Shown here in pieces: positions 1 to 64,000 of a DNA stretch of 64,000 nucleotides (position 1 is the stretch's first letter; each line of letters starts with the position of its first letter). A program made the translations under genes and the position numbers. The stretch lies in the NCBI RefSeq assembly GCF_033126985.1, contig NZ_AP024714.1:1-64000 (forward strand), given 5' to 3'. Under the pieces are notes generated by a model that had not been told where the DNA came from, did not search any database, and saw only the letters and a program-made list of their open reading frames with translations. The DNA comes from Methylomarinovum caldicuralii (GTDB taxonomy: Bacteria > Pseudomonadota > Gammaproteobacteria > Methylococcales > Methylothermaceae).

Positions 1-100
1 CGGCGATTCCGGTATAGTATTTTGCCCGGCGCTGCGGCAAGCTCGGTTTTTGCCCTCCGGGATCGATATTCTCTCGACCCATCCATCAGGCCCGAACTTT
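1..100 (+). promoter_or_regulatory. Leader region upstream of dnaA
   Basis: These 100 bases lie before the dnaA start and hold no gene I can support. A -10-like TATAGT is at 13-18, but the matching -35 would fall outside the window. No good DnaA box (TTATCCACA) is visible. The ribosome-binding signal just before the dnaA ATG is weak (CAGG at 87-90). Confidence 0.3.
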
Positions 101-1426
101 ATGAGCGATCTCTGGAATCAGTGTATTCAGAAACTCGAACACGAAATCCCGCCCCAGGATTTCAACACCTGGATCCGCCCCCTGCAGGCGGTGGAGAACG
201 GCGGTGAACTGCATCTGCTCGCCCCCAACCAGTTTGTGCTCGACTGGGTACGTGACCACTTCATCGACCACATCGAGCAAGCCCTGCCCAGAAACGGCAA
301 CGGCGCCCCGCGCCTGATCCTGGAAGTCGGCACCCGCCAGGAAGCCGAAGTCCCCCCCGACCGCCCCGACTTCGGCGCCGCCAGGGCCAGGCGCAAGAAA
401 CCGGCCACCAGCAATCTGAATCCGGCCTTCACCTTCGACACCTTCGTGGAAGGCAAGTCCAACCAGTTCGCCAAGGCCGCCGCCATGCAGGTGGCCGAAA
501 ACGTGGGCCAGGCCTACAACCCCCTGTTCATCTATGGCGGCGTGGGCCTGGGCAAGACCCATTTGATGCACGCCATCGGCAACCTGATCGTGGCCCGCAA
601 CGCCAAGGCCAACGTGGTCTATCTGCACTCGGAGCGCTTCGTCTCCGACATGGTCACCGCGCTCCAGCACAACGCCATCAACGCCTTCAAGGAATACTAC
701 CGCAGCGTGGACGCCCTGCTGGTGGACGACATCCAGTTCTTCGCCGGCAAGGAACGCTCCCAGGAGGAATTCTTCCACACTTTCAACACCCTGCTGGAGA
801 ACAAGCACCAGGTGGTGCTGACCTGCGACCGCTATCCCAAGGAGATCGAGGGGCTGGAGGAGCGGCTCAAGTCCCGCTTCGGCTGGGGCCTGCCGGTGGC
901 CATCGAGCCGCCGGACCTGGAAACCCGGGTGGCGATCCTGATGAAGAAGGCCCAGCAATGGGGGGTCGAGCTGCCGGAGGAGGTCGCCTTCTTCATCGGC
1001 AAGCGCATCCGTTCCAACGTCCGTGAGCTGGAAGGCGCCCTGCGCCGGGTCACCGCCCGCGCCCAGTTCACCGGCGAGCCGATCACCCTGGCCTTCGCCA
1101 AGGAAGCCCTGCGCGATCTGATCGCGGTCCAGGACAAGCTCATCAACGTGGAGAACATCCAGAAGACGGTGGCGGAATACTACAAGATCCGGGTGTCGGA
1201 TCTGCTCTCCAACAAGCGCACCCGCTCGATCACCCGCCCGCGGCAGATCGCCATGGCCCTGGCCAAGGAACTGACCAACCACAGCCTGCCGGAGATCGGC
1301 GAATACTTCGGCGGCCGCGACCACACCACCGTGCTGCACGCATGCCGCAAGGTGGAGGAACTGAAGGAAGCCGACAGCAAGATCGCCGAGGACTACGCCA
1401 CCCTGCTCCACCTGCTCACCAACTGA
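101..1426 (+). CDS. dnaA: Chromosomal replication initiator protein DnaA
   Basis: Cytoplasmic AAA+ initiator that binds DnaA boxes at oriC and melts the origin. The 441-residue product has all family parts: N-terminal DnaB/DiaA-contact domain (starts MSDLWNQC), a short linker, an AAA+ module with Walker [10 protein letters not shown] at about 146-154 and Walker [10 protein letters not shown], and a C-terminal helix-turn-helix with the signature [13 protein letters not shown]. The frame is open upstream to position 50, but the ATG at 101 gives the usual N-terminus. dnaN follows after 7 bp, so the two are probably co-transcribed. Confidence 0.97.
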
Positions 1427-1433
1427 GGAAGCC

Positions 1434-2531
1434 ATGCGTTTTTCCACCGTCCGCGAGCCCCTGCTCGAAGCCCTGCAGAAAGTCGCCGGCGTCATTGAGC
1501 GCCGCTCCACCCTGCCGATCCTGGCCAACGTCCTGCTGCGGGTCGAAAACGGCCGCCTGACCCTGGTGGGCACTGATCTTGAGGTCGAACTCGTCACCGC
1601 CATCGCCGTGGAAGGCGATGACGGCGAGACCACAGTACAGGCCCGCAAGCTGCTAGACATCTGCCGCCTGCTGCCCACCGGCACCCCGATCCAGTGCCGC
1701 CTCAGGGACGGCAGGAATCTGGAGGTGAGAGCCGGCCGCAGCCGCTTTGCGCTCGCCACCCTCGGCAGCGAGAATTTCCCCGAGTTCCGCCTCCAGGGGG
1801 AGGAAACCCGCACCGGGATCAACAGCGAAACCCTGCAGCGGCTACTGGCCAAGACGACCTATGCCATGGCGCTGCAGGACGTGCGCTACTACCTCAACGG
1901 CCTGCTGCTGGAGCTGGACGGGGAGGCGGTGCGCGCGGTGGCTTCCGACGGCCACCGCCTGGCCTTCAGCGAAGCGCGGCTGGAGGCGCCCGTCGAAGGC
2001 GTGCGCCAGCCGATCCTGCCACGCAAAGGGGTGCAGGAACTGGCACGGCTGCTGGAGGGGGAGGACACCATCGGCATCCGCCTGACGGCCAACGCCATCC
2101 GCCTGGAACTGCCGGAGGCGACCTTCTCCGCCAAGCTCATCGACGGCCGTTATCCCGATTACCGGCGCGTGTTCCCGAGCGAAGTCAGCCGCGTGCTCAC
2201 CGCCGACCGTCAGCCCCTGAAGGAGGCCATCTCGCGGGTGTCGATCCTGTCCAATGAACAGTACCGCGGCATCCGCCTCGACGTCGAACCGGGCCGCCTG
2301 CGCCTCTCGGCCCACAATCCCGACCAGGAAGAGGCCGAGGAGGCGCTGCAGGTGCAGTACAAGGGCGAGCCCTTCAGCGTCGGCTTCAACGCCGCCTACC
2401 TGACCGATGCAGTGACCCACCTGGACGCCGACACCATCCGCCTGTCCTTCGCTGACCCAAACTTCAGCTGTCTGGCGGAAGATCCGGAAGATCCCGGCAC
2501 CCGCTTCATCATCATGCCGATGCGGCTGTAA
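1434..2531 (+). CDS. dnaN: DNA polymerase III sliding clamp, beta subunit
   Basis: Ring-shaped dimeric clamp that tethers DNA polymerase III and other clamp-binding enzymes to DNA. The 365 residues match the usual length of about 366. The start MRFSTVREPLLEALQKVAGVIE, the ANVLLRVE motif and the C-terminal MPMRL end are typical of the three-domain clamp. The ATG has a GAGGAAG ribosome site. An intrinsic terminator follows 3 bp after the stop, and recF and gyrB, the common next genes, are not in this window. Confidence 0.97.
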   Translation: MRFSTVREPLLEALQKVAGVIERRSTLPILANVLLRVENGRLTLVGTDLEVELVTAIAVEGDDGETTVQARKLLDICRLLPTGTPIQCRLRDGRNLEVRAGRSRFALATLGSENFPEFRLQGEETRTGINSETLQRLLAKTTYAMALQDVRYYLNGLLLELDGEAVRAVASDGHRLAFSEARLEAPVEGVRQPILPRKGVQELARLLEGEDTIGIRLTANAIRLELPEATFSAKLIDGRYPDYRRVFPSEVSRVLTADRQPLKEAISRVSILSNEQYRGIRLDVEPGRLRLSAHNPDQEEAEEALQVQYKGEPFSVGFNAAYLTDAVTHLDADTIRLSFADPNFSCLAEDPEDPGTRFIIMPMRL

Positions 2532-2533
2532 AG

Positions 2534-2558
2534 AAAAGCCCCGCGACGCGGGGCTTTT
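2534..2558. terminator. Bidirectional intrinsic terminator, dnaN / multicopper oxidase
   Basis: A perfect 11-bp stem (AAAAGCCCCGC / GCGGGGCTTTT) with a 3-nt loop, flanked by A and T runs, so it can end transcription from either side. It lies between the convergent dnaN stop (2531) and the multicopper oxidase stop (2579). Confidence 0.85.
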
Positions 2559-2578
2559 CATCATGGCGGTGATTTGGC

Positions 2579-4429
2579 TCAGACCACCTTGAAGTTGCGC
2601 ATCATCTCGCCATCCTCGTGCTCGAGGTTGTGGCAGTGGTACAGGAACAGCCCCTTGTACTTGTCAAAGGGCTTGATGAGCTGGATGCGCTCTCCGGCCA
2701 TCGCCAGCACCGTATCCTGATAGCCTTCATCCACCAGGCCCTCCTTGACGGTTTCGTAACCTTCGCTGCTGCCGTGCATGCCGCCGGCTTCCGGCGGGGT
2801 GCGGCGGATAATCTGGAAGTAATGGCCGTGGAGATGGATCGGATGGACCATGGCCATCATCATCGCCATGCTCATGCCGCTCCCCATGCCCTGCATGGCC
2901 CGGCGGCCGCCGTGTTCGCTTTCACCGCCGTGCTCCCCTTCCATTTCCATACCGCCGTGCTCGTGGAAGATTTCCATCAGGTGGATGGTATTGATCGGGA
3001 AGGTTTCGACTGGCAGTGCGCCGGTCATCGAAAACGCCTGACCGTTGAGGGTGAACTGACGGCCGTGATTGCCGATGGCGATGGGACGCGGCTTGTCGGG
3101 GTTGACCACGTCATCCAGGCGCAGACGCGGCAGAGGACGCAGCTTGGACGGCAGTTCTTGGTTATCCAGGGTTCTGGGCTTTTCCGTCACCTGGAAACGG
3201 GCGATGGTGAAGTGGCTGCCCTGGGGAATGTGACGGGCCATAAGCATCATCGGACCGATGGCACCCATCATACCTTCCGGGCCGCTGATGGTCTGGGTTC
3301 CCATCATGCCGCCCATCATACCGCCACCCATGCCGCCGCGCCGTCCCATACCACCCATACGGCCGCCGCGGCCCATGCCGCCTCCCATCATGCCGCCCAT
3401 GCCCATCATGTCGCCACCGCCGCGGCGGAAGCGTTCGTAAGGCGGCGGCATGATGCCGTGATATTCCCGGCTTGCCAGTTTGACTTCCTTCCCCTTGGAT
3501 TTGGAGAAGTCACGCCACAGTTCGTAGCGCTCCCCCGGGCCGATCATCAGATAGGGCCGGGTGACGGGACGCTCCAGCAGGCCGCCGTCGGTACCGATGA
3601 CGGTGACGGGCTCACCATCGCTCCAGGCCAGCTTGTAGATGCGGGAGTTGGAACCGTTGAGCACCCGGAAGCGGTAGGAGCGGGAAGCCACCTTCAAGGC
3701 GAAAGCCGGATGACCGTTGACCAGAATCTTCTCCCCGAGGAAGCCCAACATGCCGATGGGACCCCGGCGGTCGTAAAGCAGCTGGTTGGTCTCATCGAAG
3801 GTGCGGTCCTGCAGCACCAGGGGCAGATCGTATTCCCCCCGCGGCAGCGGCACTTCCTTTTCCTCATCGTCCTCGACAATGATCAGCCCCGCCAGTCCGG
3901 AATAGGCCTGGGCGCCGGTCACCATGTTGGTATGGGGGTGATACCAATAGGTTCCAGCCCGGTTCTCGACGGTGAATTCGTAAACGTAGGTTTCTTCCGG
4001 GTCGATGGCGTAGCTGGGATGCCCGTCGGCCTCGAAGGGGACGTGCATGCCGTGCCAGTGGGTGATGAACTTCGCCGGCAGGCGGTTGTGCAGGGTGATG
4101 CGGATCCGCTGTCCCTTGCGGAATTTGAGGATCGGGCCCAGGTAGGTATCGGGAATGGGAATCACCGCATCCGGGTCGCCCTTTACCACCCGGCCCCGGA
4201 ACCGCCATACCCGGGTGGCTGGCCCCGGCAGGATCTGCGCCTCTCCCGGCGCGGCGACCAGTTCTATCTCCACGTCCGGGAAGAACGCCGCCGTCGCCTC
4301 CCGCTTTGGACGACCGAAGGCCTGCCGTTTCAAAATGATGGGGAATGCCGGCCCCGCCGCCGCCAGCGCCATCCCCGCACCTGCCGCCTGCAACAACCGC
4401 CGCCGTTTCAGATCGATTTTTTCGCTCAT
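2579..4429 (-). CDS. TAT-exported multicopper oxidase (CueO/CotA-like)
   Basis: Probable periplasmic laccase-type oxidase, 616 residues. A twin-arginine signal (KRRRLLQAAG) is followed by cupredoxin domains with the four copper-binding clusters: HWHGMH, YWYHPHTN, HPIHLHGHY and the T1-site segment LYHCHNLEHEDGEMM. Two inserts are strongly Met/Gly-rich (about residues 336-377 and 510-530), and a His/Glu/Met-rich stretch lies near 490-510. CueO has a comparable Met-rich segment used for Cu(I), so a role in copper tolerance or handling is likely. The ATG has a GAGGTG ribosome site. The gene is monocistronic behind pgl, with a 12-bp palindrome just upstream. Confidence 0.9.
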   Translation of the reverse strand: MSEKIDLKRRRLLQAAGAGMALAAAGPAFPIILKRQAFGRPKREATAAFFPDVEIELVAAPGEAQILPGPATRVWRFRGRVVKGDPDAVIPIPDTYLGPILKFRKGQRIRITLHNRLPAKFITHWHGMHVPFEADGHPSYAIDPEETYVYEFTVENRAGTYWYHPHTNMVTGAQAYSGLAGLIIVEDDEEKEVPLPRGEYDLPLVLQDRTFDETNQLLYDRRGPIGMLGFLGEKILVNGHPAFALKVASRSYRFRVLNGSNSRIYKLAWSDGEPVTVIGTDGGLLERPVTRPYLMIGPGERYELWRDFSKSKGKEVKLASREYHGIMPPPYERFRRGGGDMMGMGGMMGGGMGRGGRMGGMGRRGGMGGGMMGGMMGTQTISGPEGMMGAIGPMMLMARHIPQGSHFTIARFQVTEKPRTLDNQELPSKLRPLPRLRLDDVVNPDKPRPIAIGNHGRQFTLNGQAFSMTGALPVETFPINTIHLMEIFHEHGGMEMEGEHGGESEHGGRRAMQGMGSGMSMAMMMAMVHPIHLHGHYFQIIRRTPPEAGGMHGSSEGYETVKEGLVDEGYQDTVLAMAGERIQLIKPFDKYKGLFLYHCHNLEHEDGEMMRNFKVV

Positions 4430-4452
4430 GATGGCACCTCTTCAACTCGCCG

Positions 4453-4464
4453 TTCTAATTAGAA
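4453..4464. promoter_or_regulatory. Palindromic operator candidate before multicopper oxidase gene
   Basis: A perfect 12-bp palindrome, TTCTAATTAGAA, lies 23 bp upstream of the oxidase start codon (4429). It sits in an AT-rich patch that contrasts with the GC-rich surroundings and overlaps -10-like sequence on the minus strand (TATTCT, TAATTA). It could be a repressor or activator site. No family is assigned. Confidence 0.4.
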
Positions 4465-4535
4465 TATGCTTATCGACAACTTATCAGTCTTGGCCTGAAT
4501 GCGCAAGAGACTGTGACCCATTCCTTTGCAGCAGG

Positions 4536-5255
4536 TCAAGTGCTCAGATGCGCCGAGGCCGCCTCGTCCAAGTACCATGACAGCTGCTCCCGGGGAACGA
4601 TCCGCTGGGCCGGCAGATTCAGCTCCGGCCGGGTGAAGACCCGGGCGACGATCTCGGCCTTGCCCGGCCCGGTCGCCAGAAAGACGGCCTGGCGGGCCTG
4701 GTTGAAGGTCCGGTAGGTCAGGGTCAGACGCTGGGGGGGCGGTTTGGGGGCGGATGCGACCGCGGCCACCCAGACCTCCGGCGGGGGCTCGAAACCGGGA
4801 AACAACGAGGCGGTATGGCCGTCCTCCCCCAGCCCCAGCAGCACCCAGTCCAGCTGCGGCGGACCGGCGAAGCATTCGAGCAGATGGGTTTCGTACCGCT
4901 GGGCGGCGGCCGGCAATGTCAACCCCTGGGTCGGCATGGGATGAACATTGGCCGCCGGAATCGGCACGTGGTCGAGGAGGGTTTCGCGGGCCATGCGGTA
5001 ATTGCTGTCGGGATGATCCGGGGGCACGAAGCGCTCGTCGCCGAAAAACACGTGCAGCCTTTCCCAGGCGAGCCGCTCCCGGTAGGGGGCTTGAGCCAGC
5101 AGCCGATAGAAACGGGCCGGGGTCACCCCCCCGGCCAGCGCCACGGTGAAACGCGCCGCCTTTTCCAGGGCGCGTGCTACCGTGGTGACGAAATCCTGCG
5201 CCAGAGCCTCGCAGGCCGTTTCGGGATCGGGGAAAATCCGGCGTTCCCGGTTCAC
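4536..5255 (-). CDS. pgl: 6-phosphogluconolactonase
   Basis: Hydrolyses 6-phosphoglucono-1,5-lactone to 6-phosphogluconate in the oxidative pentose phosphate/Entner-Doudoroff route (cytoplasm). The 239 residues carry the NagB/6PGL-type motifs [30 protein letters not shown] and [14 protein letters not shown]. The start is GTG at 5255: it overlaps the pgi stop as GTGA, and the protein then begins at the usual point ([11 protein letters not shown]). The frame stays open far upstream, but that part is antisense-like filler inside pgi. It is translationally coupled to pgi. Confidence 0.93.
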
Positions 5256-6901
5256 GGCCGGGTCTGCCAGTGGCGATAGGCCTCGATCAGGGCCCGGGTC
5301 GAGGCGTCGTGCTCGCCGATCTGGCCGCCCTCCAGCTCGGGCAGGATCCGCCTGGCGAGCTGCTTGCCCAGTTCCACCCCCATCTGGTCGAAGGAATTGA
5401 TATTCCAGATCGCCCCCTGCACGAACACCTTGTGTTCGTAGCAGGCGATCAGGCTTCCCAGAATCCTGGGCGTCAGCTTGGGATACAGGAACAGACTCGA
5501 GGGACGGTTGCCGGGGAAGGTCTTGGCCGCCGCGAGCAGGTCCAGACGGTCCTCCGGCACCCCTTCGGCTTCCAGCTCGGCCCGGGCCTCCTCGAAGGTG
5601 CGCCCTCGCATCAGGGCCTCGGCCTGGGCCAGGCAGTTGGCCACCAGGATGCGGTGATGGTCGCCGAGTTCGTGGTGGCTGTGGGCCGCCACCAGAAAAT
5701 CGCACGGCACCAGGTGGGTGCTCTGGTGCAGCAGCTGGAAGAAGGAATGCTGACCGTTGGTGCCGGTCTGCCCCCAGACGATCGGCCCGGTGGCGTAATC
5801 GACTACCCGCCCCTCCAGATCGACACGCTTGCCGTTGCTTTCCATGTCGAGCTGCTGGAGGTGGTCGGGGAAATGGCGCAGATACTGATCATAGGGCAGC
5901 ACCGCGTGGGATTCGGCACCGAAGAAATTCGCATACCAGATGCCCAGCAGCCCCATGATGACGGGAAGGTTACGGGAGAACGGCGTGGTCCGGAAATGCT
6001 CGTCCATCTCGAAGGCGCCTTGCAGCAGCTCCTCGAAGCGGTCCATGCCCACCGCCAGGGCGATGGACAGGCCCACCGCCGACCACAGTGAATAACGCCC
6101 CCCGACCCAGTCCCAGAACTCGAACATGTTGTCGGGGTCGATGCCGAAGGCCTGCACCGCATGGCGGTTGGTAGAAACGGCGACGAAATGGCGGGCGATG
6201 GCGGTCTCATCGCCCCCAGCGGCGGTCAGGAGCCAGTCCCGCGCCGAGCGGGCGTTGGTCATGGTTTCCTGGGTGGTGAAGGTCTTGGAGACCACCAGGA
6301 ACAGGGTGGTCTCCTGATCCAGCCCCTTGAGGGTTTCGATCAGATCCGCCTCGTCCACGTTGGCGACGTAATGCACTCGCAGGTCTTCCTTGTGATAGGG
6401 GGTCAGCGCGGTGGTGACCATGCGCGGCCCCAGATCCGAGCCGCCGATGCCGATATTGACCACGTCGGTGATCGGCCTCCCGGTGAAACCGCGCCACTGA
6501 CCGCCGCGCACCTGCTCGCTGAAACGGCGCATCTGCGTCAGCACCCGCCGCACCGCCGGCATCACATCCTCGCCGTCGACATAGATGGGCCGGTCGCTGC
6601 GATTGCGCAGGGCCACGTGCAGCACGGCCCGGTCTTCGGTGATGTTGATCTTCTCGCCGCCGAACATCGCCTCGATGCGAGCCGCCAGGCCGCTCTGCTG
6701 GGCCAGTTGCAGCAGCAATCCCTGGGTCTTGTCGGTGATCCGGTGCTTGGAATAGTCGAACAGGATGTCCCCCCAGCGCAGAGAGAAGCGTTGGCAACGC
6801 TGCGGGTCGGCGGCGAACCAGTCGCGCAGATGCTGGCCGGCAATTTCCTGCCAGTGCGCCTGCAACGCGTTCCAGGCAGGCAAGGCGGTCGGCGTGGTCA
6901 C
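5252..6901 (-). CDS. pgi: Glucose-6-phosphate isomerase
   Basis: Interconverts glucose-6-phosphate and fructose-6-phosphate (cytoplasm). The 549-residue length is normal. Visible motifs are [26 protein letters not shown] and the C-terminal signature [13 protein letters not shown] chose the GTG at 6901 because a GGGGGAG ribosome site sits 8 nt upstream. An ATG at 6961 would add 20 residues unlike the family. pgl follows with a 4-bp overlap, so the pair forms a sugar-phosphate operon. Confidence 0.95.
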
Positions 6902-7008
6902 GATCAAACTCCCCCTTTGCAATCGCACATACCGGAACCATGGTAAACCATGCCCGGTCACAGGAGGAAGCTCCAGTCTTCATCAAACGGTCACCTGGCG
7001 CGGTTACA

Positions 7009-7037
7009 TTGACAGTCTTGGCAGGCTGCCAGACAAT
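7009..7037 (+). promoter_or_regulatory. Sigma70-type promoter for small ORF-rsmI
   Basis: A perfect TTGACA (-35) at 7009-7014, a 17-bp spacer and GACAAT (-10) at 7032-7037. It would start a transcript near 7044, giving a leader of about 110 nt before the small ORF at 7156. The 254-bp gap between pgi and that ORF holds nothing else I recognise. Confidence 0.55.
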
Positions 7038-7155
7038 CCTATGTCGAAAAATTGAACAGCGCCTGTGCCCGGCAGCTCCACCCCATTGTTTTTCATCAAC
7101 TGGCTCAAGGTTTGCTTTTATGTTTCTGAATCCTTTTCTCTACAGGAACGCCACC

Positions 7156-7296
7156 ATGAAACGCATTTCCGGTTATTTCACCATCGCCAGACTGCTGCTG
7201 GGTATCTATTGGCTGGTGCTGCGCCAATGGGGTTACCTCGCCTGCCGCCGGCTGGCCCGCCTGGGCAGCCGCAAGCCGGTTTCCGCGATTGAATGA
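7156..7296 (+). CDS. Small predicted membrane protein (46 aa) coupled to rsmI
   Basis: Unrecognised ORF of 46 codons. It starts MKRISGYF after an AGGAACG ribosome-site candidate and contains one hydrophobic stretch (about residues 8-29), then a basic tail. Its stop overlaps the rsmI start as ATGA, the coupling seen at many true gene junctions in this window, and a good promoter lies upstream. It may be a real small inner-membrane protein, or a leader peptide that delivers ribosomes to rsmI. I see no motif that gives a function. Confidence 0.45.
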   Translation: MKRISGYFTIARLLLGIYWLVLRQWGYLACRRLARLGSRKPVSAIE

Positions 7297-8135
7297 GCGG
7301 CACGCTTTATGTGGTCGCCACCCCCATCGGCCATCTCGGCGACATCAGCGAGCGGGCGCTGGCGACGCTGCGCCAGGCCGACCTGATCGCCGCCGAGGAC
7401 ACCCGCCACTGTCAACAGCTGCTGAACCACTACGGGATTTCCACACCGGTCACGGCCCTGCACGATCATAACGAACGCGCCCGGGTCGACGGCATCCTGG
7501 ACCGCCTCCGGGCCGGCAGCGATGTGGCGCTGGTTTCCGACGCCGGCACGCCGCTCATCAACGATCCAGGCTTTCTGCTGGTCCGGGCCGCCCACGAAGC
7601 CGGCATCCGGGTCAGTCCGGTTCCGGGTCCCTGTGCCGCCATCGCCGCCCTCTCCGCCGCCGGACTGGCCACCGACCGCTTCGCCTTCGAGGGCTTCCCG
7701 CCCCGGACTTCGAGCGCCCGCCGCCGCTTCTTCGAGGGTCTGCGCGACGAGCCGCGCACGCTGGTGTTCTACGAATCCTGCCACCGCCTCCTGCCCTGCC
7801 TGGAGGATCTGGCCGCCACCTTTCCGCCGCAGCGCCGCCTGGTCATCGCCAAGGAACTGACCAAGGTGCACGAACGCTTCATCATCAGCGAGGTCGCCGG
7901 GGCGGCGCTGCGCTTCCGGGACCATCCCGACCGGCTGAAGGGGGAATTCGTCCTGGTTCTGGAGGGTGCCCCCCGGGACAAGACCGGCCTGTCGGCGGAG
8001 CAGCGCCGCGTGCTGGACCTGCTGCTGGAAGAATGCTCCCTCAAAACCGCCGTCTCCCTGGCGGAGAAAATCACCGGGGCGCGGAAAAAATTGCTCTACC
8101 AGGCGGCGCTGGAACGGCAAAAGCCGGGAACCTGA
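7293..8135 (+). CDS. rsmI: 16S rRNA (cytidine1402-2'-O)-methyltransferase RsmI
   Basis: SAM-dependent tetrapyrrole-methylase-fold enzyme that 2'-O-methylates C1402 in the 16S rRNA decoding centre. The 280 residues contain the family motifs ATPIGHLGDISERAL, AAEDTRH, VSDAGTPLINDPG and VPGPCAAIAALSAAGL. The start overlaps the preceding small ORF by 4 bp. The RNase P RNA gene follows after about 25 bp. Confidence 0.96.
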   Translation: MSGTLYVVATPIGHLGDISERALATLRQADLIAAEDTRHCQQLLNHYGISTPVTALHDHNERARVDGILDRLRAGSDVALVSDAGTPLINDPGFLLVRAAHEAGIRVSPVPGPCAAIAALSAAGLATDRFAFEGFPPRTSSARRRFFEGLRDEPRTLVFYESCHRLLPCLEDLAATFPPQRRLVIAKELTKVHERFIISEVAGAALRFRDHPDRLKGEFVLVLEGAPRDKTGLSAEQRRVLDLLLEECSLKTAVSLAEKITGARKKLLYQAALERQKPGT

Positions 8136-8150
8136 CGGCGTTTTCTGGTC

Positions 8151-8156
8151 TAATAA
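8151..8156 (+). promoter_or_regulatory. -10 element candidate for RNase P RNA
   Basis: TAATAA lies 5 bp before the first base expected for RNase P RNA. A CTGACG at 8132-8137 is -35-like, but the 13-bp spacing to TAATAA is short. Spacing to the overlapping TAACGT (8154-8159) is 16 bp. The promoter assignment is tentative. Confidence 0.35.
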
Positions 8157-8160
8157 CGTT

Positions 8161-8521
8161 TGGAGAGTCGGCCGGGCAATCGCTGCCGCCCCCCGGGCGG
8201 GAGAGGAAAGTCCGGGCTCCACAGGGCAGGGTGCCAGGTAACGCCTGGGCGCCGCGAGGCGACGGAAAGTGCCACAGAGAACAGACCGCCGATGGCCCGT
8301 TTCGGGCACAGGCAAGGGTGAAACGGTGCGGTAAGAGCGCACCGCGCGGCGGGCAACCGACCGCGGCACGGCAAACCCCACCCGGAGCAAGATCAAATAG
8401 GGGAGCACCATGCGTGTGGCCCGCACGCCGCTCCCGGGTAGATCGCTGGAGGCGTCTGGTGACAGGCGTCCTAGACGAATGATTGCCCCCGACAGAACCC
8501 GGCTTACAGGCCGGCTCTCCC
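8161..8521 (+). ncRNA. rnpB: RNase P RNA, bacterial class A
   Basis: Catalytic RNA that removes the 5' leader of tRNA precursors. The conserved core is clear: GAGGAAAGTCCGGGCTCC at about 8201-8220, ACAGAGAACAGACCGCC, CAGGCAAGGGTGAAACGGTG, GAGCGCACCGC, and AGAACCCGGCTTACAGGCC near the 3' end. The ends pair (GGAGAGTCGGCC with GGCCGGCTCTCC), which sets the limits within a few bases. The length of about 360 nt fits type A. The gene lies directly after rsmI. Confidence 0.95.
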
Positions 8522-8588
8522 CTCTCTTTGCGCCGCCTGAACTACACTTGCTCCTTGAGTCGTGACAACTTTCATCGAGGAACGCATC

Positions 8589-10274
8589 GTGCCCATACCG
8601 GCGGAGTCTTCCCTGCTCGAACCGCAAGCCCTGCGAAGCTGGCTTCAGGATTTGCCCTGGGTGGATACACCACGGGTGGCCCGCTGCCTGCGGGAACAGC
8701 TGTGCCAACTGGCGGAACGGCCCCTCGTCCCCCGCCAACGGGCGCTGCTGCTGCAATGCTATCAACCGCATCTGCTGATGCTCACCGCCACGCTCGAGGA
8801 GAGCCTGTTCGACGCATCCCTGCCCCTGCCCCCGACCGAGGCGGAAAAGGCGCAGCTGCTGGTGGATCTGTGCGAACTGATGGCCCGCAATTACGGCCTG
8901 CTCGCCGATATCTGGGCCAGCGCCCCCACTTCGGCGGACGCGGTGCTGCCCATCCTGCACCACGCCCTGGACTGGCTGGCCCGCCTCGGTCTTCATCGGG
9001 CACAGATCTATGCGCCGCCCGGCGCCGCCTTCTGGAAGACGGTCTATCATCTCTTTCAGCTGATCGAGCGCCACGAACTCCTGCTCCATCCTGCTGCCGA
9101 GCCGGTTCGCGAACCGTTGCACGTCCTGTTCCTTTTCGCCGTCTGCAACCCGCCGCGCTTCCGCCCCCGGGAACTGCGCCAGATCGACCGTCTGCTGCGC
9201 CGGTTCGGGCGTTCCCTGATCATTCACCCGGACCCCCGCCATCGGGACCGGAGCGCCGGTTTCGCCTTCGACTATCTCGACCCGACCCCGCCGCGCCCCC
9301 GCAAGCGTCTGCCGGAGCTCAAGCGTCCCCGGGCAGACCGCCGTTTCCTTTTCACCCAGCCGGTGATACGGCAGCTGTTGGATTACGTCAAAACGGAGGA
9401 GCCCAGCGGAGTCGAAACCCTCCCGTTCTGCCAATCCCGCCGGCTTGCTCTGCGACTGGCCCATTCCCTGGGCGCCCCGAAACAACGCCGCTGGCTCCGG
9501 CGCCGCCAGTCGCGCAACTGCCGGGCCATCGTCGGGCTGGAAGAGCTCGTGGTCTTTCTCCGCAAACACCAGGACACCGATCTTGAGGCGCTGATGCGGA
9601 CAGCGGCCACCCTGGAGAATCCGGAACCCGGTTTCTCCCTGGAAACGCCGGCAGGCGCCGGAGAAAAAGACGAGGCGCGCTATTCTGAAGTGGACGCGCT
9701 TCATATCCTGGACACCAACAAAGCCCAGATCCGCCCGGAAGACATTTGGGGAAATCCCGTGGCAACATCCCCGGAAACCGTCATGGAATTTTCCGCCCAA
9801 TTGGCGGACGTCTCGGCCCGCGGCTACCGGCTCCACTGGCACGGCTCAGCCTGTCCCCGCCTACGCCCCGGAGAAATTCTCAGTCTCGTGTGGGAGGACG
9901 GGGAACCGGAAATCGCCACCATCCGCTGGCTCCACGCCCAGGGTGAGCGACTGATCAGCCTGGGCGTGGAGCTGCTGAGCTTCAGCGCCCAGCTGGTGGT
10001 CGCCAGCCGCTTCGTCCCCGACATCGCCGAGGACGGACCCGAACCCCAATACAGCTGGGCGGTCCTGACACCGGCCCAGCCAGCCATCGGACGCGACACC
10101 TGCCTGCTGGTGCCGGCCCGGACCTGGTGCCACGGCCAATGGGTGGACATCTATTACACCCGCCACCGCAAGGCCACCTTCAATCTGCGCCAGCGGCTCG
10201 ACAGTTCGCCGGCCTACGATCTGTTCACTCTGGAGGGCATCAAACTGGACGCTGCTGCAGACACCAGGCAATGA
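8589..10274 (+). CDS. Uncharacterised 561-aa protein, possibly PilZ-related C-terminus
   Basis: I do not recognise this gene with certainty. The N-terminal 120 residues are helical and Leu-rich. A middle region is basic and Pro/Arg-rich. The C-terminal 160 residues (from about GYRLHWHGSACPRLRPGEILSL) look like a beta-barrel similar to PilZ-type c-di-GMP receptors of the FimW kind, but the usual RxxxR is not evident. GTG at 8589 is preferred over GTG at 8562 because GAGG lies 8 nt upstream of it. The 3' end overlaps the convergent GIDE-protein gene by 35 bp. Confidence 0.55.
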   Translation: MPIPAESSLLEPQALRSWLQDLPWVDTPRVARCLREQLCQLAERPLVPRQRALLLQCYQPHLLMLTATLEESLFDASLPLPPTEAEKAQLLVDLCELMARNYGLLADIWASAPTSADAVLPILHHALDWLARLGLHRAQIYAPPGAAFWKTVYHLFQLIERHELLLHPAAEPVREPLHVLFLFAVCNPPRFRPRELRQIDRLLRRFGRSLIIHPDPRHRDRSAGFAFDYLDPTPPRPRKRLPELKRPRADRRFLFTQPVIRQLLDYVKTEEPSGVETLPFCQSRRLALRLAHSLGAPKQRRWLRRRQSRNCRAIVGLEELVVFLRKHQDTDLEALMRTAATLENPEPGFSLETPAGAGEKDEARYSEVDALHILDTNKAQIRPEDIWGNPVATSPETVMEFSAQLADVSARGYRLHWHGSACPRLRPGEILSLVWEDGEPEIATIRWLHAQGERLISLGVELLSFSAQLVVASRFVPDIAEDGPEPQYSWAVLTPAQPAIGRDTCLLVPARTWCHGQWVDIYYTRHRKATFNLRQRLDSSPAYDLFTLEGIKLDAAADTRQ

Positions 10275-11145
10275 AGGCGGCGAGCAGGACGAAAGCCAGC
10301 AGCCCGCCCCATACCTGCCAGCGGTAACGCCGGCTCAAATGCGCTTGGGGATAGCTTGAAAGCACATAAGGCTGACCGCGCCGCGGGGGCTGCCGCAGGA
10401 GGTTCACCGCATCCGGGGTCTCCCGCTGCAGGCGTTGGCGCAGCACTGTCTGTTCCGCCTGCTTGCGCACCAGCTGCCATTCCTTCGGATCGATCTTGCC
10501 GTCGCGGTTGATATCGAAACGCTGCAACAGCGCCGCCCGGTCGGCCTTCCAGCGCCGCAGCAAGCGGGCGGTTTCCGCCTTCAGGCTGTCGTCCCCCGCC
10601 CCCCGGAGGGTCTGAAACCAGCCCAGGGCGTACAGCGGGTCGTCCGCTTCGAGCCGGCTTTCCCGATAGCGGTAGGTCCCGAAGGGATCGTGGTGGCCCG
10701 GCGGCAGCCGTTCGTCGCTGCGCCAGTTGTCCTCGTGGTGCGTTACCACCTGGGCTCCGGCCGGATCGACGATGCAGCGGCCGCTGCCGTCCTCCAGGGC
10801 GAACAGCGCCTCGCTCTCGCCCGCTTCGACCACGCGCCAGTGGCCCCGCTGCCTGAACCCCTGACGCCATTCCTCCACCCGGTAGCGGTACCAGACGCAG
10901 TACCTGCCGCTGAGCGGGGCGATGACCGGCTCTCCCTCGAGCATCACCGCCCGCCCTTCCAGTTCCACGAATCCTTGGGGTGCGGAACGGACGCGGGCGG
11001 TCTGGGTGTCCTCGATCAGGCGCGCCAGGCGCAGTTTCCGGACGCCCAGCCACAACGCGGTCAGCGTCACCACGGCCGCGGCCGCGATCAGAACCTGGAA
11101 CTGCCAAGGCGGCAGGGTCTGCAGCCAGGCGGCGAAGGCGGCCAT
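10240..11145 (-). CDS. GIDE-domain membrane protein with EF-hand
   Basis: 301 residues with membrane segments near both ends (about 17-36 and 282-299). The middle resembles the GIDE domain found in MUL1/LemA-associated proteins (APLSGRYCVWYRYRVEE, then a region ending in FALEDGSGRCIVDPAGA). Residues around 211-222 form a canonical EF-hand loop (DINRDGKIDPKE) with acidic or polar ligands at positions 1, 3, 5, 9 and 12, so Ca2+ binding is likely. The ATG overlaps the lemA stop (TGATG), so the two are co-translated. The function in bacteria is not established. A membrane-stress role with LemA is inference. Confidence 0.75.
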   Translation of the reverse strand: MAAFAAWLQTLPPWQFQVLIAAAAVVTLTALWLGVRKLRLARLIEDTQTARVRSAPQGFVELEGRAVMLEGEPVIAPLSGRYCVWYRYRVEEWRQGFRQRGHWRVVEAGESEALFALEDGSGRCIVDPAGAQVVTHHEDNWRSDERLPPGHHDPFGTYRYRESRLEADDPLYALGWFQTLRGAGDDSLKAETARLLRRWKADRAALLQRFDINRDGKIDPKEWQLVRKQAEQTVLRQRLQRETPDAVNLLRQPPRRGQPYVLSSYPQAHLSRRYRWQVWGGLLAFVLLAAFIAWCLQQRPV

Positions 11146-11717
11146 CAGCCGAACAGGGAGCCCAGCTCGACGTCGCGGATCTCGTCGGCCTCGAAGCGCA
11201 GCAGTTCGAAGGGCTTGAAGTTGAACCAGCGCGCCAGAATCACGTCGGGAAACTGCTCGATGCGGACGTTGTTGGCGTTGACGGCGGCGTTGTAAAATTC
11301 CCGCCGGTCGGCGATGGCGTTCTCCAGCTCGGTGATGCGGCTCTCCAGGTGCTGAAAGGCGCGGTCGGCCTTGAGCTCGGGGTAGTTCTCCGCCACCGCG
11401 AACAGGTTCATCAGTCCCTGACGCAGCTGGCCCTCGGCCGCCCCCAGCCGCTCCAGATCCCCCTGCTGCTGGGCCTGGAACACGCGGTTGCGCGCCTGCA
11501 TCACCTTTTCCAGGGTGGCCTGCTCGAACTTCATGTAACGTTTGCAAACCTCGACCAGTTTCGGCAGTTCGTCGTGACGTTGTTTGAGCAGCACCTGAAT
11601 GTTCGACCAGGCCTGGGAGACGGCGTGTTTGAGATCGACCAGGCGGTTGTATATGACAACCCCGTAAACAAACACGATAATGAGGGCGGCAGCCAGGACG
11701 GCGACGAAAACGAGCAT
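11145..11717 (-). CDS. lemA: LemA family membrane protein
   Basis: 190-residue protein with one N-terminal membrane helix (LVFVAVLAAALIIVFVYG) and a long helical periplasmic or cytoplasmic domain. Motifs YNRLVDLKHAVSQAWSNIQV, LKQRHDELPKLVE and the C-terminal ARWFNFKPFELLRFEADE are typical of LemA. The start at 11717 has GGAG 8 nt upstream. An upstream in-frame ATG at 11789 lacks support and would precede the membrane helix. It is coupled to the GIDE protein downstream. The molecular role of LemA proteins is poorly defined. Confidence 0.92.
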   Translation of the reverse strand: MLVFVAVLAAALIIVFVYGVVIYNRLVDLKHAVSQAWSNIQVLLKQRHDELPKLVEVCKRYMKFEQATLEKVMQARNRVFQAQQQGDLERLGAAEGQLRQGLMNLFAVAENYPELKADRAFQHLESRITELENAIADRREFYNAAVNANNVRIEQFPDVILARWFNFKPFELLRFEADEIRDVELGSLFG

Positions 11718-11773
11718 GGCAGGCTCCGTGGGTGAAGACAACGTCCTCAAAGTATAGTCAGGAGGAGACCGCC

Positions 11774-12304
11774 TTGAAGCGCCAGACATTCGAAGACAAG
11801 GTTCCCTATTTCGGCCCCAGGGTCTATGTCGCCGACACCGCCCTGGTCATCGGCAACGTTCATCTCGACGAGGACGTCTCCGTCTGGCCTCAGGCAGTGC
11901 TGCGCGGCGACATCCACCACATCCACGTGGGCCGGGCCAGCAACATCCAGGACGCCTGCGTCCTCCACGTCACCCACGACAGCCCCTACAGTCCCGGCGG
12001 CTTTGCGCTGCGGATCGGCCACCAGGTGACCGTGGGCCACCGGGCGGTGCTGCACGGCTGCACCGTCGGCGACCGCTGCCTGATCGGCATCGGCGCCATC
12101 GTCATGGACGGGGCGGTGCTGGAGGACGAGGTCATCCTCGGCGCCGGCGCTCTGGTACCGCCGGGAAAACGGCTGACCTCCGGCCAGGTCTATGTCGGCA
12201 GCCCGGCCCGCCCGCAGCGGCCCCTGAACGACCAGGAACGGCAATTCCTGCGCTATTCCGCCGACCATTACGTGGAACTGAAAAACCGCTATCTTGGCAT
12301 CTGA
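11774..12304 (+). CDS. Gamma-class carbonic anhydrase family protein (YrdA-like)
   Basis: Left-handed beta-helix (hexapeptide repeat) trimer of 176 residues. The repeated pattern is clear (VIGNVHLDEDVSVWPQAVLRGD, GRASNIQDACVLHV). The zinc histidines of the family are present in HVTHDS and GHRAVLHG. I start at TTG 11774 because AGGAGG lies 8 nt upstream. The longer ATG form (11732) reads through that ribosome site. Many YrdA-type members lack proven carbonic anhydrase activity, so the reaction is uncertain. The stop overlaps the next ATG (TGATG). Confidence 0.88.
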   Translation: MKRQTFEDKVPYFGPRVYVADTALVIGNVHLDEDVSVWPQAVLRGDIHHIHVGRASNIQDACVLHVTHDSPYSPGGFALRIGHQVTVGHRAVLHGCTVGDRCLIGIGAIVMDGAVLEDEVILGAGALVPPGKRLTSGQVYVGSPARPQRPLNDQERQFLRYSADHYVELKNRYLGI

Positions 12305-14196
12305 TGCTCAGCTTTCATGACGTTTCCCTGCGCCGCGGCGCCCGGCTGCTGTTCGCGCACGCCGATTTCACCGTACAGCGCGGCGACAAGACGGGCCTGG
12401 TGGGGGCCAACGGCGCCGGCAAATCCAGCCTGCTGGGCTTGATCTGCGGCGAGCTGACGCCCGACAGCGGCCACATCCGGATGCCGCCCGGCCTGGTGAT
12501 CGCTGCCGTGTCCCAGGAGATCGCCGCCCTCGAACGCCCGGCGCTGGAATTCGTCCTCGACGGCGACCGGGAACTGCGCCGGCTGGAAGCCGAGCTGCGC
12601 CAAGCGGAAGCAGACGGCGACGGCCTGCGCCAGGCCGAACTCCACGCCCGCCTCGAAGCCATCGGCGGCTATCAGGCCAAAGCCCGGGCCGCCCGCCTGC
12701 TCGCCGGCCTCGGTTTTTCCCAGGACGATCTGTCACGGCCGGTGGCGGAATTTTCCGGCGGCTGGCGCATGCGCCTGAACCTGGCCCAGGCCCTGATGTG
12801 CCGCTCCGACCTGCTGCTGCTGGACGAACCCACCAACCACCTGGACCTGGATGCGGTGATCTGGCTGCAGGAATGGCTCAACCGCTATCCCGGCACCCTG
12901 CTGCTGATCTCCCACGACCGGGACTTTCTCGACGAGACCTGCGACCACATCCTCCACATCGACCACGGTCAGGTGCGCCATTACAGCGGCAACTATTCGG
13001 CCTTCGAAAAACTGCGCGCCCAGGCCCTGGCCCAGCAGCAGGCCGCCTGGCGCCGCCAGCAACAGGAACGCCAGCGCCTGCAGCAGTTCGTCAACCGTTT
13101 CCGCGCCAAGGCCACCAAGGCCCGCCAGGCCCAGAGCCGGATCAAGATGCTCGAACGCCTGGAGGAGATCGCCCCGGCCCACGTGGACTCCCCCTTCCGA
13201 TTCCGCCTCCGGCGCCCCGAACATCTGCCCTTCCCCCTGCTGCGGCTGGAGAGGGTGCGCGCCGGTTATCCCGCGCGCACCATTCTGCGTGAGGTGGATT
13301 TCCATCTCGACCCCGGCGACCGCATCGGTCTGCTCGGTCCCAACGGCGCCGGAAAATCCACCCTGATCAAGACTCTGGCCGGCCGGCTTCCGCCTCTGGC
13401 GGGCGAACTGGAAACCGCCGAGCAGCTGAAGATCGGCTATTTCGCCCAGCATCAGCTGGAGCAGCTCGACCCGGACCGCACCGCCCTGGAACACCTGCAA
13501 CACCTCGACCGCAGCGCCGAGGAACAGAAGCTGCGCGCCTTTCTGGGCGGCTTCGGCTTCAGCGGCGAGCGCGCCACCACCCCGGTGGCGACCTTCTCCG
13601 GCGGCGAGAAGGCCCGGCTCGCCCTGGGGCTGATCGTCTATCAGCGCCCCAACCTGCTGCTGCTGGACGAGCCCACCAATCACCTGGATCTGGAGATGCG
13701 CCACGCCCTTACCCTGGCCCTGCAGGACTACGAAGGGGCTTTGGTGCTGGTATCCCACGACCGCCATCTGCTGCGCACCACCACCGACCGCTTCTGGCTG
13801 GTGGCCGACGGCCGGGTACGCCCCTACGACGGCGATCTGGAGGACTACCGCCGCTGGCTGCTGCAGCAGCGGAACTTAGGCGACGCCCCCAAACCTCAGC
13901 GCGCCGCCCCCTCCCGCAGGGATCTGCGCCGCGAGGAGGCCCGCCGCCGCCAGCAGCTCCAGCCTCTCAAACAGGCCCTGGCAAAGGCCGAAGCCGACTA
14001 CGAACGCCTCAGCGCCGAACAGGCCGGGCTGGAAGCGCAGCTGGCCGATCCGGGGCTGTACCAGGAAGACGCCCGGGAACAGCTGCAAACCCTGCTCAAA
14101 CGCAAGGGGGAAATCGACAGGCAACTAGCCGAAGCCGAAGCGGCCTGGCTGGCGGCTGAGGAAAGGCTGGAACAGGCCCGCCGGACCCAGGTCTGA
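12304..14196 (+). CDS. yheS: ABC-F family ATPase, YheS/Uup type
   Basis: Soluble protein of 630 residues with two ABC ATPase domains and no membrane segment, as in the ribosome-associated ABC-F family. Walker A motifs GANGAGKSS and GPNGAGKST, signature motifs FSGGWRMRL and FSGGEKARL, and two copies of LLLLDEPTNHLDL are visible. A charged inter-domain linker (the P-site tRNA interaction motif of the family) and a C-terminal coiled coil are present. The N-terminal sequence resembles E. coli YheS. It is translationally coupled to the carbonic anhydrase-like gene. Confidence 0.93.
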   Translation: MLSFHDVSLRRGARLLFAHADFTVQRGDKTGLVGANGAGKSSLLGLICGELTPDSGHIRMPPGLVIAAVSQEIAALERPALEFVLDGDRELRRLEAELRQAEADGDGLRQAELHARLEAIGGYQAKARAARLLAGLGFSQDDLSRPVAEFSGGWRMRLNLAQALMCRSDLLLLDEPTNHLDLDAVIWLQEWLNRYPGTLLLISHDRDFLDETCDHILHIDHGQVRHYSGNYSAFEKLRAQALAQQQAAWRRQQQERQRLQQFVNRFRAKATKARQAQSRIKMLERLEEIAPAHVDSPFRFRLRRPEHLPFPLLRLERVRAGYPARTILREVDFHLDPGDRIGLLGPNGAGKSTLIKTLAGRLPPLAGELETAEQLKIGYFAQHQLEQLDPDRTALEHLQHLDRSAEEQKLRAFLGGFGFSGERATTPVATFSGGEKARLALGLIVYQRPNLLLLDEPTNHLDLEMRHALTLALQDYEGALVLVSHDRHLLRTTTDRFWLVADGRVRPYDGDLEDYRRWLLQQRNLGDAPKPQRAAPSRRDLRREEARRRQQLQPLKQALAKAEADYERLSAEQAGLEAQLADPGLYQEDAREQLQTLLKRKGEIDRQLAEAEAAWLAAEERLEQARRTQV

Positions 14197-14256
14197 CGCT
14201 GGAATGGCCGCTCTGTTATGATTTCCCCATCCCGAAACCCTCGAGGAGGAAACCCC

Positions 14257-14700
14257 ATGCAGCCGTATCAGCACATTCTCATCGCCGCCGACTTTTCCGA
14301 ACACGGGGAACTGGTCGCCGCACGCGCCAGGGATCTGGCCGAGCGCTACCAGGCCAGGCTCAGTCTCCTCCACGTGGTGGACAATCTGCCGGTGACCGAC
14401 TCCATCTACGGTCCCATCATTCCCTTCGACACCGATATCACCGAACAGCTGATCGCCGCCTCCAAGGAAAAGCTCGACAAGATGGGAGAAACCCTGGGGG
14501 TGCCGCCGGAGCGGCGCTGGGTCGAAGTCGGCAGTCCCAAGGTGGAGATCGTCCGCGTCGCCGAGGAGGAGGGCGTTGATCTGATCGTGGTCGGCTCCCA
14601 CAGCCGCCGGGGGCTGGGGACCCTGCTGGGTTCGACCGCCTCCAGCGTCATCCTTCACGCCAAGTGCGACGTGCTGGCAGTACGGCTGAAGGAGGACTGA
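14257..14700 (+). CDS. Universal stress protein, UspA family
   Basis: 147-residue single-domain Usp (starts MQPYQHILIAADFSEHG). The C-terminal nucleotide-binding segment VVGSHSRRGLGTLLGSTAS resembles the ATP-binding subclass but has Ser where a second Gly is common. The ATG follows a strong GAGGAGGA site, and the upstream in-frame ATG (14218) lacks one. The stop lies only 2 bp from the end of the convergent CBS gene with no terminator between them. The binding partner is unknown. Confidence 0.92.
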   Translation: MQPYQHILIAADFSEHGELVAARARDLAERYQARLSLLHVVDNLPVTDSIYGPIIPFDTDITEQLIAASKEKLDKMGETLGVPPERRWVEVGSPKVEIVRVAEEEGVDLIVVGSHSRRGLGTLLGSTASSVILHAKCDVLAVRLKED

Positions 14701-14702
14701 AT

Positions 14703-15113
14703 CTACTTCAGCAGCTGATACAGGCCGTCGAGCACCAGGGAATTGGGGCTCACCATGCCGATCGCCATCCGGTTCTCGATCACCGGGGCGCGCACCAGGC
14801 GGTAGCGGGCGAACAGGCGCGAACAGTAGCGGATGTCCATGTCCGGGTGGACTGCGATCACCGGCTTCTCCATCACCTCATAGACGTTGACCCGCTCGGG
14901 GGAGCGGTCCCGGGCGAGCACGTGACGGGCGATGTCGGCGGAGGTGATGAGGCCGTACTCGTCGTCCTCGTGGCGCTTGTTCACCAGCAGCACCGAGGTC
15001 TTGAGCCGTTTCATGGTCCGCAGGGCCTCGTCCACGGTGGCGATGCCGTCGATCGTGCCGAAGTCGGTGCGCATGATGTCGCGCACCCGGATGATGGTTC
15101 GAATCCCGTTCAT
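14703..15113 (-). CDS. CBS-domain protein of DUF1538/PII-like cluster
   Basis: 136 residues made of two CBS motifs (a Bateman module), e.g. VRDIMRTDFGTIDGIATVDEAL and VMEKPVIAVHPDMDIRYCSRLF. Such modules bind adenine nucleotides and regulate attached or partner proteins. No catalytic domain is present. The start overlaps the stop of the PII-like gene by 1 bp, and two DUF1538 membrane genes lie upstream in the same direction. It is therefore likely the second soluble sensor of that transporter-like cluster. Confidence 0.85.
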   Translation of the reverse strand: MNGIRTIIRVRDIMRTDFGTIDGIATVDEALRTMKRLKTSVLLVNKRHEDDEYGLITSADIARHVLARDRSPERVNVYEVMEKPVIAVHPDMDIRYCSRLFARYRLVRAPVIENRMAIGMVSPNSLVLDGLYQLLK

Positions 15114-15463
15114 CAGATCTCTCCTTCGATCAGAGGCACCAGCTTCTCCACCTGGTGGCGCACCCCCACGGCGTCCTCCACGTCGATCTGAAAAGCGATG
15201 CCGGTTCCCGGCGTGTCGTCGAATGCCGCCGCCCGCGCGACCGCCTCCAGGATGGTGCGGCTCAGGTGTTCCTCCACCAGCATCAGCACCACGTCACGCT
15301 GGGTTTCCAGGCTCAGTCCCAGGAAGGTGCGCGGACGCACCGTGCCCTCGCCGCGGGCGTTGGTGATGACGGTGGCCCCGGTGGCGCCGTATTCGCGCGC
15401 GGTTTCGAGCACCAGCTCGGTCTTGTCATCCTCCACGAAAACCACGATCAGTTTGAAACGCAT
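15113..15463 (-). CDS. PII-like signalling protein
   Basis: 116-residue protein with a GlnB-like ferredoxin fold: starts MRFKLIVVFVEDDKTELVLETARE and continues GATGATVITNARGEGTVRP, where the T-loop-like turn lies. It lacks the classical GlnB T-loop uridylylation motif, so it is a divergent PII-like sensor rather than GlnB/GlnK. It lies between DUF1538 membrane genes and a CBS gene, consistent with PII proteins that control a neighbouring membrane protein. The ligand is unknown. Confidence 0.82.
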   Translation of the reverse strand: MRFKLIVVFVEDDKTELVLETAREYGATGATVITNARGEGTVRPRTFLGLSLETQRDVVLMLVEEHLSRTILEAVARAAAFDDTPGTGIAFQIDVEDAVGVRHQVEKLVPLIEGEI

Positions 15464-15466
15464 GGG

Positions 15467-16204
15467 TCAATGTCCTCGTCGTGCCGACCATTCGGCCAGT
15501 TGAGCATACCCCAGCACGGTCATGATCGGAAACAGGCTGGCGAAGGCGATCAGTCCGAAACCGTCCACCAGCACGTCCCGCCCCGGCACCGCCCGGGCCA
15601 GCCCCAATCCCAGGGCCGTGACCAGAGGCACGGTCACCGTCGAGGTGGTCACCCCCCCGGAATCGTAGGCCAGACCGACGATCGACCGGGGCGCGAAAGC
15701 GGTCTGCACCACCACCACCGCATAACCGCCGACGATGAAGGCGAACAGGCTGGCGCCGCTGACGATGCGGTAGGCCCCCAGCACCAGCCCGATGGCCACC
15801 CCCAGCGACACCGCCAGGCGCAGCCCCCAGGCATGGATGGCGCCGCCGGAGATTTCCTGGGCCTTGAGGGCCACGGCGATGAGGGCCGGTTCCGCCAGGG
15901 TGGTGGTGAAACCCAGACAGAAGGCAAACGCATACACCCAGCCATAGGCCAGCGTCCCCTGCGCCGGATCAATGAAGCCGGGGCCGGTGAGCTGGCGGGC
16001 CATCAGCTCCCCCAGCGGAAACAGGGCCGACTCCAGCCCGCGCAGAAACAAGGCCATGCCGACCACCACCAGCGCCAGACCGCCCAGCAGCCGGCGCCAC
16101 TGGGGCAACGGGCGGCGAATGACTCCGAGCTGGAACACGCCGATGGTGACTGCAATCGGCATGAGGTCGGTCATCGCTCCCAGCAAATCCTTCAACCAAG
16201 CCAT
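15467..16204 (-). CDS. DUF1538 membrane protein (second copy)
   Basis: 245-residue polytopic membrane protein with about six to seven hydrophobic segments. It is clearly paralogous to the upstream gene: both share the motifs [31 protein letters not shown] (IAYDSGG in the partner) and [17 protein letters not shown]. The repeated YDSGGVTTS motif in a membrane context suggests a substrate or ion path. DUF1538 proteins are presumed transporters, but no substrate is known. The start overlaps the upstream copy by 13 bp. A PII-like gene follows after 3 bp. Confidence 0.85.
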
Positions 16205-16935
16205 TGCATTGCGATCCCGTAAAGCATGACGAAGATCATCGGCGTCAGGGAGGCGAAGGCGATCAGGCCGAAACCATCCACCAGGGGATTGCGACCCCGG
16301 ATCGAATGGGCCAGCCCCACCCCCAGCGCGGTCACCAGCGGCACGGTGATGGTGGAAGTGGTCACCCCGCCGGAATCGTAGGCGATGCCGATGATTTCCG
16401 CCGGGGCCAGGCCAGTCACCGCCATCACCGCCACATATCCCAGGATCATCAGCCTCGCCAGCGACCAGCCGTACACGATGCGCAGCACCCCGACCACCAG
16501 CGCCACACCCACCGCCAGCGCTACCGCCAGCCGCAGGCCGAGGGCGTAACCGGCCTGCGCCGCCGGGGAAGCGGCGATCAGCCCGCCGGCGGCGGCGATT
16601 TCCGCCGCCTGTCCGGCCACGGCGATCAGCGCCGGTTCCGCGACTGTGGTGGCGAAACCGAGACAGAAGGCGAAGACGCAGAGCCAGAACAGACTGCCTT
16701 TGCGGGCGAAGGCATAGGCCAGCGATTCCCCCAGGGGAAACAGAGCCTGTTCCAGGCCGAGCACGAAACAGGTCAGCCCCGCCACGGTCAGGCCGATGCC
16801 GGCGAGCAAACCAGCCAGATCCGGCAGAGGCTGACGCACCACCCCCATCTGGAACAGGATGATGACGAGCAGTACCGGCGCCAGATCAAGGGCGCTGGCA
16901 AGCAACTGACGCAAGAAGGCACGGCCGATGGCCAA
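16192..16935 (-). CDS. DUF1538 membrane protein (first copy)
   Basis: 247-residue membrane protein paralogous to its downstream neighbour (shared motifs [17 protein letters not shown] and [21 protein letters not shown]). I chose TTG at 16935 because GGAGG lies 5 nt upstream. The ATG at 16986 would place the start inside the terminator of the preceding gene (16969-16996). The two copies probably form a heteromeric or inverted-topology complex (inference). Cluster order: DUF1538, DUF1538, PII-like, CBS. Confidence 0.83.
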
Positions 16936-16968
16936 TCCTCCCTCCAATAGACGATCGCCATCGATGGT

Positions 16969-16996
16969 AACAAAAACGCCCCGCAAAAGCGGGGCG
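16969..16996 (-). terminator. Intrinsic terminator after Met-rich coiled-coil gene
   Basis: On the minus strand an 8-bp stem CGCCCCGC / GCGGGGCG with a TTTT loop is followed by TTTTTGTT. It ends the transcript of the 17023-17631 gene and separates it from the DUF1538 cluster. Confidence 0.85.
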
Positions 16997-17022
16997 CCGG
17001 GTGTAAATTCAATGCTGGAAAA

Positions 17023-17631
17023 TCAGCGGCCGGGGTGCACTTCCCGTTCCTCCTCGCGCAGGATGTGCTCCAGCTTGTTCTCGATGGCTTCGAGGCGCTG
17101 ATGGGATTCCTTCTCCCGTTCCTTGAGGATGTGGTCGATTTCCTTGCCCATATGCTCGAGTTTGTCGGCGATGGCCGCCAGCTGCTTGTGGGACTCCTTT
17201 TCCCGCTCGGCGAGGATGTGGTCGATCTCCTTGCCCATGTGCTCGAGTTTCTTCTCGATCTCCTTGAGCTGCTGGTGGGATTCCTTCTCCCGCTCCTTAA
17301 GGATGTGATCGATTTCCTCCTGGGTGTGGTCCATTTCCTCACCCAGATGATCGATTTTCTTCTCGATCGCATCCAGGCGGGCCAGCACGTTCTGATGGAA
17401 CTGCCGCCTCATCCCCATCATGTTGCCGCCGCCCATCATACCGCCACCCTGCATGCCCATGCCGCCACCCTGCTGCATGTTCATACCGCCCTGCATGGGA
17501 GCTTGTTGCCCCTGGGGCTGGGGGCGGATCTTCAGGCGCACGCCGCCGGCGTCCACGCCGTCTTCCGCAGCCCAGGCGGCCGCTCCCATCATCGATGCGG
17601 CAATGACCAGATTTAGCAATGTCTTGCGCAT
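17023..17631 (-). CDS. Exported Met-rich coiled-coil repeat protein
   Basis: Unrecognised 202-residue protein. It has a signal peptide (MRKTLLNLVIAASMMGAAAWA), a Met/Gln/Gly-rich segment (about residues 40-75, repeated GGGM/MQGG), then coiled coil. The coil is built from at least two nearly identical 29-residue units (each containing KLEHMGKEIDHIL and EREKESH) plus degenerate units on both sides. The ATG has an AGGAG site. It lies 36 bp downstream of the winged-helix gene of the min operon and ends at an intrinsic terminator. The Met-rich part is like that of copper-handling proteins. The fold suggests a long periplasmic oligomer. The function is unknown. Confidence 0.75.
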   Translation of the reverse strand: MRKTLLNLVIAASMMGAAAWAAEDGVDAGGVRLKIRPQPQGQQAPMQGGMNMQQGGGMGMQGGGMMGGGNMMGMRRQFHQNVLARLDAIEKKIDHLGEEMDHTQEEIDHILKEREKESHQQLKEIEKKLEHMGKEIDHILAEREKESHKQLAAIADKLEHMGKEIDHILKEREKESHQRLEAIENKLEHILREEEREVHPGR

Positions 17632-17667
17632 AACACTCCTCCTCCTCATAGTATTGTTGTAACGGAC

Positions 17668-17886
17668 TCAGGCCAGGCGGAAAATCTCCGTCCGGCCGTC
17701 GGTCTCTATGATAAGCTTCCCTTCCCGCGCCAGCCAGCCGATCGCCCGCTGCACTTCCTTGGTGCTCAGGCCGGTGGCCGACGCCAGTTTGGACGGGCTG
17801 GCCTCACCATACTGGTTCAGGTAACGCCAGATCTCGCCGGCCGCCAGGCCGATTTCCTCCCCCCGGGACTGTTTCAGCTTCGCCAT
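17668..17886 (-). CDS. Small winged helix-turn-helix protein
   Basis: 72 residues forming one winged-helix domain (GEIWRYLNQYGEASPSKLASATGLSTKEVQRAIGWLAREGKLIIE), like the bacterial wHTH family PF10771/DUF2582. The ATG at 17886 has GAGGTG 6 nt upstream. A GTG at 17895 is possible. It lies 5 bp downstream of minE, so it appears to be the fourth gene of the min operon. The DNA target is unknown. Confidence 0.78.
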   Translation of the reverse strand: MAKLKQSRGEEIGLAAGEIWRYLNQYGEASPSKLASATGLSTKEVQRAIGWLAREGKLIIETDGRTEIFRLA

Positions 17887-17891
17887 GTTGC

Positions 17892-18179
17892 TCACCTCAA
17901 CGGCTGTGAATGAACCTTGCCACCGGCCCCGTCCTCCGGCAGGACGATGTTGACCTCGAGAATTTCGTGTTCGGCGTCCTGCTCCATCTGAATGGAGATG
18001 GCATCCTCGTCCACGGCGACGTATTTGCGGATGACCGCCAGGATCTCCTGCTGCATCTGTGGCAGGTAACTGGGGGCATCGCGCAGCTTGCGCTCGTGGG
18101 CGACCAGAATCTGCAGACGCTCCTTGGCCACCTGAGCGCTCTTGGGGCGCGACGAGCGGAAATAACTCAATAAGCCCAT
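17892..18179 (-). CDS. minE: Cell division topological specificity factor MinE
   Basis: 95-residue partner that stimulates the MinD ATPase and drives pole-to-pole Min oscillation. The N-terminal membrane-targeting helix (MGLLSYF), the MinD-contact segment (AKERLQILVAHERK) and the C-terminal dimerisation domain are present. The ATG has a GGAGGGTGAG site. It lies 4 bp after minD. Confidence 0.95.
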   Translation of the reverse strand: MGLLSYFRSSRPKSAQVAKERLQILVAHERKLRDAPSYLPQMQQEILAVIRKYVAVDEDAISIQMEQDAEHEILEVNIVLPEDGAGGKVHSQPLR

Positions 18180-18183
18180 GATC

Positions 18184-18996
18184 TCACCCTCCTCTAAACA
18201 GGCGGCCCAGCAGCCCCTTCTTCTCCGGACGGATGAAGCGGTGCGGCACCTCTTCCCCCAGATAGCGGGCGACCGCGTCGCGGTAGGCCTGACCGGCGTC
18301 GCTGTCCTCGTGGAGGATCACCGGCACCCCTTCGTTGGAGGCGTTGAGCACCGCCTGGGAGTCGGGGACGACGCCCAACAGCGGCAGCGCCAGGATCTCC
18401 AGAACGTCGTCGACGCTGAGCATTTCACCCTTCTCGACCCGACGGGGATCGTAACGGGTCAGCAGCAAATGCTCCTTGATCGGTTCCTCGCCCAGTTCGG
18501 CGCGGCGCGACTTGCTCGCCAGGATGCCGACCATGCGGTCGGCGTCGCGGACCGAGGAAACCTCGGGATTGCTCACTACGATGGCGTCGTCGGCGTAATA
18601 CATCGCCAAGTAGGCGCCCTTCTCGATCCCGGCGGGGGAATCGCAGACCACATAGTCGAATTCTTCCGCCAGCTCCTCCAGTACCTGGCCGACGCCCTCC
18701 TTGGTCAGCGCATCTTTATCCCGGGTCTGGGAGGCCGGCAGGATGTAAAGGTTGTCGCAGCGCTTGTCGCGGATCAGCGCCTGGCGCAGGCTGGCATCGC
18801 CGTTGATGACGTTGACGAAGTCATAGACGACCCGGCGCTCACAACCCATGATCAGGTCTATGTTGCGCAGGCCGACGTCGAAGTCGATCACCGCCGTGCG
18901 GTGCCCACGCAGGGCCAGCCCCATCCCTAGGGATGCGGACGTGGTGGTCTTGCCGACCCCGCCCTTGCCCGAGGTGACCACGATGATTCTTGCCAC
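18184..18996 (-). CDS. minD: Septum site-determining ATPase MinD
   Basis: 270-residue membrane-associating ATPase that recruits MinC. The deviant Walker A SGKGGVGKTT is at residues 9-18, and the C-terminus ends in a basic amphipathic helix (KKGLLGRLFRGG) for membrane binding. The start is GTG at 18996 with AGGAGG about 9 nt upstream. It is co-transcribed with minC and minE. Confidence 0.97.
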   Translation of the reverse strand: MARIIVVTSGKGGVGKTTTSASLGMGLALRGHRTAVIDFDVGLRNIDLIMGCERRVVYDFVNVINGDASLRQALIRDKRCDNLYILPASQTRDKDALTKEGVGQVLEELAEEFDYVVCDSPAGIEKGAYLAMYYADDAIVVSNPEVSSVRDADRMVGILASKSRRAELGEEPIKEHLLLTRYDPRRVEKGEMLSVDDVLEILALPLLGVVPDSQAVLNASNEGVPVILHEDSDAGQAYRDAVARYLGEEVPHRFIRPEKKGLLGRLFRGG

Positions 18997-19039
18997 GTTC
19001 TGTATCCTCCTGAAGCGATCTGCCCGTCTGGTTCAACAT

Positions 19040-19756
19040 TCAAAAAGGTTCGACAATGAGGGAGTCCCCACGCAGCCGAATGCGTACCGATTTGCCGCGC
19101 ACCGCGTCCAACTGCTCACTGACCTGGTAATGGCCGGCGATGGACACCAGTTCCGCCTGCAGATCGCGGCAGAAAATGGCGCACTCGGTATCCCCCCGCA
19201 CCCCGGCCAGGGCCCGGCCCCGCAGCGTCCCATAGACATGAATATGACCGTCGGCCATGATTTCCGCTCCATACCCTACTGAAGCGGTCACAATCAGATC
19301 GGTGCCCCGGGCGTAGATACGCTGGCCGGAACGGACCGGCTGCTCCACCCACATGGCCCGGCGCGGGGAGGGCGGTTCGGCAGTTGCCGGTTTAGCCCTG
19401 GGGGCCGGTTCGGCGCTGCTTTCCGGAACCGGGCCGGAAGGCAGCACCGCCAGCTGACAGGTGACCGCCTGCGCCTGCAGCGATGTTTCCCCGCCGCGCA
19501 GCGCCACGGGAATCAGCTCCAGCGCCCGCAGCCGGGTGACGAACTGGGACAGATCAAGGGACTCGCCTGCCGGCAGCCGGCTGGCGTCGACGACCACCGG
19601 GGCCCTGCGGAAAAACTCCGGTGCTTTGGCCAGATGCTGTTGCAACTGGGCCATCACAGCCGCCATGTCGCAACTGTGCAGGAACAGCACGGGGAGCGTG
19701 ACCGCCGTCCCCTTGATTTCCACGGCGGGCCGATGGGGTTGGGTGTCTGTGGTCAT
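19040..19756 (-). CDS. minC: Septum site-determining protein MinC
   Basis: 238-residue FtsZ-assembly inhibitor. The N-terminal FtsZ-binding domain is joined by a Pro/Ala-rich linker (about residues 115-130) to a C-terminal beta-helix domain (RIYARGTDLIVTASVGYGAEIMADGHIHVYG). The ribosome site before the ATG is weak. A minus-strand -10 TACAAT lies at 19793-19798, 36 bp upstream, but no clear -35 goes with it. First gene of the minCDE operon, divergent from thiC. Confidence 0.94.
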   Translation of the reverse strand: MTTDTQPHRPAVEIKGTAVTLPVLFLHSCDMAAVMAQLQQHLAKAPEFFRRAPVVVDASRLPAGESLDLSQFVTRLRALELIPVALRGGETSLQAQAVTCQLAVLPSGPVPESSAEPAPRAKPATAEPPSPRRAMWVEQPVRSGQRIYARGTDLIVTASVGYGAEIMADGHIHVYGTLRGRALAGVRGDTECAIFCRDLQAELVSIAGHYQVSEQLDAVRGKSVRIRLRGDSLIVEPF

Positions 19757-19799
19757 AAGTGCGCGGAAGCGGCGACGCTGGAATAGCGATGGATTGTAG

Positions 19800-21875
<2,076 letters not shown>

Positions 21876-21895
21876 AAACCACTGTGGAAACGCGT

Positions 21896-21938
21896 GGGGA
21901 GGGAGCGCCTGTCTCTACGCTCCCTCACCCGACTTTTT
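21896..21938 (+). terminator. Intrinsic terminator after thiC
   Basis: GGGAGGGAGCG pairs imperfectly with CGCTCCCTCACCC across a 10-nt loop and is followed by GAC and TTTTT (21934-21938). It lies between the convergent thiC and Uma2 genes. Confidence 0.65.
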
Positions 21939-22497
21939 ACAGTACATCTAGATAGATTTCCGCCAGCGGCACTTTCGCCGCCACAGAATTGAGCGCCACG
22001 GTCTCGTCCCCGGCTTCATAGACGTCCAGTTCCGCCCACCCCTCACCGCCGCGGCGATAGACCTCCACCCGGATTTCCTCGGGAGAAACCAGCACGTATT
22101 CCCGCAGGCTGGAAAGTTTCTGATAATTGAGACGCTTCTCGCGCCGGTCGATGTTTGCGGTCGAGGGGGACAGCACCTCCACGATCAGCACCGGTTCGCT
22201 GAGGAACATCCCCTGGGGCGGCAGCGGCTCGCAGCTGACCGCCACATCGGGATAATAGAAAGCATCGGCGGCCTCGACGCAGACCTTCATGTCGCTCATG
22301 TAGGCGGTGCAGGGCGTGCCGCGCAAGTGGTGGCGCAGGAAGGCGGCAATGTTGAGGGTCACCACATTGTGGGCGCGGGTCGCCCCCACCATGGCGAATA
22401 CCTGGCCGGCGACGTACTCGTGACGGATGGCGCTTGCCTGCTCCCCGCTCAGGTAGTCCGCCACGGAAACCGTTTCGATCAGGGCGTGCTGCGTCAT
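21937..22497 (-). CDS. Uma2 family (DUF820) putative restriction-type endonuclease
   Basis: 186-residue PD-(D/E)XK-fold protein. The catalytic pattern is visible: YYPDVAVSC (Asp), LIVEVLSPST (Glu-Val) and a downstream D..K/Y helix (DRREKRLNYQKLSSLREYVLV). Uma2 proteins are common as dispersed copies in several bacterial groups, and their target is unknown. The gene is alone, 11 bp downstream of an 85-aa ORF on the same strand. Confidence 0.85.
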   Translation of the reverse strand: MTQHALIETVSVADYLSGEQASAIRHEYVAGQVFAMVGATRAHNVVTLNIAAFLRHHLRGTPCTAYMSDMKVCVEAADAFYYPDVAVSCEPLPPQGMFLSEPVLIVEVLSPSTANIDRREKRLNYQKLSSLREYVLVSPEEIRVEVYRRGGEGWAELDVYEAGDETVALNSVAAKVPLAEIYLDVL

Positions 22498-22508
22498 CGC
22501 CGGCCTCC

Positions 22509-22766
22509 TCAGGCGAAAAACTGCTTGAGCATCTTCTCCACCATCCCCCAGGTGACGAACGGCGGCTTCCTGGAGACACTGACCACCAGCATGTCCCCTT
22601 CGAAACGGTAGCTTCCTTCCAACCCCTTGCCGGCGAAGTGCCCTTCCACCTGGTCGGCGACGAAATGGACTGCATTTTCCCGGGCCATGCGGGCGGCCTT
22701 GTTGAGAAGGATTTCCGGGTGCTCTTTGAGTGGAATCTGGAAGATGCGTGCCATGAGCTTGTGCAT
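22509..22766 (-). CDS. Uncharacterised 85-aa protein
   Basis: Not recognised. The 85 residues are alpha/beta with a central strand pair (LEGSYRFEGDMLVVSVSRKPPF) and a C-terminal helix (WGMVEKMLKQFFA). There is no signal peptide or membrane segment. The outline is loosely like the small polyhydroxyalkanoate-granule-region family, but I cannot confirm this. Starts at 22766 and 22754 are both possible, and neither has a strong ribosome site. It lies directly upstream of the Uma2 gene and divergent from moaB. Confidence 0.6.
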   Translation of the reverse strand: MHKLMARIFQIPLKEHPEILLNKAARMARENAVHFVADQVEGHFAGKGLEGSYRFEGDMLVVSVSRKPPFVTWGMVEKMLKQFFA

Positions 22767-22819
22767 GTGGTTGAATTTAACGCTAGCATAACCATTCCCG
22801 ACCGGAGTGCAACCACGAC

Positions 22820-23335
22820 ATGAACGACCGCCGATTCATCCCCCTTGCCATCGCCGTTCTCACCGTCTCCGACACCCGCACCGAGGAAACCGACACCTCC
22901 GGCCGGCTGCTGGCGGAACGGCTGCAACGCGCCGGCCACCGGCTGGCGGAGAAACGCATCGTCCCCGACGACATCTACCGCATCCGCGCGGTGGTTTCGG
23001 GCTGGATCGCCGACCCTGAAATCAACGCCGTCCTCACCACCGGCGGCACCGGCGTCACCGGCCGCGACGGCACCCCTGAAGCGGTCACCCCCTTGCTGGA
23101 CAAGGTGCTCGACGGCTTCGGCGAGGTGTTCCGCATGATCTCCTATCGGCAGATCGGCACCTCCACCATCCAGTCCCGCGCCCTAGCCGGGGTGGCCAAC
23201 GGCACCTACGTCTTCTGCCTGCCTGGCTCCAAGAACGCCTGCGCCACCGCCTGGGACGAACTGATCCAGGCACAACTGGACTACCGCACCCGGCCCTGCA
23301 ATCTGGTAGAGTTGATGGGCCGCCTGCACGAATAA
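22820..23335 (+). CDS. moaB: Molybdenum cofactor biosynthesis protein MoaB (MogA/MoaB fold)
   Basis: 171-residue molybdopterin-binding-fold protein. The motifs TVSDTR near the N-terminus, TTGGTGVTGRDGTPEAV (the conserved GGTG loop) and LPGSKNACATAWDELI are diagnostic. E. coli MoaB is a family member of unclear catalytic need, while MogA adenylylates molybdopterin. The sequence looks closer to MoaB. The ATG follows a weak site in the short divergent gap from the 85-aa gene. Confidence 0.92.
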   Translation: MNDRRFIPLAIAVLTVSDTRTEETDTSGRLLAERLQRAGHRLAEKRIVPDDIYRIRAVVSGWIADPEINAVLTTGGTGVTGRDGTPEAVTPLLDKVLDGFGEVFRMISYRQIGTSTIQSRALAGVANGTYVFCLPGSKNACATAWDELIQAQLDYRTRPCNLVELMGRLHE

Positions 23336-23355
23336 CACGAATACGGAGGGCTGCC

Positions 23356-24039
23356 ATGCGCCTGTTGATTCTCGCTTCCCTGTTCTTCCTGGGACTCCAC
23401 TTCGGCGTCGCCGCCACCCCGCTGCGTGACCGACTCATCGAACGCTTCGGCCCGGTTCCCTACCGCATCGGCTTTGCGGTCTCGGCGCTGCTGGGACTGG
23501 TCTTCCTGGTCTATGCCTGGCGCCAGGCGCCTTTCATCAACCTGTGGGGATCGCCTGCGGTGTTCCGCTACCTGGCGGTGGCGCTGATGCCGCTGGCCTT
23601 CTTTTTCATCGTCGCCGGCCTCACCACCAAGAACCCCGCGCGCCTGGGACAGGAAGGCGCATTGACCGAGGATTTCCAACCCATCGGCATCCTGCGCATC
23701 ACCCGCAACCCGGTGCTGTGGGGCATCGCCCTGTGGGCCTTGCTGCATCTGCTCGCCAACGGCGACGTGTCCTCGGTCATTTTCTTCGCCACCTTCCTGG
23801 TGCTGGCCGTCGGCGGCAGCTTCGACATCGACCGCAAGCGTCTCCGGCAGTTCGGCGAGCACTGGCGGCGGTACATGGAACAGACCTCGAACCTGCCGTT
23901 CCAGGCTATCCTCCAGGGCAGGCAGAAGCTGGTCTGGCAGGAGATCGGCTGGGGGCGCATCGTCCTCGCCCTGGTGCTGTACTTTGGCTTCCTCCACGGC
24001 CACGCGCGCCTGTTCGGCGTCTCACCCCTGGGATTGTGA
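23356..24039 (+). CDS. NnrU family membrane protein
   Basis: 227 residues with about six membrane segments. The central part with LRITRNPVLWGIALWALLHLLANGD, FFATFLVLAVGGSFDIDRKR and the W/H residues is characteristic of NnrU, which is related to the isoprenylcysteine methyltransferase-like membrane fold. NnrU was named from denitrification gene clusters, but no nitrogen-oxide genes are present here, so its role in this organism is open. It abuts the DUF423 gene directly. Confidence 0.85.
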   Translation: MRLLILASLFFLGLHFGVAATPLRDRLIERFGPVPYRIGFAVSALLGLVFLVYAWRQAPFINLWGSPAVFRYLAVALMPLAFFFIVAGLTTKNPARLGQEGALTEDFQPIGILRITRNPVLWGIALWALLHLLANGDVSSVIFFATFLVLAVGGSFDIDRKRLRQFGEHWRRYMEQTSNLPFQAILQGRQKLVWQEIGWGRIVLALVLYFGFLHGHARLFGVSPLGL

Positions 24040-24411
24040 ATGAACCGGCAGCTGTTGGGATTGGCGGCCGGACTGGCGGGACTGGCGGTGATGCTGGGGG
24101 CTTTCGGCGCCCACGGCCTGCAGTCCCGGGTGTCGGAACATTTCCTGAGCGTCTGGCAGACCGCGGTGCGCTATCAGATGTGGCACGCCCTGGGGCTGGG
24201 CCTGATCGCCGTGGCGGCAGAGGAACTGCCAAGTCTGCGCTGGAGCGTGCGCTTGATGCTGCTGGGAATCGTGGTATTCTGCGGCACCTTGTACCTTTTG
24301 GTGCTCAGCGGCTGGCGCTGGCTGGGGATGATCACCCCCATCGGCGGCCTGGCGCTGATCGCCGCCTGGTTGCTGTTGGCCTGGCAATGTTGGAGAGGAA
24401 ACGATGCGTGA
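24040..24411 (+). CDS. DUF423 family small membrane protein
   Basis: 123 residues with four membrane helices. The N-terminal AGLAVMLGAFGAHGLQ, the middle FLSVWQTAVRYQMWHALGL and the C-terminal GWRWLGMITPIGGLALIAAW are the DUF423 hallmarks. It starts directly after the NnrU stop and overlaps pepN by 8 bp. The function is unknown. Confidence 0.9.
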   Translation: MNRQLLGLAAGLAGLAVMLGAFGAHGLQSRVSEHFLSVWQTAVRYQMWHALGLGLIAVAAEELPSLRWSVRLMLLGIVVFCGTLYLLVLSGWRWLGMITPIGGLALIAAWLLLAWQCWRGNDA

Positions 24412-27037
24412 AGGCACCCCCAAAGCGATCCGCCTTGAAGACTATCGCCCACCGGTCTACTGGGTGGACCGGGTCGCGCTGGCATTCGATCTCGATGCCG
24501 ACACCACCCGGGTGCAGGCCCGCCTGGAAGTGCGCCGGAATCCCGCATCAAGCGATCCCAATGATCTGATCCTCAACGGCGAGGACCTGGAACTCCAGCG
24601 CATCCGCCTCGACGGCCGGCCACTGGAACCGGCCCGCTACCGCCTAGAAGCCGACCGGCTGATCCTTCCCGGGGTTCCCGAACGCTTCACCCTGGAAACC
24701 GAGGTGCTGATCCATCCGGCGGCCAACGCCCGCCTGGAAGGACTGTACCTCTCCGAAGGGATGCTCTGCACCCAGTGCGAGGCCGAGGGCTTCCGTCGCA
24801 TCACCTACTTCCCCGACCGCCCCGACGTCATGGCCCGTTACCGGGTCACCCTGAAGGCCGACAAGACCCGCTATCCGGTGCTGCTGGCCAATGGCAACCT
24901 GCTCGACGAGGGAATGCTCGACGACGGCCGCCACTTCGCCGTCTGGGAAGACCCCTTCCCCAAACCCAGTTACCTGTTCGCCCTGGTGGCCGGACGACTG
25001 GAGAAACGGACCGACACCTTCACCACGATGTCGGGCCGTGAGGTGCTGCTGGAACTGTACGTCGAGTCTCACGATCTGGACAAGTGCGACCACGCCCTGG
25101 ACAGCCTCAAACGCGCGATGGCCTGGGACGAGCGGAAATACGGGCGCGAGTACGATCTGGACCGCTACATGATCGTCGCCGTCAGCCATTTCAACATGGG
25201 GGCGATGGAGAACAAGGGGCTCAACCTGTTCAACAGCCAGTGCGTCCTCGCCCGCCCGGAAACCGCCACCGACGACGACTTCGAGCGCGTCCTCGCTGTG
25301 GTCGGCCACGAATACTTCCACAACTGGACCGGCAACCGCATCACCCTCCGGGACTGGTTCCAGCTCTCCCTCAAGGAAGGGTTGACGGTCTTCCGCGAGC
25401 AGCAGTTCTGCGCCGACGAGGCATCAAAGGCGGTGCGCCGGATCGAGGACGTCAATCTGCTGCGCACCCGCCAGTTTCCCGAGGACGAAGGCCCCCTCGC
25501 CCACCCGGTGCGGCCGGATTCGTATATCGAGATCAACAATTTCTACACCATGACGGTGTACGAGAAAGGCGCGGAAGTCGTCCGCATGCTCTGCACCCTG
25601 CTGGGGTGGGAACGCTTCCGCAAGGGCATGGACCTCTATTTCGAACGCCACGACGGCCAGGCGGTCACCTGCGAGGATTTCCTCAAGGCCATGGAGGACG
25701 CCAATGGCGTCGATCTCTCCCAATTCCTGCGCTGGTACACCCAGGCCGGCACCCCGCGCCTGGAGGTGGCCTGCCATTACGATGCCAAAGCCCGCACCTT
25801 CCAGCTCAACATCAACCAGTGGTGCCCGCCGACTCCGGGGCAGCCGGAGAAGGAACCGTTCCTGATTCCGGTCACCGTCGTCCTGCTCGACCCCGAGGGG
25901 CGGGAGATACCCCTGCAGCTGGCGGGGGAGGCCGCCCCGCAGGGAAGCGAACGGGTATTGGCCTTGTCCGAGGCCCATCACGCATTCCGCTTCGTCAACG
26001 TGGAGCGGCCGCCGGTGCTGTCGATCCTGCGCGACTTTTCCGCCCCGGTGAAGCTGATGCTTGACCGCCCCCTGGATCAATGGCACTTCCTCTGGCGCCA
26101 TGACACCGATCCCTTCAACCGCTGGGACGCAGGCCAGACCCTGATCTCGCAGGTGCTGCTGGCACAGATCGACCGCAACGCCGCCGTGCTCGACCCCCAC
26201 CTGGTGGAAGGCTTCGCGCCCCTGCTCCAGCAACCGCTGGCAGACCGCGCCTACACCGCCCTGCTGCTGCAGCTGCCGGAGGAAGACTATCTGGCCGAAC
26301 AGATGGACGTGATCGACGTGGACGGCATCCACCGGGTGCGGGAAACCGCCCGCCGGGAACTGGCCGCCGCGCTCCGGGACGACTGGCTGAGCTGCTATCA
26401 CGCCCACCACCGCCCCGAAGAATGGGCCGACACCTCGGCCGCGGCCATCGGCCGGCGACGGCTGAAGAACACCTGCCTGAGCTATCTGGCATCCCTGGAC
26501 GATCCGGCCAGCCACGACTTGGCCCTGCAGCAGTACCGCACCGCCCGCTGCATGAGCGACCAGCTGGCCGCGCTGCGGGCCATCGTCTGCGACGCCCATC
26601 CGGCCAAGACGGAAACACTGGCGGATTTCTACGACCGCTGGCGGCATGAGCCGCTGGTCATCGACAAGTGGTTCGCTCTCCAGGCCGCCGATCCCTCCTC
26701 CGGTGCTCTGGAACGGGTCAGGAAATTGCTGGCCCATCCGGACTTCGACCTCAAGAACCCCAACCGGGTACGCGCAGTGCTGGGGGTGTTCGCACGCCAG
26801 AATCCGGTCCACTTCCACGCCAGGGACGGCAGCGGTTATCAGCTGCTGGCCGACTGGCTGCTGAATCTGGACCGGATCAATCCCCAGGTCGCCGCCCGCC
26901 TGGCCCAGCCGCTCACCGCCTGGCGCCGCTACGATCCCCAGCGGGCGCGCCGGATGCACCAGGCACTGGAACGGCTGCGCCAGGCCGACATTTCCAAGGA
27001 TCTGTTCGAGATCGTCACCAAGGCCCTGGAGGGCTGA
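24404..27037 (+). CDS. pepN: Aminopeptidase N (M1 family zinc metallopeptidase)
   Basis: 877-residue cytoplasmic aminopeptidase, the usual size for bacterial PepN. The exopeptidase motif GAMEN (MGAMENKGLN) and the zinc motif HEYFHNWTGNR with the downstream Glu (LKEGLTVF) are intact. The C-terminal helical domain is full length. The start overlaps the DUF423 gene, and the ATG has GGAGAGG upstream. Confidence 0.96.
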   Translation: MREGTPKAIRLEDYRPPVYWVDRVALAFDLDADTTRVQARLEVRRNPASSDPNDLILNGEDLELQRIRLDGRPLEPARYRLEADRLILPGVPERFTLETEVLIHPAANARLEGLYLSEGMLCTQCEAEGFRRITYFPDRPDVMARYRVTLKADKTRYPVLLANGNLLDEGMLDDGRHFAVWEDPFPKPSYLFALVAGRLEKRTDTFTTMSGREVLLELYVESHDLDKCDHALDSLKRAMAWDERKYGREYDLDRYMIVAVSHFNMGAMENKGLNLFNSQCVLARPETATDDDFERVLAVVGHEYFHNWTGNRITLRDWFQLSLKEGLTVFREQQFCADEASKAVRRIEDVNLLRTRQFPEDEGPLAHPVRPDSYIEINNFYTMTVYEKGAEVVRMLCTLLGWERFRKGMDLYFERHDGQAVTCEDFLKAMEDANGVDLSQFLRWYTQAGTPRLEVACHYDAKARTFQLNINQWCPPTPGQPEKEPFLIPVTVVLLDPEGREIPLQLAGEAAPQGSERVLALSEAHHAFRFVNVERPPVLSILRDFSAPVKLMLDRPLDQWHFLWRHDTDPFNRWDAGQTLISQVLLAQIDRNAAVLDPHLVEGFAPLLQQPLADRAYTALLLQLPEEDYLAEQMDVIDVDGIHRVRETARRELAAALRDDWLSCYHAHHRPEEWADTSAAAIGRRRLKNTCLSYLASLDDPASHDLALQQYRTARCMSDQLAALRAIVCDAHPAKTETLADFYDRWRHEPLVIDKWFALQAADPSSGALERVRKLLAHPDFDLKNPNRVRAVLGVFARQNPVHFHARDGSGYQLLADWLLNLDRINPQVAARLAQPLTAWRRYDPQRARRMHQALERLRQADISKDLFEIVTKALEG

Positions 27038-27041
27038 CGCC

Positions 27042-27491
27042 GTGCCCAGCCTCCCGCTCAAGGCGTTTTTCCGCTTCACCGACGCGGTGTTCGCGGTGAT
27101 GCTGGCCTTCCTGTCCCTGGCGATCCTGCTCGGGGTCGGCAAGCTGTTCCTGCACCTGTGGCCGCTCGTCAAAAGCGGGACCGTCACCGGCAGCTACATC
27201 GACATCATCACCGACGTGCTGTCGCTGTTCGTGATCATCGAACTGGCCCGGTCCCTGGCCGAATACTTCCACGTCCAGCGCCTGCGCCTGACCTTCATCG
27301 CCGACGCCGCCATCGTCTCGGTGCTGCGCGACGTAATGATCGGCCTGTTCCAGAAGAGCCTCACCATCGAACTGATCCTCTCCTTGAGCGCCCTGCTGCT
27401 GGTGTTGGGGGCGCTTCGAACCTCGGCGGTGCTGGTGTTCCAGCGCGAGCGGATGATCGACCGCAGCCTGCGGGGCAAAGATGCCTGCTGA
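27042..27491 (+). CDS. PsiE-like phosphate-starvation-inducible membrane protein
   Basis: 149 residues with four hydrophobic segments, matching the PsiE family in length and layout (FFRFTDAVFAVMLAFLSLAILLG; TDVLSLFVIIELARSL; LTIELILSLSALLLVLG). The start is GTG at 27042, 4 bp after pepN, so it is likely co-transcribed with pepN although pstS and its Pho box follow. The function is unknown. In E. coli psiE is induced by phosphate starvation. Confidence 0.78.
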   Translation: MPSLPLKAFFRFTDAVFAVMLAFLSLAILLGVGKLFLHLWPLVKSGTVTGSYIDIITDVLSLFVIIELARSLAEYFHVQRLRLTFIADAAIVSVLRDVMIGLFQKSLTIELILSLSALLLVLGALRTSAVLVFQRERMIDRSLRGKDAC

Positions 27492-27496
27492 GTGTC

Positions 27497-27530
27497 CTGT
27501 CACAATCCAGTAACAGAAGCGCTTTATCCT
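27497..27530 (+). promoter_or_regulatory. Pho box and -10 element of the pst operon
   Basis: CTGTCAC-AATC-CAGTAAC (27497-27514) has the 7-4-7 direct-repeat geometry of PhoB sites (11-bp period). The -10 TATCCT follows at 27525-27530, exactly 10 bp after the box, as in PhoB-dependent promoters where the box replaces the -35. Confidence 0.72.
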
Positions 27531-27561
27531 TATTAAGATCGACTTATTAAGATCGACTTAT
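27529..27561 (+). repeat. 14-bp tandem repeat in pstS leader
   Basis: Two perfect copies of CTTATTAAGATCGA (27529-27542 and 27543-27556) plus a partial third (CTTAT). The AT-rich array starts at the -10 of the Pho promoter and ends 1 bp before the pstS ribosome site. Confidence 0.85.
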
Positions 27562-27577
27562 CAGGAGTTTGCAGACG

Positions 27578-28624
27578 ATGAGACTGCTCAAGACCGTAAC
27601 CGCCGCCGCCCTGGGGCTGCTGGCGCTGCAAGCCTTGGCCGCAGGCCGTGATTACATCTACGTGGTCGGTTCCTCGACCGTCTATCCCTTCACCACCACG
27701 GTGGCCGAGCACTTCGGCAAGGCGACCGGATTCCCCACCCCCAAGGTGGAGTCCACCGGCACCGGCGGCGGCATGAAGCTGTTCTGCGCCGGCGTCGGCG
27801 TCCAGCATCCGGACATCGAGGACGCCTCGCGCCGGATCAAGAAATCCGAGTTCGATCGTTGCCAGAAGAACGGCGTCAAGGACATCGTCGAGGTCAAGAT
27901 AGGCTATGACGGCATCGTCCTGGCCCACTCGCGCCGGGCGCCGTTCAAGTGGGACCTGACCCGCCGTCAGATCTTCCTGGCGCTGGCCAAGCAGATTCCC
28001 GACCCCAAACAGCCGGGCAAGCTGATTCCCAATCCTTACCAGAAGTGGCGCCAGATCGACCCGTCCCTGCCCGACATCGCCATCAAGGTTTACGGCCCGC
28101 CGCCCACCTCCGGCACCCGTGACGCCTTTGTGGAACTGGCGATGGAAGGCGGCTGCAAGACCTTCGACTGGATCAAGGCCCTCAAACACGAGGACAAGCA
28201 CCGTTACAAGGAGATCTGCCACGGTATCCGCGAGGACGGCGCCTATGTGGAAGCCGGCGAGAACGACAATCTGATCGTGCAAAAACTGGAAGCCGATCCC
28301 ACTACCCTGGGGATTTTCGGCTACAGCTTCCTCGACCAGAACATCGACAAGATCGCCGGCGCCCGGGTGGACGGCGTGGAGCCGACTTTCGAAAACATCG
28401 CCGAGGGCAAATATCCGGTGTCGCGGCCGCTTTACATCTACGTGAAGAAGGCGCACGTGGGTCTGATTCCCGGCATTCCCCAGTTCCTGGATGAGTACAC
28501 CAGCGAAAAGGCCTGGGGCGACGAGGGTTATCTAGCCGACAAGGGCCTGATTCCGATGCCCAAGGAAGAGCGGGAGAAATACCGCAAGATCGCCCGGGAA
28601 CTGATCCCCCTCAAGTCCCTTTAA
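27578..28624 (+). CDS. pstS: Phosphate ABC transporter substrate-binding protein PstS
   Basis: 348-residue periplasmic binding protein. It has a Sec signal (MRLLKTVTAAALGLLALQALA), then YVVGSSTVYPFTTTVAEHF and TGTGGGMKLFCAG, the phosphate-binding loop type of PstS. ATG 27578 is 10 nt from AGGAG. The upstream TTG (27569) is too close to that site. The gene lies behind a Pho box and is separated from pstC by a hairpin. Confidence 0.95.
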   Translation: MRLLKTVTAAALGLLALQALAAGRDYIYVVGSSTVYPFTTTVAEHFGKATGFPTPKVESTGTGGGMKLFCAGVGVQHPDIEDASRRIKKSEFDRCQKNGVKDIVEVKIGYDGIVLAHSRRAPFKWDLTRRQIFLALAKQIPDPKQPGKLIPNPYQKWRQIDPSLPDIAIKVYGPPPTSGTRDAFVELAMEGGCKTFDWIKALKHEDKHRYKEICHGIREDGAYVEAGENDNLIVQKLEADPTTLGIFGYSFLDQNIDKIAGARVDGVEPTFENIAEGKYPVSRPLYIYVKKAHVGLIPGIPQFLDEYTSEKAWGDEGYLADKGLIPMPKEEREKYRKIARELIPLKSL

Positions 28625-28647
28625 GCGCCAAACCCGCGCTCCAAGAC

Positions 28648-28687
28648 AGCCGAGCCGTCTCCTGAAGGGACGGTTCGGCTTTGCGTT
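28648..28687 (+). terminator. Hairpin (attenuator) between pstS and pstC
   Basis: A 12-bp stem (AGCCGAGCCGTC / GACGGTTCGGCT) with a 9-nt loop is followed by TTGCGTT, a weak T-run. It may terminate part of the transcripts and raise the pstS level over pstCAB, as is common in pst operons. Confidence 0.6.
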
Positions 28688-28714
28688 GGTGATTCGGTCA
28701 CCCTGTTTTACAAT
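28686..28714 (+). promoter_or_regulatory. Internal promoter candidate before pstC
   Basis: TTGGTG (28686-28691), a 17-bp spacer and TACAAT (28709-28714). A start near 28721 would give pstCAB a basal phosphate-independent transcript. No Pho box is seen here. Confidence 0.5.
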
Positions 28715-28744
28715 AGCCCCGCTTCGGAACAACCGGCATCGCCC

Positions 28745-30127
28745 ATGCAGCCTCACTCCCTGATTTGGATACTGCTCGCCTTCAGCGCGTTGGCCTACAT
28801 CCTAGGCAAGCGCTGGGCCTATCAGGTCAGCGGCGGCCACATCCGGTCCCTTCATTCCCTGCCGGACTATTACGGTTACTACGTGGCGTTGTGGTGCGGC
28901 CTGCCGGCTTTCCTGGTGCTGTGCTTGTGGCTGGCCCTGGACGATCACCTCATCCTGCAGTGGGTGCTGGCGCAATTGCCTGAATCTTACCGCAACCTGC
29001 CCGAGGACAGGTTGTCCCTGGTGATCAACCTGATTCGCAATCTTTTGGCCGGGGAGCGCCAGCCCGGGACGGTGGATCCGGTTCTGGTACAGGCGGCCGA
29101 ACATTATCGGCAACTCAAAAGCCTCGGCTATCAGGCCCTGACGGCGACTGTTCTGGCGCTGGCAACCGCCGGCCTGGTCTACGCCAAAACCCGCATCACC
29201 CCACAGCTGCGCGCCCGCAATGCCGTGGAACGGGCCATCCTCGTCGCGCTCATTCTCAGTTCGACCCTGGCCATCCTCACCACCATCGGCATCGTACTGT
29301 CGGTGCTGTTCGAGGCCCTGCGCTTCTTCAAGCAGGTCCCGGTGACAGAATTCCTCTTCGGCCTCCACTGGAGCCCGCAGATGGCGATCCGTCCCGATCA
29401 GGTCGGCGCTTCCGGAGCATTCGGGTTCATACCGCTACTGACCGGAACTCTGCTGATTTCCGCCATCGCCATGCTGGTGGCCACCCCGGTGGGGCTTTTT
29501 TCCGCCATCTATCTCGCAGAATTCTCCCAGTCTCGCACCCGCGCCGTCATCAAACCCCTGCTGGAGGTGCTCGCGGGCATCCCCACGGTGGTCTACGGCT
29601 TTTTTGCCGCGCTTCTGGTCGCCCCTGCAATACGCGATCTCGGGGACGCCATGGGGCTGACGATTTCCTCGGAGAGCGCCCTGGCGGCGGGGTTGGTGAT
29701 GGGGATCATGATCATTCCTTTCATCTCCTCCCTGACCGACGATGCCCTCACCGCCGTGCCCCGGTCGCTCAGGGAAGGCGCCTTGGGGCTGGGGGCCACC
29801 CGGGCCGAAACCGTCGCCGGTGTGGTGTTGCCCGCCGCCCTGCCCGGCATCGTCAGCGGCCTGTTGCTTGCGGTTTCCCGGGCGGTGGGGGAAACCATGA
29901 TCGTGGTGATGGCGGCAGGCATGACCGCCAAGCTGACCCTCAACCCGCTGGATTCCGTCACCACCATCACCGTGCAGATCGTCGGCCTGCTCGTCGGCGA
30001 CCAGGAATTCGACAGCCCCAAGACCCTGGCGGCCTTCGCGCTGGGACTGACTCTGTTCCTCATCACCCTGCTGCTCAACCTGATCGCGCTCCATGTGGTG
30101 CGCAAATACCGTGAGACCTATGAATAA
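28745..30127 (+). CDS. pstC: Phosphate ABC transporter permease PstC
   Basis: 460-residue inner-membrane permease. An N-terminal extension with three membrane helices and a loop (about 1-150) precedes the standard permease core with motifs ATPVGLFSAIYLAEF, LLEVLAGIPTVVYGFFA and GATRAETVAGVVLPAALPGIVSG (the EAA loop contacting PstB). The long form is a known variant of PstC. The 3' end overlaps pstA by 8 bp. Confidence 0.94.
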   Translation: MQPHSLIWILLAFSALAYILGKRWAYQVSGGHIRSLHSLPDYYGYYVALWCGLPAFLVLCLWLALDDHLILQWVLAQLPESYRNLPEDRLSLVINLIRNLLAGERQPGTVDPVLVQAAEHYRQLKSLGYQALTATVLALATAGLVYAKTRITPQLRARNAVERAILVALILSSTLAILTTIGIVLSVLFEALRFFKQVPVTEFLFGLHWSPQMAIRPDQVGASGAFGFIPLLTGTLLISAIAMLVATPVGLFSAIYLAEFSQSRTRAVIKPLLEVLAGIPTVVYGFFAALLVAPAIRDLGDAMGLTISSESALAAGLVMGIMIIPFISSLTDDALTAVPRSLREGALGLGATRAETVAGVVLPAALPGIVSGLLLAVSRAVGETMIVVMAAGMTAKLTLNPLDSVTTITVQIVGLLVGDQEFDSPKTLAAFALGLTLFLITLLLNLIALHVVRKYRETYE

Positions 30128-31403
30128 TCATGGCAACGCTTCTGTCGCCCGCATTCAGTCGGGTCTGGCCCGCCGCCATCGGCGCGAGCGCCGTTTTCTC
30201 TGGTACGGGCGCATCGCCATCGCCTGCGCCCTGCTGTTGCTGGCGGTATTGCTGACCAGCATCGTCATCCTCGGTGCCGGTGCTTTCCGTCAGACCGTGA
30301 TCAGCCTGGACGTCTATCTGGACCCGGCCGAGCTCGCCCCGCCGACCCCTGAGCATCTGGCCAAGGCTGACTTCCAGGGCATGATCAAACAGTCCCTGCG
30401 CGAGCTCTTTCCGGGAATCAGGGATCGGCACCGGAAACGCGCCCTCTATCAGCTGGCCAGTTCCGCTGCCGGCTATCAGTTGCGGGACTACGTCCTGGCC
30501 CATCCGGAAAAGCTCGGGCAGACAGTTTCCATCGACGTACTGGCCGGAGCCGATGTCGACCTTTACATGAAGGGCTACATAGATCCCGGCGCGCCTGAGT
30601 CCGAACGCCGCCTCAAGGATTATCAGCTTGCCTGGCTGCAACGTCTCAAAGAGGAAGGGCGGCTGAAACTGGTGTTCAACCGCTGGTTCTTTACCAACGG
30701 CGATTCCCGCGAACCGGAACAGGCCGGAATTCTGGTGGCGCTCAAAGGCTCGCTCTACACCATGATCGTGACCTTTCTGCTGTCATTCCCCCTGGGAATC
30801 GCCGCCGCCGTCTATCTGGAGGAATTCGCCCCCCAGAAAAACATCTGGGTCGATCTGATCGAGATCAACATCAACAATCTGGCGGCGGTGCCCTCCATCG
30901 TCTTCGGTCTCCTCGGGCTGGCGGTATTTTTGAATTTCTTCGTCCTGCCGCGCTCGACGCCGCTGGTGGGAGGACTGGTGCTGACGCTGATGACCCTGCC
31001 GACCGTGATCATCGCCAGCCGCGCCGCCCTCAAGGCGGTGCCGCCCTCGATCCGCGAGGCTGCCCTGGGGGTAGGCGCCTCCAAAATGCAGACGGTGACG
31101 GATCATGTGCTGCCCCTGGCCCTGCCGGGCATGCTCACCGGCACCATCATCGGCATGGCCCAGGCCCTGGGCGAAACCGCGCCGCTGCTGATGATCGGCA
31201 TGGTGGCCTTCATCGTCGATCCGCCCAACGGTTTCACCGATCCGGCCACCACCCTGGCGGTGCAGGTCTATCTGTGGGCCGATACGCCGGAACGGGGCTT
31301 TATCGAACGCACCGCCGCGGCCATCATCATCCTGCTGGCGTTCCTGGGATTGATGAATTTCGCCGCCATCTGGCTCAGAAAACGCATGGAACGCCGCTGG
31401 TAA
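30120..31403 (+). CDS. pstA: Phosphate ABC transporter permease PstA
   Basis: 427-residue partner permease. After an N-terminal helix (IACALLLLAVLLTSIVILG) there is a large periplasmic insert (about 50-210), then the permease core with FLLSFPLGIAAAVYLEEF, NLAAVPSIVFGLLGLAVF and the EAA-like loop GASKMQTVTDHVLPLALPGM. The ATG at 30120 lies inside the pstC end. The 9-residue-longer ATG at 30093 has no advantage. Confidence 0.94.
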   Translation: MNNHGNASVARIQSGLARRHRRERRFLWYGRIAIACALLLLAVLLTSIVILGAGAFRQTVISLDVYLDPAELAPPTPEHLAKADFQGMIKQSLRELFPGIRDRHRKRALYQLASSAAGYQLRDYVLAHPEKLGQTVSIDVLAGADVDLYMKGYIDPGAPESERRLKDYQLAWLQRLKEEGRLKLVFNRWFFTNGDSREPEQAGILVALKGSLYTMIVTFLLSFPLGIAAAVYLEEFAPQKNIWVDLIEININNLAAVPSIVFGLLGLAVFLNFFVLPRSTPLVGGLVLTLMTLPTVIIASRAALKAVPPSIREAALGVGASKMQTVTDHVLPLALPGMLTGTIIGMAQALGETAPLLMIGMVAFIVDPPNGFTDPATTLAVQVYLWADTPERGFIERTAAAIIILLAFLGLMNFAAIWLRKRMERRW

Positions 31404-31423
31404 ACCATGTTTGAGAGGTTTTC

Positions 31424-32299
31424 ATGCACGATATGGTTGAATCCTTCCAGATTTCCGGTACCAAAGCTTCCACCACAGCGGGACAAACACCTGTGACGAT
31501 TGAGGAAAGTGAAAAGTTACCGGTGGGCGATTACACCGTTCCCGATCCACGCATGACCTGCCGCGACGTCAATGTCTTCTACGGCGACAAACAGGCGCTG
31601 TTCGACATCAACCTGGATATCGGCAAGCGTGAGATTATCGCCCTCATCGGTCCCTCGGGCTGCGGCAAGTCCACCTTCCTGCGCTGTCTCAACCGTATGA
31701 ACGACATCATCGAGGGCTGCCGGGTAACGGGGGAGATCCGCCTCGACAACGAGGACATCTACGGCCCTGATATCGACCCGGTGCTGCTGCGCGCCCGGGT
31801 TGGCATGGTGTTCCAGAAACCCAATCCCTTTCCCAAGTCGATCTACGACAACGTCGCCTACGGCCCCAGGATTCATGGCCTGGTGGCCAACCGTACCGAA
31901 CTTGACGAGATCGTCGAAACCTCCCTCAAGCGCGCCGGCCTGTGGAAGGAGGTCAAAGACCGCCTGAACCATCCCGCCACCGGCCTGTCCGGCGGCCAGC
32001 AGCAGCGGCTGTGCATCGCCCGCGCCATCGCGGTCAACCCTGAAATCCTGTTGATGGACGAGCCCTGCTCCGCCCTCGACCCCATCGCCACCGCCACCAT
32101 CGAACAACTGATGGACGAACTTCACACCCGCTACACCATCGTCATCGTCACCCACTCGATGCAGCAGGCCGCCCGCGTGTCCCAGCGCACCGCCTACTTC
32201 CACATGGGCAAGCTGATCGAGGTGGGGGAAACCTCGCAGATCTTCACCAATCCGCGTCATCCCCTGACCGAGGATTACATCACCGGGCGATTCGGCTGA
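31424..32299 (+). CDS. pstB: Phosphate ABC transporter ATP-binding protein PstB
   Basis: 291-residue ATPase that energises PstSCA uptake. Walker [10 protein letters not shown], the Q-loop [18 protein letters not shown], signature LSGGQQQRL and Walker [13 protein letters not shown] are all intact. About 45 N-terminal residues precede the fold (longer than E. coli PstB) and are polar and probably flexible. No phoU follows. The next gene is on the opposite strand. Confidence 0.96.
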
Positions 32300-32335
32300 G
32301 GCCGGAACACGGCGAGGGAAGCCCGGACAATCTCC

Positions 32336-32989
32336 CTACTTCCCCAGGGTCTGGCGCAGATATTCCAACACGTCGAACACGGTGGCGAAATACTGGCCCC
32401 GGGCGCTGGCATAACCGCTGCGGCCCGGAACCGCGGCGATGGTCACCGGCTCCGGGCCGTCGATGCGCACCACGCCCCGGCGATCCACCAGCACCTGCAC
32501 CGGCAGGCGGTGGTTCAATTCCGCCAACCGGCCCAGCCAGGCATTGACCGCCTCCTGCAGCAGCCATTGACGGTACAGCAACTCGCGTTCCCCGGCATCA
32601 CGGCAGCGCGCCAGCACCATTTCCTCGGCCATCGAGCGGGCCGCCGCCCTCACTTCCGCCGGGTCCTGCTCGGCTTCCTGCAGCAGTTCTTGTACTTCCG
32701 GCGCAACGCTCAGAAACATCGCGCCATAACGCCAAAACCCGGCGCCCTGCTGGCGCCGATAACAGATCACCGCCCGTCCTGCTGCCTCACGGCCGTGAAG
32801 CAGCAAGCGGAACCCCACCTTGTCGGTGGGGTTCAGATCAGCATGATGCGTAACGAACGCCAGACCGTTGGGCCCCAGATCCACCAAACGACACGACTGA
32901 TGACCTGACGCAGGCTTCCAACCACTGCGGTGGATCTCAATCTGCAGGCCCGGCAGCGGAACCCGGGGGTCGCGACGCTGCTCGGTCAT
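32336..32989 (-). CDS. PilZ-domain protein, last gene of MSHA-like operon
   Basis: 217 residues. The first 100 form a PilZ domain with the c-di-GMP motif RRDPR at the N-terminus and a D-x(2)-N-G type turn (LVDLGPNGLAF) in place of the usual DxSxxG. The remaining helices are not recognised. The ATG overlaps the preceding pseudopilin stop (ATGA), so it is part of the pilus operon and probably couples pilus activity to c-di-GMP. Confidence 0.8.
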   Translation of the reverse strand: MTEQRRDPRVPLPGLQIEIHRSGWKPASGHQSCRLVDLGPNGLAFVTHHADLNPTDKVGFRLLLHGREAAGRAVICYRRQQGAGFWRYGAMFLSVAPEVQELLQEAEQDPAEVRAAARSMAEEMVLARCRDAGERELLYRQWLLQEAVNAWLGRLAELNHRLPVQVLVDRRGVVRIDGPEPVTIAAVPGRSGYASARGQYFATVFDVLEYLRQTLGK

Positions 32990-33594
32990 AACGCGGCACA
33001 GGGCGTATAAGTCTTTTCTAAATCGTAGGCCGCATCTTTCGTACTGGCCCGAACACTGCCGGAATCGGCCTTGCCGTCGTCAAGCTTGTTGTCCAGAATG
33101 GCGGCCACGTCCCCGGGAATTCCGCCGAAACACAGTACCGGACCGCGCATATTCCAGGCACTGCCCTGAACGCCCATCTTGCCACCGAAGGCATGTTGCG
33201 GCTGCTCGGCGCCTGAACCCGACAGCAACCCGGCCGCCCGCAAATGCTTCCAAAACAGGCGGGACTCATCGCGTTTCTTCTTGCTATTCCAGCTTCCATG
33301 GATGTAGCCATCTCCTGCTTGTTTGCCTTTGGCATTGAACTTCTTCGCTATCCCCAGATGTTCAGAGGCCTTTTTGTCATCCCCCGGCAGGGCTTTGTAG
33401 CGATCCTGATAGGTCAACATCGCCGCGGAAACTTCCTTGACGGCGTTCTGCAGGCTGGTGATCTTGGCGTTCTTGACAATCTCCTGACCTTTCATGACGC
33501 CGCCGAGCAGCAAACCGACCACGACCAGCACGATGGCGATTTCCACCAACGTGAATCCTGCCTGATTTTCTTTCACTTCAATCCTCGTTTTCAT
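32986..33594 (-). CDS. Type IV pilin-like / pseudopilin protein
   Basis: 202 residues with a type III prepilin signal: a 14-residue leader ending in Gly, then FTLVEIAIVLVVVGLLLGGVM. The invariant Glu at +5 is present. The C-terminal globular part has two Cys (CFGG, PCAAL) that may form a disulfide. ATG 33594 with GAGGTG 6 nt upstream is the right start. The longer frame (33672) is not supported. Cleavage needs a prepilin peptidase, not encoded in this window. Confidence 0.87.
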   Translation of the reverse strand: MKTRIEVKENQAGFTLVEIAIVLVVVGLLLGGVMKGQEIVKNAKITSLQNAVKEVSAAMLTYQDRYKALPGDDKKASEHLGIAKKFNAKGKQAGDGYIHGSWNSKKKRDESRLFWKHLRAAGLLSGSGAEQPQHAFGGKMGVQGSAWNMRGPVLCFGGIPGDVAAILDNKLDDGKADSGSVRASTKDAAYDLEKTYTPCAAL

Positions 33595-33652
33595 CGTACT
33601 CACCTCGTTGATGTCTAAAATTAACGGATTGGTCTCCCTGACCACCTTTTCC

Positions 33653-34198
33653 TCAATTCTTTGCGCACACACCCGCCAGAACCGCCCGGTTCTTCAACAC
33701 GGCGGGGTTCACCCAAGCGACGAGGTCGTCGAAACGCTCCGGTTGGGGATCGTCCTTGACGAAATTGTCATCCCCGTCGCGGTTTTCCTGTTCGGGCTTG
33801 CTGTCGTAGCGGAACTTGCCTTCCGAGAGCACCACTGCCGTCACCTGCGCCACCAAAACACCCTCTTTATCCCTCACCCGAATGTCGTTCCCTGGATCGC
33901 AGGGATCAGTCCTGGCCGTGCTTCGGTAACGCCAGGGGCGTCCCCAGGGATCGGTTTCCGGCACTCCCAACAAGCGCCAAGGAAGCACGTCTTTACCCTC
34001 AGGGTCCGGAAGGGTTTCATGGATGAGGGCATAGCCGTACAGCGCTTCGGTGATGGCGGCCAAGTGCCGCTCTGCTTCCCGCTCTTTGCGAAACCGGGAT
34101 TGTTTGGCCAAGGGGCCCAGCATCCCACCCAGCATCAGGCTGAATGCCGCCAGGACAACGGCCATCTCCACCAGGGAAAAACCCGCCTGCCTATTCAT
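33653..34198 (-). CDS. Second pseudopilin of MSHA-like operon
   Basis: 181 residues with a short leader MNRQAG before FSLVEMAVVLAAFSLMLGGML, again with Glu at +5. The globular domain (about 35-181) is rich in charged residues and contains PWGRPWRYR, a feature seen in GspG/H-like pseudopilins. It overlaps the upstream gene by 8 bp and precedes the other pilin by 58 bp. Confidence 0.83.
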   Translation of the reverse strand: MNRQAGFSLVEMAVVLAAFSLMLGGMLGPLAKQSRFRKEREAERHLAAITEALYGYALIHETLPDPEGKDVLPWRLLGVPETDPWGRPWRYRSTARTDPCDPGNDIRVRDKEGVLVAQVTAVVLSEGKFRYDSKPEQENRDGDDNFVKDDPQPERFDDLVAWVNPAVLKNRAVLAGVCAKN

Positions 34199-34574
34199 CC
34201 GTCAAATCCTTCACAATCAAAGCGCCGTCGGTCTGTAAACGCGCCGTCTGTCCGGGGCGCAGCCGGAGACGACGGCGGCGCCACAACAGCGTTTCGGTGC
34301 CTGCTTCCAATCTGGGACGCAACGCCGGCTCCCCTTCCCGATAGAGCCGCCCATCGAACCAGAACAGGGGACGATCACCTTGCGCCCGCAGCCAACCATT
34401 GGCGTGCAACTCATCCGCTGTGGAGGCATCTTCACCCTCTGGCGAGACCGGAGAGGATTCCAGCTGTTGGCGTTGGGCCGGGGTGAAGAACAGCCGTCCC
34501 AGCGCCTGTACATCAGGGGCCGTCTGCAGCATCGACCAAGCCATCGTCATCACGATCATTCTCAGAGACTTCAT
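34191..34574 (-). CDS. MshK/PilP-like periplasmic protein (tentative)
   Basis: About 127 residues from the ATG at 34574, with a signal-like N-terminus (MKSLRMIVMTMAWSML) and a small C-terminal beta domain (FWFDGRLYREGEP, LRLRPGQTARLQTDGAL). That outline, a short polypeptide giving a product-dependent beta fold next to the PilO-like gene, resembles MshK. The start overlaps the upstream gene by 62 bp and has a poor ribosome site, so the true start is uncertain (34559 and 34589 also possible). Confidence 0.6.
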   Translation of the reverse strand: MKSLRMIVMTMAWSMLQTAPDVQALGRLFFTPAQRQQLESSPVSPEGEDASTADELHANGWLRAQGDRPLFWFDGRLYREGEPALRPRLEAGTETLLWRRRRLRLRPGQTARLQTDGALIVKDLTDE

Positions 34575-35133
34575 CCTGGGAAAACCCATACCATGCCAGC
34601 CGACACGCGGCTTCCAGATTGACCGCCTGCGGGGCCGGCGGCTCGCTGCGGCGAGCGATCCGGCAGGCACGCAGGTCAAAGATCCCGAGATTCGAGGATT
34701 CCAACGCCTGCCAAAAAGCCAGCAAGGCACCTTCATGCACCAGCCCCAGTTGCAAATCGATGTCGACGCGCCACAACCGGATGTCTTCTTGTTCTTCAAT
34801 GGATGTCCGCGGACCCAGGGTATATTTCAGTACCGGCACCTGCAGTTCCGGCGCCAGCGCTCCGACCGTCGCGATCCAGTCCAAACGACTGCTGCTCCCG
34901 CCGCTTCGGGGCCACACGCGATGAAATCGCGCCCCGGAGGATTCAACGATGGCCAGAGCTTCAGTCCTTTCTTCCAAGGTATCTTCCAATGATTCCAGCA
35001 TATGTTGCTGACGCCGTAGCTGGTCTTCGGCCCGCTGTAACCGCATCCAGGCACCGTAACCCACCATTCCCGCGACCGTCAGTGCTGTCAGCGCCACGAT
35101 CCAGGGAAACCAGCGTTTCCTATTCCCCTTCAT
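34513..35133 (-). CDS. PilO/MshJ-like inner-membrane assembly protein
   Basis: 206 residues with a short cytoplasmic N-terminus, one membrane helix (about 10-30), a coiled coil (LQRAEDQLRRQQHMLESLEDTLEE) and a ferredoxin-like periplasmic domain, the PilO layout. It overlaps the PilM/N-like gene upstream by 14 bp. It would form the inner-membrane platform with that protein and link to the secretin (inference from PilMNOP). Confidence 0.72.
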   Translation of the reverse strand: MKGNRKRWFPWIVALTALTVAGMVGYGAWMRLQRAEDQLRRQQHMLESLEDTLEERTEALAIVESSGARFHRVWPRSGGSSSRLDWIATVGALAPELQVPVLKYTLGPRTSIEEQEDIRLWRVDIDLQLGLVHEGALLAFWQALESSNLGIFDLRACRIARRSEPPAPQAVNLEAACRLAWYGFSQDEVSENDRDDDGLVDAADGP

Positions 35134-36550
35134 CGGCGGAAACCAGGGAAACTTGAATTTTGAAGGTCGCCATCCCCGCATCTCCTTTCTGTCCGGCGCC
35201 GATTTCCCCGGACAGGGAAACGCCCTCCGTCAGGGGCGGATCGCTTTCCAGCAACCGGGCGGCGGCCAATCCTGGCTGGCTCGCCAGCGCCTGAATCAGG
35301 TGGTTCAGATCAATGGCAAGACGGCGCGGGTCTGCGGCGGAAGGATGCGTCAGCGTCAAGATCACGCGCATCCCGTCTTCCTCTTCTTCCTCCCCCTGCT
35401 TTTCCGTCTCCCAGACCAGATCGGTCAGCGTCCAGCGGGGAAAGCGGTCCAGTACATGCGCCAAGGGTTCCAACACGCGATCCGGCGTGATGCGCGCCTG
35501 CTGGAGGCGGTCGTAACGTGTCAGAAAATCTTCTATCTGCCGGGGGGTGAAACCATCCACCGAAGGAACGGGGGGCATGTGTTCCAGACTACGCCGCAGC
35601 GCTGCCTGCTGGCGCGCCAAACGCGCGGCTTCCTGCGCCAGCGTCTGCAACCGATCCCAGGCATAGCCGGCATAAAGACCCGCTCCCACCAGCGCCAACA
35701 GGGACACGCCATAGACGCCGGCGGGGAAAAGCGCCGTGCCTTGCCGATAACGATAATGGGGTCGCCGCCAGAGCTTCCTCCCCAGCAGACAGGCGGCCGC
35801 ACCGGGCAGGTCGTTTGCCGCCAGCGGATATTCTTCCACCTGCCAACCGGGGGCTTCGGCGGCTGCAGCGAGTTCCTCAAGCAGGGCCGGCGCGGCCGCG
35901 AACTGAATCTTCTTCTCCTCCGGAAGATGCAGCAGGCGGCTCAGATAGCGCCAGGTACGATCGCTCTCCTCGACGACCTCCTCCACCAGCGCCTCCCGGC
36001 GGGAGACCAGGGTCAGGCGGCTGAAGGCAAGCCGGCCGCCCCGGATGAAATCGTGGCGCAAGGCCAAGGCTTCGGCATGGGTATAGACCAGCAGCCGCAA
36101 CCCCTCGAAACGCTTCGGCAACAGCGCATCTTCCACCAGCTGCGGCAGCGACCAGAGCCCCAAGACCTGCACCCGCCAGTCCGCCAGGCATGCCAACCAT
36201 CCTTCCAGCACCTGGGAGCCACGAATGGCGGTGAACAACATCTGATCGTCGCGCCGCCCGGAAGACTCTCGTCCCAATTTCTCAGCCCGCACCCAAACCA
36301 CATCCTGGAACAGCTGACGCGCCCTACGCCTGACCAACGCCTGGTGGTCCCTGCCGCCCACGTGGGGTAAATGCTCCAGACGGAACTCCTCCTCAATCAG
36401 GTCCACCACCAGCCTCAACTTTCGTACCGATTTCCAAGCAGGGGGAGGCTGAGCCGGGGCTTCCCGGCCTTCCCATACGCACGTACAGCGACCCAGGCCG
36501 GTCCGATACAACCGCTGACAGTCGTTACCGAGATACAGCACCCAGGCCAT
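35120..36550 (-). CDS. MshI-like (PilM/PilN-like) assembly protein
   Basis: 476 residues. A cytoplasmic N-terminal half of about 275 residues resembles a PilM-type actin-like domain only weakly. It is followed by a single membrane helix (about 277-297, GVYGVSLLALVGAGLYAGYA) and a PilN-like periplasmic coiled coil and fold. A PilM-PilN fusion with this layout is known as MshI in MSHA operons. The ATG shares a base with the stop of the platform gene (TGATG). Confidence 0.7.
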   Translation of the reverse strand: MAWVLYLGNDCQRLYRTGLGRCTCVWEGREAPAQPPPAWKSVRKLRLVVDLIEEEFRLEHLPHVGGRDHQALVRRRARQLFQDVVWVRAEKLGRESSGRRDDQMLFTAIRGSQVLEGWLACLADWRVQVLGLWSLPQLVEDALLPKRFEGLRLLVYTHAEALALRHDFIRGGRLAFSRLTLVSRREALVEEVVEESDRTWRYLSRLLHLPEEKKIQFAAAPALLEELAAAAEAPGWQVEEYPLAANDLPGAAACLLGRKLWRRPHYRYRQGTALFPAGVYGVSLLALVGAGLYAGYAWDRLQTLAQEAARLARQQAALRRSLEHMPPVPSVDGFTPRQIEDFLTRYDRLQQARITPDRVLEPLAHVLDRFPRWTLTDLVWETEKQGEEEEEDGMRVILTLTHPSAADPRRLAIDLNHLIQALASQPGLAAARLLESDPPLTEGVSLSGEIGAGQKGDAGMATFKIQVSLVSADEGE

Positions 36551-37758
36551 CAGAACTCCAGTTGACTGATGAGGTCGTAAATCGGCCCCATCACCGAGAG
36601 CATCACCCACCCCATGAGAGCACCGATGACCAGATTGAGCGTCGGCTCGATCAGGGCTTGCATACGCTCGATGGCCTCGTCCACATCGCGGTGGTAGAAA
36701 TAATCCACACTGGCCAGCGCCTTTCCCAGATCGCCGGTGCGCTCGCCGATCTTGATCAGGCGGATCACCAGACGGGGGAACAAATCCATATCTTCCAACG
36801 CCTCGCTGACCGGCTCGCCGCGGGCGATCGCCTCCCGGGCCTGGGCCAGTCCCCTGGCCACGTAAGCGTTGCCCACCACGCCGACACACAATTCGAAGCA
36901 TTCCAGCACCGGCAGCCCCGCCTGGAACAGCAGGGCCAAGTAATGCGCGAAGCGGGCCATGACCAACTTTTCCAGCACCGGTCCGAGCAGCGGCAGGCGC
37001 AGTTTGAGGGCATCGAACCAAAGACGGGCCGAAACGCTCCTGGCCAGGATGAAACGCGCCAACACCAGGAACGCTACCGGCATGCCGAGCAACCAGGGCC
37101 AGTAAGCCACCATGGCGTGGGAGACGGCGATCAACAGCCGGGTATGCCAGGGGATTTCCCCTTCCATCGACAGGATGAAGCCGGTCACCTGGGGAACCAC
37201 ATATACCATCATGAAGGTCACCGCTCCCAGAACGATGATGCTGGAGAACAGGGGATAGGCAAGCGCCTTCTTGGTACGGGCGATCATCTCGTCCTGCCAT
37301 TTGAGGGATTCGGTCAGATGTGCGAGCACCGATCCCAGCTCACCGCTACGTTCCCCGGCACGGATCAGATCGACGAACAGCGCCGAGAATACCCGGGGAT
37401 AGGCGGCCAACGCATCGGAGAAGGCACTGCCCGCCTCGATTTTCTCCGCCACCCCGCTGACCACGTCACGCAGCCTCCCTGGCGGCAGGGTCTCAGCGTA
37501 GTCCCGCAGGGCGTCGAGCACGCCGATGCCGGCATTGACCATCTGTTCCAACTGGAAACAAAAGTGGATCAACTCGCGTCGCCCCACCCGCATCCTGAAG
37601 CCCAGAGAACCGCGCCGCTCGCGCACGACCCGAGCGCGAATCAGGGTCAGCCGCCGGGCGCCCAGACGGGACTCGAGCATGTCCTCGTTATCGGCCTCCG
37701 CCAGACCGTGGCAACGCCGGCCTTGGGAATCGACGGCGGTATAACGGTAACGGGGCAT
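36550..37758 (-). CDS. mshG: Type II/IV secretion inner-membrane platform protein (GspF/PilC/MshG)
   Basis: 402-residue polytopic protein with the two T2SF repeats and three main membrane segments. The N-terminal YRYTAVDSQGRRCHGLAEAD, AGIGVLDALRDYAE and IKIGERTGDLGKALASVDYFYH are typical. It anchors the ATPase and pilin machinery at the inner membrane. The start is 1 bp after the ATPase stop. I use the MSHA name from operon context. Confidence 0.9.
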   Translation of the reverse strand: MPRYRYTAVDSQGRRCHGLAEADNEDMLESRLGARRLTLIRARVVRERRGSLGFRMRVGRRELIHFCFQLEQMVNAGIGVLDALRDYAETLPPGRLRDVVSGVAEKIEAGSAFSDALAAYPRVFSALFVDLIRAGERSGELGSVLAHLTESLKWQDEMIARTKKALAYPLFSSIIVLGAVTFMMVYVVPQVTGFILSMEGEIPWHTRLLIAVSHAMVAYWPWLLGMPVAFLVLARFILARSVSARLWFDALKLRLPLLGPVLEKLVMARFAHYLALLFQAGLPVLECFELCVGVVGNAYVARGLAQAREAIARGEPVSEALEDMDLFPRLVIRLIKIGERTGDLGKALASVDYFYHRDVDEAIERMQALIEPTLNLVIGALMGWVMLSVMGPIYDLISQLEF

Positions 37759-37759
37759 C

Positions 37760-39457
37760 TCATCCTGCCGGATTCAGATTGGTCACCCGACGTACCTCCG
37801 CCAGGGAGGTCACTCCCGCGGCTACCTGGCGCAGACCATCTTCAGCCAGCGAACGGTAGCCCTTGCGCCGGGCGGCCTGTTCGATCTCCGGCATCGACGC
37901 CCCTTTGGCCACCAAGGCATCGAGTTCGGCATCAAAGGGAATCACCTCCATGATCAGGGTACGCCCTCGGTATCCGTGAAACTGACAGGCGGCGCAGCGT
38001 CCGGCCTCATAGATGACCCTGGCCTCATCCGGCTCCCAACCCCAGCGGGCCTGATCTTCCAGGGAAGGGGTCACCGGGCGGCGACACTTGGCACAAAGCC
38101 GCCGCACCAGACGCTGCGCGATGACGCCGATGAGGTTGCCTGCGATCAGGTCGGTGGAAACCCCGATGTCCCGCAGGCGGACCAGCGCCCCCACGGCCGA
38201 GTTGGTATGCAGCGTGGAAAACACCTGGTGCCCGGTCATGGCGGCCCGAAGTGCCATGGTGGCGGTTTCCTGATCGCGGATCTCGCCCACCAGGATCACG
38301 TCCGGGTCCTGGCGCAACAATGAACGAATCCCGCCGGCGAAATCCAGCTTGGCTGCCGGATTGAGGGAACTCTGCCGCGCCCCGGGCAGCGGATACTCAA
38401 CCGGATCCTCCAGGGTCATGATGTTGACCCTTTCATTGTTGATGTAAGCGAGCAGGGAATAGAGCGTCGTGGTCTTGCCGCTGCCGGTAGGCCCAGTGAC
38501 CAGCAGCAGCCCCTCGGGACGACCGGCCATGGCTTTCAGGAGCGCCAGGGTATCGGCGGCCACGTCCAGCCGGTCCAGGGGCACGATCCCTTTGCGCTTG
38601 TCGAGAATGCGCAGCACCAGGTTTTCGCCATGGAGGGTGGGATGGGTGGCGGTGCGGAAATCGATGTCACGGCCGGCGACGGTGAGCTGGATGTGGCCGT
38701 CCTGGGGGCTGCGGGTTTCGGCGATATTCATCTGCGCCATCACTTTGAGACGTACTAGCATGCCCGACCAATAGCGCTTGTGCAGCACCCGCACCTGATG
38801 CAGCACCCCATCGATGCGGTAACGGATACGGAGGAAACCTTCCTCCGGCTCGAAATGGATGTCAGAGGCGCCTTGGCGCACCGCATCCGCCAGCAGGGCG
38901 TCCACCAGGCGCACCAGCGGGTGACTGTAGCGCTCGCCCTCCAGCCCCAGCTCGGTCTCCTGTTCACCGGTTTCCAGCTCACGGAGAATGCCGCCAAGGG
39001 ACAATTCGTAGCCGTAAAACCGGTCGATCGCCTCTTCCAGTTCGGCTTCTCCGGCCAACACTGGTTCGATTTCCAGCCGTCCTCCCAGAAGCACACTGAG
39101 ACGGTCGAGGGTGACGATGTCGAACACGTCCGCCATCGCGACCTTGAGCGTACCCGCCTCGGCGTTATAGGCCACCGGAACCACCCGCAGACGGCGGGCG
39201 GTTTCCTGGTCTATCAGTTTGAGGGCTTCGGCGTCCGGCACCCAGGTCTTCAAATCGACGCTTTCCTGGCCCAGAGAGCGTCCCAACTGGTCGCGGATGA
39301 CCTCTTCCGTGACGAAACCGAGCTGAACGAGGATCTTGCCCAAGGGTTCGCGCCCGGGACTGTTCTTCTGTTCCAGCAGGGCGATCTCCAACTGATCGGG
39401 CGTGAGGATGCCTTCCTCGATCAGCAATTCACCCAGGCGTTTCTTCTGGGGAGTCAC
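37760..39457 (-). CDS. mshE: Pilus assembly ATPase with MshEN c-di-GMP domain (MshE-like)
   Basis: 565-residue hexameric extension ATPase. Residues about 7-30 match the MshEN c-di-GMP motif (RLG..L...G.LT...L..AL..Q) and a second, weaker copy follows at about 40-62. The catalytic core has Walker A GPTGSGKTTT, the Asp box/Walker B region around LLRQDPDVILVGEIRDQET, and a tetra-Cys metal site (CAKCRRP and CAACQFH). It overlaps the TPR gene by 4 bp. Pilus extension is probably c-di-GMP-regulated. Confidence 0.93.
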   Translation of the reverse strand: MTPQKKRLGELLIEEGILTPDQLEIALLEQKNSPGREPLGKILVQLGFVTEEVIRDQLGRSLGQESVDLKTWVPDAEALKLIDQETARRLRVVPVAYNAEAGTLKVAMADVFDIVTLDRLSVLLGGRLEIEPVLAGEAELEEAIDRFYGYELSLGGILRELETGEQETELGLEGERYSHPLVRLVDALLADAVRQGASDIHFEPEEGFLRIRYRIDGVLHQVRVLHKRYWSGMLVRLKVMAQMNIAETRSPQDGHIQLTVAGRDIDFRTATHPTLHGENLVLRILDKRKGIVPLDRLDVAADTLALLKAMAGRPEGLLLVTGPTGSGKTTTLYSLLAYINNERVNIMTLEDPVEYPLPGARQSSLNPAAKLDFAGGIRSLLRQDPDVILVGEIRDQETATMALRAAMTGHQVFSTLHTNSAVGALVRLRDIGVSTDLIAGNLIGVIAQRLVRRLCAKCRRPVTPSLEDQARWGWEPDEARVIYEAGRCAACQFHGYRGRTLIMEVIPFDAELDALVAKGASMPEIEQAARRKGYRSLAEDGLRQVAAGVTSLAEVRRVTNLNPAG

Positions 39458-40173
39458 CGGGCCATCTCCTCCAATTGGCGCAAGCGCCGGGCCGCCACCT
39501 CCGGGTCGAAGGCGGCCTTGCGCTGCCGGGCTAACTGCAAAGCTTCGGTGTAGAAACTGCGCGCCAGGCGATACTGTCCCAAGTGATCCAGGGTCACCGC
39601 CAGATCGTAGCTATAATCAGGATGCGTCAGATCGATGCGATGGGCATGGAAGTAGGCTTGCTGGGCTCTAGGCCAATCGTTACGGCGGGCATATAGGTCA
39701 CCGAGCACGGCGTACAACCAGGCGGTGGGGCTCCGCTCCGAGGCGGCCTGTTCCAGTGCAGCCAGCAGACGCTCATCCTGCGGATGCAATACCGCCAGAC
39801 CCGCCAGCGCCAGCGGTTCGTCCGGACTCAGTGCCAGCGCCTGATGATATCCGTGCTCGGCCATATCACGGCGACCCAATTTCAGGGCGGCCGCAGCCAA
39901 CCCCAGCCAGGCTTCAACGGCATCCTGCCGCCACCCAAGCGCGTGGGAAAAAGCCTGGTAAGCAGCTTCCCAATCCCCCCGCCTATACGCCGCCCGCCCC
40001 TGCCCAACCCAGCAAGCCGCCGTCTCTGCCCGGGGCGAACGTATGATCTTCAGGGCGCCGGCACGGATCTCCTCCTCGGCAGCGCGTTCTTCAAGCGGCG
40101 GCGGACAGTCAGCCTGGGCGGGCAACATCTCCGCGGCCAACAACATCAGCAGCAGTACCTTAGCACGGTTCAT
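39454..40173 (-). CDS. Secreted TPR protein (MshN/PilF-like)
   Basis: 239 residues with a signal peptide (MNRAKVLLLMLLAAEMLPAQA) and about four TPR units (for example GRAAYRRGDWEAAYQAFSHAL and AVLGDLYARRNDWPRAQQAYFHA). In MSHA and type IV pilus operons a TPR protein assists secretin assembly. ATGA overlaps join it to the secretin gene upstream and the ATPase gene downstream. Confidence 0.82.
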   Translation of the reverse strand: MNRAKVLLLMLLAAEMLPAQADCPPPLEERAAEEEIRAGALKIIRSPRAETAACWVGQGRAAYRRGDWEAAYQAFSHALGWRQDAVEAWLGLAAAALKLGRRDMAEHGYHQALALSPDEPLALAGLAVLHPQDERLLAALEQAASERSPTAWLYAVLGDLYARRNDWPRAQQAYFHAHRIDLTHPDYSYDLAVTLDHLGQYRLARSFYTEALQLARQRKAAFDPEVAARRLRQLEEMAR

Positions 40174-41741
40174 GGCGCCGAAGTCGCTTTCAGAAAATCA
40201 CGGTAGTTCTTGAGATCGCCTTTGAGGCTGGCGCTGCGGATCACTGTGGGACGAATGAAGATCACCAGTTCCGACTTCCGCCCCTGATCATTCTTGTAAC
40301 TGAACAACGGCCCCACATAGGGAATGCGTGACAGGCCGATGATCCCTTGGGTCTTACGGGCGATATCGTCCTGCATCAATCCACCGATGATGCCGATGTG
40401 CCCATCGTGAAGGCGCAGCATTGATTCCATTTCCTGCACCTCGATCTGGGGCACCCGGCTTTCGGTGCCGGCCTGAGCCAGCATGGGATTGGGATCCTTG
40501 ACGAACCCCGTGATTCGGGAAATGGTGGGACGCACGTGCAGCAGCACGTTGTCCTGATCATCGATGGCCGGGGTGACGCTCATGACGAAACCCACCGGCA
40601 CGGTGTGAGGTGTGGTCTCGGTGGTGGTGACACTGACGCCCTGAGTCTGATTGGTGTCCACCTCGACGGTGAAATAAACCTGATTCTCCACTACCCGCAA
40701 CACCGCGGTCTGGTTATTGACTACCATCAGCTTGGGGCTGGAGATGACCCGGGTGTCCCCGAATTCACTCAGCAATTTGACCGTGGCGGCCAGGTCCTTG
40801 CCGGCATAGGCGATGGTCAATGCCGGCGGGCCGGAAAGGGCCTGCCCGAGCATGTTCTGGACAATGTCGATCTTGCGCTTGTCGCTGCCCAGTTTGACGT
40901 TGACCGCCTCCCAATCGACCCCGGCCTGATAACGGTCATTGAGACTCACGTCCACCACGGTGGCCTCGATCAAAACCTGGCGCTGCGCCCGGCGCAAAAC
41001 CTGATTCAGATAACGGCGGATCTTGCGGTGCTGGCGGGCGGTGGCCTTAACGCTGAGCAGTCCGCTTTCGGGATGCGCAATGATCGGCGACGCCCCTTGT
41101 GCTTTTTTGCCGTTCTGCTGCGGCGGACTGACCCCCAAAATGGCTGCGGTGTTATTTACCAGCCGCTCCCAGAAATGATTCTTCGATTGACTGGCAACCT
41201 GGGTGGCCGATCCGTTGTCGCTCTCTTCGCCGCCTTGCTTCCCATTTTCTCCCCCGATTTTATTGGAGACGCTGACCTGATTGACGCTGTCGCGGACGAT
41301 ATTGACGTAAGGAATGGGATAGTGTTCGAAATAGGGGGCATCCGGCCCGATCTTGAGATAATGTCCCTGCAGCTGGTAACGCAACCCCAGCTGATCGGCG
41401 ATGCGTGCAAGAATCTGCTCCAGGGTCTGGTCGATGGCATTGAGGGTCACCTTGCCCTCCACACCGGGCGCCAGATCTAGATTCAATTGGGCGTCACGCG
41501 CCAGAGCGAACAGGAACCGGCGTACCGGCACGTCGGTCACCACCGCGGAAAAACGCTTGGATGAAGGATGCCCCGTCGTCTCCGGCAGCGGCGGCAACGG
41601 CGTTACCGGCGCCGGTACCTCACCCACTACTGCTGCAGGTGAATGAAGATGACGGACCGGCTGCGGTTTCAACGGCATCTGCCCGGCGCAACCGGTCAGC
41701 AAGGCCGTCAACAAGAACCCGATCACAATTTCGTTTCTCAT
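40170..41741 (-). CDS. mshL: MshL-type secretin lipoprotein
   Basis: 523-residue outer-membrane secretin. It has a lipoprotein signal (LLTALLTGCAG), an N-terminal domain with VPVRRFLFALARDAQLNLDL and GKVTLNAIDQTLEQILARIADQLGLRY, then DSVNQVSVSNKIGG, all very close to MshL. The C-terminal secretin core contains VPQIEVQEMESMLRLHDGH. The ATG at 41741 is 2 nt from GGAG, and 41753 is an alternative. First gene of the operon, divergent from the DUF2959 gene across about 100 bp. Confidence 0.9.
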   Translation of the reverse strand: MRNEIVIGFLLTALLTGCAGQMPLKPQPVRHLHSPAAVVGEVPAPVTPLPPLPETTGHPSSKRFSAVVTDVPVRRFLFALARDAQLNLDLAPGVEGKVTLNAIDQTLEQILARIADQLGLRYQLQGHYLKIGPDAPYFEHYPIPYVNIVRDSVNQVSVSNKIGGENGKQGGEESDNGSATQVASQSKNHFWERLVNNTAAILGVSPPQQNGKKAQGASPIIAHPESGLLSVKATARQHRKIRRYLNQVLRRAQRQVLIEATVVDVSLNDRYQAGVDWEAVNVKLGSDKRKIDIVQNMLGQALSGPPALTIAYAGKDLAATVKLLSEFGDTRVISSPKLMVVNNQTAVLRVVENQVYFTVEVDTNQTQGVSVTTTETTPHTVPVGFVMSVTPAIDDQDNVLLHVRPTISRITGFVKDPNPMLAQAGTESRVPQIEVQEMESMLRLHDGHIGIIGGLMQDDIARKTQGIIGLSRIPYVGPLFSYKNDQGRKSELVIFIRPTVIRSASLKGDLKNYRDFLKATSAP

Positions 41742-41845
41742 AACTCCAAACATAGTCTGGGGCGATAGATTTGCAAGCTGCCTTGCCCGGTGCGCTTCCC
41801 ATCGGCTACAGTTCAAGCTGTTCAATCACTTCGATACATGCCGCC

Positions 41846-42475
41846 ATGCCATACCTATTCTTGTTTCTTCTTTTAACGTCCTGCTCCAGCGCCTATTACG
41901 GGGCCATGGAAAAAGTCGGCTTCCACAAGCGCGACATCCTGGTCCACCGGATCGAGAAGGCCCGGGAGGAGCAGGCGGAGACCAAGGAACAGTTCAAGAC
42001 CGCGCTGGAAAAATTCGCCGCCCTGACCGACTTCCACGGCGGCGATCTGCAGGACAAATACGAGGAACTGAACGCTGCCTACGAGGCCAGCGCGGAGAAG
42101 GCCGAGGCGGTCAGGCGGCGCATCGCTGACATCGAGGACGTGGCCGAAGCCCTGTTCGAGGAGTGGAAAGAGGAGCTCGAGCAGTACCACAATGCCGCCA
42201 TGCGGTCCCAGAGCGCCCGTCAGCTGGCGGAAACCAAACGCCGCTACCGGCGCCTGATCGCGGCGATGAAACGGGCCGCCGCCAAAATGGACCCGGTCCT
42301 GGCGATGTTCCACGACCGGGTGCTGTTCCTCAAACACAATCTCAACGCCCGCGCCATCGCCTCCCTGCAGGGAGAGCTGGACCAGATCCAGGACAACGTC
42401 GCCAGCCTCATCCGGGAGATGGAGCGCGCCATCGCCGAGGCCGACATCTTCATCCGCGCCATACAGAAAAGCTGA
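41846..42475 (+). CDS. DUF2959 family lipoprotein
   Basis: 209 residues with a lipobox-like signal (PYLFLFLLLTSCSS), followed by an all-helical coiled-coil body. The motif AYYGAMEKVGFHKRDILVHRIEKARE at the mature N-terminus is the DUF2959 hallmark. The function is unknown. It is transcribed away from the secretin operon and 70 bp before the VWA cluster, which could share its promoter. The in-frame ATG at 41771 gives no signal peptide and is not used. Confidence 0.83.
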   Translation: MPYLFLFLLLTSCSSAYYGAMEKVGFHKRDILVHRIEKAREEQAETKEQFKTALEKFAALTDFHGGDLQDKYEELNAAYEASAEKAEAVRRRIADIEDVAEALFEEWKEELEQYHNAAMRSQSARQLAETKRRYRRLIAAMKRAAAKMDPVLAMFHDRVLFLKHNLNARAIASLQGELDQIQDNVASLIREMERAIAEADIFIRAIQKS

Positions 42476-42545
42476 GCGGCAACGCTTCCACCGCTTTTGC
42501 CGTTCTGGTCTATGCTTCAGTAAAAAACCGAAGGATGGACCGTTC

Positions 42546-44258
42546 GTGCGTTCGCTTGCCCTACTGCTGCTCCTGCTCTGCTCGGCCGCCGTCCCTGCGG
42601 CCGACGCGGTGCGCGTTCTCATCGACGTCTCCGGCAGCATGAAACAAACCGACCCGCAGGACCTGCGGGTCCCGGCCCTCAAGCTGCTGCTGGAGCTGCT
42701 GCCGCCGGAAACCCGCGCCGGGGTGTGGCTGTTCGCCGACCAGCCCGAACCGCTGCTGTCGCCGGCGTCGGTCGATGACGCCTGGAAACGGAAGGCGGCG
42801 GCCGCCAGCGCCAAGATCCATTCCCGCGGCCGTTACACCGACATCGAGGCCGCCCTGCGAGCCGCCACCGCCGACTGGGACAAAGCCCCCGAGGCCGGCA
42901 GCCGTCATCTGATCCTGCTCACCGACGGCATGGTGGACGTGGAAGGCGGTGCGGCCGCCGACCAGGCTTCCCGTGAGCGCCTGCTGGGCCGGTTGCTGCC
43001 CGCACTGCAAGACCGGCAGGTTCACCTCTACACCATCGCCCTGTCCGACCAGGCGGACCATGCGCTGCTCAAGCAGTTGGCGGTGGCCACCGACGGCTGG
43101 AACGAAACCACCCGCTCGGCCGAACAGTTGCAGCGCGTTTTTCTCAGGATTTTCAAGAAGGTGGTCCCCCGCGATGCCGTACCGCTGGAGGGAAACCGCT
43201 TCAAGGTGGACACCAGCGTGCGGGAATACACCCTGCTGGTGTTCCATCAGCCGGACAGCCCGGAAACCGAACTGGTCAAGCCCAGCGGCGAACACTGGAC
43301 CGCCGCCCAACATCCCGACAACGTGCGCTGGCATCGGGAAAGCGGCTACGATCTCGTCACCGTCACCAACCCCATGCCCGGGGAATGGCAGCTGGTGGCC
43401 AAAGCCGATCCCGACAACCAGGTCATGATCGTCACCGATCTCAAGCTCAAGGTCGCCCCCCTGCCCAACTACGTGCTCGCCGGGGATTCCCTCACCCTTG
43501 TCGCCGAACTGACCGAGCACGGCAAACGCATCACCGAGGCCAACTTTCTGCGCCTGGTCGATTTCCAGTTCCGGCGGGACACCACAGCAGAACCCGTCCC
43601 CCTGTTCCCGGGCGAGGAGACGGGCACCTACACCCAGACGGTGACGGACCTGGAACCGGGCACCTACACCCTGCAGGTCACCGCCAGCAGCAGGACTTTC
43701 GAACGCCGCCGGGAACAGAGCGTAGAGGTCATCACCAACCCGGTGCGCCTGGAAACCACCCTGCCCCACCGTCCCGGCGAAGACGCCGTGCTGCGCCTGA
43801 TTCCGGATCTCACGGTGATCGATCTGCACGGCTTTCACGCCACCGCCGTGCTGGAGAACGGCGACAGCCGGCCTTTCCAATCCATCGGCGAAGGCCAGTG
43901 GGAAAGCCGGATTCCCGTGGGTGAGGCCCCGGTCACCGTCAACCTGCAGGTGGAGGCCACAGACAGCCAGGGCCATTCCCTGCCGGTCGCCTTCACTCCC
44001 CTGACCCTCGAAGTGCAGCCGGAGGAAGCCCCTGCCGAAGAGACGGCCACGGCGGAGGAGGAGGCTGTGGACGAGGAATCCCTGGAAGAAGAACTGCTGG
44101 AGGAGGAAACAGAAAGCGGGCACTGGTGGGCCGCGGCCGCCATCGCCGGCGGCGCCAATCTGACGCTCGCCCTCGCCGGCTTTCTGCTCTGGCGCTGGCT
44201 GCAGCGCCGCGCCCGGAGACAACATGAAGCACTGCTGCAACGGCTGGGAGGAACATGA
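42546..44258 (+). CDS. Exported VWA-domain protein with C-terminal membrane anchor
   Basis: 570 residues from GTG 42546. It has a signal peptide (about 1-19), a von Willebrand A domain with an intact MIDAS motif (DVSGSMKQT at 27-35; LLTDGMVD later), then two or three beta-sandwich domains (about 220-480), an acidic Pro/Glu linker (about 490-525) and a membrane helix near the C-terminus. It is thus displayed in the periplasm from the inner membrane. Gene 2 of the cluster starts inside its stop (ATGA). The ligand and function are unknown. It loosely resembles other gammaproteobacterial VWA proteins of unknown role. Confidence 0.8.
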   Translation: MRSLALLLLLLCSAAVPAADAVRVLIDVSGSMKQTDPQDLRVPALKLLLELLPPETRAGVWLFADQPEPLLSPASVDDAWKRKAAAASAKIHSRGRYTDIEAALRAATADWDKAPEAGSRHLILLTDGMVDVEGGAAADQASRERLLGRLLPALQDRQVHLYTIALSDQADHALLKQLAVATDGWNETTRSAEQLQRVFLRIFKKVVPRDAVPLEGNRFKVDTSVREYTLLVFHQPDSPETELVKPSGEHWTAAQHPDNVRWHRESGYDLVTVTNPMPGEWQLVAKADPDNQVMIVTDLKLKVAPLPNYVLAGDSLTLVAELTEHGKRITEANFLRLVDFQFRRDTTAEPVPLFPGEETGTYTQTVTDLEPGTYTLQVTASSRTFERRREQSVEVITNPVRLETTLPHRPGEDAVLRLIPDLTVIDLHGFHATAVLENGDSRPFQSIGEGQWESRIPVGEAPVTVNLQVEATDSQGHSLPVAFTPLTLEVQPEEAPAEETATAEEEAVDEESLEEELLEEETESGHWWAAAAIAGGANLTLALAGFLLWRWLQRRARRQHEALLQRLGGT

Positions 44259-44920
44259 TCGACACCCACACCCTGACCCTGGCCTTTCTCGTCGAATCGG
44301 TCGCCCTGCTGCTTCTGGTCCTGGGCTGGATCCTGCACACCTGGCTGCGGCACCAGCGCCAGGAAACCGAAGCCGCCCGCCGCCTGATCTCCCAGGTGGA
44401 AAAAGCCGCGCCGGATCATTCCGCCGCTCTGGGGGAACTGCTGGCAGCCTTCGAACAACTGCCGCAGGGTCAGCAGGAAGCGTTAATCGGCGAACTGATC
44501 GAGCGCGAAAAAGCCCTTTATCACCAGGTTCTCCAGCTCTTTCTCAGCCGCGACAGCCACAGGCTGGGCCAACTGGCAGGCCACATCCGCGCCCTTCAGG
44601 AACCCTATCGGCAGCTGCTCAAGGAGGTCGCCGCCGCCCCGAAACCCGAAGCCGACTCCCGCCCCCTGCAGGAGGCCCAGCGCCAAATCGAGGCGCTTCA
44701 GGCGGAGACGCAGCAGCTTGCCGACCAGCTGCAGACGGCCCTGGAAACCATCGATACGCTGTCGGCCGAATACACCCGCATGTTCGCCCCCGACCGCAGC
44801 CGCGAGGAGCTGGAGGCCAGCCGCCGGCGCATCGTGGAAATGTTGAAGCGCAACGAGGCCAAGATGCGGCCGCCACAAACGTTGGACGACGACCTGATCA
44901 TCGAGGTGAGCGAATCATGA
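44255..44920 (+). CDS. Membrane-anchored coiled-coil protein, VWA cluster gene 2
   Basis: Unrecognised 221-residue protein. It has one N-terminal membrane helix (about 10-30), then a mostly helical cytoplasmic or periplasmic body with strong coiled coil (about 130-190, rich in Gln/Glu/Ala heptads). ATGA overlaps link it to the VWA gene before and the next gene after. Its topology like a tethered rod suggests a structural partner of the VWA protein (inference). Confidence 0.65.
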   Translation: MIDTHTLTLAFLVESVALLLLVLGWILHTWLRHQRQETEAARRLISQVEKAAPDHSAALGELLAAFEQLPQGQQEALIGELIEREKALYHQVLQLFLSRDSHRLGQLAGHIRALQEPYRQLLKEVAAAPKPEADSRPLQEAQRQIEALQAETQQLADQLQTALETIDTLSAEYTRMFAPDRSREELEASRRRIVEMLKRNEAKMRPPQTLDDDLIIEVSES

Positions 44921-45597
44921 ACGCAACGACCTGGATTCTCGCGGCCGAGCTGGGCCTGCTGCTGATTCTGATCCCCGGCGGGCTGCTGTTTCTGACCCTG
45001 CGGCGCAAACGGCGCCAGGACGCTGCCCTGGAAGCCCTGCTCAACCGGCTCGAAACCACTCTGCCGCAACGCCGCAGCCATTATCAGGAATGGTTGCAAC
45101 GGCATCTGGCGCTGGACGAATCCAATGCCGATGCCATCGCCAGCCAGTGGCTCGAAGCGGAAAGGCAATTCTGGCACGCAGCCGTCGCCACCCAGCTGCG
45201 CCCCGGCCCCGAGGCCCTCGGCAAGCTGCCCGATCCGTTCCACCGCTGTCTCGACCGTTGCCTGGAAAGCCTCTCGCAACATCTGTCTCCCTCCCTCTCT
45301 GCCGGGGAAACAGAGGAAGCAGCGCCTGAAGAGGCCGTCGCCGAACTTTTGGTGGAAAACACTGCAGCGCCTTCCCCGGAGGACGACCCTATCCTGGAAG
45401 ATGACGCCGCAATCGAAGTTTTCTCAGATACGCCTGAAGCGCCGGAGGAAACACCCGCTGGGGAGAGGGCGTCTGCCCTAGACAACTCTACACCGGGAGA
45501 CGAGGCTGAAGCCGATAGCGAAAACGAGCATCCAGAAACGGAATCCACCCCGGCCATTGCAACCGAGGCCGATCAGTCCGAGCCTCCCTCCCAGTAG
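44917..45597 (+). CDS. Membrane-anchored protein with acidic tail, VWA cluster gene 3
   Basis: Unrecognised 226-residue protein. It has a membrane helix near the N-terminus (about 6-28), a folded helical part (about 30-130), and a disordered tail (about 130-226) dominated by Glu, Asp, Ala, Pro and Ser. The start at 44917 overlaps gene 2 (ATGA). The longer frame to 44224 is just gene 2 read in another frame. The 3' end overlaps the convergent ubiB gene by 25 bp. Confidence 0.62.
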
Positions 45598-47210
45598 GCT
45601 CGCAACACCATCACGCCCCCCAGCCCGGCCAGCCCCAGGGTCAGGGGCGACAGCAACCCCACCCCGATCAGCACGCTGGCGGAGATCATCATCGCCCCGC
45701 CGCCGATGGCGGCGACGGTGCGACGCTGCTGCCGGCGCTGCTGCAGCTGCCAGGCCTCCAGCTGGGGCAGTTGCAATGGCAGCCTGCCATGGCTGGCCTG
45801 ATCCATAAGACGCAGGGCCCAGGTGGGCACCTCCGGCAACTGCTCGGCCCACTGCGGCAGCTGCCGCCAGGTCTTGTACAGCAGGGTGCGGGGATGGACA
45901 CGGCGCCTGAACCAGTCCTCCAGGAACGGCTTGGCGGTCTGCCACAGGTCCAGCTCCGGATAGAGCTGCCGTCCCAGCCCTTCGATCTGGAGCAGGGTTT
46001 TCTGCAACAATACCAGCTGGGGCTGGACTTCCATGCGGAAGCGGCGCGCGGTCTGGAACAGGCGCAGCAGCAGCTGGGCGTAGGAAATCTCCCCCAGGGG
46101 TTTGGCGAAAATGGGCTCGCACACCGCCCGGATCGCCCCCTCGAACGCCTCAACCCGCACGTCCGCCGGCACCCAGCCGGAGGCCACGTGCATCTCGGCC
46201 ACCCGGCGATAGTCGCGGTTGAAGAAGGCCAGCAGGTTGGCCGCGAGATAATACTGGTCGGCTTCCGAAAGGCTGGCGACGATGCCGAAGTCCACCGCCA
46301 TGTACCTGGCTGGGAAGCGGGGATCGACGAACACGTTGCCCGGGTGCATGTCGGCGTGGAAGAAATTGTCGCGGAACACCTGGGTGAAGAAGATCTCCAC
46401 CCCGCGCTCGGCCAGCAGCTTGAAATCGACCCCAGCGTCTCTTAGCGCTTCGACATCGGTGACCGGGATGCCGTGGATGCGTTCGATCACCAGCACCTGC
46501 GGCCGGGTCCAGTCGAAATACACCTTGGGAACGTAAAGAATCTCCGAATCCTCGAAATGACGCCGCAGTTCCGCAGCGTTGGCGGCCTCGCGCACCAGAT
46601 CGAGCTCGTCGTGAAGCGTCTTGTCGAACTCGGCCACCACCGCCCGGGGGCGCAGCCGTCGGGCTTCGGGGATGAAGCGTTCCACCAGGGTGGCGAACAG
46701 CGCCATCAACGCCACGTCCTCCCGGATGCGGGCCTCGATGCCGGGACGCAGCACCTTGACCACGACCGCCTCCCCGCTGCGGAGCCGGGCGGGATGGACC
46801 TGGGCGATGGAGGCCGAGGCCAGCGGGGTCTCATCGAACTCGGCGAAGATTTCGGAAACCGGCCGGCCCAGCTGCGCCTCGACGATCGCCCGCGCCTGAT
46901 CGCCGGGGAACGGCGGCACCCGGTCCTGGAGCTTTTCCAGCTCGTCGGCGATGTCGTCGGGCAGCAGATCGCGGCGGGTGGACACCGCCTGTCCGAACTT
47001 GACGTAGATCGGTCCCAGCTCCTCCAACGCCCGGCGGATGCGCTCTCCGCGCGTCCCCCGATGACAGCGGCGCCAGGCATTGGGAGACAGCCAGCGCAGA
47101 AAACGCACCGGCCGCAGCCACGGCAGACCGAGGATCAGTTCGTCCAGGCCGTGGCGCAGCAGAATGCGCTGGATCTGCAGCAGACGCCAGAAGAGGAAAA
47201 TCCCGGTCAC
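45573..47210 (-). CDS. ubiB: Ubiquinone biosynthesis regulatory kinase-like protein UbiB
   Basis: 545-residue ABC1/ADCK-type atypical kinase, needed for ubiquinone synthesis. The family KxGQ motif ([16 protein letters not shown]) and the catalytic-like segment [12 protein letters not shown] are present, and two C-terminal membrane helices ([24 protein letters not shown]) end the protein. The start is GTG 47210, overlapping the stop of the DUF2283 gene (GTGA). The ORF is open upstream but without family similarity. Confidence 0.95.
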
Positions 47211-47404
47211 GCGGGAATCTGCTCGAAATGCAAATGGTCGATATCGGCCCGTTCTTTGGCATGCTCCAAGGTGATGGCGCAAACCTGTCCCCGGGCGTCT
47301 AGATCCAATAAGGTATCCTCGTCCAGTTCCCGGGTTTCCACGATATCACCGGGGCGGAACTCGATATACAGCGTGTCCGTATCCTTGAAATACTGGATCT
47401 TCAT
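47207..47404 (-). CDS. DUF2283 family small protein
   Basis: 65 residues: [19 protein letters not shown], then [30 protein letters not shown], the standard DUF2283 pattern. DUF2283 genes are often next to DUF4258 genes, and the pair is regarded as a possible toxin-antitoxin module. The start overlaps the DUF4258 stop by 4 bp and the stop overlaps the ubiB GTG by 4 bp, so it is translationally embedded in the ubi operon. Confidence 0.85.
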
Positions 47405-47637
47405 GGTTTGAACCGGCGGTCGAAAAAGGCATTGTGTACGGTTTCACCGTCTTCCAACAGAACACCCCGAAGATATCTGCCTCCCATTTCGGGAATGGGT
47501 GCCCAACGACGAATACGACCGTCCGCTTGGACTTCTTCCTTAACCGGTGAGGTCATGACGCGAACGATCCATTCCTTTTTGATGATGGCCCGATCGTGGC
47601 TCCGACGCACCGTTTGAAAATAACGGGTACATTTCAT
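47401..47637 (-). CDS. DUF4258 family small protein
   Basis: 78 residues. SHDRAIIKKEWI, IRRWAPIPEMGGRYLRGVLLEDGETVHNAFFDRRF is the usual DUF4258 signature with the conserved H..R near the N-terminus and the ETVHNAFFDR end. This fold resembles the RelE-like toxins, and the partner DUF2283 follows. The start overlaps the ubiJ stop (ATGA). Toxin function is inferred from the family pairing only. Confidence 0.85.
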   Translation of the reverse strand: MKCTRYFQTVRRSHDRAIIKKEWIVRVMTSPVKEEVQADGRIRRWAPIPEMGGRYLRGVLLEDGETVHNAFFDRRFKP

Positions 47638-48263
47638 ATCCGGGACTGCATGCCAAGAAGGCGATTTATGCGCGCCTCCAGGCGCGCCACATCATCGCGC
47701 AGTTCCGCGATCCGGCGGTACAGGTCTTCGGCTTCCAGCGGCGCCGGCAGGGCACGGGTTTCCTCCTGGAGGAACTCGGCCAGGTTCCATTGGAAACTGC
47801 GCCAGGCATGGCGGTGCCAGGCGATGACGCCCCGCAGCAGATTGGCGGCCCTTTCTCCGGCCAGGTCGGTGAGCCAGCGTTCCCAGTCCAGATCGAGGCG
47901 GCGCAACAGGTTCTGCAGGCGCTTGGCGGTGTCCATGTCCCCCTCGACCTGCACTACCCCCTGGAACAGGCCGGTTTCAGGACGCTCGGCCAGCAGCAGG
48001 CGCAGGAAACCGAAGGGTGTGCCGCGCAGGATCACGTCCGCCCTTTCCGGGCACTCGGCGAGCACCAGCATGGTCGTATCGGTGGGGCTGAAGCAGAAGC
48101 GCAATGGAAACGGCGCCAGCTCCACCACGATGACCTTGCCCGCCAACGGCTTGAGCCACCGGGCGGCATTCGGATCGAGAGCCAGCAGTCGGGCCAGCGC
48201 CGTTTCCACTGCCTGGGAGGCCAGGGCGTGGGCCACGCTCCCGCCACCCATCACCGCCGGCAT
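47634..48263 (-). CDS. ubiJ: Ubiquinone biosynthesis accessory factor UbiJ
   Basis: 209-residue SCP2-fold lipid-binding protein that scaffolds the soluble Ubi complex. The N-terminal SCP2 domain (VVELAPFPLRFCFSPTD, ADVILRGTPFGFLRLL, VQVEGDMDTAKRLQNLLRRLDLDWE) is followed by a C-terminal coiled coil (EAEDLYRRIAELRDDVARLEARI). It overlaps the stop of ubiE by 1 bp. The order ubiE-ubiJ is conserved, but here ubiB is displaced by two inserted genes. Confidence 0.93.
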   Translation of the reverse strand: MPAVMGGGSVAHALASQAVETALARLLALDPNAARWLKPLAGKVIVVELAPFPLRFCFSPTDTTMLVLAECPERADVILRGTPFGFLRLLLAERPETGLFQGVVQVEGDMDTAKRLQNLLRRLDLDWERWLTDLAGERAANLLRGVIAWHRHAWRSFQWNLAEFLQEETRALPAPLEAEDLYRRIAELRDDVARLEARINRLLGMQSRI

Positions 48264-49015
48264 CAGAACTTGTACCCCCGGTGGATGGCCACCACCCCCT
48301 GGGTGAGATTGAAGTATTCGACCCGCTCGAAGCCGGCCTTGGTCATCATCCCCTTGAGGGTGTTCTGGTCCGGGTGCATACGGATGGATTCGGCCAAGTA
48401 GCGGTAGCTGTCGGGATCGCCGGCCACGAGCTTTCCCATCAGTGGCAACAGCTTGAAGGAATACAGGTCATAAACCTTGCCGAACAATTCACTGGTGGGT
48501 TTGGAAAATTCCAGCACCAGCAGGCGGCCGCCGGGTTTGAGCACCCGGTACATGGAGGCCAGGGCCTTGTCCTTGTCGGTGACGTTGCGCAGGCCGAAAG
48601 CGATGGTGATGCAGTCGAAGGTGTCGTCCTCGAAGGGCAGACACTGGGCGTCCACCTGGGCGTAGCGCACGCCGCGGACGATGCCCTCGTCGGTGAGGCG
48701 GTCGCGCCCGCGGCGCAGCATGGCGGCGTTGATGTCGGCCAGCACCACCTCGCCTTTGTCCCCCACCCGGGGGTGGAATAGCCGGGTCAGATCGCCGGTG
48801 CCGCCGGCCAGATCCAGCACCCGCTCGCCGTAACGCACCTGGCTGAGAAAGATGGTCAGGCGCTTCCACAGACGGTGGATGCCGAAGGACATCAGGTCGT
48901 TCATCAGATCGTACTGGTCCGCCACCGAATCGAACACGTTGCGGACCAGCTTGGCCTTTTCCGTGACCGGAACCTGGCGGAAGCCGAAGTGGGTGGTTTG
49001 CTTGTCGTCGCGCAT
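48263..49015 (-). CDS. ubiE: Demethylmenaquinone/2-polyprenyl-benzoquinol methyltransferase UbiE
   Basis: 250-residue SAM-dependent C-methyltransferase of ubiquinone (and menaquinone) synthesis. The SAM motif [11 protein letters not shown], the UbiE signatures [18 protein letters not shown] and [13 protein letters not shown], and the C-terminal [14 protein letters not shown] are present. The gene follows ahcY by 6 bp, so it shares a transcript with the SAM cycle enzymes. Confidence 0.96.
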
Positions 49016-49021
49016 CGATTC

Positions 49022-50356
<1,335 letters not shown>

Positions 50357-51529
50357 TCAGGAACGGGGCGGCAAGCCGGCGGCCTCGCGCAAAGCCTCGG
50401 CTTTGTCGGTGCGCTCCCAGGTGAATTCAGGCTCGCTGCGGCCGAAGTGGCCGTAGGCGGCGGTCTTGCGGTAGATCGGCCGCAAAAGGTCGAGTTCCTC
50501 GATCAGGCCGCGCGGACGCAGGTCGAAGTGTTCGCGCACGATCTCCACCAGACGGGATTCGGCGATCTTGCCGGTACCGAAGGTTTCGATGGTGATCGAG
50601 GTGGGCTCGGCCACGCCGATGGCGTAGGAAACCTGGATCTCGCAGCGCTCGGCGAGTCCGGCGGCGACGATGGTCTTGGCCACGTAGCGGCCCATGTAGG
50701 CAGCAGAGCGGTCCACCTTGGTGGGATCCTTGCCGCTGAAGCAGCCGCCGCCGTGACGGGCCATGCCGCCGTAGGTGTCGACGATGATCTTGCGTCCCGT
50801 GAGGCCGCAGTCCCCCACAGGCCCGCCGATGACGAACTGGCCGGTGGGATTGACGTAGAACTTGGTGTCCTTGTGGATCCACTCCCGCGGGATGACCTTG
50901 AGGATGATTTCGTCGATCACCGCCTCGCGGATGGCGCTCTGGGGGATGTCGGGCGCGTGCTGGGTGGACAGCACGACGGCGTCGGCGGCCACCGGGCGGT
51001 TGTCCTCGTAGCGCAGAGTGACCTGGCTCTTGGCGTCGGGACGCAGCCACGGCAGCACCTTGGCCCTGCGCAGCTCCGCCTGGCGCTGCACCAGCCGGTG
51101 GGCGTAATAGATCGGGGCGGGCATCAGGACTTCGGTTTCGTCGCAGGCGTAGCCGAACATCAGCCCCTGGTCGCCGGCGCCCAGATCCTTGTTCTCGGCC
51201 TCGTCCACCCCCATGGCGATGTCCGGCGACTGCTTGCCGATGGCCTGGAGCACCGCACACGACTGCCAGTCGAAACCGATGGCCGGGTCGTCGTAGCCGA
51301 TGTCCCGCACCACCTCGCGCACCAGCTGCTCGGCATCGACCCAGGCGCTGGTGGTGATCTCCCCGGCCAGCAGTACCATGCCGGTCTTGACCAGGGTCTC
51401 GCAGGCGACCCGGCCCTTGGGATCCTGGGCCAGAATGGCGTCGAGCATGGCATCGGAGATCTGGTCGGCGATCTTGTCCGGATGCCCTTCGGAAACCGAT
51501 TCGGAGGTAAAAATAAAGTCTTGGCTCAC
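50357..51529 (-). CDS. metK: S-adenosylmethionine synthetase
   Basis: 390-residue enzyme making SAM from methionine and ATP. The signatures [27 protein letters not shown] and [19 protein letters not shown] are intact. First gene of a run that continues with ahcY and ubiE. The 5' gap to the divergent OmpA-like gene (51530-51734) holds no riboswitch I recognise, and I saw no clear SAM or SAH aptamer pattern. Confidence 0.97.
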
Positions 51530-51734
51530 CCTGAAAACCTTCTTGTCATTGAGCTTGGAAATCGACGAAATGCGGCAATCCGCGCCAAATCACGCTATTC
51601 TAACTGAAAATGTAGCAGCAATCGGGAAATCCGGAATGAGAATCCCTCATCGCCGGCTGAACGGGATTCATGACGGATTCACCCCGATGCTGCATGATTC
51701 GGCTTATTCCAACGCCATCACCAAGGAGAACGCC

Positions 51735-52391
51735 ATGAACAAAAAACTCGTGCTCATTCCCGGCCTGATGCTGCTGGCCGGCTGTACCACCAATCCTTAC
51801 ACCGGCGAACCCCAGGTCAGCAAGACCGTCATCGGTACCCTGGGGGGCGCGGCGGCCGGCGCGGCTCTGGGCGCCGCCGGCGGCGCCATTGCCGGCAAGC
51901 CCGGAACGGGCGCCGCCATCGGCGCCGGGGTCGGGGCGCTTGCCGGCATGGGCGTCGGCGCCTACATGGACCGCCAGGAAGCCATCCTGCGTCAGAAGCT
52001 GGCAGGCACCGGGGTGCGCCTGGCGCGCGAAGGCAATAACCTGCGCCTGATCATGCCGGGCAACATCACCTTCGCCACCAATTCCTCGGAAATCGCCCCG
52101 CAGTTCTATTCCACCCTCAACGCCATCGCTCTGGTCCTGCGCGAATATCCGGAAACCCTGATCGAAATCACCGGTCATACCGATTCCACCGGCAGCGAGG
52201 AATACAACCTGCAACTGTCCCAACGCCGGGCCCAGGCGGTGGCCCAGTACCTCATCGCCCAGGGGGTCGCCCCCAACCGCATCATCGCCCGCGGCATGGG
52301 GGAAAGCATGCCCATCGCCGACAATTCGACCCCCCAGGGCCGGGCGATGAACCGGCGGGTGGAGATCCGCATCCGGCCGATGCAGCGCTGA
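51735..52391 (+). CDS. OmpA-family lipoprotein with glycine zipper (YiaD-like)
   Basis: 218 residues. A lipobox (LIPGLMLLAGCTT) is followed by a Gly/Ala-rich glycine-zipper segment (about 35-80) and a C-terminal OmpA peptidoglycan-binding domain (GHTDSTGSEEYNLQLSQRRA, ARGMGESMPIADN, MNRRVEI). It probably tethers the outer membrane to peptidoglycan. The ATG at 51735 has AAGGAGA upstream. The longer frame from 51300 is antisense to metK and is not coding. Confidence 0.92.
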   Translation: MNKKLVLIPGLMLLAGCTTNPYTGEPQVSKTVIGTLGGAAAGAALGAAGGAIAGKPGTGAAIGAGVGALAGMGVGAYMDRQEAILRQKLAGTGVRLAREGNNLRLIMPGNITFATNSSEIAPQFYSTLNAIALVLREYPETLIEITGHTDSTGSEEYNLQLSQRRAQAVAQYLIAQGVAPNRIIARGMGESMPIADNSTPQGRAMNRRVEIRIRPMQR

Positions 52392-52405
52392 AGCCAAGCC
52401 CCCGC

Positions 52406-52439
52406 AGGTCACACAATTGTCATCTGCCGGGAATAAACT
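52406..52439 (+). promoter_or_regulatory. Pho box and -10 element upstream of phoB
   Basis: Two GTCA cores at 52408-52411 and 52419-52422, 11 bp apart, inside AGGTCACACAATTGTCAT have PhoB half-site spacing. TAAACT at 52434-52439 lies about 10 bp after the box as a -10. This predicts autoregulation of phoBR. Confidence 0.62.
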
Positions 52440-52469
52440 GGTGGTTAGGCTGATTGTTTTCCAACTGTC

Positions 52470-53159
52470 ATGGCAAACGTCGATATTCTGATCGTCGAGG
52501 ACGAGACCCCCATCCGGGAAATGCTGCGGATGGTCCTCAGACAGGCCGGCTTCGAGGTCCAGGAAGCCCCCGACACCTGCCAGGCGAGTCGTCAATTGTC
52601 CCAAAAACGCCCGGACCTGATCCTGCTGGACTGGATGCTCACCGGCCAGAGCGGCATCGACTGGGCCCGGCGGCTGCGCCGTGATGCCGATTTCAGCGAC
52701 CTGCCCATCATCCTGCTGACCGCCCGCGGCGAGGAGGAGGACAAGATCGCCGGCCTCGACTGCGCCGACGACTACGTCACCAAACCCTTCTCCCCGCGGG
52801 AACTGATCGCCCGCATCAACGCCGTGCTGCGCCGCTTCGGCAAGGGGGAGAAACCCGGCATCCTCCATATCGGCGGCATCACCCTCAACCCCGAAGAACA
52901 CCAGGTGAAGATCGACCGCCGCCCGGTCAATCTCAGCCCCACCGAATACCGCCTGCTGGAATTCTTCCTCACCCATCCCGACAAGGTCTACAGCCGCACC
53001 CAGCTGCTCGACCGGGTCTGGGGGCGGGAGGCCTATATCGAGGAACGCACCGTGGACGTCCACATACGCCGCCTGCGCAAGATCTTGGCGGAATTCGGCC
53101 GCGATGCTATGATCCAGACGGTTCGCGGTTTCGGCTACCGCTTCACGGCACAGCTTTAA
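52470..53159 (+). CDS. phoB: Phosphate regulon response regulator PhoB
   Basis: 229 residues: a receiver domain with phospho-acceptor Asp in LILLDWMLTGQSG and switch residues (LTARGEEEDKI, DYVTKPFSPREL), then an OmpR/PhoB winged-helix DNA-binding domain (SPTEYRLLEFFLTHPDKVYSRTQLLDRVWG, VDVHIRRLRKIL). It is preceded by a Pho box and followed after 6 bp by phoR. Confidence 0.95.
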   Translation: MANVDILIVEDETPIREMLRMVLRQAGFEVQEAPDTCQASRQLSQKRPDLILLDWMLTGQSGIDWARRLRRDADFSDLPIILLTARGEEEDKIAGLDCADDYVTKPFSPRELIARINAVLRRFGKGEKPGILHIGGITLNPEEHQVKIDRRPVNLSPTEYRLLEFFLTHPDKVYSRTQLLDRVWGREAYIEERTVDVHIRRLRKILAEFGRDAMIQTVRGFGYRFTAQL

Positions 53160-53165
53160 GTTCAC

Positions 53166-54452
53166 TTGAACACCCTGCTCTGGCGCACGGAAGGCCCGAT
53201 CGTTTTCTGGGGATCGCTGGCGGCGCTGCTGGTCGGCTGGCTCGAGCAGCACCTCTTTCTCACCCTGACGCTTTTCCTGCTTCTCTATCTGGGCCGCCAT
53301 CTGTACTACGCCGCCCAGCTGCTGGCCTGGCTGGGCGACCGCAAGACCGAACTTCCCGACGGCAACGGCATCTGGAGCGAAATTTTCCACCGGCAACGGT
53401 TGCTGCAGCGCCGCCACCAGCGGCGCAAACGCCGCTTGGGGAAGATGCTAAAACGCTTTCGCCAGGCCACCGAGGCATTACCGGACGCCACCGTGGTGCT
53501 GGACGAAGATTTCACCATCGAATGGTTCAATCCCGTAGCCGCCCAACTGTTAGGGCTACGGCGCCGGGACATCGGCCTCCGGATCGACGCGCTGCTGCGC
53601 TCGCCGCAGTTCATCGACTACCTCAAGGCCCGCCGTTTCGACCGGCCGGTCACCCTGCCCGCACCCGGCAACGAACGCCTGCAGCTGGAAATCCGCGTCG
53701 TTCCCTATACCGCCGATCACTATCTGCTCATCGCCCAGGACATCACCCAGATCCGCCTGCTGGAGCGGCAGCGGCGGGATTTCGTCGCCCACGCCTCCCA
53801 CGAACTGCGCACCCCGATCACGGTGCTCAAAGGCTATCTGGAAGCCCTCATGGACAGCGAGGCGGTGGCCGAACCCCTGCGCCCGGTGCTGCCGCGCATG
53901 GATGAACAGATCCGCCGGCTTCAGTACCTGATCGACGACCTCCTCTACTTGAGCCGGCTGGAGACCGATCGCTGCCAGGCCAGCCAAAACAACCCCGTCG
54001 AAGTGGCGGCAATGCTCGAAGATATCTGCCACGACGCTGCCCGCATCCGGACCGAAACCGCCCCCATCCGTCTTGAGATCGAATCTTCCGCCCGTCTTCT
54101 CGGCAACGAGCAGGAACTGCGCAGCGCCTTTTCCAACCTGGTGGTCAACGCGGTCCACTACACCCCGCCGGAAGGGAAAATCACGGTCCGCTGGTACGAC
54201 GACGGCGACCAGGCCTACCTGGAGGTCGCCGATACCGGCCCCGGCATCCCGGCCGAACATCTGCCGCGGCTGACCGAGCGTTTCTACCGGGTCCCGGAAG
54301 CCGATGCCCGCAATCCCACCGGAACCGGTCTGGGGCTGGCGATCGTCAAGCACGTGCTCAACCGCCACGGCGGTCGGCTGGAGATCGAAAGCGAAGTCGG
54401 GCGGGGCAGCGTGTTCCGTTGCCGCTTTCCCGCTGCCCGGGTGCAGCGGTGA
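53166..54452 (+). CDS. phoR: Phosphate regulon sensor histidine kinase PhoR
   Basis: 428 residues from a TTG start 6 bp after phoB. The N-terminus has two membrane helices (about 13-45). A PAS-like domain (about 95-190) is followed by the H-box VAHASHELRTPITVLKGYL and the ATPase G-boxes VADTGPGIPAEHL and GTGLGLAIVKHVLNRHGG. All kinase motifs are intact. The stop overlaps the next GTG (GTGA), coupling a third gene to the two-component pair. Confidence 0.93.
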   Translation: MNTLLWRTEGPIVFWGSLAALLVGWLEQHLFLTLTLFLLLYLGRHLYYAAQLLAWLGDRKTELPDGNGIWSEIFHRQRLLQRRHQRRKRRLGKMLKRFRQATEALPDATVVLDEDFTIEWFNPVAAQLLGLRRRDIGLRIDALLRSPQFIDYLKARRFDRPVTLPAPGNERLQLEIRVVPYTADHYLLIAQDITQIRLLERQRRDFVAHASHELRTPITVLKGYLEALMDSEAVAEPLRPVLPRMDEQIRRLQYLIDDLLYLSRLETDRCQASQNNPVEVAAMLEDICHDAARIRTETAPIRLEIESSARLLGNEQELRSAFSNLVVNAVHYTPPEGKITVRWYDDGDQAYLEVADTGPGIPAEHLPRLTERFYRVPEADARNPTGTGLGLAIVKHVLNRHGGRLEIESEVGRGSVFRCRFPAARVQR

Positions 54453-55303
54453 GGCGCGGCAGACGCTGTTTCGTCCTGACCGTTCTGCTCGGTTGGATAA
54501 TCCTGGGTCCGGCGGCAAGCGCCCGGCCCCTGCGGCTGGTGACAGAGCCACTGCTGGCGCCCGTCGCCGCCGCCTGGATCGAATCCCTACCCGATGCCAG
54601 CCGTCAAACCGCCAACGCCCTCACGGCCGTTCAGGCCCTGATCCAGGGACGCGCCGATGCCGCCGCCATCGCCCGGCCCCTGACGCCGGCGGAGCGGCGG
54701 CTGCTCCCCGGGCCGGTGCTGTCGCTTCCCGTCGGCCTCGACGGGATCGCCCTCTACGTGCGCCGCGACGCTCCCCTGCAGTCCCTGAGCCTGGGGGCGC
54801 TGGAACGCCTGTTCTTCGCCGCCAACCGCTGCCATCCCGCCGCGCCGCCCGTCTCCCTTTCCCGGCGTTTCGGGCTGGCGGCGGCGAGCGCCCGGCATTT
54901 CCAGTTCAGCGCGAAGGTCGGCTGCGGCAGGGCGCTCGCCACCGCTGTCACACAGCTGTCACGGGACAGGGACGTAATCGATGCCGTGGCGGCCACCCCC
55001 GGGGCCATCGGTTTCGCCAGCGCCAGCCTGGCAGCGGCGGCGGGCGTTCGGGCCTTGGCGCTGGCACGGCATCCCGGCGGGCGGCCGGTCCCGCCGAACC
55101 GCATCACCCTGCGCCAAGGCCGTTATCCGTTGACCCACTACCTCTACCTTCACATCCGTTCCGACCGGCAGGAAACCGTTGAACTGGCCCGGCACGCCCT
55201 GTCACCACCCGGCCAGCAGGTTCTGGAGCGCCGCTTCGCAGCTCTGCCCGACCCGCTCAGGATCAAGGCCTTGCGGCGGCTGGTCGCACCTGGCACCCGT
55301 TGA
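54449..55303 (+). CDS. PstS-like substrate-binding protein coupled to phoR
   Basis: 284 residues from GTG 54449, with an N-terminal signal-like segment (RRCFVLTVLLGWIILGPAASA). The mature part resembles a phosphate-type periplasmic binding protein (AVQALIQGRADAAAIARPLTPAE, VGLDGIALYVRRDAP, GAIGFASASLAA). It lacks the full phosphate-loop pattern of the PstS at 27578 (GSSTVYPF), so its ligand is uncertain. Translational coupling to phoR suggests it assists phosphate sensing or high-affinity uptake. Confidence 0.72.
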   Translation: MRRGRRCFVLTVLLGWIILGPAASARPLRLVTEPLLAPVAAAWIESLPDASRQTANALTAVQALIQGRADAAAIARPLTPAERRLLPGPVLSLPVGLDGIALYVRRDAPLQSLSLGALERLFFAANRCHPAAPPVSLSRRFGLAAASARHFQFSAKVGCGRALATAVTQLSRDRDVIDAVAATPGAIGFASASLAAAAGVRALALARHPGGRPVPPNRITLRQGRYPLTHYLYLHIRSDRQETVELARHALSPPGQQVLERRFAALPDPLRIKALRRLVAPGTR

Positions 55304-55409
55304 TTTGCGCTTTCGAGGGCCGGGAGGAAATTGCCGGCCGCAACCGTTCAATGACGATTCAGCGCCGCTGGGTTATCCTTGGGAACTGTCCATCTGTTCG
55401 GAGCCTCCG

Positions 55410-56048
55410 ATGGAAACCCTAGACCAGATCACCCAGACCCTGGCCCTGTCCATGGGCGCCGCCTGGGCCAGCGGCCTCAATCTGTACGCCACCCTGCTGG
55501 CGCTCGGCATCCTGGCCCAGACCGGCAACCTGCAGCTGCCGCCGGACCTGCAGATCCTCGCCAATCCGCTGGTCATCGGCGCCGCCGGTTTCATGTATCT
55601 GGTGGAATTCGTCGCCGACAAGACCCCCGGCGTCGACACCGGCTGGGACAGCCTGCACACCTTCATCCGCATTCCCGCCGGCGCCATGCTCGCGGCCGGC
55701 GCCATCGGCGACCTCAATCCCGCGGTGGAGCTGGCGGCGGCGATCGTCGGCGGGGGAATCGCCGCCGGCACCCACGCCACCAAGATGAGCACCCGGATGC
55801 TCATCAATACCTCTCCCGAACCTTTCAGCAACTGGACCGCCTCGGTGACCGAAGACGTGGCGGTCTTCGCCGGCATCTGGGCCTCGCTGCACCACCCCTG
55901 GCTGTTTCTGGGGGTGCTGCTGATCTTCATCCTGCTGATGATCTGGCTGCTGCCCCGGTTGTGGGCGGCGATCCGGGGCGTGTTCGCCTGGCTGGGACGG
56001 AGGTTCGGGGGCACACCGGCGCCGCCACCCCGGGACAACACCGGCTAA
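55410..56048 (+). CDS. DUF4126 membrane protein
   Basis: 212 residues with about five membrane segments. The N-terminal SMGAAWASGLNLYATLLALGI and the central VEFVADKTPGVDTGWDSLHTFIRIPAGA are DUF4126 hallmarks. The ATG at 55410 has GGAG 6 nt upstream. The ORF to 55179 is not supported. The function is unknown. The 3' end overlaps the convergent GGDEF gene by 4 bp. The 106-bp gap before it holds nothing I can name. Confidence 0.84.
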   Translation: METLDQITQTLALSMGAAWASGLNLYATLLALGILAQTGNLQLPPDLQILANPLVIGAAGFMYLVEFVADKTPGVDTGWDSLHTFIRIPAGAMLAAGAIGDLNPAVELAAAIVGGGIAAGTHATKMSTRMLINTSPEPFSNWTASVTEDVAVFAGIWASLHHPWLFLGVLLIFILLMIWLLPRLWAAIRGVFAWLGRRFGGTPAPPPRDNTG

Positions 56049-57556
56049 CGGGCGATGCAGCAGTCGCGGCCGCGTTCCTTGGCCTCGTAGAGCGCCTGAT
56101 CGGCGCGCTCTATCAGGCTTTCCGGGGTATCGTCCTCCTGCACCTGGGTCAGGCCGCAGGAAATGGTGATCGGCACCGGCTTGCCGCGGCTGTTGAAACC
56201 GCATTGCTTCACGGCCTGACGCACCTTCTCGGCCAGCTTGAGCGCACCCTCGCGCCCGGTTTCCGGCAGCAGCATGAGGAATTCCTCGCCACCGTAGCGG
56301 CCGACGAAGTCCACCTCGCGGATTTCCTCCCGCAACACCTGGGCCACCACCCGCAGTGCCTTGTCACCGGCCCGGTGGCCGAAGCGGTCGTTGATACGCT
56401 TGAAATGGTCCACATCCCAGAGCAGCAGGCTGAAAGGCTCCCCGAAGCGGCGCCAGCGGGCGAATTCCTGCGCCAGGCGCTCATCGACCGCCTGGCGGTT
56501 CGGTAGGCCGGTGAGGGGATCATGCAGCGCCTGGTGATGAGCCAGGCGCAGGCGCTGACGCAGATCTTCCGCCTCCTGTTCCAGCTCCCGCAGACGCCGG
56601 GTCAGCTCGGCGATCCGGCGCTCGGCCGCCTGGTTGCTACGTTGTTCCGCCTCGCGAAACGCCTGCAGCTGTGCGGTCAGGATATCAAGCCGTTCGGCCA
56701 CCGCCTGCTTGAGGGCTTCCAGATCGGTTTCCTGCAGGGTGTGCAGCCGCAGATGATCCACGTGGATGGACAGTTTCTCGTTCCAGCGCCCCCCTTCCCT
56801 CAGCAGCAGCTCGCTCACGTCCAGGGTTTGGGATTCGAGGGTCTGCAGCTTGCCGCTCAGCTGCTCGAGGAAACTTTCAATCGCCGCCTGCTCCTGCCGC
56901 AGCCGCATGTTGATGGCGTTGAGCAGTTCGGCGGTTCCCTCCAAGGCTTCGGCGACCGCCCCCTCCTGCGTCAACAGACCGGTCAGGCGCTCGCCCGCCT
57001 CGGCCAGATCGGGAGGAATCTCGATCTCCGCAAGCAATTCCCGCAGCTGGCGCTGCAACGAAGCGATACCGTCGTCTTTCCGGCGGCGCCCCCCGAACCA
57101 TTCCCTCAGGCACTGCCAGGGGGAGCTGGGCGGGGCGGCGAACAGGTCACGAAGCGCATCGCGCAACGCAGCGCCATCGGGATACGTCTTGCCGGCCAGC
57201 GCCTCGAGATGCTGGCGTTCACGCGCGTCGGGAGCGCACTCGCACAGGAAAGCGATCACTTCCTGCTGCCAGGAAGGAGGGGCTCCATCCCCCTCCGCTT
57301 CCTTCTGACGCAGGATCTGCTCGCTCAAGGCGTCGACCTGTTCCAGACGCTGCTGATTCAAAATCCCCTGGCGCAGAATCTCCCGCAACTGCACCAACCC
57401 GGGATCGGCCTCCGGCCGGCAACCTTCGCAGGCCAGCGTCAGCCGGATCAGGGCCCGGGCCAGGCGCTTTTCGTTACGCGCCTGCAGGGCCTGCTGTTCG
57501 TCGAGCTCCCGGGCCAGATCGACGGCCTTCTGCTTCCAGGGGTTGGTTTCCGTCAT
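56045..57556 (-). CDS. Diguanylate cyclase (GGDEF) with coiled-coil N-terminus
   Basis: 503 residues. A long helical N-terminal part (about 1-330, with coiled coil) precedes an active-type cyclase domain with the signature RYGGEEFLMLLPET and an inhibitory I-site (REVD five residues before GGEEF), so it makes c-di-GMP and is product-inhibited. It resembles the cyclase that follows the dsbA block in Pseudomonas. ATGA overlap with the phosphatase-fold gene places it last in the operon. Confidence 0.9.
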   Translation of the reverse strand: MTETNPWKQKAVDLARELDEQQALQARNEKRLARALIRLTLACEGCRPEADPGLVQLREILRQGILNQQRLEQVDALSEQILRQKEAEGDGAPPSWQQEVIAFLCECAPDARERQHLEALAGKTYPDGAALRDALRDLFAAPPSSPWQCLREWFGGRRRKDDGIASLQRQLRELLAEIEIPPDLAEAGERLTGLLTQEGAVAEALEGTAELLNAINMRLRQEQAAIESFLEQLSGKLQTLESQTLDVSELLLREGGRWNEKLSIHVDHLRLHTLQETDLEALKQAVAERLDILTAQLQAFREAEQRSNQAAERRIAELTRRLRELEQEAEDLRQRLRLAHHQALHDPLTGLPNRQAVDERLAQEFARWRRFGEPFSLLLWDVDHFKRINDRFGHRAGDKALRVVAQVLREEIREVDFVGRYGGEEFLMLLPETGREGALKLAEKVRQAVKQCGFNSRGKPVPITISCGLTQVQEDDTPESLIERADQALYEAKERGRDCCIAR

Positions 57557-58308
57557 GCCGCCAGCGCTGAAACGGTTTCAGGGACCAGGATCTCGGCGCC
57601 CACCGGCAGGTGATCGGAGCAGACGAAATCGAACGCCTGCATCCAGTTCACCTCCAGGGTGGGGCTGACGAGAATGTGATCGATCTGACGTTGCGGACGC
57701 CAGCTGGGGAAGGTCGGCGCCGATTCGGGGGACCGCAGCCCGGTACGGGCCAGAAAACGCCGCAGGCTGCGGGAACGGGGAGCGCAATTGAGATCGCCCA
57801 TGACGACCACGTGCTGCAGGCCCTGGAGCCGCTCGGCGATGAAATCGAGCTGGCGGGAGCGGGTTCTGGCGCCCAACGCCAGATGCACCACCGCCACGTG
57901 CAGGGCGGTTTCCCCTTCCCCGAAGCGCGCCAGCAACGCCCCCCGCCCCGGGAGCCCCGGCAGCGAGGTGGTATAGACCGAAGCGGGCGGAATCCGGCTG
58001 AGCAGCCCGTTGCTGTGCAGGGCCAAACGGCCGAAGCGGCGGTTGACCTGGTTGTACCAGAAGGGAAAATCGGCCTGGCGGGCCAGGTATTCGGTCTGGA
58101 CCACATACCGGCTGCGGGCGCCGCCGCCGTCGACCTCCTGCAGCCCGACGATGTCAAAAGGCCGCAGGAAGTCGGCGATACGCGCCAGATTGGTGAAACG
58201 GTGGTCGCAAGGCCACAGGTGTTGCCAGCTTTTGAGCAGATAGTCCTCGAACCGGCGGGTGTGAATGCCGGTCTGGACGTTGAAGCTGGCCAGCCGCAGG
58301 GTCGGCAT
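57553..58308 (-). CDS. Endonuclease/exonuclease/phosphatase-fold protein
   Basis: 251 residues. The fold motifs are in order: LASFNVQTG (Asn), GLQEVDGG (Glu), VVMGDLNCAP (Asp-x-Asn), DHILVS and SDHLPVGAEI (Asp-His). The catalytic residues for metal-dependent phosphodiester or phosphomonoester cleavage are all present. The substrate is unknown. It begins inside the dsbA stop (TGATG) and is co-translated with the cyclase. Confidence 0.87.
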   Translation of the reverse strand: MPTLRLASFNVQTGIHTRRFEDYLLKSWQHLWPCDHRFTNLARIADFLRPFDIVGLQEVDGGGARSRYVVQTEYLARQADFPFWYNQVNRRFGRLALHSNGLLSRIPPASVYTTSLPGLPGRGALLARFGEGETALHVAVVHLALGARTRSRQLDFIAERLQGLQHVVVMGDLNCAPRSRSLRRFLARTGLRSPESAPTFPSWRPQRQIDHILVSPTLEVNWMQAFDFVCSDHLPVGAEILVPETVSALAA

Positions 58309-58934
58309 CAGGGTTTGGCGGCGGCCAGTTTCTGGCGCTCCTGGGCCACCAGCTGATCGAGCACTTTGATCATATCCTCGAAACTGCCGGCGGTACGGCC
58401 GGTGATCAGGTACTTGCCGTTGACCACCAGCGCCGGCACCCCGGTGATGCCGTATTCAGGCGCCATGGCCTCGGCCTGACGCATCTTCATGTCCACCATG
58501 AAGGAATGGAAGGGGTTCTTGAAAGTCTCCTGGTCCACGCCGTGGGCGGCAAAGAATGCCGCCAGTTCTTCCTCGCTGGCCATGCGCTTTTTCTGTTTGT
58601 GCATGGCGTCGAAGAAGTCCTTGTGGATCTTGTCCACCACCCCCAGGGTTTCGGCGGTGAAATAGGCCCTGGCCTGCGGCGCCCAGTGGGGACCGAAGAT
58701 CGCCGGCTGGCGTTTGAACACCACGTCGGCGGGCTGTTTCTTGCGCCAGGCTTCAAGATAGGGGTCGAAGCGGTAACAGTGGGGACAGCCGTACCAGAAG
58801 AATTCGATCACCTCCACCTTGCCTGAATCCTCGGTGGCCTTGGGGGGATTGAGCTCGAGATACGGCTTGGCAAAGGCCGGCAGCGCCAGAAGCAGCAGCC
58901 AGCCGGCGAAGAGGGTTCGAAGCATCGCTTTCAT
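58308..58934 (-). CDS. dsbA: Thiol:disulfide interchange protein DsbA
   Basis: 208-residue periplasmic disulfide oxidase. It has a Sec signal (about 1-22), active site CPHC in FFWYGCPHCYRF, and a cis-Pro loop (GITGVPALVVNG). The length and thioredoxin fold with helical insert fit. It lies 10 bp after the cytochrome c4 gene, which also needs periplasmic thiol handling for heme attachment. Confidence 0.95.
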   Translation of the reverse strand: MKAMLRTLFAGWLLLLALPAFAKPYLELNPPKATEDSGKVEVIEFFWYGCPHCYRFDPYLEAWRKKQPADVVFKRQPAIFGPHWAPQARAYFTAETLGVVDKIHKDFFDAMHKQKKRMASEEELAAFFAAHGVDQETFKNPFHSFMVDMKMRQAEAMAPEYGITGVPALVVNGKYLITGRTAGSFEDMIKVLDQLVAQERQKLAAAKP

Positions 58935-58944
58935 CCTGTCTCCT

Positions 58945-59547
58945 TCATTTCAAGGTGGCGATATAGGCCGCCACCGCTTTCATTTCATCCTCGGTCATAC
59001 GGGCGGCGATCTGGCGCATCGGCGTCTTCCCGCCACCGCGCGCGCCTTTGGCGTAATCTGTCAACGCTTTGACCGTATAGGCGGCGAATTGTCCCTTCAG
59101 CAGCGGGAAACCGGCAGGCGCATTGCCCTGCCCCTCCGGGCCGTGGCAGGCGCTGCAGGCGGGGACCTTTTTCTCCGCGATCCCGAAACGGTAGATCCGC
59201 TCGCCTTGCGGATCGGCCTCTTCGGCTTCCGGCTCGGGGCTTTGCGCTGCGAAATAGGCGCTCAGTTCGGCAATGTCGTCATCGCTCAAAGCGGCGGCGA
59301 TGGCGTTCATCGCCGCCACCTGCCGGGTGCCATCCTTGAACTGACGCAGCTGCTTGCTCAGATACTTGAAATTCTGTCCCGCCAGCTTGGGAAACACCGG
59401 CATCGCCCCCTTTCCAGCCTCACCGTGACAGCCGGCGCACTGGGCCGCCTTCTCCTTCGTGGCCGCCGACACTCGGGCAGCACTTGGAAGTGCAGCGCCG
59501 GTCAAAGCAACCATTCCAATCAATGTTAGTATAGTTTTAAACTGCAT
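58945..59547 (-). CDS. Cytochrome c4-type diheme protein
   Basis: 200 residues with an N-terminal signal and two class I cytochrome domains, each with one CXXCH heme site (CAGCHGEAG near 37 and CSACHGPEG near 132) and a distal Met region. Cytochrome c4 donates electrons to terminal oxidases. First gene of the operon. A minus-strand -10 TACAAT lies at 59577-59582, about 30 bp upstream. Confidence 0.93.
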   Translation of the reverse strand: MQFKTILTLIGMVALTGAALPSAARVSAATKEKAAQCAGCHGEAGKGAMPVFPKLAGQNFKYLSKQLRQFKDGTRQVAAMNAIAAALSDDDIAELSAYFAAQSPEPEAEEADPQGERIYRFGIAEKKVPACSACHGPEGQGNAPAGFPLLKGQFAAYTVKALTDYAKGARGGGKTPMRQIAARMTEDEMKAVAAYIATLK

Positions 59548-59604
59548 CGTTCCCTCCCGATTCGTATTGTCGGGTTATTGTACCCATTTTGCCCTTGAAG
59601 TCTG

Positions 59605-60306
59605 ATGAATCCGCTTTACCACCGCGCCCGCTTTCTCCTCAGCACCCTGAATTTCGCCCGCGACGTCCCCGACAAGGGTTTCGAGGTTGCATTCGCCGGC
59701 CGTTCCAACGCGGGCAAGTCCAGCGCCCTCAACGTCATCACCCACCAGAAGTCCCTGGCCCGCACCAGCAAGACGCCGGGCCGGACCCAGCAACTGGTGT
59801 TCTTTGAGATCGACGCAGAGCGGCGCCTGGTGGATCTTCCCGGTTACGGCTACGCCAAAGTGGGGGGCGAAACCCAGCAGCGCTGGCGCCGGGCCCTGGA
59901 GGAATATCTGCGGTCACGCCGGTGCCTCAGGGGGGTGTTTTTGATGATGGACATCCGCCATCCCCTGACGGAATTCGACCGGCGCATGATCGAGTGGTGC
60001 GGCTACTACGACCTGCCGCTGCACATCCTGCTCACCAAGGCGGACAAGCTCAAGTACGGCCGGGCCAAAAGCACGCTGCTGCAGGTGGAAAAGGCCTTGG
60101 CCGAATTGCCGCTGCAACCGAGCGTGCAACTGTTCTCCGCGCCCAAGCGCATGGGTGTGGACGAGGCCCATGCGGTGCTGGACCGCTGGCTGGCGACCGG
60201 CGACAAAAAAAACCCCGAAGCCAAGGGGGAGAGGCTTCGGGGTCAGTCAGGCTCCGGCTTGGGGGAACCGGAGCGGCTCGCTACTCATAAGGGAGGAAAT
60301 GAGTAG
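59605..60306 (+). CDS. engB: Ribosome biogenesis GTPase EngB/YsxC
   Basis: 233-residue GTPase for 50S subunit maturation. G1 [10 protein letters not shown]3 DLPGYG and G4 TKADK are intact. The fold ends near residue 203 ([12 protein letters not shown]). The last 30 residues (about 204-233, polar and Gly-rich) are read through the antisense strand of the sRNA locus and are probably not conserved. E. coli EngB is about 210 residues. The gene is convergent with polA. Confidence 0.93.
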
Positions 60307-60328
60307 GTTGGGCGTCGTTCCCGACACG
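60205..60328 (-). ncRNA. Putative small RNA at the polA-engB locus (ErsA/Spot 42 position)
   Basis: About 124 nt on the minus strand. A 5' hairpin GTGTCG-GGAA-CGACGC (GNRA loop) is followed by three hairpins: CTACTCAT/ATGAGTAG (8 bp, loop TTCCTCCCTT), GCTCCGG/CCGGAGC (7 bp, loop TTCCCCCAAG) and ACCCCGAAGCC/GGCTTCGGGGT (11 bp, loop TCTCCCCCTT) with a run of 8 T after it as terminator. The three loops are 10 nt and C-rich. The promoter is at 60334-60362. Spot 42 (spf) and Pseudomonas ErsA occupy the same polA-engB gap and orientation, which supports a real sRNA. It overlaps the engB 3' end antisense. Confidence 0.72.
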
Positions 60329-60333
60329 TACCC

Positions 60334-60362
60334 TTAAGACTGCCCCCGACGGCAAAAGTTCC
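60334..60362 (-). promoter_or_regulatory. ECF (sigmaE/AlgU)-type promoter for the sRNA
   Basis: On the minus strand GGAACTT (60356-60362) matches the sigmaE -35 fully. A 15-bp spacer precedes GTCTTAA (60334-60340), close to the GTCTAA -10. A start near 60328 fits the first hairpin of the sRNA. ErsA of P. aeruginosa is likewise made from an AlgU promoter. Confidence 0.62.
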
Positions 60363-60383
60363 ACACCCGACCCTGGCCCCTAC

Positions 60384-60491
60384 GGTGCCGGCGGGAGCGG
60401 GGCTTCGGGGACGCTGTGAACCCATCCCTGGGCGCTCGATACCCGGCCATCCAGGCCGGGTACGCCCCTCAGCCCCGCTCCCGCCGGCACC
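60384..60491. repeat. Inverted-repeat element with internal hairpins
   Basis: Perfect 21-bp arms (60384-60404 and 60471-60491, core GGTGCCGGCGGGAGCGGGGCT) enclose 66 bp with two smaller hairpins: TACCCGGCC/GGCCGGGTA with loop ATCCA (60440-60462) and CCCA-TCCC-TGGG (60421-60432). It lies between the polA stop and the sRNA promoter. It may be a member of a dispersed GC-rich intergenic repeat class, but only one copy is noted in this window. Confidence 0.8.
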
Positions 60492-60509
60492 CCGCCCCTC
60501 CGAGTCGGG

Positions 60510-63209
60510 TCAATGGGCCTCGTCCCAGTTGACCCCGATGCCCACATCCACTACCAGCGGCACCCTCAGTTCCGCCGCCGACGCCATCCGCTCGCGGATC
60601 GCCCGGCAGGCTTCCTCGAGCCGATCCTCGGCAACCTCGAACACCAGCTCGTCGTGCACCTGCATGATCATCTTCACCGGCGCCCCGCTGCCGCGGATCC
60701 AGGCGTCCACGGCGATCATCGCCCGCTTGATGATGTCGGCGGCGGTGCCCTGCATCGGCGCGTTGATGGCGGTGCGCTCGGCATACTGGCGGCGCTGGGG
60801 ATTGCGTGACTGCAGCTCCGGCAGGTACAGGCGGCGGCCGAACAGGGTTTCCACGTAGCCCTGCTCGTAGGCCTGACGGCGGGTGCGTTCCATGTACTCG
60901 CGCACCCCGGGATAGCGCTCGAAATAGCGGTCGATGTAGCTTTGCGCCTCCTCGCGCTCGATCCCCAGCTGCTTGGCCAGACCGAAGGCGGACATGCCAT
61001 AGATCAGACCGAAGTTGATGGCCTTGGCGCGGCGGCGCTGTTCGTCCGTGACCGCCTCCGGCGCCACCCCGAACACTTCGGCGGCGGTGGCCCGGTGGAC
61101 GTCAGCGCCGGCGGCGAACGCCGCCAGGAGATTGGCGTCTTCGGACAGGTGGGCCATGATCCTGAGCTCGATCTGGGAATAGTCCGCCGCCACCAGCCTG
61201 CAGCCCGGCGGAGCGATGAAGGCGCGGCGGATGCGCCGCCCCGCTTCGGTGCGAATGGGAATGTTCTGCAGATTGGGATCCGAGGAAGACAGCCGCCCGG
61301 TGGCGGTGACCGCCTGGTGATAGGAGGTGTGGACCCGGCCGGTGCGGGGATGGATCTGCTGGGGGAGCTTGTCGGTGTAAGTGCTCTTGAGCTTGCTCAG
61401 GGAGCGGTATTCCAGGATCAGCCGCGGCAGCTCGAAATCTTCCGCCAGCTTCTGCAGCACCTCCTCGGCGGTGGAAGGCTGACCCTTGGGCGTCTTCTTC
61501 AAAACCGGCAGGCCCAGTTTGTCGTAAAGGATGTGCTGGATCTGCTTGGGGGAGCCCAGGTTGAACGCCTCCCCGGCGAGGCAATGAACCTGTTCCTCCA
61601 CCTTTGCCATGCGCTCGGCCAGCTCTGCGCTGAGACGGGCCAGCTCGTCCCGGTCCACCAGCACCCCACAGCGCTCCATGCGCAGCAGCACCGGCACCAA
61701 CGGCATCTCGATCTCCTGGTACAGGCGCTTGAGCTTGGGCTCGGCTTCCAGTTTGGGCCAGAGCACCTGGTGCAGGCGCAGGGCGATGTCGGCGTCCTCG
61801 GCCGCATAGGGCGCCGCCTGGTCCAGGGCCACCCGGGAGAAGCTCACCTGCTTCGCGCCCTTGCCGGCCACCGCCTCGTAACTGACGGTCTTGATTCCCA
61901 GATAGGTCAGGGCCAGGGAATCGAGGTCGTGCCGGGTGGCGGTGGGATTGAGGACGTAGGACTGGAGCATGGTGTCGTGGGCGATGCCGCGCAATTCGAT
62001 CCCGTGGTTGGCGAGCACGTGGGCATCGTACTTGAGATGCTGGCCCACCTTGGGATGATCTTCCGACTCCAGCAGCGGCCGCAGTCTCTCCAAAACGGCC
62101 TCACGGTCCAGCTGCGCCGGGGCCGCGGGATAGTCGTGTCCCACCGGCACGTAGGCGGCCTCCCCCGCCTCCACCGCGAACGACAGCCCCACCAGCCGGG
62201 CGTCGAGATAGGCGAGATCGGTGGTTTCGGTATCGAAGGCGAACAGGGGGCTGGCCTCCAGGCGCTCGAGCCAGGTCCGCAACTGATCCGCGGCCAGCAC
62301 CGCCTGATAATCGGCGGGATCGCCATCCTGGGCCGATTCCCCCTGGGTCGTGGGCAGATCGAGCTGGCGCAGCCAGGTGGTGAATTCGAAACGCTTGAGC
62401 AGCTCGATCAGCCGGGCGGTGTCCGGCGGCCGCCGTTTCAGATCTTCCGGATTCAGATCCAGGGGGAGGTCATCGTGCACCTTGACCAGTTCGCGCGACA
62501 GCCGCAGCCGGTCCAGATGGGCGCGCAGGTTCTCCCCCACCTTGCCCCTGATCTCGCCGGCGTGGGCGATGATCTCGTCCAGGGAGCCATACTGCCGCAG
62601 CAGTTTGGCCGCGGTCTTGGGGCCGATGCCGGGAACGCCGGGGACGTTGTCGGAAGTATCCCCCACCAGCGCCAGGTAATCGGCGATCTGGTCGGGGTGG
62701 ACGCCGAACTTTGCCATCACCCCGGCCGGGTCGAGGCGGGTTTCCGACATCGTGTTGTCGAGGAGGATGTGGTCGTCCACCAGTTGGGCCAGATCCTTGT
62801 CGCTGGTGGCCACCACCACGTCGAATCCCTCCCGCTCGGCCCGGCGCGCCAGGGTGGCGATGACGTCATCGGCCTCGACGCCCTCGATCTCCACCACTGG
62901 AATCCCCATGGCCCGGATCAGTTCCTTCAGCGGCCCCAGCTGGACCTTGAGCTCGTCCGGCATCGGCGGGCGGTGGGCCTTGTAGGCGGCGAACAGGTCG
63001 TTGCGGAAGGTCTTGCCGGGGGCGTCGAACACCACCGCGAACCAGGGGGTGTCGTAAGTCTCCAGCAGCTTGCGCAGCATGTTGGCGACGCCGTAGATGG
63101 CGCCGGTGGGCTCGCCGCGGGCGTTGCTCAGGGGCGGCAGGGCGTGGAAGGCCCGGTACAGGAAGGAGGACCCGTCCACCAGGACGAGGCGTTTGCGGTC
63201 TTGGCTCAT
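60510..63209 (-). CDS. polA: DNA polymerase I
   Basis: 899-residue repair and Okazaki-fragment polymerase. It has an N-terminal 5'-3' exonuclease (starts KRLVLVDGSSFLYRAFHALPP), a 3'-5' proofreading domain with intact FAFDTETTD, and the polymerase domain with motif A DYSQIELRIMAHLSED, motif B RRRAKAINFGLIYGMSAF and motif C MQVHDELVFEV. Transcription runs toward the sRNA and engB. No separate terminator is seen right after the stop, so readthrough could meet the sRNA terminator at about 60205-60243. Confidence 0.97.
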   Translation of the reverse strand: MSQDRKRLVLVDGSSFLYRAFHALPPLSNARGEPTGAIYGVANMLRKLLETYDTPWFAVVFDAPGKTFRNDLFAAYKAHRPPMPDELKVQLGPLKELIRAMGIPVVEIEGVEADDVIATLARRAEREGFDVVVATSDKDLAQLVDDHILLDNTMSETRLDPAGVMAKFGVHPDQIADYLALVGDTSDNVPGVPGIGPKTAAKLLRQYGSLDEIIAHAGEIRGKVGENLRAHLDRLRLSRELVKVHDDLPLDLNPEDLKRRPPDTARLIELLKRFEFTTWLRQLDLPTTQGESAQDGDPADYQAVLAADQLRTWLERLEASPLFAFDTETTDLAYLDARLVGLSFAVEAGEAAYVPVGHDYPAAPAQLDREAVLERLRPLLESEDHPKVGQHLKYDAHVLANHGIELRGIAHDTMLQSYVLNPTATRHDLDSLALTYLGIKTVSYEAVAGKGAKQVSFSRVALDQAAPYAAEDADIALRLHQVLWPKLEAEPKLKRLYQEIEMPLVPVLLRMERCGVLVDRDELARLSAELAERMAKVEEQVHCLAGEAFNLGSPKQIQHILYDKLGLPVLKKTPKGQPSTAEEVLQKLAEDFELPRLILEYRSLSKLKSTYTDKLPQQIHPRTGRVHTSYHQAVTATGRLSSSDPNLQNIPIRTEAGRRIRRAFIAPPGCRLVAADYSQIELRIMAHLSEDANLLAAFAAGADVHRATAAEVFGVAPEAVTDEQRRRAKAINFGLIYGMSAFGLAKQLGIEREEAQSYIDRYFERYPGVREYMERTRRQAYEQGYVETLFGRRLYLPELQSRNPQRRQYAERTAINAPMQGTAADIIKRAMIAVDAWIRGSGAPVKMIMQVHDELVFEVAEDRLEEACRAIRERMASAAELRVPLVVDVGIGVNWDEAH

Positions 63210-63248
63210 GGCGTTTCCGGATGGGACCGGCGTTTTCGATACCGGAGA

Positions 63249-63809
63249 TCAGCGGTGTTTGGCGGCGTCGTAGGGACGGTAAAGCAGCTCGTCCTTCAAT
63301 TCGTAGGTGTACGGAAGGCCGTCGTATTGCCAGCCTTCCACCCGTCCCCGGTTACCATAGAAGGGACTGTATTTGCGCAGCAAAGTTTTCTCCTCCGGGG
63401 TGCGGCCGGTGAAGGCAGCGCCCTCGAAACCGTCGCGGACGTTGTAGACATGTTTGAAACCGGCCTGCACCAGGGCATCGGCCGCCGGGGCGCTGCGTCC
63501 GCCACTGCGGCAGATCACCAGCAGGGTGTCGGTTTTCTTGAAGCGGCTGGCCACGTCCTCGACGAAATGAGGGTTGCGGTGAGGCCCCCCGCGGAAGAAA
63601 ACGAAGGGAATATTGTAGGCCATGGGCGGATGGCCCACCAGCCGGTACTCCTCCGGGCTGCGCACGTCGAGAAGATAGACCGAACCGCCCCCGGTCATCA
63701 GCCTGTCGTAAGCCTCTAGGGCGGTGATGTTTTGCGCCAGGCGCGCGTCCCCGGCCGCCTGGGCCAGGCCGGAAAGCAGAAGCAACAGCAAAAGCGAGCG
63801 TTTGAACAT
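63249..63809 (-). CDS. Exported rhodanese-domain protein
   Basis: 186 residues with a signal peptide (MFKRSLLLLLLLSGLAQA) and one rhodanese domain. The catalytic Cys is in LVICRSGGRSAPAADAL, the CRSGGRS type found in single-domain sulfurtransferases. The ATG at 63809 has a GGGAGAG site. The ATG at 63824 adds only 5 residues and is not needed. It is near polA and divergent from rnd. The sulfur acceptor is unknown. Confidence 0.85.
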   Translation of the reverse strand: MFKRSLLLLLLLSGLAQAAGDARLAQNITALEAYDRLMTGGGSVYLLDVRSPEEYRLVGHPPMAYNIPFVFFRGGPHRNPHFVEDVASRFKKTDTLLVICRSGGRSAPAADALVQAGFKHVYNVRDGFEGAAFTGRTPEEKTLLRKYSPFYGNRGRVEGWQYDGLPYTYELKDELLYRPYDAAKHR

Positions 63810-63917
63810 CGGTATCTCTCCCACGTCTATGGAATGAAGGCAACAGGATACCGCCTTCCCGGTCTTTTGGTATATTTGCCGCAGCCCGTGCTTTATCGAA
63901 ATCCACCCAGGAACCCC

Positions 63918-64000
63918 ATGACCACCCTATCCAAAGCCCCGGTACGCTACGTCGACACCCCCGTGCAGCTGCGCCGGCTCTGCGACCGACTCAAGGACAG
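63918..64000 (+). CDS. rnd: Ribonuclease D, N-terminal fragment
   Basis: Partial: only the first 27 codons lie in the window. The N-terminus has RYVDTPVQLRRLCDRLKD, matching the start of RNase D, a 3'-5' exoribonuclease of tRNA processing. The ATG at 63918 has AGGAA 5 nt upstream. Identification from so short a stretch is moderate. Confidence 0.6.
   Translation, partial: MTTLSKAPVRYVDTPVQLRRLCDRLKD

Follow-up and report, generated by a model that had tools for sequence, protein, structure and literature searches.

The stretch analysed here (the window) comprises 64,000 nt of Methylomarinovum caldicuralii DNA (RefSeq assembly GCF_033126985.1, contig NZ_AP024714.1, positions 1 to 64,000 of the forward strand). 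A candidate small RNA gene lies on its minus strand between polA and engB (Table 1), both of which were identified by NCBIfam matches above the curated cut-offs, in agreement with the placement given in the initial annotation. The promoter-like motif GGAACTT-N15-GTCTTAA, the GNRA hairpin, the three 10-nt C-rich loops and the 8-T terminator, all described there from the letters, were found to be correct to the base. The 5' end of the RNA was placed from the promoter position and from where the conserved block begins, and the 3' end from the T-run. The engB open frame covers the antisense of the RNA over 102 nt. Beyond polA and engB, a diheme-cytochrome-like and a DsbA-like protein are encoded, both scoring below the curated NCBIfam cut-offs. 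The RNA is present in a single copy in the genome (one contig, 2.69 Mb), and a sigma-70 promoter scan at the locus returned none. Between polA and the promoter-like motif, positions 60384-60491 form an inverted repeat, its two 27-nt arms being 93% complementary and separated by 54 nt. It is perhaps a REP/MITE-like element, and its core is present once in the window; on visual inspection, similar letters surround the RNA in L002, L005 and L006 (L numbers denote loci, G numbers genomes).

Table 1. Features of the polA-engB locus and parts of the candidate small RNA, with positions in the window
Feature	Positions	Strand	Basis
-35 element GGAACTT, sigmaE/AlgU type	60362-60356	-	Sequence read; GAACTT kept in relatives
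-10 element GTCTTAA, 15-nt spacer from -35	60340-60334	-	Sequence read, relatives aligned
Small RNA, ~125 nt	60329-60205	-	Candidate gene
SL0, 5' hairpin GTGTCG-GGAA-CGACGC, GGAA tetraloop	60327-60312	-	Fold and compensatory changes
SL1, 8-bp stem, 10-nt loop TTCCTCCCTT / UUCCUCCCUU at 60298-60289	60306-60281	-	Computed fold
SL2, 7-bp stem, 10-nt loop TTCCCCCAAG / UUCCCCCAAG at 60267-60258	60274-60251	-	Computed fold
SL3, terminator hairpin, 11-bp stem, 10-nt loop TCTCCCCCTT / UCUCCCCCUU at 60232-60223	60243-60212	-	Computed fold
Intrinsic-terminator 8-T run	60212-60205	-	Sequence read
polA, DNA polymerase I, same strand as and upstream of the RNA	60510-63209	-	NF004397, 1255 bits (cut-off 720)
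engB (yihA/ysxC), convergent with the RNA	59605-60306	+	TIGR03598, 227 bits (cut-off 124)

By blastn, 15 of 61 genomes had the RNA, among them 9 of the 10 of the genus (own genome counted), and an alignment of eight of the nine same-genus copies (A4) had a mean column identity of 93%. A covariance model (R2) was built from eight same-genus RNAs with the structure supplied and the promoter excluded. It matched 44 of the 151 genomes of the order Methylococcales, with no match in the other 107, and 57 of 369 genomes of the class, taken as GTDB Gammaproteobacteria, which includes the Burkholderiales. A broader model (R3), built from 67 R2 matches (alignment A5) that included 28 class loci of the same sample, matched 191 of the 369 class genomes and 145 of 272 genera at E ≤ 0.001; the E-values of such purpose-built models are approximate, genomes of the class had been sampled evenly and not according to phylogeny, and for 14 of the 191 genomes (counted by eye) even the best match had an E above 5e-6, comparable to the matches outside the class. 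When a phylum sample of 200 genomes was searched, R3 matched 23; 11 of these did not belong to the class and scored no higher than 37.6 bits. Among the loci fetched from this sample, polA or engB adjoined the match in 10 of 11 inside the class and in 0 of 8 outside it, and weak R3 matches are considered unsafe because of these eight. The distribution is also uneven, since an R3 match (E ≤ 0.001) was obtained in only 19 of 80 named loci chosen by EngB similarity. Only two of the eight named Methylococcales loci matched (L144 and L147), and both flanking genes were seen at nonmatching loci such as L145, indicating that the RNA is patchy even in its own order. A search of a plasmid collection returned 12 records, with matches restricted to the engB part. 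Judged from the sequences, the RNA is one branch of a class-wide family, present in roughly half of the class genomes sampled. The features that characterize the family were all found at this locus, namely, four hairpins, CUCCC/CCCC loops, a terminator, the polA-engB position and a sigmaE-type -35 element; the score of this RNA within the family is given by construction, as it helped to seed R2.

The computed fold proposed as a check in the initial annotation gave four hairpins on the minus strand (136 nt), with a free energy of -58.2 kcal/mol compared to -39.3 +/- 3.6 in shuffled sequences (z = -5.28); none of 200 shuffles was equally good. In A5, 31 of 32 pairs had changed on both sides (477 cells, with 94.5% of cells paired), giving a covariation score of 0.617 versus 0.188 for shuffled and at most 0.093 for slid alignments. 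An alignment of 61 sequences outside the training set (A7) scored 0.697 versus 0.199 shuffled and at most 0.131 slid, with 92.5% of cells paired and 546 changed on both sides. Because the structure guided the fitting of both alignments, they are biased towards it, and kinship inflates the contrast with the shuffles, while the slid controls preserve relatedness. Since the RNA is conserved in 9 of the 10 same-genus genomes and its stems covary in the wider set, it is not a product of chance. The loops are likewise conserved in relatives, as had been anticipated: CUCCC was found in the SL1 loop of 60 of 67 A5 and 56 of 61 A7 matches, CCCC in SL2 of 63 and 53, and CCC in SL3 of 59 and 49, although such loops are partly selected by the model itself. 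The SL0 pairs show compensatory changes in relatives. A GNRA loop was rejected as a mark of the family: of the order rows in which SL0 folded, 18 of 32 had one, compared with only 8 of 89 class rows. In the first 15 order loci, the GGAA loop of SL0 (60318-60321) and the letters around it hardly vary, a constancy not seen in the class sets.

R2 was built without any gene information, and the placement of its matches relative to polA and engB therefore serves as an independent test. One or both genes were found within the ~1.5 kb fetched at 25 of the 28 class loci from R2, and they flank 49 of 60 further R3 loci outside the training set, which were hand-picked from the stronger class matches among the matches listed; neither gene adjoined the remaining 3 and 11 loci. 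With order and tandem copies counted, 71 of the 75 matches showing polA had it upstream on their own strand, and 91 of the 95 matches showing engB had it downstream on the opposite strand. At L059, L073, L098 and L140, the match lies between the two genes in the reversed orientation. Flanking genes at loci without polA or engB, named where a family matched at 1e-20, were rimO with hslV, rpiA, a BCCT transporter gene and a gene for a BepA-like protease (below its cut-off). Four of the matches without polA or engB in the stretch fetched (L063, L070, L112 and L138) lie beside rimO or the BepA-like protease gene and look like transposed or extra copies. Multiple copies were also seen elsewhere: G427 has four on one contig, and G171, G318 and G425 each have three over two contigs, two of them close together.

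Although the models contain no promoter, GAACTT was found within 70 nt upstream of 30 of 33 order matches, compared to 0.52 in mononucleotide shuffles, and upstream of 19 of 34 class matches and 37 of 61 outside training, compared to 0.5 to 0.8 in such shuffles. An alignment of 14 loci (A2) shows that GAACTT and the TC of the -10 element are kept (the TC is invariant) and that the spacer is free. The motif was absent upstream of the RNA in some lineages (L071, L089, L094 and the sX13 locus L133). Together with the T-run, the conservation of GAACTT supports the earlier proposal of a minus-strand RNA gene with a sigmaE-type promoter and a terminator. The sigmaE pattern alone proves nothing, because GAACTTN14-18GTCNNA occurred at 10 sites in the genome versus 55 (20 + 35) in the reversed control. 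The genome encodes RpoE (305.7 bits, over the cut-off) and Hfq (101 bits, over the cut-off), and the frame behind rpoE is RseA-like (37.8 bits, below the cut-off of 263). A further promoter-like sequence, GGAACTTTTTCGAAATTATATAGTCATAG, lies ~40 bp before a pmoC/amoC gene in the same genome (L231:1501-1527 and 1568-2389; G000:C1:634802 onward; 370 bits, cut-off 281) and closely resembles the small RNA promoter of the relatives L003 and L004. No pmoA frame was seen in the ~640 bp fetched downstream of this pmoC. If this pmoC were a lone gene under sigmaE control, it would resemble amoC3 of Nitrosomonas europaea.

The functional RNA could in principle be read from the plus strand, as a CsrA-type decoy with GGA/GGGG loops. 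The plus strand (125 nt) also beats its shuffles in folding (z = -2.97, with 0 of 200 equally good) and would present AAGGGAGGAA in a loop. However, the minus strand has the better fold relative to its own shuffles, the promoter and the T-run both lie on it, and G-U pairs outnumber A-C combinations in the stems of the minus reading by 107:30, 106:30 and, in the MAFFT alignment A4, 12:0, the first two counts leaning to the minus strand because their alignments were fitted to a minus-strand model. Nor were the many loop GGA motifs of CsrB/RsmY-type decoys found on the supported strand, which has C-rich loops; in A4, GGA occurred in the SL0 loop of all eight sequences and in none of the SL1 to SL3 loops. 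The plus-strand reading, which the initial annotation had also set aside, is on these grounds highly improbable. Alternatively, the minus-strand RNA may titrate a protein, with its repeated C-rich loops or the SL0 GGAA loop sequestering an RNA-binding protein. Several similar loops in one RNA would be a sponge-like layout, and the SL0 loop has GGA in 32 of 67 A5 matches, GGAA being the commonest form. GGA was found there in only 2 of the 61 A7 matches, however, the SL1 and SL2 loops are consistently unlike each other (the latter reads CCCCAAG in 38 of 67 A5 matches), and regulation by the related sX13 required 4C and 4G motifs, according to PMC3771888, all of which makes titration unlikely.

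The position of the RNA against engB suggests a different function, in cis on the engB mRNA, as an antisense RNA or a shared terminator. Besides the overlap with the engB frame at this locus, 24 of the 91 convergent cases have the stop of engB within the RNA. In the other 67 there is no overlap (the median gap is 19 nt), and the stems covary across the class with or without it, so that an action on engB in cis seems rather improbable, more so than titration. Least credible of all is that the region holds only a strong terminator between convergent genes, with GC-rich hairpins and no regulatory RNA. SL3 is terminator-like and convergent genes require a terminator, but the RNA has its own conserved promoter-like motif, four covarying stems and conserved loop letters. 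The same simple reading would also have to accommodate L049 (G320), where four tandem copies lie between polA and engB, each preceded by a GGAAC...GGTCTGA motif.

We consider it probable that the locus carries a gene for an RpoE-driven, trans-acting small RNA whose C-rich loops pair with G-rich sites in mRNAs. The envelope-stress sigma factor RpoE, with its RseA-like partner, would transcribe the RNA from GGAACTT-N15-GTCTTAA, and the transcript would stop at its own terminator. Three stable hairpins would keep the C-rich loops exposed as short seeds for pairing with the Shine-Dalgarno sequences of several mRNAs or with G runs close to them, and this pairing may lower translation, so that selected proteins would be made less under envelope stress. 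SL0 may perhaps protect the 5' end or bind a partner. By analogy with sX13 and ErsA, the RNA would be induced by RpoE and repress mRNAs whose start regions are rich in G. From the letters, the loops complement the purine-rich sequences of ribosome-binding sites. An exact complement of loop 1 (9 nt, AAGGGAGGA) occurs at 12 sites in the genome (one being the locus itself) versus 7 in the reversed control. Only two of the sites precede the start codon of a full frame at a clear distance, one that of hemF, which encodes oxygen-dependent coproporphyrinogen oxidase, and the other that of a 114-aa frame. We regard hemF as one candidate target and the two sites only as a lead.

The RNA was compared with known families by Rfam scans, which had been proposed as a check along with covariance searches. 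All Rfam scores at this locus were under threshold (ar14, 33.4 bits; sX13, 31.4; anti-hemB, 29.8; 6C, 28.6; ErsA, 28.5), and it was R2 and R3 that revealed the class-wide family. No known family reached its threshold at 12 order loci, and the only one of the 28 class training loci to do so was L071 (anti-hemB, 51.5 bits). Threshold scans of 40 of the 60 further loci yielded five matches to known RNAs of this kind, sX13 at L133 (124.5 bits) and anti-hemB at L094, L103, L143 and L138. R2, which was built from Methylothermaceae sequences only, coincided in coordinates with the certified sX13 beside polA at L133 (39.4 bits, E = 1.8e-9), with all four certified anti-hemB copies (46.2, 39.2, 29.7 and 25.7 bits), which R3 also matched, and with four of five certified ErsA copies (14.5 to 29.2 bits). 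Because these coordinates coincide, sX13, anti-hemB and ErsA look like local pieces of one family, membership looking best supported for sX13 and anti-hemB and weaker for ErsA; on sequence grounds, the first two and probably ErsA would be other branches of the family of this RNA.

A published parallel in function is sX13 (RF02232, Xanthomonadaceae), described in PMC3771888 as a polA-locus RNA whose C-rich loops act on G-rich motifs, target repression proceeding via 4C loops and 4G motifs without a need for Hfq. Like sX13, as portrayed there, the M. caldicuralii RNA adjoins polA and has three C-rich loops, in addition to a terminator, and a 5' hairpin with a GCAA loop was seen by eye to span the Rfam start of sX13 at L133. 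The differences are that the present RNA scores well below the sX13 gathering score of 50, that GAACTT was not found upstream at L133 and that engB was not seen beside sX13. R3 gave no match at the named Xanthomonadaceae and Rhodanobacter engB loci, and sX13 was absent from the five of them scanned; these loci are not a test of sX13 because polA was not seen within the flank fetched. The form, with which the initial annotation was not familiar, is known from sX13.

ErsA (Pseudomon-1, RF01719, Pseudomonas) shares the polA-engB interval, a sigmaE-type GAACTT and a terminator with a C-rich loop, and by sequence the candidate has both the interval and the sigma22/sigmaE-type promoter expected of an ErsA relative. 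The relation drawn earlier between the two RNAs is supported by the R2 matches to certified ErsA and by the likeness of interval and promoter. ErsA is strictly sigma22-dependent, according to PMC7565897. The R3 match is ~128 nt long in ErsA, the published length being 132 nt (PMC5819304). R3 matched eight of nine Pseudomonas loci (16 to 37 bits, E up to 0.17; L222 missed) and R2 seven (E of 1e-6 to 0.02; L155 and L222 missed), while Rfam certified ErsA at five of six, L222 again excepted. In contrast, the present RNA falls short of the ErsA gathering score of 50, the SL1 region of ErsA was seen by eye to be without a CUCCC loop, and the link by model is weaker; a search with the ErsA model found it neither in the M. 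caldicuralii genome nor in any of 14 control genomes. The notion that ErsA has no 5' hairpin was rejected, as the Rfam model covers 116 nt of the 132 and a hairpin is possible just upstream, by eye. Anti-hemB (Burkholderia RNA 7, RF02837) is alike in its three hairpins with CUCCC/CCCC loops and its terminator, and it differs in that the present RNA is under its gathering score of 49.5 and that its Rfam model begins after SL0. This 105-nt RNA is among the small RNAs strongly expressed in Burkholderia cenocepacia biofilm, as stated in PMC5688073.

The comparison with Spot 42 (RF00021, enterics/Vibrio/Shewanella) held for the locus and orientation, which are identical in five certified loci, and not for the RNA itself: R3 gave no match at E ≤ 1 in four of these loci and one elsewhere in the fifth, and Rfam found no Spot 42 match at E ≤ 10 at the M. 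caldicuralii locus. Kinship with Spot 42 was rejected, unfiltered R3 reaching only 14.8 bits in Escherichia coli, mostly in the terminator. In the polA-engB interval of L206 (Shewanella), a weak R3 match (3228-3324, 21.3 bits) lies apart from the certified Spot 42 (3412-3530). CcsR is an alphaproteobacterial RNA with C-rich loops. It and ar14 (RF02344) are likened to this RNA by three hairpins with CCUCC-type loops, ar14 giving the highest of the Rfam scores here, but that score is under its threshold of 58.8, and R3 scored weakly outside the class, with matches that, where fetched, were not adjacent to polA or engB.

We are inclined to favour a common origin, in which one ancestral RpoE-driven polA-engB small RNA arose early in the Gammaproteobacteria and ErsA, sX13 and anti-hemB are its descendants, Rfam cuts each family short at the common 5' hairpin, most carrying lineages have uncatalogued copies, some in tandem with their own promoters, and enterics have Spot 42 in its place. 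If this were true, the RNA would be a wide-reaching envelope-stress regulator of G-rich translation-initiation sites. A literature search that covered few subscription papers did not find ErsA and sX13 named together or, among the papers listed, the sX13, ErsA and anti-hemB families joined or such an RNA reported from a methanotroph; methanotrophs would thereby gain a concrete candidate for an envelope-stress small RNA. With a family that is this widespread and often has a common promoter type, its common targets and sigmaE control become testable. The mode of action and the locus are already known from sX13 and ErsA, and what seems new is the unity of the family, by which three separately studied RNAs become comparable members of one.
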